NCBI GenBank assembly: GCA_951394405.1
Contig: OX596338.1
Location: 186,001-250,000, forward strand
Length of the DNA stretch: 64,000 nt
DNA from: Coprinellus micaceus
Lineage: Eukaryota > Basidiomycota > Agaricomycetes > Agaricales > Psathyrellaceae
Direction of reading: 5' to 3'
Shown: piece after piece, positions 1 through 64,000 of the stretch
How the letters are laid out: each line of letters opens with the position of its first letter
How positions within the stretch are numbered: the stretch's first letter is position 1
Made by a program: the position numbers and the translations under genes
The notes under the pieces: model-generated
The model's input: only the letters and a program-made list of their open reading frames with translations
The model's database searches: none
Told to the model about the DNA's origin: nothing

Positions 1-186
1 CGGGGGAATCTGGACCACGTACGACGTCGGTTCGCTGTGTCAAGCATCCACGCAGTACATAGGTAGTAGTGCAAGTGATTGGATCGTCGTGTGTCCGTCC
101 GTCCGTCGATGGAGCCCGCTGACAAGTACAGAAGGCTGGTGTGCTTGTTGAGAGGTCGGAGGGGCTCGAGGATCGCTGTAGAACTA

Positions 187-267
187 GGAGTCCGTCGTAT
201 GTACAAGCAAGTTATAAGGAGGAGTCCGCCGTATGTACAAGCGAGTTATAAGGAGGAGTCCGCCGTA
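187..267. repeat. 34-bp tandem repeat, 2.4 copies
   Basis: The unit runs 187-220 and 221-254, with a partial third copy at 255-267. It begins GGAGTCCG(T/C)CGTATG and ends TATAAGGA. The two full copies differ at two positions by C/T or A/G transitions. Confidence 0.85.
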
Positions 268-901
268 GCCGTAGGAGCGAAGCCGATCACCACAGAGCAC
301 TATGCCACAACGGTGACGATGGCGGAGCGGGACACTCGGTCGACGAGGACGTCGAGAGTGTCGAGGCTTGCCATGCGTCAGAGCGGGGTACCGTGCGCGG
401 TGGGGATGTGACTGGGCGTTCGAGTCCGCACAGACGCGGGGCACCCAAGTGAGATTCCTGTGCCATTGATGGTCGTATTCCGAGCCCAATCCGAACTTTG
501 CCGCCTCTCCGACTGGATGAATGGATTGGATGGATTGGAATTTGGATGGATCGCGGAGGACGAGCCGTAGCGCATAGGTATCTCCCAATCAAAAGGCAGG
601 GTATCTACGATCCCACCCAGATACCAGCCGAGAGGATGCGGAGGTGAAGGTCGGAATCAAGCCAGGACTCGGTGTTACCCCTATCCCCCACCGCATCAAC
701 GGCCGCTGCCTTCCCCATCCATCGCCGTGCCGGTCTTTCTTCCCGAGTCTTCCGTCTTCCGGCGCCTTGCTGCGAGAAGGCGGAACGAAAAGGGAAGGAG
801 AGTCCCACGACACCCGCATCCCCACCGAACGCCGCCGACCACGCCCCAAAACAAAATCCAGCGGACCGCGTTTTGGTGAGGGAGAGTTTTTGCTGTGACG
901 T

Positions 902-1003
902 GACCGTCTTCCCTCTTGTCATCTTGCCTCCGTCTCCTTCGTCACTTCCTCTCTTCCCTCTCTCTCTCTCTCTTATCCCTTCCTCCTCGATTCACCGTAA
1001 CCT
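902..1003 (+). promoter_or_regulatory. CT-rich promoter tract of the E1-alpha gene
   Basis: A nearly pure pyrimidine stretch including a (CT)n run ends about 45 bases before the E1-alpha ATG. CT-rich tracts just upstream of the start are typical of highly expressed fungal genes. I see no clear TATA box. The role in start selection is inferred. Confidence 0.45.
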
Positions 1004-1047
1004 CCGCCTCAAAATAACGGAAGGAGAAAGAAGGAGAAAGAAAGACA

Positions 1048-4000
1048 ATGTCCTCCCTCGCACGCGTCAGACTCGCCGGTCGGGCTATGGTGCGTACCGT
1101 CTCCTTTTCCTTTTCCCTCGTGTTTTGGGTGGGCGGATGGGTGCCGTGTGCCGGTGGGCCCTTCGTTCCTTACTTCCGTCTCTCCTTCTTCTTGAGGGAG
1201 AGGGAAGGGGAAGAGGAGCTCCGTCGGGTTCGCCCTTGTATTCACGAGGGTGGCTGGCATAGGGCGTCGTGCTGTCGGCGGATGGGCGGAGGCATACCTT
1301 GTCTTTGGATTCGAGGTCCACTATCGTCGACGTGTAACTGACTCCCTTCTCTCCTCCCTCCCTCTTCCTCTCCCCGCTGCTCCACGCCGCCCTGGAAATC
1401 ACGCCCAACGCGCAACCGTACCCACCCGATATGACGCGACACTCAACCCGCCATCTCGGACTCTCAACTCGGTGTACACCCGGTGCCCCCGCCTATCCTC
1501 AACCCCGCCTTCGCCCTCAACCTCTCCTCTCCTCTCCGCTCTTCAAACTCAACCTCACCCCTCCAAACCCTATGCAACCGCAATGAACAACACTAGCCCC
1601 GCACCCAAACCACCCTGCACACAGCCCCGCTCGCCCTGAGCCGCAGGGGCGTCGCCACGACCGCCGACACGACGCAGCTCCAGGGCGCGGTCCCGGAGAG
1701 CAGCACTGAGCCGTTCGAGCTCAAGTTGCACGAGGATTCGTTCCAGAGTGTGTATCTTTTCCTTTGCGCTCTTTTACTACCTTCTCTTCGCTCTTATCGC
1801 TCTCTTCCCTCTTCCCCTTCATATCTCCCCCTTCTCTCTCCCTCTCCCCCTCCCCTCCCCCCCTCCCTCCCCATCGAACCTCACACTAACCCCTCTCCCC
1901 AGGCTACCTCTGCCCCACGCCCTCGCTCTCCGTCTCCACGACCAAATCCGAGCTGCTGACGATGTACAAGCAGATGCAGACGATGCGGCGCATGGAGATG
2001 GCCGCGGACGCGCTGTACAAGGCGAAGATGATTAGGGGGTTTTGTCATTTGGCTATTGGCCAGGTTAGTCTTGCTATCTCCCTTTATGTTTACTTCGTCT
2101 TCTCTCTTTATGTTTACTTCGTCTTCTCTCTTTATGTTTACTTCGTCTTCTCTCTTTATGTTTACTTCGTCTTCTCTCTTTGGTTTGCCCGCTTCTGTGG
2201 GGAACGAGGAAGCGAGGAACAAGGAAGCGAGGAACAAGAGCGAGTAATACAGAGCAAGAGCTGACGCTCTCGCACACAGGAAGCTGTCTCCGTGGGCATG
2301 GAACACGGCATCGAGGCCAACGATCGCGTCATCACGGGGTACAGGTGCCACCCCTTCGCGGTCCTGCGGGGGGGCACGATTAAGGGCGTGTTGGGGGAGT
2401 TGTTGGGGAGGCAGGGGGGTGAGTGATCTCTGTTCATGTCACTTGGTTATATGGATTCGTCCCGGGGTGCTTTCGACCCCTTCCATATGAGGGGCTCGGA
2501 CTGCGTCTTCGCCAAAGGGAATGTAATGAGAGAATGAATGAATGCTGACAATGAGAATAGGTATGAGCAACGGCAAGGGCGGCTCGATGCATATCTTTAC
2601 CCCGACGTTCTTTGGAGGGAACGGGATTGTGGGGGCGCAGGTTCCTGTGGGTGCTGGGTGAGTCTGGTTTTGGTTTGGTCTTTCGTTCGCTGGCGGTTTC
2701 GTTCGTTCTGTCGAATTGTCTATCTGGTGGGACTCGTTGGCGTCTCCTTGAGTCGCTATGCGATGGGGGTTAGTGGGTCTTGGTCCCCTGGACACCTTGA
2801 CCACTCCAAACCTTCACCCTTCACCCTTCCCTCGCACCCCATTCCTCACGAACACCACACTAACCACATCCCCACCCCATTACCCACGAATGCCACCCTA
2901 ACTAACCGACCACCCCCACCCCCCGCAGAGCCGCCTTCGCCCAAAAGTACAAGGGCGAGAAGAACTGCACGTTCGCGATGTACGGGGATGGAGCGAGTAA
3001 CCAGGGGCAGGTGTTTGAGGCGTTTAATATGGTACGTCCCGTCCGATACTCTCAACACCATCCACGAAGGCAGTCGAATCATTCGGCTCGCTACTCTTCC
3101 TCCTCCGCTTCCCTTTCGAGTTCGGTCGTCTTTCCCTTATCGCGTTACCTCGTTACGCGAACGGACGCAGTCGAACTCTCTCCACCCTCCCTCTCTGTTC
3201 CACGCCCAAAAGCAGTAGAAAACAGCTTGCTAACCTCCTCCCTCCCCTTTCACAGGCCAAACTCTGGAACCTCCCGACGATCTTCGTCTGCGAGAACAAC
3301 AAGTACGGTATGGGTACGCCTGCGGAGCGGTCGAGCAGTAATACGCAGTATTTTACGAGGGGGGACCGGATTCCTGGGATTCAGGTGAGCTTCTTCTTTT
3401 TTCTTTCTACCGCAGTGGGAGAGAGGTCGACGGCCGGCCCTCTCTCTACTCGATATTCTATATTCTAGCCGGTGGAGGGAGTTAGTTCTCACTGACGTTC
3501 GAACTCTCGCCCGCAGGTCAACGGCATGGACATCGTCGCTGCGACCCAAGCTGTCAAGTACGCGCGGAACTGGGCTGTGGACCAGGATAAAGGCCCGCTT
3601 CTGCTTGAGTTTGTGACGTATAGGTATGGAGGGCATTCGATGAGTGATCCTGGGACTGTGAGTGGCTTCCTTTCTATCCTTGTTGGAAGGAAGGAGAAGT
3701 ACATGGCTGACTGAACGCTCGCGATCGTAGACGTACCGGACTAGGGAGGAGGTGCAGAGGATGAGGAGCACCCAGGACCCGATTAGGGGGTTGCAGAGGT
3801 ACCTCGAGGAGTGGGGCATCGCGAGCGAGCAGGACTTGAAGAAGTTGGATAAGGAGGCGAAGGCGCAGGTTGATGCGGCTGTTGAGGAGGCGAAGTCTGT
3901 GAGTGCCTCTTTCCCGCTTTATGCAACGGCTCGTTGGTCATCCGCTTCGATGAGCCGTCCCCACGGTCCGCTTGATGCGGCGATGAGGGAGGGGAGGAGT

Positions 4001-4246
4001 GTTTTGATTGCCCGTCCGACCTCGAGCGATGTTGGGTTCGTGTAGTACCGAACGGGTTACTGATGATTTGTTTTTGAATTTGTAGTACCCTGAGCCGGAG
4101 CTCAAGGACCTGTGGACGGATATTTACTATAAGGGGACGGAGCCGAAGAGTATGAGGGGGAGGGAGAGGGAGGAGGTGAGTGTTTCCGCTGTTTTAGGAG
4201 AGGTGAGGTGATGCTGATGAGGATGGGGTAGGTTCATTACTACTAA
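1048..4246 (+). CDS. PDA1: Pyruvate dehydrogenase E1 component subunit alpha, mitochondrial (PDA1/PDHA1)
   Basis: This thiamine-diphosphate-dependent subunit decarboxylates pyruvate in the mitochondrial PDH complex and pairs with E1-beta. Exons read by eye: 1048-1089, an exon ending 1747, then 1903-2063, 2280-2418, 2561-2657, 2929-3031, 3256-3384, 3517-3657, 3731-3898, 4086-4175 and 4232-4246. From 1747 onward all phases agree and sites are GT...AG. The product is about 400 residues, the usual family size. It has a basic N-terminal targeting peptide ([12 protein letters not shown]), the TPP/Mg motif [16 protein letters not shown] in exon 6 and the regulatory phosphorylation loop [19 protein letters not shown] across exons 8-9. 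The start of exon 2 is unresolved: the best acceptor, at 1624, does not match the phase left by exon 1, so a small exon may lie between 1090 and 1600. The protein ends VHYY. Function is very secure. Confidence 0.95.
2083..2180. repeat. 24-bp minisatellite inside an E1-alpha intron, about 4 copies
   Basis: The unit contains TTTATGTTTACTTCGTCT followed by TCTCTC, four times almost without change, in the intron between exons ending 2063 and starting 2280. A second, 15-bp direct repeat (GAAGCGAGGAACAAG, two copies) follows at about 2209-2238. The unit length is a multiple of three and the run is open on both strands, but it lies between good GT and AG sites and is intronic. Confidence 0.85.
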
Positions 4247-4821
4247 ATGACGCCTGCCGCTTTCCGCCTTCTGCGTCGCGTCGCGTCGTCGTAGTACCCC
4301 GAGAGAGATGGGCATGGGCGTCGGTGGTGCCTTCCTTCGTAGGGGCGAATGGCGTGCATGGTCCTCCGAGCCTTGAGTATTGGTAGAGATTTCCTTTGTG
4401 TGTTTGGTTGATTCGCCTATAGACTATGTTATTTCGCTTTTTTGATTTGTGCTTTGTGTGACGGTGGAGGAGTGTTACTCTTAGTGTGACGGTGTGGACT
4501 GGAACGTGAGGCATGAGGGTGAGGAGGTGATTTGAGTGAGGGAGGGAGGACGGGGAGGTGGAGGTGTGAAGGGGAACGTGAAGGGAGAGGAGGTGATTTG
4601 AGTGAGGGATGAGGGGAACGTGAAATGGTGAAGGGATGTAAGTGAGATTCGACCACAGGCTCATTCGTCTCTTCCTTCCAACCTCCACTATCGCGATTCG
4701 CCTCACCGCTTCTCTCCCTCAAACTCTCTCTCTCTCATATATTGACTGGGGACGCTGCAAACTCTCTCTCTCACAGACTGGGGACGCTACAGGCCCACCG
4801 ACCCCGGCGGTTCTGCCTGTC

Positions 4822-5411
4822 ATATCCTTGGTGGGTGCGGTGGTGGGCATTTGGACGACGTTGTTCGTTGTCGGGATCCTGTCCCGGTGCACCTGCTTGG
4901 GGATGCATCGGACCTCTGCGTGGTTTGGGTAGGCTGTATGGATGGGGGGCGTCTGCGTCCTGGATCCTCATCTCTGTTTCTATCGATTGCCTACGGTCTC
5001 ATCGATATCATCGATTGAGGTACGGTGTAGTGACTCCGTACGCGTATCTACCCCAGTGGTTGGAATTGACATTAAACCCCGGTGGGTGCGATGGTGCGGG
5101 TATTCGAGCGACGGTGCTTTGTCGTGAGGACTCTGTCACGTTGCACCTTACCTGGGGATGTGTTCGACCTCTGTGCGGTTGGTTAGGCTGGTCGGGGCGT
5201 TATCATCCCATCGAGCTGCTATCGTATCTCAGACTCGATCGTCAATCGATGGGGGAGCTGCGTGCCTGGTAACACCAGTGGTCTCGGGCTCACCACATTC
5301 CCGGTGGGCGCCATGGTGGGGATCCCAGCGATGTGTGCGTCGCTTGGGTTTTCCTGCTGTTGCACCTCCTTGGCATTGGAACTGACCTCTGCGTGGTTAG
5401 CTTAGGCTGCG
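4822..5411. repeat. Three diverged tandem copies of a 110-bp block
   Basis: Copies lie at about 4822-4935, 5077-5191 and 5293-5411. Each starts near GGTGGG(T/C)GC(G/C)(G/A)TGGTG, passes through a TGCACCT(T/C/G)...TGG block and ends with ACCTCTG(T)GCG(T)GGTT and TTAGGCTG or GTAGGCTG. The ACCTCTG anchors are spaced about 255 and 218 bases. Sequence between the copies is also partly shared, with CATCGA/ATCGAT motifs. Origin unknown. Confidence 0.6.
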
Positions 5412-6150
5412 TCCTCTCTCTGTCGATCTGTTACTCTCAAAGGCGCTCTGCCACTCTTTCGTTGTCCACTCGGTTCCACGCTGGGCCTCCCGACTCCTCT
5501 GTACGCTATCAGGATCCGCGATTTCGGAAAGAAGAGGCCATGGGTGCGTCGACGTCGAGTACGCGGCGTCCCAGAGACTGGAGAGCTTCCTCTGGAGATG
5601 GGACGTGCGACGCACCTTTGCGGTGATTATCTTTTCAGGATCGACGGGTTCGTGGTGTGGGGGAGGATGGTGTAACCTGGACCCGGGGGGTTGGGGTGTT
5701 TGGCTCGACCGAAGCGCCTCTTGGGTTTTGGCTCAACAGGCGGGCAACGCGCTCTTTGGCTCCGATCATCTGGGTTTCGTCTGCGAGTATGGATAGCCGA
5801 CCAACCTTCCTTCAACCGTGGATGGAGTCGGTCCACTACAAATCGAGCCTCCCAGCGAGCCTCCCTATGCCGGCACCACTCATTTTGGACAAAGTGCGCA
5901 TGAAGTGCAATGTCGAGCGCTTATCTGAGCGACAGGAGAGATCCTCCGTCGACAGGGCGTGTCTTGCTCCTCATGGCACTCTCCATGATCGGTGAGTGTT
6001 CGGTCTGGGGGAGGGGGCAGTGTAGTGTGTGTATAATCGAGGGCTTGGCGCATTTGACTCCATTCCTGTTGTTTTGCGGCCCGATTGGAGGGCGATTGGC
6101 TCACGATGTTCCGGTATTTAGGTGCTGTGGGTGGTTTCGTACCAGATAGT

Positions 6151-6207
6151 GGGCGTAGAAACGGGCTTGGAGACGATTGAATCGTTTCTATGCCCGTATG
6201 TACGCCC
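6151..6207. repeat. 57-bp near-perfect inverted repeat (hairpin)
   Basis: Arms GGGCGTAGAAACGGGC (6151-6166) and GCCCGTATGTACGCCC (6192-6207) pair with two mismatches. The sequence between them is itself nearly self-complementary around GACGATTGAATCGTTTC. As RNA or single-stranded DNA it would form one long stem. No gene is adjacent. Confidence 0.75.
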
Positions 6208-6939
6208 TATGCTGATGGGAACGAGACCTCTGGGGGTGATTCGATACTGACTCATGGGTGGCCGGGTGGAGACTTGGAAGGGGGGCACGATCGATGGGGT
6301 TTGTGTGACAGGAGACCGAACCTCCTCGATCCTCACGCTAGTATTTGTGACAGACTTCGAGAATCGTACCTCTATTCGGCCGACCCCAACGATGGGTCGA
6401 TTGATCCTTGAACCCCCTGTGTAGGCGAGAGCGTATACGGGCTCTTAGCGACCACGAGATATCAGTCTATGCTGGGAGAGCTTCAGGTTCGGTAGGGTCT
6501 GAAACGCACCGGTAAGTCGGTCGACCTTTTCGTTTGTATATGCACAACTCATCATCATCTAGTTCTATGGCGTATCTCCGTCCCAGTTTACCCCAGCCTG
6601 TTGAGCGCTGGTCTATCCATACCGTTCGACCTTTCGTCTCGTCCCGCATCCCTTCAGCTTTTCATGTCGTTCAGGGACACAAGGTAGGCGGTTCTGCCAC
6701 CCACGAGAAGTGTGCGTGGACATGCTTTCGAACGACGTTGGTCGCTCGAGTGCCTCTCTTCGCACATTTTCAGGAGGCACGGAACCGCTCGAGCGGCGCA
6801 GAGTGTACAGTCTGTCGGATTCCTTCCAGCGATTACTTTTACTCGCCGTTTCCTCGCGCCTCCGATTCCTGCACATGCCGCCTCAACCTTCGTGATGTTG
6901 CGATTTGCTCTCATTTGTATCATCTATGTCAGGTAATCT

Positions 6940-7160
6940 ACTATATATACGAGATCGCACCCCACCAGGAATCATATCACAGTAAACGACCCTCCCAGAC
7001 AGAGAACAGATATTCAGGGGCCTATACGGAGTATTGAGAAGGACGACGAACTTGATATGACCCGGGGAACCGGCCGCACGATCAATATTCCTATTGCTTG
7101 GTAGTGCCGCACTCAAGTTGCCTCTTCCCTCCAGCCCAATTCCTTCAGAGACATCGTATG
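6940..7160 (-). pseudogene. Eroded C-terminal remnant of the tandem F-box family
   Basis: On the minus strand this region encodes a segment containing LNICSLSGRVVY. It matches the C-terminal LNFCSLSGRVIY and MQLCPLSGRVIY of the neighbouring array genes and is preceded by the same F(V/T)xLL block. The frame then diverges instead of ending in VDYLA or VDYVA, and I see no F-box upstream in a consistent frame. It is best read as a decayed fourth array member. It may extend to about 7400, but similarity there is too weak to call. Confidence 0.65.
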
Positions 7161-7707
7161 TGAGTGTCATATACTCCGGCCATGGCCAGTCCCCGCCAAA
7201 CCTCGACGGGGGGAAAGAGGTGTGCAGCCGACAGCAGTGAGAGCGAGCGCAAGGTTGGACCTGTGAGTGCTCATGCCTCAGAGTTGGGGTTGGGAAAGAA
7301 TGGAACGATTCCACGTAAACTCGCCCAACTCAGCCACTTGTACCGAATTTTGCTGGAATATGGCACACACACACACATACCTGGACCCCCAACGGGTATT
7401 ACCCCAGCGATCGGGATATTTGTGGTGGAAGTTGTTCTCAAGATCGTCGAATGAAATAAGCGCCCAAACTTCAAAGTTCTTGACCCGATATGGTCGGGGT
7501 TGTCATAGTGGAATACGGCACTACAAAGGGCGCGGCTGGTAGTGCACCCGTCTGACACACAGGAAGGCCTTCCCACTTCTAATCGGCCCAGGGCTTTTGA
7601 GCGCCGCGGTTCGGAACCCTAGTTGGTGACGCTTCGGCTTGGTCTACCGACTTCGGCGGCGTAGCGCTGATAGCGAATGTACATAGGCCTCAACCGTCCA
7701 GATTTAT
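7161..7707. other. Spacer downstream of the first array gene
   Basis: There is no recognisable gene. A run of CA repeats (about 7366-7378) and scattered short frames are all I see. Weak decayed F-box sequence may continue from the remnant on the left. Confidence 0.5.
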
Positions 7708-9532
7708 TTACGCAACGTAGTCTACAATGCACAAACAACTGGTTCCACCGGGCTTGTGTCTGGTATAAATTACTCTGCCCGATAGTGGGCAAAGCTGCAT
7801 CGGGACAGTGTGTAGGAGGGTAACAAAGCGGACGCTAGGCACCTCCATGAGCCCATCCTCACTTTGACTCAAAGACGCGCTACTGTTCCCGTCTTCCGTG
7901 GGGATGCATGAGCCCCCTGGGTCCACCACGGCGACTGTATGGGTATCCTGAGGAACATACCCATACGTTACCCAGCCCATGTACTCGTTGTTTAAGGCAT
8001 AGCACAACTGGCCTGGCACAAGCGACCCAACACTATAAAACCGTGTGACGGAATGAACGGTCGCTGACAAGGCTTCAATGGAAGGCAATGGTGCGATTGA
8101 CAGCATAGAGAGAGCCAGTGCTCTCTCGCTCCCTGGCTTGGCTTTGACTTGGTAACGAGCGACGGTTTCGGCATGCGTCATCCCTTCACCGTGACTGTGG
8201 TGTAGATCTACAACCAATGTGTCGGGGTCCGAGTTTCTGTGAGGCGATGGGTAGAAGGTGAAGCTGACATCCTTCCTCAGCCACGGCGTCTGCAGAACGA
8301 GGGACGGGTGAACTGGGGAAGCTTCAGCTATGTTGACCACAGGAGTTATATCCTGGTAGTGCGTCCACCCCTGATTTGCAGTTTCCCAGGCACACAGTCT
8401 GCCGTGACCGAATGTCACGACAAAATTCTCGGTGGGAAGGGCCAGCTGAAATCCTCCTGGGTGAGTAAGCAGGCTTTTAGATTCGATCGAGGTATGGAAG
8501 TCGCACCGAAGGGCCCCGAGTCGCAATATCTCGCCACTGGGAATATCTGGCTCCCCTAACGTCCCATAATACCACGACATCCCGAAACAATAACACCACA
8601 TACTGCTGGTAGACGTGTGCTGTGGTCGCGAGGCTTTGAGAGGCTATGGAGAGGGTGGCCACTTGGGAGGTCAATGGTCCCTTGGAACCAAGGTGTGCGT
8701 CCAGCACTTCGATGACAACGCTAACGAGTAGGGCGTCAGAAAGGGGTAATTGGAGGAAATTTGGTTGACAAAGGGCCTTCCACTCACGAAGTTTCACTGA
8801 GCGTGAGACCTACTGAGTACGCTATCACAATTCGCAGCGTCGAGTCATCAAGGATCGAGACCGCGCTCTTGACTTGAGGTAGCTGCAGCATGTTACTGAA
8901 AGGATACGACGCCACAAGCGCGGGGGCTCGCGAAGGGGTTCCAGGAGATCCAAGGTCCCAGACTTGTACAACCACCCCCCTGATCGCTGGTGCGCCATCA
9001 GCGTCACTGAGGGAGCATCTAACGAAATATCTTCCTCCCGGTATCAGGTGTCTCTCTGTTTCTAGCGTCGTTGCGTCCCATAGAAGATCCCACTGTCCTT
9101 CTGGAACACTGGGTTGGAGTTGCTCAGCTGACTCGGAGTCTAGGAGCTCGATGGGTACCGCTTTTTTCTCCAATAGCTTTCGCCAACGCTGCGGTCTCAT
9201 GGCTGCGAGCTGAATCTGACGAAGATCCATTTCGGGAATTGGGTGGGTCGCAAAGAATACCCCACATCGTTGGCATGTCGCCTGGAGGACTCTAATCCAC
9301 ACCTCTCTGCCCGATAGAACGTTAAGAAAGAGCTTGCATGTCTGGAAACGAAGCGTAATAATCAGTCGAGATCGTACATGGATCCAATCAAAGAGGGCAC
9401 CTTGTGCAGAGCAAGGACGTCCAGAGCATCAAGGTCAAGTGCGATTTCGACCCAAAGTTCGTTTGGCACGTCGGAGGGCACCAAGAGGCGAGTATTGCCG
9501 TGAATGCGGACAACAGGGTCCTGGGCGCTCAT
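7708..9532 (-). CDS. F-box domain protein, tandem array copy A
   Basis: F-box proteins are substrate adaptors of SCF ubiquitin ligases; the target is unknown. Exons (- strand): 9532-9401, 9341-8788, 8720-8507, 8445-7708. All introns are GT...AG and phases give exactly 546 codons (545 residues). The F-box lies in residues 17-60: VPSDVPNELWVEIALDLDA, then LALHK across intron 1 and TCKLFLNVLSGREVWIRVL. The rest is a long beta-rich domain with the family motifs QIQLAAMRPQRW, LIPGGRYFV, QQYVVLLF, LALPTENFVV and PLSGRVIY, ending VDYVA. The ATG at 9532 was chosen because copies B and C start at the same place relative to the F-box. Structure and intron positions are shared with B and C, so the three arose by tandem duplication. 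Function beyond the F-box is not known to me. Confidence 0.82.
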
Positions 9533-9797
9533 GCTGTCGAGAAGAGGAGAAAGGAATGATGGCGCAGCGCCTCGGCATTTCGCTATTCAACTTCTTCGGA
9601 ATATGCCGACGTCACAGACTTCAAGGCCTTGGGCCTTAGGCGCCAAAGCAAATAATACAGTTGCAGGCAATTGGGATGGAATGTTTACAGTTTACGAGAG
9701 GCAGAATGGGGCAGTTAGTTTCTCGATCTCGATTTGAAGTACATCAACGTTTCAGTGCTCAACGTTGTCCAGTCCGTCCGATCGTTCGTTCCGAAGG
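9533..9797. other. Short spacer 5' of F-box copy A
   Basis: This 265-base gap lies between the start of F-box copy A and the end of the FAD-oxidoreductase fragment. It should hold the promoter of copy A. No clear TATA or other motif stands out. Confidence 0.4.
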
Positions 9798-10404
9798 TTA
9801 GAGCCTCCGACACAACTTCATCCCCACATCGATAACCTCCCAATCCTCTGTACCGGGAGTCGTACGCGCGTAAAATACGCCAAGGGGGTCGTACACCTTA
9901 TTTAGAGCGAAGAGGCGGGGATAATTCGACCCCATCACCCTGAAGAGACCCACAGATTAGCTCTTCAACTCCAATACTCGTAGCTGGGGGTATGCTTACC
10001 TCGTTAACACGCGCGGCTCCCTTCGGACTCGCATCTCTCAAGGCCTTCCCAACGAGATTCTGAACTCTCGCCTTCTCCGTCAAACCCGCATTTCCCGCAA
10101 TTCCAAGCCCCGCAATACTGAAACTCGCCGCATCCCTCCACCTAGTGTGAATCGCGTTATCAACCCTTGGCGCGCCAGTACCTGGGCCTACGATATGCCC
10201 GATAACGAACGACCCTTGCTCGACGGCAAATCGCCGAGCGGAGTCGATCGCAGCTGCCTCGCGCCGGAGGTCGCTCTTGGTGAAGGCGAGAGCTCTAGAC
10301 GCGTTTTGTGAATACCGATTCGCAGATTGAACTACGAAAGAAAATGGTGTGGAGGTGATGCGCCCGATGGCGAGCATGCCCATATCTTCAGTCGACCCCC
10401 ACAA
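9798..10404 (-). pseudogene. Truncated FAD-linked oxidoreductase (BBE-type), C-terminal third only
   Basis: The minus-strand translation closely matches the C-terminal part of the intact gene at 19127-21040. Shared blocks are ARRFAVEQGSFVIGHIVGPG, GAPRVDNAIH(T)RWR, GKALRDASPKGAARVNEV, and a final segment KVYDPLGVFYARTTPGTEDW ending CRRL with a stop at 9798-9800. The FAD-binding domain with its His and Cys attachment sites is absent. The junction before the last segment has lost the residues equivalent to EPNWQTAYW. It is a non-functional duplicate lodged between two F-box genes in the same orientation. Confidence 0.88.
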
Positions 10405-10635
10405 TACTCGAGCAGAGCCTTAAGAGATGTTCCAGGGATCTGCCGAGGCCAACGACAGATCGTCCGATCATTGAATTCCCCGCGTAGATCGGAGGGTCTT
10501 TGGGCGCTTAGCTCACGCGAGACGTTGTCTGAGCTGATTCCCGTGCGTACATCCAGTCCTAACATTCGCGATTTCGAACCCTAGTCCACTTTCAATGACC
10601 CCGTCTTGATAGTAAACTACATCCGTAAGAGTGGT

Positions 10636-12435
10636 CTAAGCTAGATAGTCTACAATCACCCGCCCGCTCTTGCCTGGATTCGGATTATTATAAATGACTC
10701 TGCCAGACAGCGAACAGAAGTTCAAGGGCATATACAGCTCGAGACGTACAAACTTGGCTTGGTAGGCATAGACGAAAGCGCGATCACCGCTATCGTTTGA
10801 TCGAGCCACGACGTCCAAGTCATCCCTCTCACCTGATCGACTACTCTCCTCCACATAATACGCGAGTCCCACACAAAACGGCCTGCCTCTTCCGGAAGGT
10901 ATATAGCACAACTCCCCCGATGCAATCGATTCACTGACCTGAAATTGCGATGGTTCGCCATGCCAAAGTTCGCCTGCGCGGAAGGTACGGGCAACATACT
11001 GCAGCGAAACCGAGAGCTCTGGCCTTTCGCCTGCGGGTTGTTGTCGTGGTGTCGTCGGCTGGGTGACAGTAATATTGAACCTAGCGACGACTTCTCCCCC
11101 TCGCTGGATGCAACGGATAGCAAACACAAATTTGCCGGGGTCCGAATGGGCAGATCGGTAAGGATAGAAGCTTAACCACCCAGGGTGTGCCTCCGGGATA
11201 TGCCAAGGTTCTGCCAGGAGGAAAGATGGATGGACTGGAGGTGCCGAACAGAGGTCGACCACGACTGGCCCCGCTTTTGCGTAGTGAATCCACTCCAAAG
11301 TTGAAACTTGCCAGGCGCAGAGCGCGGTAGAGCTGAATACCACGACGAGGTTCTCGGCAACGTAAGACCAGCTAATGGTGGCAGAGTGAGTGGGAGACCT
11401 TTCAACAATGACGGTCCAATGTGGTCGCACCAATCGTTTTCGCTGACGTCCGCTCTCCAATATGAGTATCTGCCTTCTTCGGTGTCCCACAATAGGACAA
11501 TATTTCCAAAGAACAACGCCACATACTGTTAGCACACATGTACTGAGGTTGGGAATCGTCGTGTTTTCACGGACATGCAAGATACTTGTGAGATCGAAGG
11601 TTGTCCACTCCCAAGACGTACATCCACGACTCTGACGGTTGCCCTGTATTCAAAATATCAGAAATGAGTGGATGTCAGAATATGTGACGGCCAGCCGCCA
11701 CTTACCAGGTTCGAGCAACGGGGTTGGTGCCGTTCAGATGCACTACCGCGACTCGGAGTGTGGTATCATCAAGTACTGAAACATCGTTCTTGACCCAGAC
11801 TCCAGCTTTTGCATTGAAGGGGTACGACGCAACCACTGTCGGTTTCCTTGAAAGCATCCCAGGCGGCCCGATATCCCATACCGTTATGAATGCCCTTGCT
11901 AGCTCCGACACATCTGTGCGATCTTCTGGTCCGGAGAAAGTAACCAAATACCTTCCACCTGGCACCAGGCGCGTCTCAGACACCGAATCGAAGGTGTTTC
12001 CCCAGTGCCACATTCTCTCTGGCACGGCCGGCCGCAGGCTCTTGACTGTGGGCAGGAGTTCGACGGGTACTGCGTTCCTCCGAACTAATGGTTTCCAACG
12101 CTTCGGTCTCATGGCGGCGAGCTGGATCTGGCGAAGATCCATTTCGGTAAGGGGATAGGTCGCAAGAAATACACCGTGTCGATGACATGTGGTGCGGAGG
12201 ACCCTTATCCAGAAGTCCCTCCCAGATAGAAGGCGGTGCAAATGCTGGCAGGTCTGGCAAGGTGAAGGGATAATCAGCTGCGATAATACGTCGGTGCCAT
12301 CGATAAGGAGCGCACCTGGGAGAGTGCGACAACTTCAGGGGCATCGAGTTCAAGCACTATTTCAATCCACAACTCGGTCGGAAGGTCGGAGTCAACCACA
12401 GGAGGGGATGCAGGTAGGCTCGTGTGCATGCTCAT
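10636..12435 (-). pseudogene. F-box domain protein, tandem array copy B, interrupted by one in-frame stop
   Basis: Exons by comparison with A and C: 12435-12316, 12253-11706, 11643-11431, 11371-10636, together 539 codons in consistent phase with GT...AG sites. The F-box reads LPTELWIEIVLELDAPEVVALSQ then TCQHLHRLLSGRDFWIRVL. A single TAA (11529-11531) replaces the codon before QYVALFF; copy A has QQYVVLLF and copy C has KQYVALLF there. Everything after it stays open to the normal C-terminus (LNFCSLSGRVIY...VDYLA). It is therefore either a very young pseudogene, an allele, or a base-call error. Unlike A, it has an SSRSGERDD-type insertion in the C-terminal domain. Confidence 0.8.
11529..11531 (-). 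other. Premature TAA in F-box copy B
   Basis: In the frame shared by the flanking exon 3 sequence, copy B reads CAT GTG TGC TAA CAG TAT GTG where copy A reads CAC GTC TAC CAG CAG TAT GTG. No alternative GT/AG pair removes the stop without losing conserved residues. Confidence 0.8.
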
Positions 12436-12910
12436 ACTGCAGAGTGGTCGACGGGGAAGAAGAAGTAGGCGTCCTTTTGCAAGCTGGTGGGGGTGCCAAT
12501 AGGTGCCGAGGGCTTCTCGGTGGTCTAAACTCGGGAAGGAGGCCTTACAGCGGTCTTTTGTTGGAGGCCGGGGCGTGCACGGACTCACCGCATTACCTGC
12601 GAAAAGAACCCCTTGGCCCTTGGTATTTGCAGGATACTATGTTCTAGAACGTACTTTCAATACGTACAGCGCTTGGTATATGGTGTCGCGTCTAGATATC
12701 GGGAGGTCCTTTGGGGACTTTGCCACCTCCCACTGCAGCCTATTCAGCCTCGGGCCTCAGCGCTTGCCAAACGAGATGATCGCTCAGGCTTCCCGCCAGG
12801 TATGTTCGGAGACGTTCCAGGTAAAGTAAAACGACGAGAGTCATTACAGCTTTTTAGAGCTCCAGCAGCTCAGTTTGAACGGCTTTTACATGACGAGAAA
12901 TTAGACTGCT
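12436..12910. other. Spacer between F-box copies B and C
   Basis: This 475-base gap contains the 5' flank of copy B and the 3' flank of copy C. I see no gene or repeat. Short open frames here lack any similarity to neighbouring families. Confidence 0.45.
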
Positions 12911-14694
12911 CTACCCAAGGTAGTCTACAATATACAGGCAATCGATCCCACCAGGACCGAAGCCGCTATAAATGACCCTGCCCGACATCTGACAAAACTG
13001 CATTGGCATATAAGGTTGGAGGGCGACATAGTGAGCGTCAGGTGCCTCAATGGCGTTGCCGTCTCCGTCATCCATCGCGTCGCCTGGGGCTTTGGGGCGG
13101 GCCATTAACACAATCGTTCGGTGCGAGTTCTGAGGAACAAACGCGAGTGACATCCAAGTGTTATACAGGAGATCGAAGGTGAAGCATAGTTGATATGCCG
13201 GGAGCGACCCTGCTGTGTAAAATGGTGTGCGAGGATTGAGAATTCCCCTTGAGCTCTCAGGATAAGTCAATCGTGCCATGGACAGCGTTGAGAGGGTCAG
13301 TGTCTTCTCTTTCACGTTAACATTGACTTGGTACCGGCCGACGATGTCGGGTGCTTGAGTTTCTCCCCCCGGGCCGTGTACATCTAGAACTAGTTTGTCG
13401 GGGCCCGGATGGGTGTGAGGCGAAGGGAGGAATATGACATTGGCACGCTCGGGCACCCATGTTGTCTGCAGGAATACCGATGGAGGAACCGGGGATGATG
13501 CACCTATATCGACCACAGGAGTTGCATCCTGATAGTTTGCCCACCCTAGGGTTGTGGTTTCCCAGGCTGACAGTCCGCAGGGACCGAATGAGACGACAAA
13601 ATTCTCGGTGGGAAGAGCCATCTAGCAAATACTGGGTGAGTAGCAGCCCTCTTAGCTTGTAAGAGGATCGTACCGTGGGGCCTTGGGTCACAGCATCTAG
13701 CCACTGGGAATATCGGTGTTCCTTGATGTCCCATAAAACCACGACGTCCCCAAATAGCAACGCGACGTATTGCTTATGAGTGTGTACTGTGATCAAGCTT
13801 AGGGGGTTCGGAGAGCTTATAGACAGGGAAGACACTCGGGAGAACGATAATTCCTCGGACTCAAAGCACGTGTCGAAGGTCTCAACAGCGACACTGTGGG
13901 TTGGAATTTCTTTAGTTGGAGGGCACTCAGTTGTGAAAAAAAAATCGTCTACTCACGAAGTTTGACTGGGGGTTGCACTAACTGGGTATGTTACGACGAT
14001 CCGTAACATCGAATCATCGAGGATCGACACAGCGCTCTTGACATCGGTCAGTGAGGCCGCTGGTACATTGAATGGGTATGTTGCCACGACCACGGGCGCT
14101 CGGGAAGGCATTCCAGCAGGCCCGAGGTCCCAGACCTGCACGAGCATCCCCAATGCGTAAGACGTGATATCTGTTTTGTGGGGGGAGCATCCGACGAGAT
14201 ATCGTCCACCTGGTATGAGGTGCCTGTCCGATCCCAAGATCCTTGGGTGAGCCAGATCCCACCGCCTTTCTGCCATGACAGGCTGCACTTCGTCGGCTGA
14301 ACCCAGGAGCTCGGGGGGCACCGCTCTCCTCTGCACGAGCTGTTGCCAACGCTGAGGTCTCATGGCAGCGAGCTGGATCTGGCGAAGAACCATTTCGGCG
14401 GTCGGATGGGTAGCGAAGAACACACCGTGTCGTTGGCATATGGCCTGGAGGACTTTGATCCAAGTCTCCCTCCCGGAGAGAATGCCATGGAGGAGCTTGC
14501 ACGCCTGGATAGCCAAAGGGTTGATCATCGGCGATCGCATGGACATCCGATAAAGAACCCACCTGGGACAAAGCAAGGACGTCGAGAGCATCAAGCTCGA
14601 GTGCGACTTCGATCCAAAGTTCGCCAGGGACGTCGGAAGGCACCAAGGGCGGACTATTGGTGGGAACGCCTCCAACCACATTTTGAGCGCTCAT
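12911..14694 (-). CDS. F-box domain protein, tandem array copy C
   Basis: Exons: 14694-14563, 14504-13957, 13893-13674, 13621-12911; 537 codons, 536 residues, all introns GT...AG. The N-terminus MSAQNVVGG leads into an F-box, VPSDVPGELWIEVALELDA then LALSQ and ACKLLHGILSGRETWIKVL. The C-terminal domain shares QIQLAAMRPQRW, LIPGGRYLV, KQYVALLF, LPTENFVVSFG and QMSGRVIY with A and B and ends VDYLG. A and C are more alike than either is to B, by eye. It presumably acts as a substrate receptor of an SCF complex. The target and the fold of the large C-terminal part are unknown. Confidence 0.82.
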
Positions 14695-14911
14695 GTCGCC
14701 GAGCGGGAGCAGAGACGAATGTCTAAGCCCCTCACGTTTCAACGACCCGAAAGTGGTCAACGTGGAAATCGTGCTATCGGCATCTCCCGGACTCGCCTGT
14801 TAACGGTGAACATGACACTGCAAGAAAAGTCCAATGTCCCCGCGATCACATCGAAGGCTCATAGCCGGCGGCGGTTTGGCTTTATTGCGAATTCTAACAC
14901 ACTGTGCTAAG
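14695..14911. other. 5' flank of F-box copy C
   Basis: The region between the copy C start and the AT-rich element shows no gene. It is the presumed promoter of copy C. Confidence 0.4.
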
Positions 14912-15872
14912 TGATAACATGGAAGGATACACCCTAAGGTGTTTCCGCAATGCGTCTAGCCTATGCCCAAGGTCGCATTGCTGCAACATGCGAGTTACAT
15001 GCACCTTTTTGAACACATGGTGACTGCACCGCGTGGCATTCATAAGAATGTGCCTCGCTACAGTGACACTAGTTACTCCTATCTCTGAGATCATTTCCTA
15101 AGCAAATGACCTGATTTAAGGCGGAGGTTGCTTGGGCCTTTTGGATTTCCAAATCAGACATTTGGACTGACTAAATCAAAAATGAAAATCATGCTGGTTA
15201 TTATTTAAATCACTGCCTTTGGCTTGCCAGATCAGGGTTAAATCACACATTTGGTAGGCAAAATCCCACACTCAGAATAGCAAATCATGCCTTCGGTTGG
15301 CAAAATCATGCATATTTTCAGCATTCCAAATCACTCATTCCATTAGCAAAATCACAGCTTCAGCATTCCAAATCACATATTTGGACATTCAAATCATGCA
15401 CCTGGCTGGTGAAAATCAAACATTCGGTCAGTGAAATCACACATCAGGTAACCAAAATCACATCATGGCTTGCTGAAATCATGCATCAGATGATTGAAAT
15501 CACACTTTGGCTTGTCAAAATCATGCATTCAGTTGCTGAAATCATGCATTGGCTAACCAAAATCACACATTGGGTTGCTGAAATCTTGCATTGGCTGACT
15601 GAAATCACACATTGGGTTGCTGAGATCATATATTGGGGTGCTGAAATCATGTATTGGGTGACTGAAATGACCCACTGGGCTGCCAAAATCACTGTTTGGG
15701 TTGCCAGAATCACTGTTTCAGAATTAAATCAAAGATGCCAAATTTGAAATCACCCTTTCAACCATCAAATCAGAAACCTTGAATTTCAAATCACTATTTC
15801 AAATTGTGAAATCATAATCTTTCTGAGCAAAATCTTGACATGCAGGATTGAAAGGTAAAACAAAAATCATCC
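14912..15872. repeat. Left inverted-repeat arm with AAATCA sub-repeats
   Basis: The arm pairs with 17209-18710 minus the TRIM. Between about 15170 and 15800 it is a string of degenerate units of roughly 21-22 bases. Each starts with AAATCA(T/C) or AAAATCA(T/C), followed by (G/A)CATT(G/T)GG and a short tail such as TTGCTG, CTGACTG or CTAACC. This resembles the subterminal transposase-binding repeats of CACTA elements. Confidence 0.8.
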
Positions 15873-17208
15873 ATTTATTCCACAAAATCACCCTTTTATT
15901 GCTTCAAGTCAATTTTTTGGTGGCTAGATCACAGTCTTTTTGTTTTGATTTCTTAATTTCTTCAAAACTGCTTTTTGTGTCCCACAGTCCCACATGAATA
16001 GATATCACTCTTGAATCAAACATACTAACTTCCTTGATTTTGATCATCCATGGATCCAGTCACCAATTCTCATTTGTTTCATTTTCTCTGAAAACAGAAT
16101 CTGACTTTGATTTGTACATTGGAACCTCTCAAACCTAATCCAGTGGACAGTCTGGGTTCCATGTACCACATTCTTTGCTTAGTACAAGTGGTTGAATACT
16201 GTTTTGTTTGAAAGCACTACAATTGACCGTAACAGCTAATAATACAATTTTGGATGATACACATTGATTTTCAAAGATATGCTAGGTCAAATCTGTGCTT
16301 ATTCCATGCAAGCAGATAGCATGAATCATAAATTTGAGTCTTGTTTGTCCAAGAGATCAAATTTACCAGAATTTGCTCAATTGTGGTGGCTGTGTAGGTT
16401 CCCACGCTTTATCAAACCCATACATGGATACCCACAACAATTTCATGCCACTCACAAAGAAACAGCTAAGGAAACGGGACAGTCAATCCAAAGATATAGC
16501 AGAAATGGTCCTTTGGAAACCAACAGTTCTCAAACTGCAACAACATCCAATCTTGCTATGCTCTTTAACTGGTGTTGGCTCTGTATCTTTCCCATATCTC
16601 ATCTGTTTTCCTTGGGAGTTTTTGTGTTCTAAATCATTTTTGAATCTGATTCTCACCAGTATAGTTGATTTCCCACACATGTCACCAGAGTGATCAAATC
16701 ACTGCCTTCATGAGATCATGAAATCTGAGTGCAGTTTCAATGCTTGTATTAAACCTTGATGCATTGGATGTATGTGTAGATAGCTTGTCCATATGGGCAT
16801 GTTTTACATGCATGTCAATAAACCAAAAGGTGAGAAAATTGAATTGAAATCACAAGCATTACATTAAGAGCCAACAAGTTCAGCTTTTTGGTATGTACAT
16901 TTAAAAGGTGAGGAACACATGTTACACCCAATCACAGCAGGAGACAACTGCTGTATCCCAAGGAAGGCTGCCATCCAAATCAAGGTGAATCAAAGTCACA
17001 TACAACATCATTACTTGGTTTCATCTTTGGCATTTTCCACAATTAGCCTTTGATTTGGACGTAATGTCACTATTTATCCAACATTAAGATATCTGGATAT
17101 GATTTTCATATAAAACTGTGATTTGAGAGGCACAAACATTGATTTCAGCATTATGATTACCATTGTGGCAATGGCAGTTCAGAAGAAGAATTCATATTAA
17201 TCAAGAGT
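15873..17208. other. Central region of the inverted-repeat element
   Basis: About 1.3 kb of AT-rich sequence lies between the arms. The longest frames are around 120 codons (16264-16632 and 16334-16693 on the plus strand) and overlap in different frames. They show no transposase motif and no recognisable domain. I call no gene here. Confidence 0.6.
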
Positions 17209-18124
17209 GATTTTTGTTTTACCAAGTATGATTTCAATCCTGCATGTCAAGATTTTGCTTAGAAAGATTATGATTTCACAATTTGAAATAGTGATTTGAA
17301 ATTCAAGGTTTCTGATTTGACCAAGATTTGATGGTTGAAAGGGTGATTTCAAATTTGGCATCTTTGATTTGATTCTGAAACTGTGATTTCAGCAACCCAA
17401 TGTATGATTTCAGCAATCCAACAGGTGATTTGGCAAGCCAATGTGTGAGTTCGTCAGCCCAGTAGGTGATTTCAGTCATCCAATGTGTGATTTCAGCAGC
17501 CTGGTGGGTGATTTCGCCAACTGTATGTGTGATTTCAGCAACCCAATGCATGATTTTGGCAAGCCAATGGGTGATTTCAGTCATCTGATGCATGATTTCA
17601 CCAAGCCAATATGTGATTTTGGTTATCTGATGTATGATTTCACTGACCCAATGTTTGATTTTCAACAGCCAGGTGCATGATTTGAATCTCCAAATATGTG
17701 ATTTTGCTAGTTGAATGCATGATTTGGTATGCTGAATGAATTGATTTTGTCAACCAAGTGCATGATTTCACAAACCAAATATGTGATTTGGAATGGTAAA
17801 TGTGTGATTTACAATTCTATAGGCATGATTTGGTATTCTGAATGTGTGATCTTGCCTACCCAATGTGTGATTTAACCCTGATCTGGCAAGCCAGAGGCAG
17901 TGATTTTCATTTTTGATTTAGTCAGTTTGATTTTGAAATCAAAAAGGCCTAAGCAACCTCCGCTTTAAATCAGGTCATTTGCTTATAAAACTGATTATAG
18001 TAGGAGTAACCACTCACAGTGAAACAAACATGAAAGGCACAATCATGTCAAAGGAAACGTGAATCCCCCATTGTCCCACGGAACCATGAAAGAAATATCC
18101 AGGTGAAAGCCAAACCACGAAACA

Positions 18125-18347
18125 TGTTGGAAGTGGTCAATCGACAGCCTAGACTTGATATTGGTGCAGTGCTATATGTGACTGTATCCCACACGGTGAC
18201 GAGCCTGTGTATGGGGAATGTTTAAGGCCCCATAGTATCAACATCTGCACACTGTCTATCCACAGGGTGGTAGCTCAGTGGTAGAGCGTCCAGTCTAGTC
18301 AACGGATGGTCCCAGGTTTGATTCCTGGTCACTCCAATACTTTAACA
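18125..18347 (+). repeat. Left LTR of the TRIM
   Basis: It runs 223 bp from TGTTGG to TTTAACA. It differs from the right LTR by CACACGG versus CACATGG, ATCCACAGG versus ATCCATAGG, and GGTTTGATT versus GGTTCGATT, all C/T differences. The third change falls in the B box. Confidence 0.9.
18264..18336 (+). promoter_or_regulatory. tRNA-like segment with A and B boxes, left LTR
   Basis: A box TAGCTCAGTGG at 18271-18281 fits the Pol III consensus. The B box GGTTTGATTCC at 18315-18325 has one change from GGTTCGANTCC. A D-stem (GCTC/GAGC), a perfect 5-bp T-stem (CCAGG/CCTGG) and an acceptor-like pairing (AGGGTGG with TCACTCC) can be drawn. The loop CTAGTCA would put AGT after U33, like tRNA-Thr, but the anticodon stem has two mismatches and one extra base precedes it. 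It is therefore unlikely to be a working tRNA. Confidence 0.7.
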
Positions 18348-18348
18348 A

Positions 18349-18368
18349 GTTATGAGCCCCGATGCGCG
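18349..18368 (+). promoter_or_regulatory. Candidate primer binding site (half initiator tRNA-Met type)
   Basis: One base after the left LTR the sequence reads GTTATGAGCCC, then a TGCGCG block. The complement, CGCGCA...GGGCTCATAAC, is the D-arm-side stem, CAT anticodon and loop of eukaryotic initiator tRNA-Met. Copia/Ty1-type elements can prime from such a tRNA half-molecule rather than from the 3' CCA end. The match is from knowledge of the tRNA, not from a copy in this window. Confidence 0.65.
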
Positions 18369-18420
18369 TGACCTCTGGAACAATAAAGTTCGTCCCCATT
18401 TGGCATGGCAACAGCCTGTC

Positions 18421-18433
18421 GATTGGGGGGGTG
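18421..18433 (+). promoter_or_regulatory. Polypurine tract of the TRIM
   Basis: A run of seven G (GATTGGGGGGGTG) lies directly before the right LTR, at the position expected for second-strand priming. Confidence 0.7.
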
Positions 18434-18656
18434 TGTTGGAAGTGGTCAATCGACAGCCTAGACTTGATATTGGTGCAGTGCTATATGTGACTGTATCCCA
18501 CATGGTGACGAGCCTGTGTATGGGGAATGTTTAAGGCCCCATAGTATCAACATCTGCACACTGTCTATCCATAGGGTGGTAGCTCAGTGGTAGAGCGTCC
18601 AGTCTAGTCAACGGATGGTCCCAGGTTCGATTCCTGGTCACTCCAATACTTTAACA
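18434..18656 (+). repeat. Right LTR of the TRIM
   Basis: It is 223 bp with the same ends and exact length as the left copy. It is followed at once by the target duplication AAACA. Confidence 0.9.
18573..18645 (+). promoter_or_regulatory. tRNA-like segment with A and B boxes, right LTR
   Basis: It is identical to the left copy except that the B box is a perfect GGTTCGATTCC. A box TAGCTCAGTGG lies at 18580-18590. No TTTT terminator follows immediately; the next bases are ATACTTTAACA. Confidence 0.7.
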
Positions 18657-18710
18657 AAACACAATGTGATGGCAATGTGACGCTGGATGAATAGATCCTT
18701 TCTTGTAGTG

Positions 18711-18913
18711 TGACCTTTTAATTTCCCTACCAACGCGATGATCACGCAGAGGGAAACTGCGACAGACGACCGCCAGGAGGTCTTGCCCTACGCCGGTGAC
18801 AACCAAACCAAAACGTTCAAAATGACCGTCAACGACTCGTTGCCGAGTGCACGAGGCATCTCATTCTTCCCGGCTCTTCCCTCGTTGTCTTAGCCACTCA
18901 GCAATCCCTGCCC
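18711..18913. other. Spacer right of the CACTA-type end
   Basis: About 200 bases between the element end and the F-box fragment. I see no gene or repeat. Confidence 0.4.
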
Positions 18914-18997
18914 ATGACGAGCGATGTTGTCCCCTGCGTTGAATTGGACTTTCCAAAGGAGCTTTGGATTGAGATCATGCTTGAACTCGAGAGCTAA
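18914..18997 (+). pseudogene. F-box fragment on the plus strand
   Basis: The 27-residue reading starts MTSDVV and continues LDFPKELWIEIMLELES before a TAA. The middle matches the F-box start of the array genes (VPSDVPGELWIEVALELDA). After the stop, DLVA-like sequence continues in the wrong context. It is the N-terminal relic of another family member, opposite in strand to the array. Confidence 0.7.
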
Positions 18998-19126
18998 CGA
19001 CACGGACTTGTGGCCCCGTAGCGTCCCTTAAATTAAAACCTTCGGGGAACCTTACCATTGTGACGAGTGGCCCAACAAACGCCCTCTAGTAGTGAACCCA
19101 CCCCCACAACCCACCCTCACATTCCT

Positions 19127-21040
19127 TCAAACCCTCCTACACAACCTAGTCCCAACATCAATGACTTCCCAGTCCTCAGTCCCAGGAGTCGTACGCGCGT
19201 AGAACACTCCGAGTGGATCGTACACCTTCTTGAGCGACAGCAGGCGATCGTAATTTGGTCCCCAGTAAGCGGTCTGCCAGTTCGGCTCCTTGAGGTCCCC
19301 CTGCGGGTTGAGTTCGGGGCGATGAGCACTCAGAAGAAGAGGTGGAATTAAGGAGCTCTCACCTCGTTGACATACGCGGCGCCATCTGGACTCGCTTCCC
19401 TCAGCGCGTTGCCCACAACGTTTGTAACTACATTCTGTGCGATCGCCTTCTCGGCCAGGGTCGCGTTACCCTGGAGGTTGACGAACGTGATGCTGAAGCT
19501 GCTCGTATTCCTCCAAGTCGGGTGAATTGCATTGTCCGCCTTCGGAGCCCCATTCCCAGGTCCGACGATGTGTCCGACAATCAAGGCACCTTGCTCAGTG
19601 GCAAATCGCTGAGCAGCGTTGATCGCTGTCGCGTTGCAGGCAAAGTCCACCTTCGAGTACATCCGCCCACCTACGAGGGTTTGGATGAAGGCTCCGTTGT
19701 CTTCGAAGAGGTTGGTGTAGAGGTCGAAGAATGTGGGGTAGTGATTGTTTTTGTGGTCATAGGGTATCCCCTGCGCGTCGAGCTTGTCGAAGAGAGGCTT
19801 GACGACCCGGTCAAGTTGGTCCGAGGTCATGTTGGGGCCGACGATTGGACGGACATTCAGGTATAGTTGGTTGAGCTCATAGTAGGCGTATAGCCCGTTC
19901 TCCACATAGCGGTTGCTGAGCTCGTGGAACGCATTGAATCCCTTCCAAAAGACCTCCGGATCGGTTGTGTGAGTAGAGTTGATTCGTAGGATGACGCTGG
20001 ATGACGGAACGTCGGGGAAGGTCTTGACGGTGACTGACAGGATGGCAGCAAAGGTAGAGGGCCCTCCTCCGCGAAGCGCCCAGAAAAGCGATGCGTTCTC
20101 CTTGGAGTTGACGGTGATATAATCTCCAGAGGATGTGACGACGTCGAAGGAGAGGACTTGATCGGCACCCATGCCATAGATCGACGAGAAGGGTCCGTGA
20201 CCACCGCCTTGTATGAATCCGCCCGCAAAACCGACGGTCTAGCAAGAATAAGTTCAGTATTGCGGTTCCCAAGTAGCTGGAAAGAGGATGTACTGGACAT
20301 TCACCCGCAACTATCGCCAGTGGTGGGGTCCGGTTATTTGCGAGAGTCAACACCTCCCTGCCCTGCACACCGGCAGCCACTGTGACAGCTCCGCCCTTCC
20401 AATCGCCCGGACCGGTCCACTTCTTATGGAAGACCACCTCCTTCATACTATGCGTATTCAGGATTAGGCTGCCAAAGCCTGTGCTCCTCCCCATGAAGTC
20501 GTGACCTGTGTTTCGGATGACGAGGCGAAGGTTTCGGGCGCGAGCGAAATCGATGGTGGCTTTGACGTGGCCACGGGCCTTCGCGAGGACTACGTAGTTC
20601 CCATAATATCCCCTGGTGCAGCTATCAGATGGTGAGTTGCCGAGAGGGACGCAAGTGTCGTTGGTCCAGAGGGGCCAAAGGTTGGAGATGGGGTGGTCTG
20701 TGTGCCACTGTTCGTCACCCCAGTTCGCTCTAGCGTTGGCACACTTTGCAGCATCGAAGGTAGGGATAGTGCCTTCGAGAGTGTTGAAGCAGGACGCTCC
20801 AGGTGGGATAGCGAGCTGTAAGTTCCCGCCAACGGTCTGGTTGAACCGCGTCCAAGAGGCCGCATTTGGGTAGCACGCTTCACCAGGGTAGCACTTGCAG
20901 GCATATTGGTGCCCATTGCGAGTAATAATAGAAGATCGAGACGCTGTAACATCGGATTGGGAGAATGTGAGTGACCGATCTCGAGCTAACACGAGCGTTG
21001 GGAGGTAGGAGACGGCAAGTAAGATGAAAGGTCGGAGCAT
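19127..21040 (-). CDS. Secreted FAD-linked oxidoreductase (VAO/berberine-bridge-enzyme type)
   Basis: Exons: 21040-20294, 20238-19363, 19300-19127; introns of 55 and 62 nt, all phase 0; 598 residues. MLRPFILLAVSYLPTLVLA is a signal peptide. The PCMH FAD-binding domain contains RNTGHDF (His180, the expected 8-alpha-histidyl FAD attachment) and GECPTVGFAGGF (Cys248, the expected cysteinyl link, split by intron 1), then GGGHGPFSSIYGMGADQVL. The C-terminal BBE motif reads NWQTAYWGPNYDRLL then KKVYDPLGVFY. Such enzymes are bicovalent flavoproteins that oxidise alcohols, sugars or secondary metabolites with O2. Fungal members include isoamyl-alcohol-oxidase-like proteins. The substrate cannot be read from sequence. 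All key residues are present and several NxS/T sites fit secretion. A C-terminal fragment of a paralogue lies at 9798-10404. Confidence 0.93.
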
Positions 21041-22631
21041 GGCGAGTTCTTCCGTTTTGGGGGCGTATCAAAAGCGCAAAGTTAAGACGAAGATAAGGGG
21101 GTACTGACGAACGGCCTAAATACCCAGCACCGTCAAGAATGGTCGGCCTGAGTGAGCTTATGTTGACCGTACGCGCGGCCGAAGATCACCAATGCACGTC
21201 GTTCAAGTTGGCGGAGGTTGGTAAGCTGGCCGCTGGTGGAGGCTTGGCAGTCGGGCAGGGTGAAATCGCCCGAGACACAAAGTATGATATCAGTAGAACG
21301 ACAGTGCGGTGAGAGCGGCGCTTGGACTCGCAGACCGTCGGGCAGCTTACTAGAGCGCCGTAGGTGGGCGGAGAGCAATTCGGTTTCAGAATAGCTGAGT
21401 CAGAACGACGTGCTCGAAGAGAGTCCAGAAGCCAGCCAAGCAGCAGTGCTTACGAGCCCGGCAGTATACAACGGGGGAAATCCCTGAGGAACTAATGTGG
21501 TGGTACCACGAATGGCAAAGTTTGGCTTTGCAATCAGGCGTTCGGGTATACACGCTTTACCTTTAGAAGGTCGCAGAGGGATTCGCGTTGGGATTCTGGG
21601 TAAATGAGGAGGACGTATCCGTGGTCATGGTGGGAGAGAAGCAAAATGTGAAGCTGGCAGACTCTTCGCCAGATGCCGAGGCTTGGGCCGCTTTGTGTTC
21701 ACACGCTCAGCCTCGCCGAAGCGCGCCCAGTATCCCAGTTGTTCCAAACCAGTGCCAACTTCTCTTCTGCCTCGCCCTGACTTCCATTCTAGCCTCACAT
21801 ACCGAGAATCTACCTTTAACTCCGGGGCTTCTGGGCCTCCACATCTTCAAGATGTCTACAACCTAATTGCCTCGACACGGGTAGCGGTGCAGTCGTCACC
21901 ACACCGATATCTTCACCCACCGAAACCCGGCTTTAGCCTAAAGTAGATCCAGAGCGCATGAGGGAAAGTGTATTGGCCCATAACTAGCACTTGTGGGCTG
22001 TGGGCCGACGAGCGGCATACCCGAGGCTTTAAGCCACCTTGCTATGGGCTCTTTTGCTGCGTGAACTCTGGCAAGCACCGGCCAACCGTGAGCGGGCGTA
22101 GCTCACCAAAACGGTAAAATCTGTGATGCCATCACATGCCACACCGCCACTCGCCGACTTCACGCGGCCCGTTCCAACCCACTTTCGAGCTCCATCCTCA
22201 TCCCTCCCGATGCGCCAGGCCTGTCCGGTTGGATTGTTTTGACCCCATGGCTTTTATTCCATTTCTCGCTGCCCCTCACTTCACCATGGCCCCCTTGCAA
22301 CCCTTCTTTACCCTAACAGCGGCTCATCCGCACTTCGACAAATTCAACTAGGCCCACGAAAGGCCCGGTCTGCGCACAAGTACTAATCCCCCTCGTTCAC
22401 ACCGACTACCCCTGTTCCTTATGCGGTGTGCTTTCACCCTCACCTGACTGAGAACATGATTTTCCACAGTGAGCCCTCTATGAATTCCGGTGAGCACGTT
22501 CTACGGCGCGTTCCCCTCCGTGTCCCTGCCACAACGTCACGCGCACGCGCCTGTGGGGCGTTTGAAACAGCTAGAGTCCCGCTATAATGGTTGTCTCTCC
22601 CTACTTTCAAGCATGAAATGACCACGTCGCC
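21041..22631. other. Intergenic region upstream of the oxidoreductase
   Basis: I see no recognisable gene in 1.6 kb. A minus-strand frame at 21133-21378 (81 codons) has no family signature I know. Plus-strand frames at 21588-21946 overlap each other and look spurious. The stretch should contain divergent promoters for the flanking genes. Confidence 0.5.
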
Positions 22632-24057
22632 ATGCGTCCTTACGCCGTCGTCCTCCAACCCTTCCCCCCTGTGCCCTTCGAAGTCAAGGAGAACATAATG
22701 TTCTTCTGTCTTTATGACGGCACGGAATTATCCCCCTTCCTTCAAGCGGAAGACCTCACTGGCGCCCCTTGCGATGTAAGGGAGCGGGAAGTGGAGTTTG
22801 CTAACTCCTTCCTCACAGTCAACAAGGAGACATCCTCGCTGGCTACCAAGGTTCTGGCCCTCTCACTATACGTCACATCGGACGAGGATGTGGCCCGGCT
22901 AAGCCTCACTGCGGCGCGCCCAATTGGACCCCGTTCACCCAGTACATACGGTTCGCTCTGTAGGCGACTGGAGATTCGAACCGGCCACGACATGAATGCT
23001 TCTGTCGCGGTCTCCTTACTCGAGAAGCTGCCCAACCTGGAGATACTTGTCATTAGGACCTACTGGACGAGGGCAGGAGTACCAACATCGACCTTGGTGC
23101 AAGGCAGCTTCGTACCGACGATCCTCACTTGCAATCCCAAGCTCAAGCGACTACAATTTGAATCGCAGCGAGAGTACGTCACTCCACCCCTTCTCCGGTC
23201 GCTCATCATTGGCCTTCAACATTTGACGACACTCCACGCCGATCTACTGTTTGAAGATCCCTCGCACACTGCGCTCCAGCCGATTAACTGCCCTCACCCT
23301 GCCCTCCGGGTCCTCTCGGTTGGTGGAGGGCCGGCGTTCGACGCGGAAGATTCACGATATCGAGCCCCGGGGGAGATTTTCAGTCTCTTCCCGACCCCCT
23401 TCTCCCTCCCAAAATTGCGCACCCTACTCCTTCAAAGGCCCCCTCACAACACAAGACTCTTTCTCAGCAGCTGCGGTCCGCAACTTCAGGTGCTCGGACT
23501 TACTACCGCCGATGCAGACATGGTGAGGGGGGGTTTCCGTGAGCGCCACCTCATCGACCTTTGTCCAAGCTTGCGCGAAGTCATGATCTTGACTCCCCAA
23601 GGGCTGTCACCAAGCGTCATCGACCAACTTCCCGAGACGGATACTATCGAACGGGTCACCATTGTGTTCATCCCCCGACTGCGAGCGGGCATGTGGGGTG
23701 GGTTCACACTCATACGGCAAGCGCTCCGTTCTCCCGGAATCATGAGGCAGTCCTCACTCGGGAGGATCGATATAATCGCCCCCCCGACATCATCCGACAT
23801 GATAGGCCACACAAGTTGGTTCAGGGAGAAGTGTGAAGAAATAGGAAGGCATGGGGTGGTGGTGTCGGGAGTGTCTACTTACAGCAACGACGATCAAGTT
23901 AGAGCGTGAGTTTGCATCTGCGCAACATCCCCGCCCAGTATACTGACGAATGGGCTGTAGTATCATGGCCCTGTCAGGTCACAATGCCACCTTGCCGGAA
24001 GACGACGAGCCTGAGACGACGACCGTGTCACTCAAGACTAATCTCAATTGGTACTAG
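22632..24057 (+). CDS. F-box/LRR-type protein of unknown function
   Basis: Two exons, 22632-23905 and 23961-24057, joined by a GTGAGT...TGTAG intron. Together they give 457 codons, while reading through gives a shorter protein ending two residues later. The body has leucine-rich segments (LLEKLPNLEILVIRTYW, FSLPKLRTLLLQ, CGPQLQVLGL, IDLCPSLREVMIL). It is a diverged relative of the genes at 44508-45878 and 46313-47593, with the same order of LRR blocks and the same length as the former (456 residues). The F-box part is weak (VPFEVKENIMFFCLYDG). It may be a substrate adaptor that has drifted or lost the F-box. Confidence 0.7.
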
Positions 24058-24940
24058 GATGTCCAATCTCGAAGGTGCCGTCCGTATTCACGGGTACTAC
24101 ACGGTTCTCATATTGATCTATGTAGCAACATATGTCTACGGGTTACGCTTTTCTGACAGAGTGCACCAATCCATACTTGCAACACCCCATCCCCTCACCC
24201 GAAAACGCCTCTTCCTGTGTGTCACCCCCGCGTTGTCAGGCGCCTCGTACTATGCATTGCAGGCAATACGTGTAGACACACCTTGCCCATACTTTACAGA
24301 GCTCCTGTCCCTGTGATCAAAAGGAGCTCCACCAGTATCCGGCCCATTCGAGGAAGGGTGGGTGATGTTTGCTTTCGGCGCTGATCGAGCGCCTAACATC
24401 GCCCCGGATCAAATCTGGGTATTCACAACCCCTTCCGTTACCATGGGATGTTCGAGACCTCCAGGATGGATTAGTTGTTATATTGCCCTAGCCTGCGTTA
24501 TGAGGGCGGACGAGCGTTGACAACGTTGACGTCCATTTGTACTCAAGCCAGTCCGTCGGTGGTAGTCCTGGGAATGAACACCCCGGGCCCCACGTGCCTT
24601 TACTGAGCTCAACATCGGTCGATGCGTGTTGTGTCCTGATTCCACGCAAACGCCAACTCTCGCTCAGCACACAACAGTGCCTTCAGGATGGATACCATCC
24701 CCCGCAAAAAGAGTGAGCCTTCGTTTCCCGGGGGACCGGTCTGAACAATTTTGCCCGGCTCAGCAAGAAGCCGCTCCAGCTCGTCGTATTTAAGACATGA
24801 GATTTAGCCCCACGTCTCACTCACCCCTCTCCAGACCAACATGCTAGCCCATAGCGCTCGCAAGCCCGAGTCGGCTCGAGAAAGGCGGGCATTTCGTACG
24901 TCCTCACTCTTTCAGCACAGCCCACCCCTCTAAAAGCATA
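24058..24940. other. Intergenic region before the nucleotidyltransferase-like gene
   Basis: No gene is visible. A TATTTAAG box at about 24788 and a pyrimidine-rich stretch near 24805-24838 could serve as the promoter of the next gene. Confidence 0.4.
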
Positions 24941-26000
24941 ATGAATCTAGGACGCCTCTTCTGCAATCTTCCTACCGAGATGCGCTTGGTGACCCTTCGC
25001 CACTTCAGCCTCAGGGAACTCAGCATACTCGCCGCCAGCCCGAAATACGTCGACAGTGTTTCCACCGAGCTGCGCTCTAGGGTTCGCGACCTCTTCCTCG
25101 AGTGGGATCTCGATGCCGACGCGGTTTTCAAGGCCATGGAAGACATGAAGGTCATCATGTCGGGTTCCGGTGCGTTGTACATTACCGCCCCGAGCTCTTG
25201 GTGGCCTGTAGACCTTGATTTCTACTGCCCCAACGGACGGTTCGAGGAAGTCATTGGCTTCTTCTCAACGCAGGGATACGAGCAATACTACCCCACCTAT
25301 GCCGAAGATCGCCCCCTCTCCGAGGACGTTGGTATAGATGGGGCCTTTTACAAGGTACTCGGATGCCTCAAGAGGATCGGATTCATGTCTCACAAGGAAC
25401 GGGGGATGAAGATCAATGTCATAGAGTCTGTGGTCGACGTTCCTGAGGCGCCCATCTTCCTATTCCATTCGACCATCGTCATGAACACTGTGTGTAGCCG
25501 AGGAGTCCGCTGCTTTTATCCTGACTGGACACTCTCTGGCCAAAGTACGTCGCGACGATCTTTGATACATGAATTTGATATCGACCGGCTTTACAGGCTT
25601 GATCAACTACGCCGCTGGTCGCTCTCACTGGCTCGAGAGGATGGAACAGGAACAAGTTACATTGAAGAAGTACAGCGATCGCGGGTATAAGCAACACTCC
25701 ACTTGTCAGAAGCTTCATGGCGTCGGCGGATCGTGTCACGTCTGTTCACAGCAGCTCCGCCACTCCTCCGACCCAGTGGAAGGGATCACGTTCAAGCCAG
25801 AAGACACGTTTCATTCGGGCCCCGAGTATCACTGGATGCTTGGGGCCTATGTACCCACCAATCCGACGACCGACAACTCTGCTTCCCTCGTAATCGTAGA
25901 GGGCGACGAAGGGGACGACGTATTCGATGGATTGTACGGACAACTGGAACACCTGGGCAAGCGCAAGGTGAAGAAAGTTTTTGCCAAGTATGGTTACTGA
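24941..26000 (+). CDS. Nucleotidyltransferase-fold-like protein, Agaricomycete-specific family
   Basis: Exons 24941-25544 and 25597-26000 (GTACGT...ACAG, 52-nt intron), 335 residues. After an N-terminal helical, F-box-like part (NLPTEMRLVTLRHFSLREL), residues 74-97 read SGSGAL...WWPVDLDFYCP. The G-S followed about 14 residues later by D-x-D (Asp91, Asp93) is the signature of the nucleotidyltransferase superfamily. A downstream block (FHSTIVMNTVCSRGVRCFYP) and a Cys-rich motif (SCHVCSQQLR) follow. Genes at 43734-44291 and 49424-50572 are diverged relatives in which the second Asp is Asn. I infer the fold; activity and substrate are unknown. Confidence 0.72.
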
Positions 26001-26266
26001 ACATTGTGTACCGCCCTAATTCCCGCACCCGTAATATAATACATATGTCCGCCGCTCCCTCCCCTTTCCCCAATCTGCGTTTCCTTCACCCTCGGTCATC
26101 CTGTGGAAGATAGCACAATTTCCAGGGCACTCACCTTGTCTGAAGTACGTGATTCGGCCTCTTCGAGTCGTGCGTGAACTGAGTCCATCTCTCAAGTACA
26201 CTAAAACCGCCCAGTCGGCCAGCTACATAGACCTGTCCTGGCCGTGCGTGCGACCACGCAACCCAC
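26001..26266. other. 3' flank of the Helitron gene
   Basis: The Helitron 3' end (a short hairpin followed by CTRR on the minus strand) should lie near here. I could not find a hairpin-CTRR pair with confidence; a GCGTG/CACGC stem at about 26243-26256 has no CTRR after it. Confidence 0.35.
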
Positions 26267-29200
26267 CTAGTCCGACTCAGGTTCACGAATCTGGGTCACC
26301 TTCACATATAACAACAGAGACGCCTTTCTTTCTCCCAGAAAATTGAAGTCATTCATGGGGAATGTGACCGCTTGTGTCCCCTCATGGGTACTGTATCCCG
26401 CCTGAGCGCCGTCGTGTGCGTAAACCTTTCCGTTATCCAACACAACCCTTGCGACGAAGTGGAAGCTGCCATGGTAAACAACCCCGGCCAGACGATAGGT
26501 TCCCCACCCTGGCACGTCAATGTGACTATTAAACAGAACATGCTCGTCCGCCCACGCAACCTCCACCCAGATTGTCTCCGACTGATCATAAACATCTTCA
26601 CCAACGTCCTTACAACGTCGGCATTCGGTAAGCCCCACCATCCTATCGTTAACCAACTCTTGAACCGAACGCTCGTCTTGCAAACTCACAAACCGTCCAA
26701 TAGGTCTCATACCCAGGATGTTACGCCCGCCACGATACCCACACCCTGGACACGTTCGAGAAGAGCCAGGACAGCGAAGGTCAAACCCGATCAAGTCTCG
26801 ACACAAAGAGAAGAACTCCACGCCGTGCTGTCCAACCGGATAAGAACCCGGACGTTTAGAGCGCATGGCTTCTCTCCAGATGTTCCTAATGCGAGTGAGT
26901 TCGTCTACAACATCCTCAAATGGATCGATGTCTTCGAAACCACCAATTACTGTGTCCATGATCTCGCCATAGCTTTTGAGTAGAGGGGACCATTTTTGGA
27001 CCTCGCTCTTCCACAGTGTGTACAATATGAAAGTGAGAGCATCAAATCCGCAGCTCCAATCGCGGCTATCCCACAACGGTCCCGCAGGGGAAAGATATGT
27101 TGGACGCCGTGTGGTCGTCCTCCTCTTCTTTGGCTTGCGCTCGAGTATAGGGTTTTCTGCATCCCTTTTCCGTTTCTTGAGGCTGTTCAAAGTCTCGATT
27201 CCGGACCGAATGTCTGGCATTCGCGCGGAATCCTCTGCCCGTGTGTCTTGTAGCGCCGGGTGCCATTCACTCTCTTCGTGAGTGGACTTCCAGTTTCGAT
27301 AGCGATCAATAGTCTCCCAACGAGTCGATTGCATGATAGAGTTTGGCAGCACGCCCATATATCTCAGGTCTGTAATGACATCCAGGTAATTTAGCTCGCG
27401 GAACTCCTGTCGCAATGAACCGTGTAACACGCCCCTCACTTCCTTGGCGGTGAAATCCCGCAGTATCAGTGTGCCTTCGAGCGACGTTCCTCTAGAGAGA
27501 CACGTGTAAATTGCTTGAAAGCTGCGGCACTCAGAAATATCCACGACATTATATGTGCGTGTCTTGCCCTGAGAACTATAGTCCGTCATTGCGAAATTGG
27601 GTAGGACGGGAACCTGTGAACGGGAGATATGGACATATTTATCGTTCGCTAGCCTCGCATCCAGAACCTGTGCGTTCTTGGTGAGCGGAACCACATTCTC
27701 TGGCAAGTGGGGCAGTTTAACATTGTGCGGAGGGTTCGACAATTCCAGGTACAGCACATCCAGAGTTTTTTTTGTCTCCCAGTGAGGCACAGGGGAGGCC
27801 GACCACGCCACCACCCGGGCCTCTTGGCCCCTTGTCATACAAAGTTCCGTTACTTCGTTATGCCGAATTAGAACAGGCATGCCCAAGCAAAGACGCAGAG
27901 ATCCAGGTATCTGGTCGCTAGTGTGAGGTCGCTGAGCCCACAAAGCGCTTTGGATTTGCCTTGTAAAGAGCTTGCAGTCCAAATACACCTTTTTCTTCTC
28001 CGAATCCGTGGAGGCGCGTTTGGGCGGGGAGTTTGTCAGAGTGTCTGTACTGACGAATTCATATATCTTTTGCCCGGTTTCCCGTGCAAACCTATCGACA
28101 TTACTTTCGTTGATTTGGTCCTTCGTTCGATTTCGCGCAGTGATGATTGACACATACCGAAAACGGGACTCTTCCAGAGATATAGACGGATTTAGACCTG
28201 GAACTCTAGTCCTTAGCACTGCAATGTCCTCATCTGTGCACGCATAGTAACGCAGGTTGCACAACGCCCTTTGAAAGGCCTTTTCAAGCTTCGACGTACC
28301 TGTTTGCCTCATATTTTGCTTCAGAATAACGACCGTTGTGAACTGTAACCATATGATCTTACCGATGGTATTCTCTTGCTGTGCAGTGGTCTGCCCGGGT
28401 GACTGCTGCAAAGACACCTTGTTGTCATACAATTTGGTCCCTTTTGCCGGGGGCAGCTGAGCGAAATCCCCCGCTAGGATGACATTTATCCCACCGAAAG
28501 GCCTTTCATACATCTCCCGTGCTTCACAGCATTTCGCGCTAATACGACACAGATCGCGACATGATAGCATGGACATTTCGTCGATGAAGACGTAGGACAC
28601 TCCCAATACCCTTTGCTTGAGATCCTCAATAGCCGATAGAGATTCCCCTCCCATAGAATTGCTGCCCGTCCGTAGACCTAGGAATGAGTGGTATGTGGTA
28701 CCACCTATCAATGCTGCGGACGTCCCAGTGGGTCCCAACAAGACGAAGCGGTAACCCTCTTTCCTTTTTCGAAAGAACAGAATCAGAGCTTTGATGACAG
28801 TCGTTTTGCCTGTTCCGCCCATCCCTCCAAGGTGCATGAGCAGCTGGTCAGGCGCGACGCAGGTGGCATGATTGGCGATGATACGAAACGCTTTCTCTTG
28901 CTCAACGTTCAGACTCTCGTCCCTGACGATCTCGTCCATCACCTCCCCCCACTTTTCCTCCGCAGGGACAAACTTCTTGGATAGATATGCTCCTGGAACA
29001 ACGTATGCATCGTTCTTCACCAACCCTTCGCCTCCCTCGTCGTCAAATGTCAGCATTTCCTCCAAAGCTTTGTGCCGCTTCCTCTTAAAAGAGTCCTTCT
29101 GCTGCTTGATTACCTGACGCCACGCAGCCACACCGAGCGATTTATCGATGACGAGATGGGGTAGCTTCAAAGCCACTCTCTGGGCCTGGTTCCAAGCCGT

Positions 29201-32200
29201 CCATCCGGCGCGCTTAATCGCGGCCAATGCCTCTGCGTACTTCGACCTGTCGCCCAGACATTCCTTTCCCGGTGTCTCTATACCCTCCTCCTCGAGGAAC
29301 TCATCATCTAATGACATATGCATGTCCTGCCCCTCATCCCAAACGCCCTCATCTTTGTCCTCGTCGTTTGGAATTTCGACCCCATCTTCATCCATCATGG
29401 CGTGAGCCGCCGCTTTGAAATTAGCTCCAAAGTCGTCTCTCTCGTCGTAGCACTCGTACTTCAAATTGAAATTATCGATCAGGTCCTGCTGTCTCTGTGT
29501 GAAGTCGAAGGCATCGAAAGCTTGCTCCCATGTGTCTTCCGAGGACTTGAGGTCAAGCCCTGACCGCCATGGCTTGAAGAGAGTGAGCATCGTGCAGCAG
29601 TAATCTTCCCGACTCCCCACGTCCTTTCGAGGAAGAGCGGGTCCGATAAAGTTTGGGACCATATACCGACGACGATCTGGATCACAAGCCACGACGTGAG
29701 TATTTGCCATAGGGTGATCCTCCATGTATCGAAAGAAAGACAGGTGCTTTGGAGGAGGGCGGGTTGAACGCGTATGGACGCGAACTGCGCATTGGATCCA
29801 CTCGTACAAAGGTACTTCCTGTAATTCTGACGGGCGGTAAGTATAGTCGTCCGTGTTTGACTTGCCGACGAAATGACCCCCTGTGCGGTGAATCAGTAGA
29901 GCGTCGTTATCATTCCCATTGTCAAGGATTTCGGGGTTTACAATGGGGGCGTCACCTTCTACTCTCGTTAACCCCATGTCCTCCGACTCCGCATTCCCAT
30001 TCGCGTCAAGGAGATCGACGGAATCGGAGTTCAGATCCATCGCCTGCTTCCAGTCCGACATGACTTTGTTAACATAGTTTTTCCAATAAAAAATCACATA
30101 GTCATGGCTCGTGTAATGATCGGGGTTTTGCAAGAGATACAGTGCAGCCATCGGTGCTCCAATCTCCATCTTTGCGGTAAGTGAGTTTACCACCCTCAGA
30201 ACCATCTTTCTGGCGGCTTGGGTTGGCTTGAGGTCTTCGTCGGAGAGGTGAGAGTCCCGCTCGAAGACATCGTACATGGCGGAGAATATCTGATGTGTTT
30301 TTAGCCATCCCTTCGTCACATAGTCGGTCACATACCCGATGATAGCCTTGACGGCAGTACCTGACATCAAGGATGTCGTGTCTGTATTGCACATGGAGCA
30401 CCTTGTGACAACTGGAGTGACAGTATTAATACTGGAGTCCAACTTCTTCATAAATAGTTGGCCTGTGTGCAGTTGAACGAATGTTTTCAGAAATATTTCG
30501 CGAGGAAATCGTGCAGTACACACACCGTCCTTGTTGATGCATCCCTTGCCAGTGGCGTGCCTATTTGGGACTGTGGTACTTGAGGTTTGAGCAGAGCCCT
30601 TGTCGACGGCGTCCTTTCTTCCGAAGCATTTATGAACGTTAGATCTGAGCATGATATCGTCAACGCTGAACTTGAAACGCTCGTACCATGCCTCCAGTTC
30701 CTTGCAGTGATCGCACCGGCATCCGCCATTTTCGTTGCATAGCACGGCGGGGGGGGCTTCGGGAAGACTCAGAGTGGGGTTGAGATACCCTTCCGAGACC
30801 TCCAAGCCAGACCGGTCTTCCAATATGGTGTGGATACCTCTAAGCTGACGATCGGGAACATAAGGCACCCGGGCAGCGACTTCCTGCTTCGTCCCCGTCA
30901 TAAATTCCCCAATCTGGCAGCTCTCGATGTAAGCGATCAGCCGTCGCTGAAACTCGTTGTCGCCGCTCATAAGCCTATCCCGAATTGCCTGTGGCGAGAG
31001 CGCGTTCGTGATCCAAATAAGTATGTGAAGGTGCAAGGTCATACGCCCCTGCTGTTCCACCGATCCGTAGTATGCCGCAGGTTTGCCAAAAATGCCGTGC
31101 GTCGGTCCATCCTCTGTCCAACCGAGGATATGCTCGATAAACAACCGGACGACGTAGTCAAAGAACCTCGCACACGCAACGGGGTTACGTGTTACCAAGT
31201 GTAGACGTTCGCCCGCCGTTTTGATCTCGGGCTTGAAGATCAAGTCTTCTGAGGCCCAGAATATGCACAGTGGATGTTTGTTATCAGCAGGTGATAGGGT
31301 TATAAACCAATTGGGCGTACTTGTGAAGTAGACCAAGGACCATAGTTCGTTTCGCTGGTGTTTTTTGCTCGCCAAGGAGCCATTGACCTGCGCACCGACG
31401 ACGTCGACTTGGTCCAAGAGGCGGAAGGCGCGCTTCTCATCTTCGGAGTCCGGTTTCACTCGAGACCCGGCTCGCATCCTCTGAGCGATGGAGGCGAAAA
31501 TACCCGGGTGAATCGATCGAATTGAATTGGCGACTTTTGCGAAGTTGTTTCTCTTGCACATCATGAACGATCCTTTTGAATTCTGTTTAATTAGCTGGTG
31601 GTTGAACGCGACTATGAGGAACCCTGCGTCCCGCTGAAACCGTTTGTCGTGATACAATAGGAGCCACTTTAGGTGCGCCTCCTTCGATATCAGGCCCTTA
31701 TGTGTCTGCTGCCCCACGCCACCGTACCCGTACGGGAAGAGCCAGGGGAACATCTGCGGATATAAGTCAGGATTATCCCAGATGGTCTGCGGATCAGCAG
31801 CGTGCCCAATGGCGAGAAATGAACCGCCATTCTTGAGGTGTTGAACTGCGGCAAGCTTGCGCTCCGTCGATGACATGGTTGAGAACTTCTCCGTCGTCAG
31901 CCCATGTACTGTAAAAGGACACGGACCTTCAGAAGTCCCCAACTCGTCGTCATTGTCGAACACGCTTTTTGTCGATGCTAACACATTGCCATCCTCCGCC
32001 CCAATCGGTTTGTGCCAGACTCCGATTGGGACATCCTCGAGGGCGTAACTCTCTAGGGCTTGACGGTCTATTTGCAAATCAGAATAGTTCTTATGGTTCA
32101 ATTTTAACCACTCCAACGCGTCTCTTACCCGGTTGCGACGCACCAATACGGGCGTCCTTTTCAACTCGTCCTCGTTCGGTTGGACCACGCCGGTGAACAC

Positions 32201-33784
32201 CACCGCGAGCACGTCATCCAGATCCTCTTTTCGCATCGGCAAACGGTCGTAAATCTTCATCGAAGGGTGCTCAAATGAAATTACATTAGCAATCATTTTT
32301 GCATGGCCCGTCGACACGCGGACGACGCACCGGTTGTAGCGAACCCTTGATATGAGGGCCTGCTCGGCCAAGGTCAAATCTTTCAAAACATCAGGAACCT
32401 CACCCAACCACAGCGCGTTAGCCAATGCCATCTTCGGTCGCTTTCCCTTCTTCAAGGCGTCGTCACAGGTGGAGCAAACACCTGAGAGAGAGGGAATAAT
32501 CACCGCAGTGTCAGCGACAAATATCACGGGATCTCTATCGTTGGCTCTCGGGAGGGCAGATATCCCATCCTCTTTCAACAGATCCAAGGTGTTCCCGTTG
32601 GATTCCCGTGAAACTAGGTCAACACGTCTGGTCAGCTGCCCACAAACTTTACACCCCCGTTCCTCCACTGCATCTTGTGTTAATTCCTGACAATAACCGT
32701 GCATCGCTGCGGCTACGTCTCGCATTGTAGTTGGACGAGGTGGCCATGGTTCGGGGTCGCCGTTGACAAACGGATCCCACAGGAAAGGCGCTCGGTTGCT
32801 GTTGTCCACCTCATCGATCCAAAGAGGTCTAGACTTCCTCGAGTTTTCCGACTTCAAACCACTCGTTTTGAGGGCTTCTAAACGAAAGAAGAGTGGCAGG
32901 CAGTCGATGCACCGGTGTTCTCGGAAAAGTTCTATGAGACCCGCTTTCTTAGCTTGACCCCGTCCCGGCAGGGAAACCCCATGATGGTAGGCCACTGTCT
33001 CCAAGCCCTGGATAGTCAGATGGCCTATGAGAAGATCCAAGGGAATTTGGACCAAGGGACGGTCCTCGTCGTCGACCGACTCCGAGTGATCAATGAAAAC
33101 GGACACGACCTTGAAGCCCACCTGGACGCGGTCCAGTATATTAGGGTGCACCAAGTCGCCCATCTCCTCGATAGTGAATCTCCTTACGGAGGCTGCAAAT
33201 TTTTCAGAGGCTATATCCAGAAGGCCTTTTGGAGCAGCCAACACCGGAGCTAAGATTCCATACGATTTCTCGCAATGACGCGAGTCGCATTCGTGCTCTT
33301 TCAAGCAGTCAAGGAGTTCATCCCTGGTAGGCTGCCAAGGTGGACGGATACGATGGAGGCGGCACAGATCCTTCAGCTCGGTCATGTTGCACTTGTCCAT
33401 GACCTGGGTATGGTCCAATCCACATGCCACCTGCCCTTCAGGCAGGGGCGTAGGAATAATCGTTTTAGGCCCGTACGCAAGCATTGTGTAGTGGAGGTGC
33501 ACGAATGTGGCGAGCTCACCAGTCTCTGTGACGCACCCGTTCAGGTCTCTGGACAGGAAGGTACGGTTACGTGCCCCTCCTCCCCCACCTCTTGATCCGG
33601 ACGCTCTCCCACCAAACAATTGCTTTAAAACATCGTTTTGAATGCCAAAGGCTTTGTCATACGCGACTCCCCTTGAAGAGGTCGAACAGCCAATTGACGC
33701 CGCGATACCTGCGGAAGGAATTGAATACACCGTGTTGTCCACGGGAGGGTTTGGGGAAACAGGCGAATGGAGCCCAGGACTCAT
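26267..33784 (-). CDS. Helitron Rep/helicase (HUH endonuclease plus PIF1 helicase) with C-terminal cysteine-protease-like domain
   Basis: This is the rolling-circle transposase of a Helitron, intact over 2,505 codons without introns. Order: a CGLDHT...MTELKDLCRLH helical motif at about 120-170; a CxxC-rich DUF6570-like region at about 380-500 (ANALWLGEVPDVL); a Helitron-like N domain from about 690; the HUH motif LHLHILIW at about 918; the catalytic tyrosines in GYVTDYVTKGW at about 1153; and PIF1 helicase with Walker A GGMGGTGKTT (about 1656), Walker B FIDEMSML (about 1735) and the late motif TDYSSQGKTRTYNVVDI. A basic NLS-like stretch (KKRKRD...KPKKRR) precedes a last domain with DWSCGFDAL (about 2243), YHGSFHFVARV (about 2440) and AHDG, a Cys-His-Asp triad pattern of OTU/C19-type proteases. 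Intactness suggests recent activity. The termini were not located. Confidence 0.92.
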   Translation of the reverse strand: MSPGLHSPVSPNPPVDNTVYSIPSAGIAASIGCSTSSRGVAYDKAFGIQNDVLKQLFGGRASGSRGGGGGARNRTFLSRDLNGCVTETGELATFVHLHYTMLAYGPKTIIPTPLPEGQVACGLDHTQVMDKCNMTELKDLCRLHRIRPPWQPTRDELLDCLKEHECDSRHCEKSYGILAPVLAAPKGLLDIASEKFAASVRRFTIEEMGDLVHPNILDRVQVGFKVVSVFIDHSESVDDEDRPLVQIPLDLLIGHLTIQGLETVAYHHGVSLPGRGQAKKAGLIELFREHRCIDCLPLFFRLEALKTSGLKSENSRKSRPLWIDEVDNSNRAPFLWDPFVNGDPEPWPPRPTTMRDVAAAMHGYCQELTQDAVEERGCKVCGQLTRRVDLVSRESNGNTLDLLKEDGISALPRANDRDPVIFVADTAVIIPSLSGVCSTCDDALKKGKRPKMALANALWLGEVPDVLKDLTLAEQALISRVRYNRCVVRVSTGHAKMIANVISFEHPSMKIYDRLPMRKEDLDDVLAVVFTGVVQPNEDELKRTPVLVRRNRVRDALEWLKLNHKNYSDLQIDRQALESYALEDVPIGVWHKPIGAEDGNVLASTKSVFDNDDELGTSEGPCPFTVHGLTTEKFSTMSSTERKLAAVQHLKNGGSFLAIGHAADPQTIWDNPDLYPQMFPWLFPYGYGGVGQQTHKGLISKEAHLKWLLLYHDKRFQRDAGFLIVAFNHQLIKQNSKGSFMMCKRNNFAKVANSIRSIHPGIFASIAQRMRAGSRVKPDSEDEKRAFRLLDQVDVVGAQVNGSLASKKHQRNELWSLVYFTSTPNWFITLSPADNKHPLCIFWASEDLIFKPEIKTAGERLHLVTRNPVACARFFDYVVRLFIEHILGWTEDGPTHGIFGKPAAYYGSVEQQGRMTLHLHILIWITNALSPQAIRDRLMSGDNEFQRRLIAYIESCQIGEFMTGTKQEVAARVPYVPDRQLRGIHTILEDRSGLEVSEGYLNPTLSLPEAPPAVLCNENGGCRCDHCKELEAWYERFKFSVDDIMLRSNVHKCFGRKDAVDKGSAQTSSTTVPNRHATGKGCINKDGVCTARFPREIFLKTFVQLHTGQLFMKKLDSSINTVTPVVTRCSMCNTDTTSLMSGTAVKAIIGYVTDYVTKGWLKTHQIFSAMYDVFERDSHLSDEDLKPTQAARKMVLRVVNSLTAKMEIGAPMAALYLLQNPDHYTSHDYVIFYWKNYVNKVMSDWKQAMDLNSDSVDLLDANGNAESEDMGLTRVEGDAPIVNPEILDNGNDNDALLIHRTGGHFVGKSNTDDYTYRPSELQEVPLYEWIQCAVRVHTRSTRPPPKHLSFFRYMEDHPMANTHVVACDPDRRRYMVPNFIGPALPRKDVGSREDYCCTMLTLFKPWRSGLDLKSSEDTWEQAFDAFDFTQRQQDLIDNFNLKYECYDERDDFGANFKAAAHAMMDEDGVEIPNDEDKDEGVWDEGQDMHMSLDDEFLEEEGIETPGKECLGDRSKYAEALAAIKRAGWTAWNQAQRVALKLPHLVIDKSLGVAAWRQVIKQQKDSFKRKRHKALEEMLTFDDEGGEGLVKNDAYVVPGAYLSKKFVPAEEKWGEVMDEIVRDESLNVEQEKAFRIIANHATCVAPDQLLMHLGGMGGTGKTTVIKALILFFRKRKEGYRFVLLGPTGTSAALIGGTTYHSFLGLRTGSNSMGGESLSAIEDLKQRVLGVSYVFIDEMSMLSCRDLCRISAKCCEAREMYERPFGGINVILAGDFAQLPPAKGTKLYDNKVSLQQSPGQTTAQQENTIGKIIWLQFTTVVILKQNMRQTGTSKLEKAFQRALCNLRYYACTDEDIAVLRTRVPGLNPSISLEESRFRYVSIITARNRTKDQINESNVDRFARETGQKIYEFVSTDTLTNSPPKRASTDSEKKKVYLDCKLFTRQIQSALWAQRPHTSDQIPGSLRLCLGMPVLIRHNEVTELCMTRGQEARVVAWSASPVPHWETKKTLDVLYLELSNPPHNVKLPHLPENVVPLTKNAQVLDARLANDKYVHISRSQVPVLPNFAMTDYSSQGKTRTYNVVDISECRSFQAIYTCLSRGTSLEGTLILRDFTAKEVRGVLHGSLRQEFRELNYLDVITDLRYMGVLPNSIMQSTRWETIDRYRNWKSTHEESEWHPALQDTRAEDSARMPDIRSGIETLNSLKKRKRDAENPILERKPKKRRTTTRRPTYLSPAGPLWDSRDWSCGFDALTFILYTLWKSEVQKWSPLLKSYGEIMDTVIGGFEDIDPFEDVVDELTRIRNIWREAMRSKRPGSYPVGQHGVEFFSLCRDLIGFDLRCPGSSRTCPGCGYRGGRNILGMRPIGRFVSLQDERSVQELVNDRMVGLTECRRCKDVGEDVYDQSETIWVEVAWADEHVLFNSHIDVPGWGTYRLAGVVYHGSFHFVARVVLDNGKVYAHDGAQAGYSTHEGTQAVTFPMNDFNFLGERKASLLLYVKVTQIREPESD

Positions 33785-34267
33785 GAGAGTAAGGTATGGG
33801 GGAGAGGATGAGAGTAGGAAGAAAACCTGCGCCGCACCAAATGCCCTGGACAGGCCCGGATCACAACTCCACGTGGGCGTTGAGGGTCAGACTCGGAAGC
33901 GCCCAGTATGCCATAGTTCCCCTGGTGCGCCTTCAATATTGAAGGAAATTAATTCAGAGTGTCCCATTGGCGCCAAGGGAATCATACGAGAGGGAGAGAG
34001 CCCCTTGATCGAACACCCTCGAGACAGCCCTGCGCAACCAAAGTTCAAACTCTCCCCTATACCAGTGAAGGGGTTCTCCATGCCAATGTACTTAGACCGT
34101 CGTCACGACTGCCCGACGAGAACAACATGACGATATCAGCCCACACGAAGAAGTCGTAGGTTTGAGAGATAGTCAAGAGAATTGATATAGATCGTAGGTA
34201 AACAATAACATCGTTAAAAGAGCGGAGGGGTAATATAGAGCGTCGGCGCCAACCACGAGTGAAAACA
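33785..34267. other. Gap between the Helitron gene and the intron-rich gene
   Basis: It holds the 5' region of the Helitron gene and probably the Helitron 5' end (TC on the minus strand). I could not place that end. No gene is visible. Confidence 0.35.
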
Positions 34268-37200
34268 TCACGCGGAGTCGGGACCCGGAATGCCAACGAT
34301 GATCGCCCACTGGATGTTAAGACCCAGAGTCCACTCCCTAGAGCTCGAGAAGAAGGCGGTCATGGTGAAGCCGACCACAACGAAGGATCCTACGGGGATC
34401 TCCTCCCTCCAGCGCGGAAGTTTGGCCTCGAGGTTAGGAAGGTCGGTGTTGACGTCAAAGGCCTCAGCGTCCCGGGCATCGTAAACGGGCACTAAAGCAT
34501 GTCAGTAACTTCATACCACGAGCCAGTGGAAGACACGCACCATCCGCGGTATTTCCAAGGGAAAAGCTGTCCGTAGAAATCCGAGAGGAGCTGCCGGAGC
34601 TCGCGCCTGTGAACATACCGGCAGGCGCGCGCTTGGCTCCTGGAGACGTAGCGTTACCTGAGAAGGATCGTGAGCATGCAAAAGGTAAGGACAAGAGGAG
34701 ACGAACTATTGTTTGACGGATTATATTCCGCGCGTGTAGAAAACTGTACGGCGTGTTTGGCATATTGAGTCTTCATCGAATCGAAACCGAACACAGTGCA
34801 GGCCGCACTGGACATTCGCTGGTGTTCCCCTTCATGTGTGATGATCTTGACACTCTTCTGCTTCAACCCGACAGGATTGGGGACAGTGATCTGGGAGGAT
34901 TCCAACCAGCCTGTTGTCAGAAAGGTGAACGGCTTCCCCTCTTTGGTGACGGCGTGATAACGGGTCGCGTTAGCACTCAGTCGAAGACAGTAGACCTGGG
35001 ATATATCCATGCGTGAGAGGTTCCCGAAATCGCCGCTGCGCTCGAAAACCACAAATGTAAGGGCGAGCCTGCAGGACCGTTCAGTCGGGTACGATGTCAA
35101 GCAAGATTGGGGCGTACTCTGCATCCATGTCGGGGCACTGGAGGGCCCAACCGCACAACCTAACATGCCCAGGGCCTTGGAGGTTCTCGTTCCAAGACTT
35201 GAAACTAATGCTCTGACTATGACAGGAATCAGCATCACGACGGTAAAGGGTAGACACCGCTGGATATAGAGACTCACGCGAGACGGTAGAGGTCGGGCTT
35301 AGCTGTCAACCGAATGACACGGTCAGACATGTCGAGTTGGATTTCGTTCACGGGGGGAGGAGCCAATAGACGACTCTCGATGAAGAGACCGGACGGGGTG
35401 GGGTTCGAGGCAGGTGGAGACGACGTCGGAACAGGGGGGCTCACAGGCTCAGCCCCCGCAGACGCCATTAAATCGGCCATCCCTCGCTTTTGGCGACGAC
35501 GACTGGGCGGGGTCTTGGGAGAAGATTGGTGATCGACTTTCGGTTTGATGTCCACCCCACTAGAACGGCCTGGGGCTTGTTGAAGAGGCGCCCTCTGGCT
35601 GGACTCTCCGACAACGGGATCACCTTGGCGTCTGCTGAGCTCCATAGCCGTGCTGGAGAGAGTCAGTGGGACATCGCCAGCAAACGGGAACAAGCTTACC
35701 GAAGCCGTTTGCGATTTCGGCGCTCGTAGTCGGACAGGCCACTAACAACCATGAGAAACGATGTTCGCCACAAGGTAGAGAAACGTACTCGTCACTGTCG
35801 TCCACCGTCGGCTCAGGAACATGTTCGACCGCTGCTTTAGCCTTCCCCTTCTCACTTGAAGAAAGAGGTAGTGCGTCTGTGGAATATCCAGCCATTAGCT
35901 ATGGGGGATCGCCTAGAATGTGAAGCGCGACTTACCACCCGAAGACCTACGGCGTTTCGTAGACTTGCCTCCCAACAATTCGAGAAGACTATCACGAGTA
36001 GCAAGGCTGAGGAAGAGGACGCATGAGATGAGGTGTTCGATGAAAAGACGGGAACCACTAACGCGATCTGACGGTCCTCGTCCTGGTAGAGTTCGGCGTC
36101 GGGTTCTTCATTTGACTGGAGCAACTGCAAAGCCTTGACTAGGAATTCCCGATGACGGCCAGCGGCATCGAGGACCGCGTCCATTTCTTTTTCGTGCTCC
36201 ACGCGTCGCCTCTCCCGTTCTCTCATAGCCATGTCAACAGGATTCTCCTCCCTGAAATAGTGTGTCAGCTGCGTGAATAGACGGGGCGAGGTAGAAACCT
36301 ACTGGACTCCAGGATACGATTCGTCGAGATCCATAGCAAGAGACGACGCATCAGAACCACGACGAGAAGTGGGACGGGCCTGACTTAAGGCATCGTACGT
36401 GTTTGAGTCGTCGCTGCCGTGAGGAAGATACATAAGAATGGTTTACGAGAGACAAAGTAGGAAAGACTCACATGAAGGGGTCTTCGTAGTCGTATTCATT
36501 CGCTCCGACGTCACACATCTCGTCGTCAGAGACCTCTGATCCACTCTGATCCGCTTGGGTGTCGATGAAGGGGTTGTCGTCGGGGACCGAGAGGCTGGGG
36601 TGCTTCGCCGCTTTCTTCTCGGCGGCCACTTGCTCGAAAATCTCGGCCATAGTTGGGAGGCGACTGAGGAGAACGTAATTAAAAACGGTGAAACCTGCGA
36701 AAGCGTAGAGAACTGGGGACACATACTCTTCGGCGCCACTGTTGACCCCCATTGGCATCTCGTCGTCGCTCGACTGGATGACAGGCACTGACTTGACGCG
36801 CTTGGCGAGGCGCGGCTTGGGCTTGGGACGAGGATTGCTGCGATCTTGGTGAGAAAGAGTGGGCATAATCCCTAAAGATCTGTCAACGTACTCCGCACGA
36901 TGGGTACCCTCCCGAATTTCAGCAGGAGACTCCAATACAGGCACGGCCACAGACTTGGAGCCGACGAGACTCGAGTTCGCCTTGTTGATGGTCCTTTTAA
37001 CCAGTAGTGAGTGCCTGGGTGCAGACTGATAGATCCATTCAACGTACTTGCGAGTCAGGACAGGACTGCGGTCTCCTTCCGTTGGAACCGACCTGATGCG
37101 CGACTTGCTAGGGGCCCGACCACGATACATCGAATCTCCCGGATCCAAAGGACGATCGGCGAGGATGCTAGTGGATAACGATCAGTAAGAAGCGCAGAAC

Positions 37201-37716
37201 GTCACGAACTGGTTACATACACTGCCTCGTCCTCTGAGGATGTGGGTATCTCGACCACATTGTTCCTGTCACAGGATTTAGCGAACGAGCACTCGAAAGG
37301 AGTTGGAGAGGAAACGCACTCTCCTACGCTAGGGGCGCCCTGGGCTGGGACAGGGACAGGCTTCGCCCTCTGGCCAGTAGTCCTATGGACCAAAAAAGTT
37401 AGGACGGTGATTGAGACGTTGAATAGGTACACTCACGTCGATGGCTTCGCCTTCTTCACGAAATCTGGTTTGCTGGGAGGGCGCCCCCCCGTCCGAATGC
37501 GAGGACCCCCACCGCTGCGCCCACCACGAATGGCATCAGCGAAGGAAACACCAGGCTTGAGGCGACCACCGTTGGTAACGGACGGCGAAGACGGGGGAGT
37601 ATTGGACCTTAGCGAAGTGTATTAGACGGATGGTACTCAACATTAGGAAAAGCAACGAACGAAGTACGAAGTTGGGCCTGCGGGCCAGCATTGTTCTGAC
37701 GGAAAGAGTTCGACAT
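34268..37716 (-). CDS. Large intron-rich, mostly disordered protein of unknown function
   Basis: A chain of small minus-strand exons separated by short GT...AG introns runs from MSNSFRQNNAGPQ at 37716 to a stop at 34268. In-phase junctions include 37436/37383 (AKPST to TTGQRAKP) and one joining SSEDEA to ILADRPLDPGD. Further introns follow EEY, DPF and GVQ. The first two thirds are Ser/Pro/Arg-rich, with an RGG-like start (ADAIRGGRSGGG), acidic patches (SSDDEMP, SDDEM) and a coiled-coil-like segment (RERERRRVEHEKEMDAVLDAA). The C-terminal third is folded-looking: FVVFERSGDFGNLSRMDISQ, later PVYDARDAEAFDVNTDLPNL and SFVVVGFTMTAFFSS. I recognise that last pattern from uncharacterised mushroom proteins only. 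The exact structure, especially exon 1, is unresolved. Confidence 0.55.
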
Positions 37717-38788
37717 CGTTCTGGGTGCGTACGCTGTGGATGAGGGGAAATGGTGGATACCGAAAACAAGGCTGAGGTAGAGTCTCGTAGCGGCTTTTAA
37801 GGGACCTCGTGGGCGAGATGTTCATCCGGAAAATTGAGGATATCGGGAGTTGGCACATGGGTCCAGGCGGGCGAGTAGAATGGACAGATTCCTTGCCGAC
37901 CGATCGTCAGGGCATTCAATTGAAGAGCATGTCGCTCCAGGCTGCGCATGCTCCGCAGCGACATGAGGGTAGAACATGGATTAGGAATGCAGCGATGCGA
38001 GCTGGTGGTCGTTGAAGAGCAACGACTTCACTGGCAAATGGTATGACTTCCCATTCGAGAGTCAACCATGATGGCATCAGCCGCCCACAGGCGCCAGTGA
38101 CTGCACTGTGGCGCTAGAACTCTGACTCAACCCTGCCGTATCCCGACCCGCTCTGCTATTCAGAATGTTGAAATAGCGTCCCCAAGTTGGTATATCTCTC
38201 TCGCATAAGGTCAGCAGAGCCGCAACTTACATTACCCCCGAACTGGCCCACATGGGCGCTCCAGTGGGTCGTATGCCGATGGCGTAGAAAGTCTGAGAAT
38301 CCACCCCGATCGAGGGTGAGTGCCCCGCCCCGGAGCGGCGAGGGATGTGTAGGGGTCCCCCTTCAGCACCTCTGCAAATTCATTCCTTCCTCCCCCATGT
38401 GGCCCAATTTCAACACCGATGAAGCGGGTGCGTTTGTACCTCCCCTCATAGTCACTGCATTCCAACCCTTCATTAGCTCTGTGCCTTAACTCCTACATCG
38501 CGAAAACGTCTCAGGAGACCGGAGAAGAGATGCCCCTTGCGGAACTAGACGTGAGATACAGACTTCTCATGCCATGCTCTGCAGCCCACTGATCCTCTTC
38601 TGAACGGTGACAACAGCTCGGTCAATTCGCGGTCGCTCAAGTACAACACTCCAAGGCGTACAAGATAGTATCCCGCACGAACCACGACCAGGAATTAGTG
38701 GCGAAGGTGGTGGGCGTGGTGTGCTCCAAGACATTACCGCCATTCCGAGGAACTTTGTGAGTACACCTCGGAAACTTCAACGCGCCGA
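37717..38788. other. Intergenic region between two unknown genes
   Basis: No gene is recognisable. A 9-bp inverted repeat (CATGTCGCT ... AGCGACATG) lies at about 37929-37966. The genes on either side diverge, so both promoters should be here. Confidence 0.4.
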
Positions 38789-39587
38789 ATGAACGACATT
38801 GCCAACAGGGAGAACGCGACCCCTGTTCAACGCAGGAAAGTCAGGCAACACGTCAAGCTTTGCGGCGCCGGTGCAACCTGGTTTGATGACTACGAAACGA
38901 AGCTCAATTCAATCGTCGACTTCTTCTCCGCCTCTGTGGGGCCTAACCGAATCGAGGCCCCCGAACTCGGTATGTTTGACGGGCAATACGCTGTTGATTT
39001 CCATACGAGGTACTTCGAAGAGAGGAAATATGCTCCTGGCTTGGTTCATGTCCCGTTCGACACATCTGTGGACCCTAATGGAGTGTTGGAACGAACTCGG
39101 GGAACCGAACTTGTTCACGGTGACCAGAACATTGTCGAGTACTGCCTTAAGACCATCGACGACGCGGGATCGGTCCAGTAAGTTTAGTTCTAGAACTGTC
39201 AGTAACCCCCACTGACTATCATCTCAGATACAACGCTCATCCGCCTCAAGACTTCACAGTCGGAGACATCGTCGAAATCTGTGGCACATTCACACTGTAT
39301 CCCTATCGCACCGACTCCGACCCCGACGTTCAATTCAAACTAGTGAATGGCATGCGAACGTTGAGTCTCCTCAACCACGAGTTCGCGAAGGTAAGCGGAT
39401 AGCTCCTCCACCTATATTTGTGTGACTGAACACCACCAAGGCCATGAAACAGGCGGGCGTCGTCAGGACGGCGAAACCGCGTATGATGACTGTGACCCCT
39501 CCGAAACGCAAATATCTCACCGTTGGTCGGACGGCATCAGGGGATGCTCGGGGTGAAACAAGAGGGGAAGACATGGATCAAGCTTAA
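38789..39587 (+). CDS. Hypothetical protein, 232 residues
   Basis: Exons 38789-39177, 39228-39390 and 39441-39587; both introns are GTAAG(T/C)...(C)AG and the total is exactly 233 codons. I do not recognise a named domain. The second exon (DFTVGDIVEICGTFTLYPYR, then LVNGMRTLSLLNHEFAK) has the hydrophobic alternation of a beta-sheet domain. The C-terminus is basic (PPKRKYLTVGRTASG). It starts MNDIANRENATPVQRRKVR. The proper phases and sites make a real gene likely even without a known family. Confidence 0.6.
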
Positions 39588-40279
39588 GGACACCGAATCC
39601 TCCCTCAAACTACTTGTATTTATCAACTGTATTTTGTCTGTCAATGCTAATCACTCCCTTCGATTCGGAAAGCGCCTTCGCCGTAAAGGAGGGCCAGAAT
39701 TGCGTTCCGGAGGTTGGCATCGCACGAATTCAACGTCATGCCCCAATGGTGGTGGACACCTCGACCTTGCCACTCGACGACGGGGCCCTATTCAGACAAT
39801 CCTTAGCATACCAGTTTAAAAGATGGCAAGGGTGCCACGCCTACATGTGGGATCCACGGATGCTCATACCTGGCGACAGTTCCCTCGGGAGGGCCTATGT
39901 ACGGGGCACAGTCCGGTTCGCGTTGGGCGCAACTGAGAGCAGCTTCCATCCCGCCTGATCCTTCCGAAAGACGGTCGCTGGGCTCAGCAGATTCAACGTT
40001 ATTCAACAACGTCTGCTCTCGTGCTAAGAGTGGTAGCATTTCGGCATGAACAGAGTGCCTACGCTCATGTTGTGATTCGTCGATGGTATCAAGGTACGAG
40101 CGCCCGAGAAAACGCGACCTTGGATCAATGTTTCACAAACCCTGGCATAACACACAGTCTTGGGAAGTAGACCCGACCGTTATGACGAGCAGAAAAAGTT
40201 GCTTCTGTGATTCTAAAGCACAAACTGAATCCACGTTTTTTGGGTAGACATCGGGACCGTGTATGTAGCTAATTTAAAC
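39588..40279. other. Intergenic region, nothing recognised
   Basis: Almost 700 bases separate two converging genes. Short frames overlap on both strands without similarity to anything else in the window. Confidence 0.4.
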
Positions 40280-41440
40280 CTAGTCCATGCGTTTCAACAG
40301 GGCGTCGACATAGAAGGCATCCTGAAGAGAGATATTCGTACTATCATCTGTAGGCTGGGCTGGTATTCGTGAACAAGGACCGCCTTGCCACGCATCCAGA
40401 GACTCAACTAAATTCATTTCAAACACCGAGGAAATGCGGATAAAGGATCGTAGTCACGTACCGTAAACAGTTTTACCGAGAACGTATCTTGATTGAGAGC
40501 TGGACGCCAGTGTACGGAGTTCGGAGGAAGGATGGCAAGACCCTGTGGCCTTGAGAATCCACGAAACGTATGGACGTATTGCAGGGAGGTCTTCGTGCTT
40601 CATATGCGCGTACGCCAAGGAAACTCCACCGCCATCCATAAAGCGTCTAGAAGAGGCCGGACAGGAGGGAATGGTTCCACAAATGTGGTTGAGGTGATCT
40701 TCATCGTCTTTGAGGTTCTCGATGAATGAGTACCCAGCATCTTCGAGAGGCGCTCGTAACCACCTGGTGGGCCGCTTTTCGGACCCCTTGAGCACGTTGA
40801 TCAAGCCCTTCGAGTGCAGCGTGAGGGAAGGGTAGAGGATAGAAAGGTGGGAATTGTCGAGACAGTTCATGAACAAGGTTGTTGGTTGCTCCACGATAGT
40901 TCCAAAGGCCGTATCGGGGGAGCGATTGATGAACACTGTACATCGTTGGGACGGCGCACAGTGTAACCTCTTTTCGTAATCGAATAGGCCGAGAAGGTTG
41001 ACTCCAAAATGGGGGTAGCCGAGAGTGTCTTCCACATGGCGCAAGGCAGCACCTTCCGTTTCACATCGCACCACAAGAGTGTATCCTGCATGGGCGAGGG
41101 ACGCTTGAAGTTCGGCTACGGCCTGCTTCGTGGATGGGATGTGAATCTCTAGGCGCCGTGAACGAGTATCTGTCTGGAGAATGTTGGAAAGTGTGGAGAA
41201 TAAGACTGCGAGCAAGGACGGGCCAGAGATTATTCCCCGGATGCATCGAAGTCGCCGCAAGAATCTATCCGTATCCTCGAAACCGAACCAGCGAAGGAAC
41301 CCGTCGACCCGAATCCACAAGCCCGTGATACACGCCCTCATAAATACGCGACACACAAGCCGGCACCTAAGAAGGTCGGTGGGGGTGTCGAAGGAGAGCG
41401 ATATAATCCTCTGCAAGATGCTCTCGGTGAGTCTCGACAT
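40280..41440 (-). CDS. F-box-like protein with degenerate nucleotidyltransferase-like core (paralogue 1)
   Basis: Exons 41440-40462 and 40407-40280 (GTACGT...TTTAG), 368 residues. The N-terminus MSRLTESILQRIISLSFDTPTDLLRCRLVCRVF is an F-box. Residues 69-102 contain GIISGPSLL, then RRLEIHIPSTKQAV, a GS...(E/D)h(E/D)-like pattern with only LEI left. The middle block CTVFINRSPDTAFGTIVEQPTTLFMN is shared with the next gene. The last exon adds VESLDAWQGG...DAFYVDALLKRMD. It neighbours its paralogue at 41792-43017 on the same strand. Role unknown; SCF adaptor activity is inferred from the F-box. Confidence 0.75.
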
Positions 41441-41791
41441 TGGCGAGCGAGAGAGAGCATGGAGCTCGCAGCCATCGCGACCTAGGCCGTTCAGTTCGCA
41501 CTCAGCGACAGCCCATCGCTATATGGACTCACAGGGTTTTTCAGATTGCACACAGTAGGGACAAATGAGGCTGGGTTCCATAGCACAAACGGGAATGACG
41601 GTGGAAGGCAGGGTTAAGATCACCAACACTGACTGTGTCAGCCCTGATTGCATCATTGACACTAGGACACAAATACGATTAAATATGTTGTAGTAGGTCC
41701 ATCGCCACTGCGGAATCATGTAGCTGAAGCCGCGGTTTCTGGTGTCGTAAAAAGTATCCCAGACCTTCGTCGTCTCCCATTTCCCAATATG

Positions 41792-43017
41792 TCAGCGAGT
41801 CCTCTTTCCATGAAGTGAGTGAGAGGCTATAATTATAAGGAACTCAAAGAGCGCACCTGAAACGGTTCTATCAACGATGTAACGACCGTGGAGGTAAGTT
41901 TCGTTGGTCAATTCCGAATAGAAGCGCTGTCCAGAACGGAACAGTGCACAAGACCATGAGCTTTTGAGCGTCCAAGCAAAATATGGCTCGGGGATACTGG
42001 GGGGTGGTATAGAGGCGAAGGGAAGGTGCAGCATGTATGGATCTTTTGCTCGACGCTCAGTAAACGGGCACCTTGGATCCCAACCGCAAGAGTGGTCGAG
42101 TTGGCGGGGGAAAGAGTAGAGACTTTGCTTGACCTCAAACCCGACAGTCGACAAGGGCTTCGTGAACCAATCTTGAACAAGAAAGTCGTCCTCTTGGGTT
42201 CGAAATTCGTCCCCGGGCATCGGTGGATCGGGGGGCAAGGTGTTGAGAAGACCTCGACGCCTGATGGTGAGAGCGGGGTACATAACCCAAAGACCGGCAT
42301 TGGATATATAGTTCATGAAGAGGGTTGAGGGTTGCTCGACGACTGATGGAAGGGCCGTGAAGGGCGACTCGTTGACGAAAATCGTACATTCCTGCCCTTC
42401 GTCTGTGCTCACGGACCGTTCAAAGTTGAGAATCTTCGGCACGGTGCGGCCAAAAAGACTGTAGCCGAGAATATTCTGAGCGAATGAGCTGGCGTCTTCG
42501 TGGTCCAATTCTTGCTGCGTTGAAAACCCGGCCTTTTTGAGCTCCCGGCTGACTTGCTCTACTGCTTGCTTGGTGGACGGGATGTGGATCTCGAGGCGGT
42601 TGGCAAAGTTCGCAACCTCCAATGCGGGTATAATCGAAGGAAACATAGTCGGTAGTAGGGACGGCCCCGAGATAATCGCCCCAACACAGCGGAAAACGGC
42701 GAGGAGGTGTGTGGGATCCGGGACGCCAAAGAATCGGAGAAAGTCGTGCACAATTTCCTGAACTGCGGCGGGAACGATTGTTCTTCGAAAAATGGCACAG
42801 ACCCCTCGGAGATAAGATATGGTCGCCAATGAGTCGCAGGATAGCAGCCCAATGCGACAGAGAACTTCGAGGGGGATAGACTTCATGAACGAATGACGCA
42901 ATGCATGCAATTCATCTGGAACCGTGTCACCGCAGGCGTTTCCTGAACCAAAGAATGCTCACCGTTGAGAGGTTCCCCACAGGTTGAACAAATGCTGACG
43001 GGCTGCATGGATTCCAT
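41792..43017 (-). CDS. F-box-like protein with degenerate nucleotidyltransferase-like core (paralogue 2)
   Basis: Exon 1 (43017-42963) encodes MESMQPVSICSTCGEPLN and joins, through a GTGAGC...TTCCAG intron, an exon from 42915 that continues DELHALRHSFMKSIPLEVLCRIGLLS, the F-box. Shared with the neighbour at 40280-41440: AIISGPSLLPTMF, RLEIHIPSTKQAVEQV, CTIFVNESPFTALPSVVEQPSTLFMN and W(T/I)LK(S/A)(S/T). The exon is open to a stop at 41792, but a good GTGCGC donor after DRTVSG suggests splicing to a 3' exon between 41770 and 41519. Two frames remain possible there, so the C-terminus is uncertain. The ICSTCG pair could bind a metal. Confidence 0.72.
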
Positions 43018-43733
43018 GGATGGCCGTCGCGAAGGAAAGGACCGACAAGGATCCGATAGACGCAGTGGAGGATGGATACTGACGGCGTTGGGAATGAATT
43101 TGGAGCGATCACGACGATGAGTAACATAGGCACACGTAAGGTAAACTACAATCCAGGGGCACATACGCCCGCAACTAAACAGGGCGCAGACAAGGATGCC
43201 AGAGATCCACCTGGAAATCCGTCTTCTGATGACAATAGGGATTATAGCACCGGCGGCGAAAGTGAGAGGGGAGGCGCGATCTTCTTGCCTGCGTCTGAGT
43301 GGTGGCCAATGATCCCACGGCGGCTTGACAGTTCCAGGGGTAGGAAGCCACAGGGAGGAGCTTGGGCTGATTGCGTCTCAATGCAGGGCATCGTCTTCCG
43401 CACGGCGCTGTCCAACCCTCATTGGAGGGCTCCCAATCGTAGGTTGCTGGAAGGCGTGCCATGCCCTCGTGAAAAGGGTGACCCCAGCCACGCAGGCACA
43501 CATTAAGGGACGAAAGCAAAGGGAATGGAGAGATGATCCAGGAACCGGTTATAATGGAGGTTTGTGTTGAGTAAAGCGAGGAGAAGGCTGTCTGAATGAC
43601 AGATTTCTTGCAACGACTCAGCGTTATTTTAATCTATTGATCGTCAGCCAGACGCGAGATAACGCGAACGGGGCACGTACCTCGGTGTCGAAAGAAGTGA
43701 CCTGAGAGGGGCTGAGATCAGCTCATAGGCACA
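43018..43733 (-). pseudogene. Possible decayed 3' half of the nucleotidyltransferase-like gene at 43734-44291
   Basis: The minus strand at about 43175-43470 encodes LPATYDWEPSNEGWTAPCGRRCPALRR and later CYNPYCHQ. These match the second exon of the gene at 49424-50572 (LAYFEPYNGYWERPCGKSCPVLK and CYNQRCNRG). The block that precedes them in that gene, TNVITANTVYSAFPHLSYD, has no visible counterpart here. Either an internal piece was lost or more introns are present than I can resolve. Confidence 0.45.
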
Positions 43734-44291
43734 TCACACCCAGGGATTGAAACTCACGGGTGGGATTTGGCTGTTTGAGTGGAGACCCACGAACTCTGTA
43801 ACCCCGGCCAAACGGTAAGCATAGTTGACCTCGAAGCGCAGTGGTTGACGAAAGCCTCTGCGCAAGAACCACTGCAAGACGCGGCCGTACTGATCATCTG
43901 GGACGAGCAAATTGAGGTCCAGAGCAAGAGTGTCGTTCGGATGGCCAGCATGTTGCCAGGTCTCCACACTGTGTGTATACATCGGGTTGTTGACGCGAAC
44001 GACATCCAGGACCGTGCTTCCCACGATTGCGAGACCAGTCGACATCATTTCTTTGAAAAAGGCGTCCATGAGCGCGTCGGAAATGAAAGGGCGCAGAGCG
44101 ATCGTGATCCTTCGTTTGACTTCGAATGAGGCATCCTGGCGGGAGTTGCGGTTGATACGGGACGATGCCATGAGGGAGGGCCAATCCAACCAGTAGAAGA
44201 CCATGGCCCGAAGTTCGGGCATATCCCAGACGCGCCTGGTCTGTGGAAGTCGACTCCTCGCTGCCAAAAGACGAGGCGATTGGCGGGGCAT
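43734..44291 (-). CDS. Nucleotidyltransferase-fold-like protein, 5' exon of a possibly broken gene
   Basis: From the ATG at 44291 the exon encodes MPRQSPRLLAARSRLPQTRR, closely like the start of the gene at 49424-50572 (MVRRSPRIQAAQERLPVTRA). Residues 90-131 contain VGSTVLD and, after a longer insert, ALDLNLLVP, a G-S...D-x-N variant of the nucleotidyltransferase signature. A GTGAGT donor follows SQIPP near 43756. The frame itself stops at 43734. Because the 3' half appears incomplete, this may be a pseudogene. Confidence 0.55.
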   Translation of the reverse strand: MPRQSPRLLAARSRLPQTRRVWDMPELRAMVFYWLDWPSLMASSRINRNSRQDASFEVKRRITIALRPFISDALMDAFFKEMMSTGLAIVGSTVLDVVRVNNPMYTHSVETWQHAGHPNDTLALDLNLLVPDDQYGRVLQWFLRRGFRQPLRFEVNYAYRLAGVTEFVGLHSNSQIPPVSFNPWV

Positions 44292-44507
44292 GGAGTGCAG
44301 GGCAGAAGAGACGAGAAAGCAGAGTCGCTCTCGACCTAATAGTCACGACACCCAGAATCCCAAATTTGTCGCCGACCGATCGCCGAACATAGGCCGATGG
44401 GTATTGGATGGATATACAATATGTAACAAATACACGAGGAAAGGACAGCGTAGGTGACGAGGCAGCACACAGAGAAACAAGTGCACAAGACAGTCGTAAA
44501 ACGCGTC

Positions 44508-45878
44508 CTAGATGTTGACTTCTTCTCTCAGCAGGTCTTGGTCGAGCAATACGCCCCTATCGGCCACAGCCCTCCTAGCAGCTACCCACGGGTCGAGGGT
44601 ACACACCATGCTTAGGGGCCAGAGTGTGACGAGAGTGATGCATGAGAGGGATACAAGCGGTGCCTGCTCGATGGCACGCACTGCTCGCAGTACGACATCG
44701 AACCCTTCATTGAGAGTTCCCTGGGGAGGGACGAAGACCACGACGACCTGACGAATGGTTGCATGATAAGCCAAGTCCCGGACAGGCGCGTGGATAGGCC
44801 ACTCGGTTGCAACCAAAACGAGTGTGGCGAGGTGGGGACAGTACGAGGTGACGTCCGGCTGCCACGTTTCTAAATCTAGCGACTTATACCCCGCCGCGAA
44901 TGCCAACTCTCCAGCCCCAATCCCGAGTTCTTCAATCTGGGGTCCAAATCGCTCGAGGAAAGGCAACATACCAGGAACGGCCTTTTGAAGGTGAAGGTTC
45001 TTCAACTTGGGAAGGACACTGATGGGATAGCAGGTGTCGAGGAATGCTCCTGCTTTTTCAAGACCGGTTACAGTGTGATAACGACGGCGGATACTTCCGA
45101 TGGACAGAGTAGTGAGTTCTTGATGGGGTGTGGAAATAGGGGAATAATCGTCGTCGTCGTCCTCATTCGGAGCCCCGCAGAACGCCGAATCGATATGGAG
45201 TGTGCGCAGGGTAGGAATGTTGGCGAGAATATCTTTGAGCATCCGGACCGACGGTTCTTCTCCGACAGACTCGAACTGGACACGGGCCAAGCGTTTGCAG
45301 TGCTGTGTGATAGAGTGTACGATGGAGTCGGGGCGGAACCGATCTCGCGACGCCCTACCCAACGATGCATTACGAACAATGAGCACCTTGAGGTTCCCCG
45401 CTGCTTCAAATAGGGCGTCGAGCGTCGAGGGGTCGTAGGAACCGCGGATCCGGAGCTCAATACGCCATGTCCATGCGCCGACATCGACTCCCGATAGGCC
45501 AGTACCACGGCGTATCAGGTTCAGAACGCAGGTCACGTCGGCTTGACATGTAATGACGACGTAGCGCCTTAACACGCAGGAAGCGATGGTGTAGATCTGT
45601 CGATTAACATAAAAAAAGCGTTTGACGAATTCCTTCTGAAGGGTGACGATGTCGAGAACGTTGCCAGCAACATCTTCCCACTGAAGAGAAGCGCGGAAGT
45701 CGCCCAAGTCGTACAAGTAAACCTCCATGATCTGCGCAATGATTTCGGCAGGAGCACGGCCTGCGCCATTCGCGTCGTTCAATGACCCAGGCGCTGCGGG
45801 GGGTGAAGGGACCGTTGTTGGATTGGCCTGAACGAGGCCCCTGAAAACATCCAGAGGGGGGACCTGAGAGGAGGACAT
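44508..45878 (-). CDS. F-box/LRR-type protein (family with 22632 and 46313 genes)
   Basis: Single exon, 456 residues from the ATG at 45878 (MSSSQVPPLDVFRGLV). An F-box-like start (APAEIIAQIMEVYLYDLGDF ... FFYVNRQIYTIASCVLRRYVV) is followed by leucine-rich repeats: WTWRIELRIRG, LDALFEAAGNLKVLIVRNAS, LANIPTLRTLHIDS, VLPKLKNLHLQ, FGPQIEELGIGAGEL and SYCPHLATLVLVATEW. This order matches the relatives at 22632-24057 and 46313-47593. The frame is open upstream to 45941, but only non-ATG codons occur there. Probable ubiquitin-ligase adaptor; target unknown. Confidence 0.75.
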   Translation of the reverse strand: MSSSQVPPLDVFRGLVQANPTTVPSPPAAPGSLNDANGAGRAPAEIIAQIMEVYLYDLGDFRASLQWEDVAGNVLDIVTLQKEFVKRFFYVNRQIYTIASCVLRRYVVITCQADVTCVLNLIRRGTGLSGVDVGAWTWRIELRIRGSYDPSTLDALFEAAGNLKVLIVRNASLGRASRDRFRPDSIVHSITQHCKRLARVQFESVGEEPSVRMLKDILANIPTLRTLHIDSAFCGAPNEDDDDDYSPISTPHQELTTLSIGSIRRRYHTVTGLEKAGAFLDTCYPISVLPKLKNLHLQKAVPGMLPFLERFGPQIEELGIGAGELAFAAGYKSLDLETWQPDVTSYCPHLATLVLVATEWPIHAPVRDLAYHATIRQVVVVFVPPQGTLNEGFDVVLRAVRAIEQAPLVSLSCITLVTLWPLSMVCTLDPWVAARRAVADRGVLLDQDLLREEVNI

Positions 45879-46312
45879 TGGCACGAAGCCAGATGGGGGG
45901 GAACGTCGGATGACACGGACGGCACAATGAGTGGAAAGCAAAAGGCGGGCCCGAGTTAAAGAATGGTCTTGCGATATGGGCTAGAAAGGAGCATCGAAGT
46001 CACAGGTACGCAATTGATCGCTAGTTGGCGAGTGTCAAGGGGAAAGCGACATCGCAGACTGGCAATGCCCTCTTCAGGATCAGTGCAGGTTAGGGGAATA
46101 AGCAAGTCAAGAGGAAAGAAGACGAACGCTCTAACCTCGGTTCCGGAACCAACGAATTCACACGGTTCCGTCAGACACACGGGGACACGCTTGACGGAAT
46201 CAAGGGAACATGTTGAAATCCAATAACGAAATAGGCATTGTGGGTTTTACAAAGGAGTATATAAAGATGCAACGCACTGCAAATACTTGATGAAGTGAAC
46301 TGGCAGAACGAG
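45879..46312. other. Spacer between two F-box/LRR paralogues
   Basis: These 430 bases hold the promoter of the 44508-45878 gene and the 3' flank of the next. Nothing else is recognised. Confidence 0.4.
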
Positions 46313-47593
46313 TCACGGGGCATACAGTCGGACACCGCTGTCCAGGGATGAGTCACCACCGGCGGTCGAGTTCTTGTTTCGAAACGCTACCACCAGCCTT
46401 GCGAACCAGTCTGAGTGAGCGTAATCCGGAGTAACACCACCCTTGGCAACGAAGGATACTGTTTTCAGGTGAGGGAAGTGTCCGCGAACAAGGCGCTCGA
46501 GAAGACCACGCATCGAAGGCTCATACCCCTCGGGTAGAGCAATTTCGATTTTTTGAACGACAATCTCTGCATCTCGAAGGGTGGGGTGAGAACCTGATAT
46601 GGGGTCTGTCTCATCCATGCCGTGCCAGTCCTTGAAGTACCAGCACGCGTGGAGTAGGTTTGGGCAGAGATCCGTGTATTGTGGAATTTCGAAGTCCCAC
46701 GAGCGTAGGGACCAGTGGTTTGGGGGGAGATACAGCAAAGACACAAGCTGAGGCCCATATCTCTGCAGGAAAGAGACGGTGGATGAACAGTTCTCCATGA
46801 GGTGTACGGTGGTGAGGTTCGGGAGTGCGTCGGATACCGTCAGCATACCTAAAAGCGAAGTGAGGGCTCGCTCGCGGTGGTCGGTTTGCATGATCCAATA
46901 GGAGGCGCCGAGGGAGATGCTTTGTAGCGACGAACGGTCCGGAAGGGGTACACGGCCCTCCCAATTCTCCACCAATGTTGAATCGTCAGAAGCCACCCCG
47001 CAGACGCGAAGGGCCTCCAGCCCGGGTTTGGCCTTGAGAACGGCCTGAACTTGATAAAGGGTTGGGTACTCCCATTCGGCGTCGAACTGCACGCGCCGCA
47101 AAAGCGGACAGAACTGACATATGGCGTCGACAACGTCCTCGGGATTGGTCCTCCGGACAGGCGCGATGCGGTTGGAGTAGTTTTGGTGGATGAAGACCCG
47201 AAGGTTGGGCATCTCACGCAAGATGTCCAGTATGATGGGGAGGTGATAAGGCTCCTTCAAGCGTAAATCGAAACGCCAGGTATATTTCCCGTTGTTGCCG
47301 GCGAGCATGGCGATCTGCTGAAGGGAGGATGGGGAACAAGCGACGACGTAACGCCATAGAATTTGAACGGCCAACCCGTATAACCTTCTGTTGAGAGGCA
47401 GGAAAGCGCGGGCAAACGAGGTAATTTCTGGGGGCATTGGATTTCGTCTCGCGGCGAGGGCTGAATACTCGATGGAGCTTGAGAACGAGATAGGGTCGTG
47501 ACAGCACAACGCAAGGATGTCGAGCCACAAATCGTCGGGTAAGGCTGGAAAGACGGCGAAGGAGCCTGTGTCGGTATCGGATGGGGAGGCCAT
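46313..47593 (-). CDS. F-box/LRR-type protein (tandem paralogue)
   Basis: Single exon, 426 residues from the ATG at 47593 (MASPSDTDTGSFAVFPALPD). The F-box reads LPDDLWLDILALCCHDPISF followed by FLPLNRRLYGLAVQILWRYVV. LRR-like blocks are WRFDLRLKEPYHL, LREMPNLRVFIHQNY, KPGLEALRVCG, ALPNLTTVHLMENC, YGPQLVSLLYLPPNHW and DLCPNLLHACWYFKDW. It lies in tandem with, and is clearly related to, the gene at 44508-45878. Probable SCF adaptor. Confidence 0.78.
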   Translation of the reverse strand: MASPSDTDTGSFAVFPALPDDLWLDILALCCHDPISFSSSIEYSALAARRNPMPPEITSFARAFLPLNRRLYGLAVQILWRYVVACSPSSLQQIAMLAGNNGKYTWRFDLRLKEPYHLPIILDILREMPNLRVFIHQNYSNRIAPVRRTNPEDVVDAICQFCPLLRRVQFDAEWEYPTLYQVQAVLKAKPGLEALRVCGVASDDSTLVENWEGRVPLPDRSSLQSISLGASYWIMQTDHRERALTSLLGMLTVSDALPNLTTVHLMENCSSTVSFLQRYGPQLVSLLYLPPNHWSLRSWDFEIPQYTDLCPNLLHACWYFKDWHGMDETDPISGSHPTLRDAEIVVQKIEIALPEGYEPSMRGLLERLVRGHFPHLKTVSFVAKGGVTPDYAHSDWFARLVVAFRNKNSTAGGDSSLDSGVRLYAP

Positions 47594-48572
47594 GACAGAG
47601 GAAGGCAGAGGGCACAAAACACGTATTGGAAAGAAAACCAAGTCCAGTATAAGGAGTTTATATCCCGAGAGGCTGATGCTAGCCGCCAGGCTGGACGTGT
47701 TGAAACAGTAAGAAAGGATACCTAGACACCAAAAAAGCCATCAGCGCCAAGGGAGATGATCGTGCAGAGCGCCACGCACATACGGACTGTGCACATCGGA
47801 TGGAGAAGCGTACGAGGGAGCGGTACCCCCACCTGTTGAAGCATTACGCAGACTGAGGCCATAAGAACGAAGCGAGATTGAGGCGAAAACGAAGTACACA
47901 CGACACAGCGCCTTCGAACGGTTTCCCGACGTTATCGACAGGATCGTCAGGATTTGGGCACGGAGAATGATTGGGCCAAGGATCAGAAGTATTTGACCGG
48001 CATAGGGACCTCGAGATAAGAGACTGGGACCATGGCAACGCTCATTAAGGGATACCCACAGGATGACCGACACGGAGGAATACGCCGTGGGGAGAGGGAT
48101 ATAGGTGATTGTGATAAAAGGAAGGACCAGAGCGCGAGCCTACGATCCAGGTGACCGTGGAAGCGCCCTGATGCCCCTGTTTGTTGTGCGCTCGGGTCTC
48201 CTCCAACCTCCTTTTGTCCCTAACACTGCTTGGGGAGAGAGCCCTGAGAGTTCTCAACAACGCGTCCAAATCTTGTTCGGCCCTCGCCGTTGGCTTCAGT
48301 ACCGTCTGCGATTGTTCAGACGATGCTGAGCCCGACCTATAAGATGCATCTCCCGGGCCTTCCCTTCCCGCCCGTGACCAAACTCGCGACCAGCCAGTTT
48401 AGGAACGACGGTGGTTCGTAGCTCCTCGTGATGTGACGACAGGCAGGCTGTCTCACCTGTTTCCGGGGGCTCCCTCCACGATTGACCCCTTCCTTTCCTC
48501 CTCCCTCTGACGCCACCTCAACAGCCGTCACTCTCTTCTTTGTACAGTTCCACACCTAAAGTTTTATGCCAA
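47594..48572. other. Intergenic region with a possible membrane-protein remnant
   Basis: On the minus strand 47741-48073 encodes a hydrophobic segment, ILLILGPIILRAQILTIL, and SLRNASTGGGT. Together these weakly recall RTA1-like multi-pass proteins. There is no ATG, and no flanking exons could be joined. I do not call a gene. Confidence 0.3.
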
Positions 48573-49335
48573 ATGCCTCAGCATTCGTTGCCGGACAAAT
48601 CACTTCTGGCCGCTGACCCGTCCCAGCCTGGCGATTCGCTCAATTCAACGCAGCCGGATGTTCTAGATCTTTTGCAGTCAGTCGGGTTCTCGTTCATCCT
48701 TCTCACCCCGTCCTTTGCTCACTAAATCAGAGGTACATCGTCTCACACCCATGGGGTGCCGACAACGCCATTCGACCATGGGCACCTTCCGGTTGAAAGT
48801 GCCTTCGTGTATGCTCTATTCTTACTCGTGGTGTCCTTGCGTTGACAAGTCTGAAAGTCCATCCACCTCGTCCTTTCCGGGACCCGATGAAGATGAGATC
48901 GTCAGCGACCCCGAATTTGCGGATGAAGGAAACCAGGGTCTGCAAGTGGACGTTTCGTCGGGTGCAGCTGCTGAACGGGCTGAGTACAACCGCAGGATGG
49001 GTCTGCTCTTGGACCGGATGCGGCGGCACGTCATCACACACCGAGAGAGGGAGGAGTTTATTTACAACATCGCCCGCGATCCCGTTTGTGCGGGACTACG
49101 ATCTCGCACCACTGTTCCACGGCCGGTCCCTTCATACGGTCCAAGCCTCCCATGGCCTAATCCAGACAAACCCGGAGAAGTCGAAGCGTTCTTCGACCGA
49201 CGACGTGAGGTCATATCTCAGCATCGTGCTGAGACTCCTGTGAGTGCCGTTCCTCGTGGTGTATCCGACCGTCGCTCATCGAACATCTTTAGTCCGACTA
49301 GTCGACGTCGAACCTCACCTGTTCGCCTGTCCTGA
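48573..49335 (+). CDS. Hypothetical acidic/disordered protein
   Basis: Exons 48573-48676, 48731-48791 and from 48850, with introns of 54 and 58 nt in matching phase. The product starts MPQHSLPDKSLLAADPSQPG, joins through QGTSSHTHGVPTTPFDHGHL to SESPSTSSFPGPDEDEIVSD, then a helical, charged stretch (YNRRMGLLLDRMRRHVITH, REREEFIYNIARDPVC). The 3' end is uncertain. The frame stops at 49335, but splicing from GTGAGG near 49204 into a frame encoding HAFYVDTLLQ (about 49387-49417) is possible and would carry the gene to about 49531. No known domain. Confidence 0.5.
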
Positions 49336-49423
49336 ACCTGCTACATACATTGTTCCTGCGATGGCAAATACACAAATTTTACTGCGTCATGCTTTCTACG
49401 TGGACACCCTACTACAGGTTCCC

Positions 49424-50572
49424 TCACAGACCTCTCGGTGGATTGAGTACTCGACCCTGAGGTGCCATCCATGGGATCAGCCATTCCTCTCCCCTGTTGC
49501 AACGCTGGTTGTAGCAGAATACCCCGAATGAGTTCGGTAGCTTGGTGGATCTCGCAATCTTCATGTCGTAGTCCCTGCCGTCGTTGTGGCCTTCGTTGAG
49601 GGTCCAATGGAATGAAGCGACGGCTCCGAATTCCTTTCGGCGCTTTGACTTCAGCACTGGGCAGGACTTGCCGCATGGCCGCTCCCAGTACCCGTTGTAC
49701 GGTTCGAAGTAGGCCAAGTCAGGGATGCGCATGGAAGGACCGCAGAACGGATGAGACTTGGTATTGCGGAGACACACGATGTCGTACGAGAGGTGGGGGA
49801 ACGCTGAGTAGACGGTGTTGGCAGTGATTACGTTCGTCTGGATGGACCACGGGGAACGCATGGCGGTACGAATTATGGACTGGCTGCATGCGCTGATGCA
49901 CACGGCCGGTCTCTGGGTTAAGAGTCAGCGCTGTTCGCATCGAAACGAGGACCCATTGCTCACACTGGGGTCGTATACATCGACCTGTGAGTCGGGCGTC
50001 AGTCGTTGGGATGTAGTCGTGGGTATCGATGTTTGGCGTACCGTTGACTCCTTCTCACAAAAGACAGTGAACTTCGTGACCCCGGCCTTCTCGAAGCAAG
50101 TCCCTATGCCCAAATCGAACTGGTGGTTGTACCCGACCTTGCGAAGGAACGTAACCCACGCATCGACGTTGCATTCCGGAACCAGGAGATTGAGGTCAGG
50201 GGTCAGTTCCTGCACAGGATCGTGTTCTTCAAGCTTCGCCATATCTTGCATGGGGTTGTACCAGTCGCTGTTGATGAGAAGAAGCTTCAATGCGACACCC
50301 CCGTTGATCCCGGCCTTCGTTACGGACAGATTGTTGAGGAACTCGTCGAGGAAGGCGTCCGGTACGAACTTCTTGATCAATCGTGTAACGCGAGCGCGGA
50401 TTTCGAGGCGCACCGCCTCTTTGCCCCAGCGGTTGAGGCGGGCGACAGCCATCAACGTCGGCCAGTCCATCGCGGCTGTCAGGTGGGACTGAATGTCGAC
50501 CGATGTCCACGCAGCGCGTGTAACAGGTAAGCGCTCCTGCGCTGCCTGTATGCGCGGTGAGCGCCGTACCAT
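49424..50572 (-). CDS. Nucleotidyltransferase-fold-like protein (relative of 24941 and 43734 genes)
   Basis: Exons 50572-49964 and 49912-49424 (GTGAGC...ACCCAG, 51-nt intron), 365 residues. The ATG at 50572 is chosen by similarity to the paralogue starting MPRQSPRL; open sequence upstream lacks support. Residues 88-132 contain GINGGVAL and later TPDLNLLVP, a G-G...D-x-N form of the nucleotidyltransferase signature, so one metal-binding Asp is replaced by Asn. The second exon holds TNVITANTVYSAFPHLSYD, GYWERPCGKSCPVLK and FGVFCYNQRCNRG. Cys pairs (PCGKSC, CYNQRC) may bind zinc. Likely inactive as an enzyme if the fold call is right. Confidence 0.7.
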
Positions 50573-50947
50573 ATTCCAAGGGGTGGTAGTTCGAAGGATG
50601 ACAGCGTAGGGAACAATTGAGGGCCGAAGCAGAAGTCCTGACTTGGCGGGATTGTTCCGCAGCGATCGACGCGAAAATAAATTTTGCAATTCTGAAATTA
50701 GGAAGTCATGGCCACACGGTGTGGCGGGTGAAGGAGACCGACTCTTCAGAAGAAGTAGCACATGACGAGTAAGAGGCCATGGAGAGCCGAGTTGGCGGCT
50801 GGTGGAAGGAAGAGGAACGACGGAAACACATCAGGCCACGACGCGGCGCACACCCGATTTGATTACAGTACAAAGCAGGTGGAAGGCGTAGGGCAACACC
50901 TTGTACATGCAGAGAATAGGATACCCAGATAACTACTATCGTTACAC
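50573..50947. other. Spacer, nothing recognised
   Basis: This 375-base gap lies upstream of the nucleotidyltransferase-like gene and downstream of the next minus-strand gene. No motif is evident. Confidence 0.4.
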
Positions 50948-51630
50948 TCAGGGGCGTAGAAAGTCCATGGGAGGAACGGGGGGACAAGTGCGTAGGTTAA
51001 TGAAGTCTCGCATCGCCTGGGTTTGGGAGGGTGAGAGTGATTGGCCCGCTTCCAACTCTTGAATGAACCCTATCATTTGCGATCGCGCAAGACGAAGGTC
51101 CTGTCGAGACCAATGACTGTAAGTGAAGAACAGGGGGGTTGTGATAAGAGGAGGAAGACATACAAGCCAAGAGAGGGCTGCATTTCGATTTGCGAACGAT
51201 ACCCAGCGGCGACATTCCTCCTCGTACAAACCATAGTAAAAAGAGATATCTCGAGGAGTTAAAGCGTTCGTGGGGGACATTGAGGCGCCACGACTGGGTT
51301 GATAGACGTCCGGAGGGAAGTTGATAACGAGGCGTGTTTGTTGGTTGAAGACGTCGGGCTGGAAATTTGGATCACAGAACGACTCGGATGTGATAAGGGT
51401 TGTAAATCGTGATACCACCCTCTCTTGGGCGGCATGCAGGAACCGATGTGCACTGCGGGTGTAGCGCAGGGCCTCCCTGAAACCGATTGAGCAGGGCCAC
51501 AGGGGACTCAGTAGAAATGGTAGCCGACGTACTGGTCATCTCCATCTTCGATACAGGAGCAAGAGGCGTCGAGTAAGCCATCAGCAACATCTTCGGGAAG
51601 AGGCGGGGAACGCATAGATGGTTGAGACAT
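50948..51630 (-). CDS. Hypothetical protein with one possible membrane segment
   Basis: Exons 51630-51533 and 51452-50948 (GTACGT...CCGCAG, 74 nt), exactly 201 codons. It starts MSQPSMRSPPLPEDVADGLL. The central part (RFLHAAQERVVSRFTTLITS, then PTNALTPRDISFYYGLYEEE) leads to a hydrophobic stretch ALSWLVCLPPLITTPLFFTY that could span a membrane. After it comes a helical tail (SQMIGFIQELEAGQSLSPSQ). I do not recognise a family. The in-phase strong donor supports a real gene. Confidence 0.55.
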
Positions 51631-52765
51631 GGGGGTAAGATGCAGAGATTTCGATGCAGAGATTTCGACGAGGGTGTCGGACGTTAGAAACAAGACACTC
51701 CACTATTAATAAGAGCATATGGAGCACGACCCGGGTCATACCCAAATATAGAAGGTGAATCCAAAACGAATTGAATGATTGCTCCGTAGACAGGAGACCA
51801 TGCGCGTGGGTGGCAATCAGCGAGAATATCCGTAGTGGTGGACTAACGCGTCAGGAGCGCCATGAGGAAAAGAAGGGGGGCTGTCACGTGCTTGTCACAT
51901 GGTCGTGATCTTCATGAATTCTTGGCGCTTTTGATCTTGTACCGGACAAGTACCCAAGGCTTAAAGCCTCGGAACAGTTGCTGACTTTAAGCGATTGTCT
52001 TGATATCTTCGGCGCCAGCGAAAAGTCAAGATCCGCTCTGGACTCGGAAGGACATCCTGGATCCCTGTCGGTCACCGGTCACTGGCACGCTCGTCGCTAC
52101 TGTTCTCTTATGGCTATCGCTCGCAAAGATAAACATCGGGATACTACCCTCAGCCATTTTCAGGATTGAACCCACTGTCGACCACCATCGAGAAAGTTTG
52201 CTCCAAGGAACCTGTAGGCCGGGTTGAGCCTGTGTGGTCTAGATTCGACTCCGGATTCGGTTGTATGCATCCAAAGAGCTTCTTAGCTTTGCGAGTGGGT
52301 CCAACGAAGACAACCTATGCGCATCCCTCCCTTTGAGTAATATGGGCGCTGGGGCTGCATACGAGCAGGCTCGTACCATTCAAGTGCAATATCACCGCGA
52401 TTGGTCATATGCTTCTACCGCCGTGCTTGGAGAACAGGCAAGAATGTGCGTCCCAAAAGCGGGCGACGAGCTCATTTATCTGGATTCCTGGTTAACCCCA
52501 GGAATAAGGGAAGCACCCACCACCTCGCTCGACCCCTCTCTAAATCATGTTCGCCTTGTGCCCCGCACTCCCGGTTAACTCGCCCCCTTTCACGGTCAGT
52601 ATCGTGATCTCCACTTTATTTCGCAACCACCGACATATATGTTATAGAGACGCTTCTTGATTTCTTGAGGTGCCTACACTACGCCCACATACCCCCACCC
52701 GTTATATAGCCGTTGAGGCGAATGTACTTACGGTTTCTCCCTCTCTCCGACGGCGGCCGAGGACG
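51631..52765. other. Intergenic region before the first DUF6533 gene
   Basis: No gene is recognised in 1.1 kb. Frames at 51978-52227 and 52261-52607 overlap one another and have no family signature. Confidence 0.45.
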
Positions 52766-54477
52766 ATGTCTTCCTCCCAAATCTATCTCGTCGAATATTT
52801 GGGGGACTTGCAAGTACTCAAGGTGTGTTCCGCCTACCCAGACGCCGTGGGGGGGATTGGCTGACGCTAACGGGCGTTCAGTACCTTGACGGTGTGTAGC
52901 AAGCTCATCATATGCTGTGTACGCAGGGGCTCACCGTGATACGTGCGGCATCGGGTAGCTGGGACTTTGGCGCTCCTGGTGAGTATCCCCTCCCCCATTG
53001 CTGAAACGGAGCGAAATACCCTAATTGCATAAATCGTGCAGGTTTTGGAGTACCTCTCTACTGTCCCCCTCGAAGTTCGATTGATCTGGCCAACACGCCT
53101 TTCATATGTCAAGGTCCTCTACTTTCTGAACCGACACATCGTCTGGGTGTCAGTGATCTCTACGCGGTTGGCAGGCTCGCAGAAGTGTAACACGATAAAT
53201 ATGGTCACAAACTGTACGTCTGATTTTATTTGATCACTGTCGGTGGTTCAGGGGGCTCCGGGGCCTAACAATGAAGGGAATAGGTGGCCGAGTCGCGACG
53301 GTATTGGTGTCCGAAGGTTCGTTACCATCCCCATCCTCGAGGCGCTCGAATCTGGAACACGATCGACCGATTTTAGCTCTCCTCTTTGCGCGTGTTTGGG
53401 CTCTATCCGGCAACAAACGCTTGCTTGGGGTTTTTCTCCTCGGATTCTGGATCGTACGTCTCTCACTTTCCGACACGCGACCAATGGCACTGACGAGAGC
53501 CTAACTAAATTATTCTTAGGCGGCGGGGATCACTGCCTTCTTCCTGATGATCTTGTATTCGCTCTCTGCTGTGTGTGCGTCCACTCCTACGATCCATGGT
53601 TTGAATTTCTCGCCCATTCACAGATGGAGGAACAGATGACCTTTCACCCTTCCCCTCCATTGCAGCATGCATTCCAGTGCGCTCGAATACGAGATACTCG
53701 ACGCCGGCGATTGGACTCATCTTCCTGGAGCAAACCAGTGCGCCCCCGGTCCTCCGCCTTTCGCACAAGGCAGCAGGAGCTAACATCTCAACCCTATGCA
53801 GTGATCATGTGCCTCTCCTTCTACTACGGTATCCGTCGGCATGGGACGGCGGGTCATCTTGGCCGGGTCGTTTACAGAGATGGACTGTTGTACTTCGTCG
53901 CTCTGACTGGTGAGCTCCGTTATCCCTACACGCCGCTTGCGGTGCGGTTGCTAGGAGTAAGCAACTGACGGAGTGTGTTCTCTTTAGTACTTGCGATTTT
54001 GAACGCCGCGGTGCAGCTGTCAATCAAGGTCAGACTTGGTTCGTAAATTCGCGAAAGACGCGAAGTTGACGAATTGCTATGCAGAGCAATCTGAAATACG
54101 TCCTGAACACGTACGTCTCCATGTTTCTCCGCTCTTCCCATCCCGTTTTTCATTCACCTGTCCACTTTATCCCACCCACGAAACAGATTCCACTTCGCGA
54201 TGCACGCCATCCTCTGCAACCGCTGGTCCTCCACCTCCACAAGGAAGCCCGTACAAAGATGGGGTTCACGACTCAATTCGATGTTTCGGCCCTTTCAACG
54301 CTAGATGTGGATTATGATGCTAGACGCAGTTCAAGTATGGGTTGTGATGGGGACAGGGGGTTGGGGACTGTGGCCGGTGCAAGTCGAACGATGGTTGGCC
54401 ACGATGACGGTGGATATGAGGAGGAAGGGCTGAAGGAGAATGCAAGTGGGATAAGTCTGGACCCGTTCAAGCGGTGA
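52766..54477 (+). CDS. DUF6533-type multi-pass membrane protein, copy 1
   Basis: DUF6533 proteins are predicted 7-helix membrane proteins, abundant and uncharacterised in mushrooms. Exons start 52766-52822, then micro-exons 52882-52891 (10 nt) and 52959-52978 (20 nt), then one from 53042. Together they read MSSSQIYLVEYLGDLQVLK, YLD-AGTLALL, VLEYLSTVPLEVRLIWPTR, then LSYVKVLYFLNRHIVWVSVI. Later exons carry ALLFARVWALSGNKRLLGVF, ITAFFLMILYSLSAV, STPAIGLIFLEQ, MCLSFYYGIRRHG...GLLYFVALT, AILNAAVQLSI and the cytosolic tail starting RFHFAMHAILCNRLVLHL, to the stop at 54475-54477. Around 53215-53290 its phase differs by one base from copy 2 (57006-58660), so either the intron is spliced differently or a frameshift is present. 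Confidence 0.78.
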
Positions 54478-54777
54478 GGCGGGTGTGTGATTAGTTTAGG
54501 CGTGTGTATGTTGAGTCGACCCTGTACTTGTCCTTGCAGCAGATTTCAAAGAGGCAATTTTATGGAAGGGAATTGAATACCAACTCTTAGCGGATAGTGG
54601 GAAAAGATTGATTGTTACCCAATGGTCCCCATAAGCGCCTAACTCGACCCCCTTGAGCGTGCCCTCGTTTCGAGCCCGGCAAACGCACGACCCAACCACC
54701 TTTTTGGCTCCTCGCCCAACGCAACCCTCAGGCTCGGTCTCGACAGGGAGCATGCAATATATCCGACTACCAGTATT
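54478..54777. other. Spacer between convergent DUF6533 and F-box genes
   Basis: These 300 bases separate two converging genes and probably hold both polyadenylation regions. Nothing else is seen. Confidence 0.45.
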
Positions 54778-56517
54778 CTACTCTGCAAAAGTGGGATACT
54801 CTAAGGCTATGTCAACCCCATCCAGGCTAGCACCACGAGTTCTCAGGGCCCCTGCGATATCCACTCCCTGCCAGAACGCAAACCGAATTCGTACCCGGCG
54901 GAGAATCGTCGCGCGCTCAATTACGCCGTCATTCCGTCCCACTGCACCTTCCCCTACACATTGCACCCTCTGAGCGAGAAATTCCAACACTGCGTTTTCC
55001 AAAAGCCCGTCGCTTTCATTGGCAATATCGTGCAACTCAAGTTCTTCGAGTCGAGGTAGAATGCCGGGGATGGAGAGTTGTGATAGCAGATGGATGTCCA
55101 GCTTACTGTCGGGGCTGCTCCCTAAGAGCATCGCGTGAAGGTTGAGAACGGTGATGTTCACAAGAACCGCCAGGCAACGGGGTAAGCATTCTTTGTCGAG
55201 AGTGTCGTGATATAACGTCAACTCCCTTAGCTGTGATCCATATTGGAGTAGAAGCTCCTCCTGCCCATCGGCTGGGCCTACAACCACGGGGGAGGTGAGA
55301 TGCAGAGATTCAAGCCTAGGAAGGTAGATGGAGGGGGCAAATCCTTTGGAGACTGGCCTATATTTGAGCTCCAACGAAGTAAGGTGGGGAGCGTGAACCG
55401 GAGGAGACAGTGGTCGGAGTGGAGGGCAAAATCTGTCCAGGTTGATTTGCGCTGAGACGAGATTGGGCAGAGATTTCAACATATCCAGGGCATGGACGCA
55501 GTCGAACTGCCGATTACCCCCGAAGGGGTCGGCCTCAAACCTGAGGTGAGTGATTGAGTCGTAAAAGGGTCCAGGGGAGGTAGAGGAGGCTTTCGCCATA
55601 GAAATATTGGGCCAGAACCCGGCCAGGGTCACATCTCGGAGGGCGGGTGCGGAAAAAAGGGCGCTCCAGGATAGGTTGTGAACCCGGGCCTGTTGTGCAG
55701 GTAGGGCCATGTCATCGGCGTGGATGTAGATATTAGCTTGGCGTAGAAGGGGAAATTGAGGCCCATCAAAGAGCTTGAGAACAATTTCGGTCGTATCTTG
55801 GACTCGCCAGTCGAAAGGAAGAGACTGCCATCGGTGAGAGGTCGGGAGGAGCGTGCCGACGAGGGCATCATATTTCTCCTTGGCTCCTGCTCGATAATCG
55901 CTCCTGATGGAGGAGCTCACCCAGCCTATCCGCAGGCCCACGTCGATAGGGGATGCCGAAGAGCGGTCGATCCAAGTCTTAACCTGGAGACGTTGGAATT
56001 CCACCATTTTACACCATTTCACCAATGGCACTCGATCAGGGTCCAAAGGCGGAACCCAGACGCGGATGCGTGTCCAGAGGGCGGGCGTCCGAAGTATCAG
56101 CCTACGCCAACCGGAGCACACTTGGCTAATCGTGGTAGAAGGGCGTGACTCGGAAATCAAAGGAGAACAGGGCCCTAGGTTGGGATACATTGGTTGTTCC
56201 ACAGCCTCCACAAATGTCTGGAAGATCAGGGCGAGGACATTGAGGGGGACGCGTCGAATAGGGGATAGCAGCATGGTGTGCTCTTCGATGAACTGGAGAT
56301 CGATGGCTAGTTGCTGCTCCATAACCGCCAGCGCTCCCTTTGCCTCCTCCGTTTGAGTAGTCAATCCTCTCCTCGCCTCCTTGATTCGGTCGGCCAGCGC
56401 TACCACATCGGCCTCTCGATCTCCAACTAGGCATTTCAGAACGGTGACTTCGGTGTAGGATGGCGCATAGTTTGTGTTGAGATATCGGGAGAACGGGGAG
56501 GACTCGTCCCGGGCCAT
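54778..56517 (-). CDS. F-box protein with N-terminal coiled coil and LRRs
   Basis: Single exon, 579 residues, ATG at 56517. This is the classic mushroom F-box layout: a heptad-rich helix (VVALADRIKEARRGLTTQTE to LAIDLQFIEEHTML, about 40-82), then the F-box at about 84-150 (SPIRRVPLNVLALIFQTFVE ... ISQVCSGWRRLILRTPALWT), then leucine-rich blocks (FSAPALRDVTLAGFW, LKSLPNLVSAQINL, APHLTSLELKY, LPRLESLHLTS, YGSQLRELTLYHD, GILPRLEELELHD). Expected role: substrate receptor of an SCF E3 ligase, target unknown. It lies between the two DUF6533 genes and is complete. Confidence 0.88.
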   Translation of the reverse strand: MARDESSPFSRYLNTNYAPSYTEVTVLKCLVGDREADVVALADRIKEARRGLTTQTEEAKGALAVMEQQLAIDLQFIEEHTMLLSPIRRVPLNVLALIFQTFVEAVEQPMYPNLGPCSPLISESRPSTTISQVCSGWRRLILRTPALWTRIRVWVPPLDPDRVPLVKWCKMVEFQRLQVKTWIDRSSASPIDVGLRIGWVSSSIRSDYRAGAKEKYDALVGTLLPTSHRWQSLPFDWRVQDTTEIVLKLFDGPQFPLLRQANIYIHADDMALPAQQARVHNLSWSALFSAPALRDVTLAGFWPNISMAKASSTSPGPFYDSITHLRFEADPFGGNRQFDCVHALDMLKSLPNLVSAQINLDRFCPPLRPLSPPVHAPHLTSLELKYRPVSKGFAPSIYLPRLESLHLTSPVVVGPADGQEELLLQYGSQLRELTLYHDTLDKECLPRCLAVLVNITVLNLHAMLLGSSPDSKLDIHLLSQLSIPGILPRLEELELHDIANESDGLLENAVLEFLAQRVQCVGEGAVGRNDGVIERATILRRVRIRFAFWQGVDIAGALRTRGASLDGVDIALEYPTFAE

Positions 56518-57005
56518 GACGACAATGGTGGTGGGTAGAGTTCAAGGTGGTGGTGATGGTTGAGGAGCAAAGTGCGAATCAGGCGATGCCAGGCCCGATT
56601 ATATCCTCCCGGACCTGTGGCTGGCCCCTCTGTATATGGCTAGGCTATTACCAAATTCATTGCGTGGGCGCGCCCCTGGCGAGGTTCTGTGAAGCGCAAA
56701 TTTATTCTAGTACTTCATCTCTCAGCGTCAGACGGCTGGTTACGAGTCTAGTAAGTTCCCACACGTAAAGAAGCGCCCGATCTTCCGACGCAGTCAAAAG
56801 ACGAGCTTTCGAATTTGGATAGGGGAAGGAGATATCTCGCCTATAATCATGTCAGTTGCCGATGAAATGACACCCTCTCGAATTCATGACCTAAGCCAGC
56901 GCAGCTTTGACTGAATTCGAAAGCACGTCCCATAACATAGAAAGCAAGAAAACAAATATCTACGCAGACGACCGAACTACTTGACTATATACGCGTGATA
57001 ACATG
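56518..57005. other. Spacer with a small inverted repeat
   Basis: It contains the F-box gene promoter and the 3' flank of the second DUF6533 gene. GACGAGCTTTCGAATTT (56800-56816) and GAATTCGAAAGCACGTC (56913-56929) form a 17-bp inverted repeat with two mismatches. Confidence 0.5.
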
Positions 57006-58660
57006 CTAATACATGGGCCTCAACCGCCCCAACCTTATCGAATGAGCATTCTCATCTAACGTCTCGTGCCGGTGGCCAACCACCGTCGATCGACCATCCG
57101 AATGATAATCCAATCTGGCATCCGCCGAGCCCCCGTCTAAGATCGAAATATCGTACTGCGTCGTGAATCCCATCTTCTCACGGGCTTCGTTACGCAGGTG
57201 GAGGACCATACGATTGCAGAGGACGGCGTGCATCGCGAAGTGGAACCTGTTAGATTGTGGGCGCGGGTTATTGCGGTTCGCGTTAGTCGTCGATGAAAGG
57301 AATAAAAGAGGAGGAGGAACACACGTGTTCAAGACGAATCTGAGGTTACTCTGCAGGACGAGAGCACGGGATTGTGATTAGCGTCGAAATATTGCGTCGG
57401 TAGATAACCCGTACTCACCTTGATCGTCAGCTGTAACAATGCATTCAGAATCGCAAGGACTAGCAGGCGGTTTAGCTTGACTCTGGACACATCGCGAGAT
57501 AGCTCACCGGTAAGAGCAACAAAGTAGAGCAATCCGTCCCTGTACATGATCCTCCCTAGGTGGCTCCCAGAAGTCCCGTGTCTCCGGATACCATAGAAGA
57601 ACGACAGCGACAAGATCACTGGGTTATGGTCAGAGAATACGAAGTGAAGTTGGACTGAGCGACCTACCGATCTGCTCTAGGAAGATGAGAGCAACAGCTG
57701 GCGTCGAGTACTTCGTACTAGACTGAATCGGGATGCATGTGACGATCCCAGGGTACGGGGAGAGGTCGACTGGAGGACTCCGGGTTAACCAACATGGTCA
57801 CGCCCGAGTTGAATCTCTAGACGAACTCACACACGGCAGACAACGCAAATGTAATGATTAGGCCGAACGCTGCGGTGCCCGCCGCCTAGTTTTGTCGCGC
57901 ATGAAGGTCAGTCCTACAAACTTCTTTCTGGAGGGAGGGGATACTCACCAGCCAGAAACCAAAGAGGCATGCTCCGAGTAGACTTTCGTTCCCTGACAGA
58001 GCCCAGACTCGGGCGAAGAGGAGAGCTAGGTACAACTTCCGTAAGCCCGAGAAGTGCACCTCAACACAGCGACCGTAGGCGCACCTTCAGATACCAAGAC
58101 CGTCGCGACTCTCCCACCTAGTAGAAAGCATCACGAAGGCCATTAACCCTGGTGCCCCAGATTCAACCTCACTGACGACGACGTACAGTTCGCAAGGATG
58201 TTCATCGTATGGCACTTGGATGAATTGGCGAGCCGCGGAGCGATGACGGAGACCCAGACGACATGCCGGTTGAGGAAGTAGAGGACCTTGATATGCGACA
58301 GGCGCGTTGGCCAGATGAGCTGAACTTCGAGGGGGAGCGTTGCGAGGTACTCGAGGGCCTGCACGAGTTACAGCCCAGTTTAGTCCGACAAGCCGGATAA
58401 GGGCATGCCAGGGAGACGTACAAGTAAAGTCAAGGTCGCAGCTACGCCCCGAAGCACATAGCCCACGTTCAGCCTTGCTACCCACGTCTGAGATCGAGGT
58501 ACGGCACATACCATCGAGAAGCTGCAAACTTCCTCATCAGTCGATCCCTTCCCCAAACCAAGTTGAAAAGAAAAGACGAAGCACGCACCTTGAGCAACTG
58601 CAACTCCTCCAAATACCCAGCCAAGTTAATGATTGCGGGTATAGCCGTATCTGGCGGCAT
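57006..58660 (-). CDS. DUF6533-type multi-pass membrane protein, copy 2
   Basis: Inverted paralogue of 52766-54477 with the same gene structure. Exon 1 is 58660-58589 (MPPDTAIPAIINLAGYLEEL then QLLK), micro-exons are 58521-58512 (10 nt, LLD) and 58441-58422 (20 nt, AATLTLL), and the next exon begins 58358 with ALEYLATLPLEVQLIWPTRL and SHIKVLYFLNRHVVWVSVIA. Further on come LALLFARVWALSGNESLLGA, STPAVALIFLEQ, LSFFYGIRRHG, RDGLLYFVALTGE, a long hydrophobic LLVLAILNALLQLTI and the tail RFHFAMHAVLCNRMVLHLRN ending RPMY at 57006. The HFAMHA(V/I)LCNR motif precedes the tail in both copies. Seven helices are predicted from hydrophobicity. Function unknown; receptor-like roles are speculation. Confidence 0.8.
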
Positions 58661-61600
58661 CCCAGGCTGCCGCTCGGGGGAGGGAGGGAAGGGCACCTCG
58701 ACCACCCTCGCTGGGCGCCTGTATATCTTGATGGAGGTTGGGTGATCGGGGGTGGGGGCAACTCGAGCTCACGACAATCAGCCACCGCCTATATGTATAT
58801 CACTAGCCTCCGAGCACACGGCGGTGGATGTTTGGGTTACCGAGACCGCACCCGGACTTGATTAGCCACATGGGTTATGTGGGCGAGTGAACTACGTTTA
58901 CTTTTTGGGCGATAACGCGGAGTTGGCTGGGAATCTGGGATCACGTTCGTCCCTCCTGCCTGCTTTGGACCAGCTCTCCTCGACCTCGGTCCTCCGGTAT
59001 TCTGGGATTTCCGGGTGTATCCGAGTGAAGACGGTGATCTTTGATATGGATGTAAGCAGTGAGTTTCAGCTTGGCTTGTTATGACCATCGTTGGTGATGG
59101 GGTATGTGTTTTAGGTGGTTGCAGTGCGCTCGAGAGATCTGCGTTTTCCCGACATACGATGCCTACTCGCGTATAAGTAGGATCAGCGCCCATATAACTC
59201 GTAAGGCGAGAATGGGGCAATCGAAGAAACGGAGCTCACTTTTAATAGACTCACGAGTCGAGATTGTTATGTAGGCCCTTTCGAGAACGATATAATACCT
59301 CGCTCGGAACGCACCCCAGGTTGGCTGAGACCAGAGTCCGACTTTCCGATTCCAAGAGAGTTCCGATGTGTAGATGGTAGCAGAGGAGCAGAAAGTGGGG
59401 CTAGGTCGCTGTGGCGTTCTCGCGGTCGTCGGTTGCAACCTCCTACCACGGCAAGGCGATACGATACGGCGATACAGATCGCACATTCCGCACATTTCGC
59501 AACGGTGTCCGATAACGATGCTCTGCCCGTCGTCGAAGTTGAGCCTCCAACTCTGCTCTACAATCAATCGCCCACCGGGGGTCGGATTGCCCATTTAGCC
59601 AAGTCGACGTAGCCTAGCGCATCATGATACGGATGATCAGGAAGCTGGGTGATCAAGGCTGAGCAGGAAAGATCTACGCAGCGCCGCGGGTTCGTTGGCG
59701 GTAAAAAGAATGGTCGATATTTCGGTTGTACGGTGCGTCGGACGCCAAGGTGGAGCTTGGGTCTAGACTTTCCTCCACTGGAAACCAGAGATAAACGCCC
59801 AATTGTCGAGTCGCCGAGGGGTCGCAACCGTCGGTGTTGCATCATCCTCGCCTGGAGTGATATCGCACGCAAGGAGCGGTCCTTCAGGTAAAGGAGAGCC
59901 CAGTCCCAGTGTGTACCTTCTCGTTGTCCGCCACAATCCCAGTAGGTTGGAAATTTGGACTCGGTAGTCACCAAGTTGGTTCAGGTTCGGGCTTCCCCTC
60001 GCTACGGGCAGTGAGCTGGTCGTTATGCGCTTCTACAGTTGGAAATGGGAATCACCAATCATGCCTGCACAAAGAATGGTGGGAGGTTCGGAGCAGCGGG
60101 ACGTCGAGATGGTCTTCAAGTTGAAAGGAAGGAGCGGGTTGGAATTGAACCGAGCCCTGCCGGGAGCGCGTGAATCCCTGCCGTTGCGTCGGCACTGTCC
60201 GGCTGAGATAAGATAAGATGGGCGCCTATCGCTCGCCGCGCTATTCATCTCGTTTTTAGATTCTGGACAATAGCAGCATTACGACTCGCTCAATCTCAAC
60301 TGCGCGTCTGTGCGGCTCTGCAGCGCCAGTCTTTGACTTGAGAAGTGGGTGTTGGATGAGGGGTGAGGGGAAGGGCAGACTGGGCAGAGCCGAATACGGT
60401 ATGATATTGCACAGTAAGACGCTTCCGAGTCTTTATCCACTTCAATTTTATCTGAGCCTCCCCGACAATGCCTTTGCAGTCGTCTCGAAGTCATTCCGCG
60501 GGCTGTTGAGCTCGATCGATATCAGGCAACGAGATGAGGAGTCCTCATCTTGTTGACCGGAATGTAAGTTTTGGGTGGAGCCGAAGAGTGCTTGCGCTCA
60601 GGGGGTGCACGTCTTGACAATCGTGAGGGCGGGCCTGGTCGAGGCGTCGTATGCCTGTGTGCGCAAGAAGCGACGCCGAGCTCGGGCTTGACCTCACCAT
60701 CTACGGCAGCTCTCAATATGGCATCGTCGGAATCTCCCTTCTCCAATTGAGCTCAAGGACGTAGACGCATGAATATAGCGACGATAACTCGTCCAGTGAC
60801 ATCAGAACCTCGTCTGGGGTAGGCCAGGGAGCTGGAGAAGAGTGGTTCAGACCAGGGAATAGCGATCTTCTCAAGGGACTTTGTGGAGGAACCCAGAATA
60901 TGGACAGACATCGTGTTGGAAGGTTATTCCTCGACCGAAGGGGGGCAACCTTCCCGAAACGGCGCACGAAAAGCCTTTCAGCAAAACTGCAGACAACAGG
61001 GAAAAGGTGTTATACTTGAAGTACGTTGAGTACTTATCGCGAAGGAGGTCGTAGTTGGAGTAAGTTGGAGTTCAATGAGGCTATTTCAAGGTCTATAGTA
61101 GGGTATCAATTCCCAATCCCCACTCGAGCCCCGCTGACCTCGCCGTACCCTTGTAAAGGCTCGCGCCGCGGCCCTTTGCCCATCAGAAACGTTCACAATC
61201 TATAAGACATGACCTGCTGCGGTCACTGGTGGATAGTACCTACTGCGCATTAGGCGCCCGTCCCTCACGCATATCCAAAGCTGTGAATCGCGAACTCACG
61301 CCAAGAATACGCGTCTGATCTGGGCTTTCCCTCGGAGACTGCGCTCTCGGTGCGCCGGCTCGCCTCGTAAACGCCTCACGTACTCTTCCCCCAGTCTCAT
61401 TATTCATACCCTTTTACAGTAAATGCATTTCCGATTTCTTGCGTCTCCCACAGCCCCTCGTTCACACCCTGCACACCTTCGTGCCCCTGGGCGCTCTCCA
61501 CTCCCCGCCCCTCTTGAACTGTGGATGATCCGCGCGTGGCGGCAAGCTGCGATTGATCATGCATGATGGCCGATCGGCGCAAGGGAACGCTGGTCCCCGC

Positions 61601-61868
61601 GTCATCAGGTTTACGGATTTCGTATCTCCTCTCTTCTTCCTTCGTAGTACTTAGTTGGTTGCGTGCCGTCACTCCTTCGCTGGCACCCACCATCCTCTGC
61701 ACTGCGCTCTCCTGTAGAGCCATAGAGAGGAGGAAGATCTCATCCAGATCGAGTCCAGGACCCTCCATCTCACCGTCAACACCCGCTGCTCTCCTCCTCC
61801 TCCTCCTCCTGCTCGACGAAGTACCCGAAGCCAAAGGTCGCTTGAAGACGAAGTGAGAAAGGGCAGGT
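58661..61868. other. Long intergenic region, no gene recognised
   Basis: In 3.2 kb I see no frame with a known signature. The longest, 59163-59594 and 59564-59974 on the minus strand, overlap each other and are compositionally ordinary. A (TCC/CTC)n microsatellite lies at about 61790-61812 just before the IML2 start. A B-box-like GGTTCAATTCC occurs on the minus strand at 60141-60151 but does not fold into a tRNA. Confidence 0.5.
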
Positions 61869-63862
61869 ATGGCGGCGAATATACACCCGCACCCGCACGC
61901 TGCGCTCCTTGAGTCTGCGACGGAGGCGTTTGGGCACCTGTTTGCGAACGATATCAAGGCGAGCAAGGAGCAGTTCGGCGGGAAGGAGGATCCGTTCCAT
62001 CTTATGGGATTGGGCGTGTGTATCTTTCTTGAGGCGGTTTTGGGTATGGAGGTGTGTACTCTCTCTCTACGTCCTTTCTTTATCCTCCGATTCCCCATCT
62101 CGATGGAATTCGAGCAAGCGCTAATGGATTATTTAATGACAGACCAACGTCGTAACCGAAGCCTCCAAACAACTCGCCCTCGCCGACACCGCGTCCAAGA
62201 AATGGGCCAAGGACGCCTTGTCCGGCCGGACGAAGGGAAAGGACTACTACTCGAGGTTCCCCGCTGGGATGGAATGGGAGATTATCAATGCCGACGCCAT
62301 CATCCTGTTGGGCTTGACCAATGCGCTTGGGTACGTCTATCCTCTCTTTTCCTGTCCACTGTGCTCTTCTGTGCACGTATCGTGGTCTCGCCCTCTCCGT
62401 GTCCCCCATCGCGCCCCCGCCGTATTTCGTTCCGCGCTTCGTAATGGTCATCGCCACGCTGGACCGACGCTAACCACACCCTCGTACCCAACCTAACAGT
62501 GAAAGCTACATGGGCTACCTCCAATGCATGTACGCGCTCAACAACGCCCACTCCAAGTTCACAAAGTCAGTCCATCTATCCTCTCTCCTTTCCTTCCTCC
62601 CTCCCTCCCTTCCCCCCTCCCCCTGTGCATCTCCGACCCATCCACCGCCCCCTTAACTGCAACACTCCCTTCCACCGCCCCCTTACCTGCGCCACTCTTC
62701 TCCTCCCGTCCACCCCGCCCGCGCTTCACCCCACATCCAAACTTCGATCCGAGATACCCAGCCCCATACTGATCCTCGTTCTCTCAATCTAGGCTGTACA
62801 AAACCGTCTTCCCCGCCGGGCTCCCCTCCTCCTCCTCCTCCTCTCCCTCCTCGCCCTCCTCACCCACCACCGCCCTCCCCCCATCCTCAGGCTCCGCAAC
62901 ACTCACCGTTCCGTCCATCAAACACAAAGCATCCATATCCTCCCTCGCCTCCGTCTCCTCGTCCTTATCCACCAAGTCGGCGATCTCAGCGAGGTCGGCG
63001 AACGCACCCCCGGCGACGACCCCGGGCACGCCGACGGGGACGTTGACGCCGACGAGCGCGGCGGGGAAGGGGTTCTTTAGTCGGTGGGTGGGGGCGGGGG
63101 GGAATGCGGCGGCGGCGGCTAGTGAGCCGAATTTGTTGGCGGGGGGTGGTAAGTCGCTTGGGTTTCCTACGTTTCTCTCTGTCGTTCTCCCATCTCTTCT
63201 GTTCATCTTCGCCCTGTCTGCTCTTCTCGACCACCCTTTCTCTTCCGCGTTGTCGAGTTTCGGCTGTGCTTTCTCTCTTGTTCTTTCCTTCGCATCGACC
63301 ATGTCTTCTCTCCCATTCACCCTTTCTTCCCTTCCCTTCGCTTGACGATGGTATGACGAACGACGGCACTGACGCACCGTGCACACCACAGGGAAAGGCC
63401 ACAAAGGACATATACACGAGGCCCAGGGGTATAGTGACGGACCGGTGGAAGAGCTCGTCGTGAGCGGGGTGGCGTTTGGGTATGGGTTGTTTAATTTGGT
63501 GTTTTCGTTGTTGCCTAAGAAAGTTCAGTGAGTGTCTTCCCTTCGTTTCTTAGTCCCTTCCATCCCGTCCCTACCTCCCTCCCTGCCTCATCCCTACCTC
63601 CACCAACCGCATTGAATAGGGAATCCTGAGACCAGAGCTTACTAACGTCCTCCCCTTCTAGAGGCCTCGTCGGCTTCCTCGGCTTCCAGCACGACCGCCC
63701 GCTCGCCCTCAAAGCCCTCGCGCTCTCCGCCTCAAAGTCCGACGTGCACAGCGTGTTCAGCGGGCTGGTGTTGATGACGTACCATGGGGTCGTGCTGCTG
63801 ATGAGCGGGTGGCAGGCGGATGTTAGGGCGCGGGTGGGGGAGTATGAGGGGGTTGTGGCGAG
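61869..63862 (+). CDS. IML2: IML2/TTC39 family protein (partial, runs past the window)
   Basis: Yeast Iml2 is a mitochondria-associated protein needed to clear inclusion bodies; animal TTC39 proteins are TPR relatives. Exons: 61869-62051, 62143-62330, 62500-62565, 62793-63148, 63392-63527, 63662-63862, all in phase, followed by a GTGCGT donor with the acceptor beyond 64000. The N-terminus [20 protein letters not shown] leads to a helical repeat ([19 protein letters not shown], then [54 protein letters not shown]). A Ser/Pro-rich insert from about 150 to 250 follows. Then comes the family core [22 protein letters not shown] and [20 protein letters not shown]...[16 protein letters not shown]. 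The C-terminal TPR part is outside the window. Confidence 0.9.
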
Positions 63863-63884
63863 GTGCGTCTTTCTCAATTATTTC

Positions 63885-63960
63885 ATCCATTCATCCATTC
63901 ATCCATCCATTCTACGTTCATGCATTCGTTCATGCATTCGTTCGTTCGTTCGTTCGTCCG
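63885..63960. repeat. CATT/CGTT microsatellite in an IML2 intron
   Basis: Imperfect (TCCA)n, CATTCGTT and (CGTT)n runs follow the exon ending at 63862. It is intronic low-complexity sequence. Confidence 0.8.
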
Positions 63961-64000
63961 TGAATTGCGGCTCCTGCCCGTGGCCTGGAATGCGGGATTC

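Follow-up and report, generated by a model that had tools for sequence, protein, structure and literature searches.

The locus at positions 18125-18656 of the window, by which we mean the whole 64,000-nucleotide stretch analysed here (G000:C5:186001-250000, from a genome of 50.34 Mb in 17 contigs), raises the question of what two short direct repeats, each carrying a tRNA-like sequence, might be: are they the long terminal repeats (LTRs) of a genuine miniature retrotransposon (TRIM), and if so, which polymerase would transcribe it and which element would mobilise it? The reading that we favour, with a probability of about 0.84 as judged from sequence features, is that this copy belongs to a putative Helenus-type TRIM family, here called Hel-1, whose LTR holds a captured tRNA-like sequence and which would be transcribed by RNA polymerase III (Pol III) and mobilised by Copia.

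The anatomy of the copy can be stated plainly. It is a non-coding LTR element of 532 bp on the forward strand, with a 5' LTR of 223 bp (18125-18347, TGTTGG...TTAACA) and a 3' LTR of the same length (18434-18656), both with TG...CA ends and differing from each other at three places (LTR positions 70, 139 and 195). The 86-bp interior (18348-18433), likewise non-coding, begins with the primer-binding site (PBS) AGTTATGAGCCCCG at 18348-18361, all 14 letters of which are complementary to the anticodon arm of the host initiator tRNA-Met (iMet) gene (L044), and ends with the polypurine tract (PPT) ATTGGGGGGGTG at 18422-18433, which has 11 of its 12 letters as in a Copia family of the same genome, Copia-A. 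The element is flanked by a perfect 5-bp target-site duplication (TSD), AAACA, at 18120-18124 and 18657-18661. A complete 532-bp TRIM with these LTRs, interior, PBS, PPT and TSD was what the original prediction had described, and every one of these parts was confirmed.

Just upstream, window positions 18016-18124 match four other genomic places on their own and are therefore probably a separate repeat; this segment lies between the Hel-1 copy and an element of about 2.9 kb (window positions ~15070-18015) in which 21-bp tandem repeats lie inside long, imperfect inverted repeats. The repeat pieces of that element are 70-99% complementary, its outermost arms lie at 15094-15159 and 17925-17990, and at five other places its end has paired inverted matches, which span roughly 2.8 to 10.8 kb. 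Its appearance is that of a DNA transposon family of foldback or TIR type.

Two direct repeats this close together could also be explained without any retrotransposon, as a tandem duplication or as two SINE copies beside a chance 5-bp repeat, and here the rest of the genome is informative. With the window LTR as query we obtained 44 genomic matches, namely 40 complete LTRs, the two arms of an inverted dimer and two fragments, and the complete LTRs resolve into 35 insertions: three with two LTRs, one of the form LTR-interior-LTR-interior-LTR and 31 solo LTRs. The TSD is perfect at 34 of the 35 and has a single mismatch at the remaining one, which excludes a chance origin; this is the genome-wide count for which the original prediction had called, and it settles that prediction's own concern about a tandem duplication next to a fortuitous TSD. 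Two pairs of insertions have common flanks and a common TSD, and since these pairs are later duplications, 33 independent insertions remain, 32 of them with a perfect TSD. A query made of the interior and a few bases of each LTR gave five matches, all within the same four interior-bearing loci. As an observation in its own right, one Hel-1 insertion beside an RVT_2 match occurs twice, inverted and about 10 kb apart (L020 and L021, G000:C8:248608-248830 and 238042-238264), which is an inverted duplication.

Element-free sites point in the same direction. When the element and one TSD copy were removed and an uninterrupted alignment of the joined flanks to paralogous DNA was sought among the loci examined, 6 of 36 Hel-1 queries gave such a site, two of these matches being duplicates of one insertion and one being only 74-78% identical; the clearest case is a solo Hel-1 LTR within a Copia-A LTR (L014). 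The TSDs and the element-free sites together rule out a tandem duplication or SINE dimer, against which the TG...CA ends and the position of PBS and PPT exactly at the junctions also speak, and we leave an origin other than retrotransposition with practically no probability. A single tRNA-derived SINE was considered and rejected as well: it would be one unit without LTRs, PBS or PPT, whereas paired LTRs, a PBS, a PPT and a 5-bp TSD are seen.

Hel-1 was probably active recently, because many of its copies are identical (the 40 LTRs comprise 19 distinct sequences, with one identical set of 13 and another of 9) and, at each of the other three loci that hold an interior, the LTRs show no differences among themselves. 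Most of its LTRs are solo (31 of 40). For Copia-A, about 4 of 40 scored LTRs look solo by spacing and by the list of RVT_2 matches, a figure from a biased sample, as the scored LTRs are the best 40 of 231 candidates and hence those closest to the query. The ordinary explanation of the solo excess in Hel-1 would be that a repeat spacing of 309 bp eases deletion between LTRs. The copy with two interiors (L010 1501-2341, G000:C3:4638215-4639055), which has three identical LTRs and one TSD, likely arose from unequal recombination. A stranger form is a head-to-head inverted LTR dimer (L065 301-700, G000:C3:3636374-3636773), in which LTR positions 3-223 are joined to 44-223, so that U5 lies at both outer ends, and which is flanked by a single 5-bp duplication, ACTCA; it suggests that integration can accept unusual cDNA forms in which each end is U5. 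One might go further and see part of the solo LTRs as direct insertions of one-LTR cDNA instead of recombination remnants, with the inverted dimer arising alongside them by that route. If a Pol III transcript is short and has no terminator, its cDNA might often stay incomplete, and a single LTR would have both of the ends that integrase needs; even so, we consider this proposal decidedly unlikely.

What, then, is the tRNA-like sequence? In the 5' LTR it spans 18264-18336, with the A box TAGCTCAGTGGTAGAGC at 18271-18287 (LTR positions 147-163) and the B box at 18315-18325 (LTR positions 191-201); in the 3' LTR it spans 18573-18645, with the A box at 18580-18596 and the B box GGTTCGATTCC at 18624-18634, at the same LTR positions. 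The Rfam tRNA model (RF00005) is covered as a whole in both, above the gathering score, with 45.4 bits for the 3' and 42.8 bits for the 5' LTR (E-values of 1.8e-6 and 9.5e-6 for the 64-kb window), and ARAGORN calls a tRNA-Thr(AGT) in each, at 18572-18646 in the 3' LTR. The D stem, the T stem and six of seven acceptor pairs are kept in the Rfam alignment. The predicted A box, B box and D- and T-stem pairing in each LTR thus held up, with the qualification that the B box of the window 5' LTR is changed by one letter (GGTTT for GGTTC) to GGTTTGATTCC.

Taken at face value, these calls could mean that the LTRs hold a functional tRNA-Thr gene and that the element spreads working tRNA genes. The structural evidence is divided: the anticodon arm deviates from the tRNA model, with 12 letters unaligned to the consensus loop in the Rfam alignment, and the Hel-1 part, when folded as a single strand, is predicted to form no cloverleaf and does only weakly better than shuffles (z -1.2, with 24 of 200 as good), whereas the corresponding part of a second family, Hel-2, is predicted to fold into a branched structure that beats most shuffles (z -1.9, with 8 of 200 as good). 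In addition, a run of four to seven Ts follows within 60 nt downstream of all 15 host tRNA genes examined (L093, which has no ARAGORN call, was left out), and no such run exists in the Hel-1 element. Working tRNA genes therefore seem to us very improbable; given the departure of the anticodon arm from the tRNA model, the sequence is probably a promoter and not a working tRNA. This suggests that where gene finders report a tRNA-Thr in genomes of this kind, the sequence can be an LTR instead of a tRNA gene. As for the parent tRNA, none stood out among 12 host tRNAs compared, a set from which a host Thr-AGT gene was absent; the highest-scoring was Ile-AAT, with 54 identities to Hel-1.

The two boxes are a regular feature of the family. 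The exact A-box plus GGTTC pattern is present in 38 of the 42 Hel-1 LTRs that span the region (the 40 complete LTRs and the two arms of the inverted dimer), the window 5' LTR being among the four without it, and paired LTRs occur at two other loci besides one with three; the original prediction had named copies without boxes or without paired LTRs as its weak point, and this is what the genome holds instead. Genome-wide, the joint box pattern has 49 matches, which by their letters are 38 Hel-1 and 11 Hel-2 sequences, against none for a control; it misses 4 of 42 Hel-1 LTRs and 2 of 13 complete Hel-2 LTRs. The further expectation that the boxes would be more conserved than the rest of the LTR proved a weak test and did not by itself favour them: with CpG sites counted, boxes vary like the remainder (0.0116 versus 0.0097 per column and copy), and the CG in the B box is altered at position 195 in 4 and at position 196 in 6 of the 40 LTRs. 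If CpG sites are excluded, one minority letter is left in 25 box columns, compared with 43 in 146 columns elsewhere (a count that includes one multi-column deletion). Given the near-equal rates with CpG sites and the shared ancestry of the copies, we do not accept conservation within Hel-1 as proof of selection on a promoter.

The second family offers a comparison between LTRs. Hel-2 was found as a 280-bp LTR with a tRNA-like sequence and the TSD CCAAC that interrupts an RVT_2 stretch on contig C13, and its anatomy is the same as that of Hel-1. A 266-base query gave 16 genomic matches, of which 13 are complete LTRs and the others are two partial copies and one 52-base match. The complete LTRs include two two-LTR elements with interiors of 61-62 bp and the TSDs CATGG and GTTGC, and eight isolated LTRs, six with a perfect TSD, one with a single mismatch and one without a TSD; the ninth remaining LTR abuts a remnant of an interior. 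For five of eight joined-flank queries, the loci examined include paralogous DNA without the element. The tRNA-like parts of Hel-1 and Hel-2 align with a score of 24.5, far beyond the mean of 5.6 (sd 2.3) and the highest value of 16 among 200 shuffles; the LTRs upstream of that part are not alignable above shuffles (10.0 versus 6.5, sd 2.3). More families of this kind may exist, as 63 of 1686 candidates from the genome-wide RF00005 search were scored. Contigs C14 and C17, for their part, share one closely packed series of tRNA matches, shifted by a fixed distance from one contig to the other, and would appear to be two copies of the mitochondrial genome.

These results bear on whether the tRNA-like sequence has any promoter role, or whether Hel-1 is an ordinary TRIM transcribed by RNA polymerase II (Pol II) in which that sequence is a mere passenger. 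There is something to be said for the latter. A TATA-like CTATAT is present in the Hel-1 LTR, so Pol II has to be considered; the altered B box sits in the 5' LTR of the window copy, the very LTR that would drive it; TTTT is found nowhere in the Hel-1 element; and in Hel-2 a TTTT stands ahead of the PBS. On the other hand, two families whose upstream LTR parts have nothing alignable above shuffles both retain the A box and the B box close to the 3' end of the LTR, and conservation around both boxes is reported for fungal and animal families in Kojima 2024 (PMC10886601). On balance we hold the passenger explanation to be unlikely, and we infer from the promoter motifs that Hel-1 uses Pol III.

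With no TTTT in Hel-1, a Pol III transcript would have to end in the flanking DNA or acquire its 3' end in some other way; downstream of the four loci that hold an interior, the first T4 comes after 59 to 792 bp. We reject the absence of TTTT as a sign of selection, for 814 of 2356 window stretches and 623 of 2000 shuffles also lack it. A read-through RNA could still work, because R is all that strand transfer requires of the 3' LTR. In Hel-2, TTTT comes just after the tRNA-like part in all 13 LTRs and could stop Pol III ahead of the PBS; among the 15 host tRNA genes the first T-run is at least T5 in 11 but T4 in the other 4, so a T4 may be leaky.

Under Pol III transcription, and by analogy with LTR retrotransposon biology for every step beyond the DNA anatomy, the life cycle of Hel-1 might run as follows. 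The internal promoter in the LTR would give a read-through RNA with the tRNA-like stretch at both ends, serving as the R region; a Copia helper protein would package this RNA and reverse-transcribe it from an initiator tRNA-Met paired via its anticodon arm; minus-strand DNA would be transferred to the 3' LTR, and the G-rich PPT would prime the plus strand; Copia integrase would then insert the product with a 5-bp TSD, and most copies would later be reduced to solo LTRs.

A candidate helper is present in the same genome. The 11-mer core of the PBS occurs 130 times genome-wide, compared with 14 for a reversed control, and among the first 30 of these places an LTR end of Copia-A type precedes the PBS at 22 and one of Copia-B type at 5, the other three being an unassigned repeat (L042), the iMet gene itself (L044) and a site with neither LTR type (L056). 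An RVT_2 match lies 3.9-4.6 kb downstream on the same strand at 18 of the 30, when 80 of the 132 genomic RVT_2 matches are compared; 53 of the 132 make up a single group at the top of the scores, their open frames reaching 1620 aa or more and their domains being free of stops. Copia-A, a young family of Ty1/copia type, has a 383-bp LTR that starts with TGTTGGAAG, TG...CA ends, the PPT ATTGAGGGGGTG and the same PBS as Hel-1. At the PPT/U3 junction both families share ATTGRGGGGGTG followed directly by TGTTGGAAG, and across that junction Hel-1, with ATTGGGGGGGTG followed by TGTTGGAAG, has 20 of 21 letters the same as Copia-A. The likeness of the LTRs is confined to the first 9 bp; the Copia-A LTR is otherwise unrelated to that of Hel-1, RVT_2 lies downstream at many of its loci, and ARAGORN found no tRNA in seven Copia-A-type loci (L035, L055, L108-L112). 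We thus see Copia-A as the likely helper, a view based on matching cis sites and short of proof because Copia-B has the same PBS and a U5 end nearer to that of Hel-1 (CACTTTCAACA against TACTTTAACA). An assignment of Hel-2 to Copia-B by its PPT was not accepted; by eye the PPT fits Copia-A and Copia-B about equally.

How do these families relate to known systems? A tRNA-like promoter in a mushroom TRIM had been proposed as a parallel invention to the plant elements, and this novelty does not stand: Helenus, comprising TRIMs with a tRNA-derived sequence in their LTRs, has already been described from fungi, animals and a plant, and among fungi from rusts, Agaricus, Coprinopsis and Amylostereum, Agaricales included, according to Kojima 2024 (PMC10886601). 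In that paper, fungal Helenus elements have 5-bp TSDs and mostly anticodon-loop primers, with iMet dominant, and are linked to Copia; their sizes range from 311 to 1263 bp; and Pol III use is described as not yet validated and the Copia helper as deduced from similarity. Among the titles and abstract openings listed in literature searches, no other paper on tRNA-like LTRs appeared. Two protein searches place the present genome with Psathyrellaceae-like Agaricales: the best named hit of one was Coprinellus aureogranulatus (32%), and the other gave Ephemerocybe angulata (65%), Coprinopsis cinerea (54%) and an unnamed best hit (75%). Judged by the 65% and 54% identities of that one protein, the mushroom is probably not one of the three already listed for Helenus. 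Hel-1 resembles this description in its length, which falls inside the published range, in its lack of coding capacity, in the tRNA-derived sequence with A and B boxes in both LTRs (one B-box change in the window 5' LTR aside), in a PBS that adjoins the 5' LTR on its inner side and is complementary to the anticodon region of iMet, in the PPT just before the 3' LTR, and in its 5-bp TSDs and many solo LTRs; a candidate Copia-like helper would be the young family with PBS, PPT and U3 start in common. By anatomy, as set against the published description, both Hel-1 and Hel-2 fit Helenus.

Two further systems, as presented in PMC10886601, offer a parallel from the 5S side. Cassandra, a plant TRIM with 5S rRNA in its LTRs, shares with Hel-1 a Pol III-type promoter within the LTR, but it is built on 5S rRNA and found in plants, whereas Hel-1 is tRNA-like and comes from a mushroom; 5S rRNA was not found in the Hel-1 LTRs, Rfam at gathering scores giving only the two tRNA matches in the 64-kb window. 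Ajax, a nemertean TRIM with partial 5S rRNA, is similar in having a small-RNA promoter in its LTR and a 5-bp TSD, and different in that this promoter is 5S-derived. What the present genome adds to Helenus is a second family, a candidate Copia helper from the same genome with a matching PBS and PPT/U3 junction, many solo LTRs, a copy of the form LTR-interior-LTR-interior-LTR and an inverted LTR dimer that has a TSD of its own. Its two families, its identical and recent copies and its one abundant Copia with matching PBS and PPT make it a compact case in which both the helper and the polymerase are directly testable.
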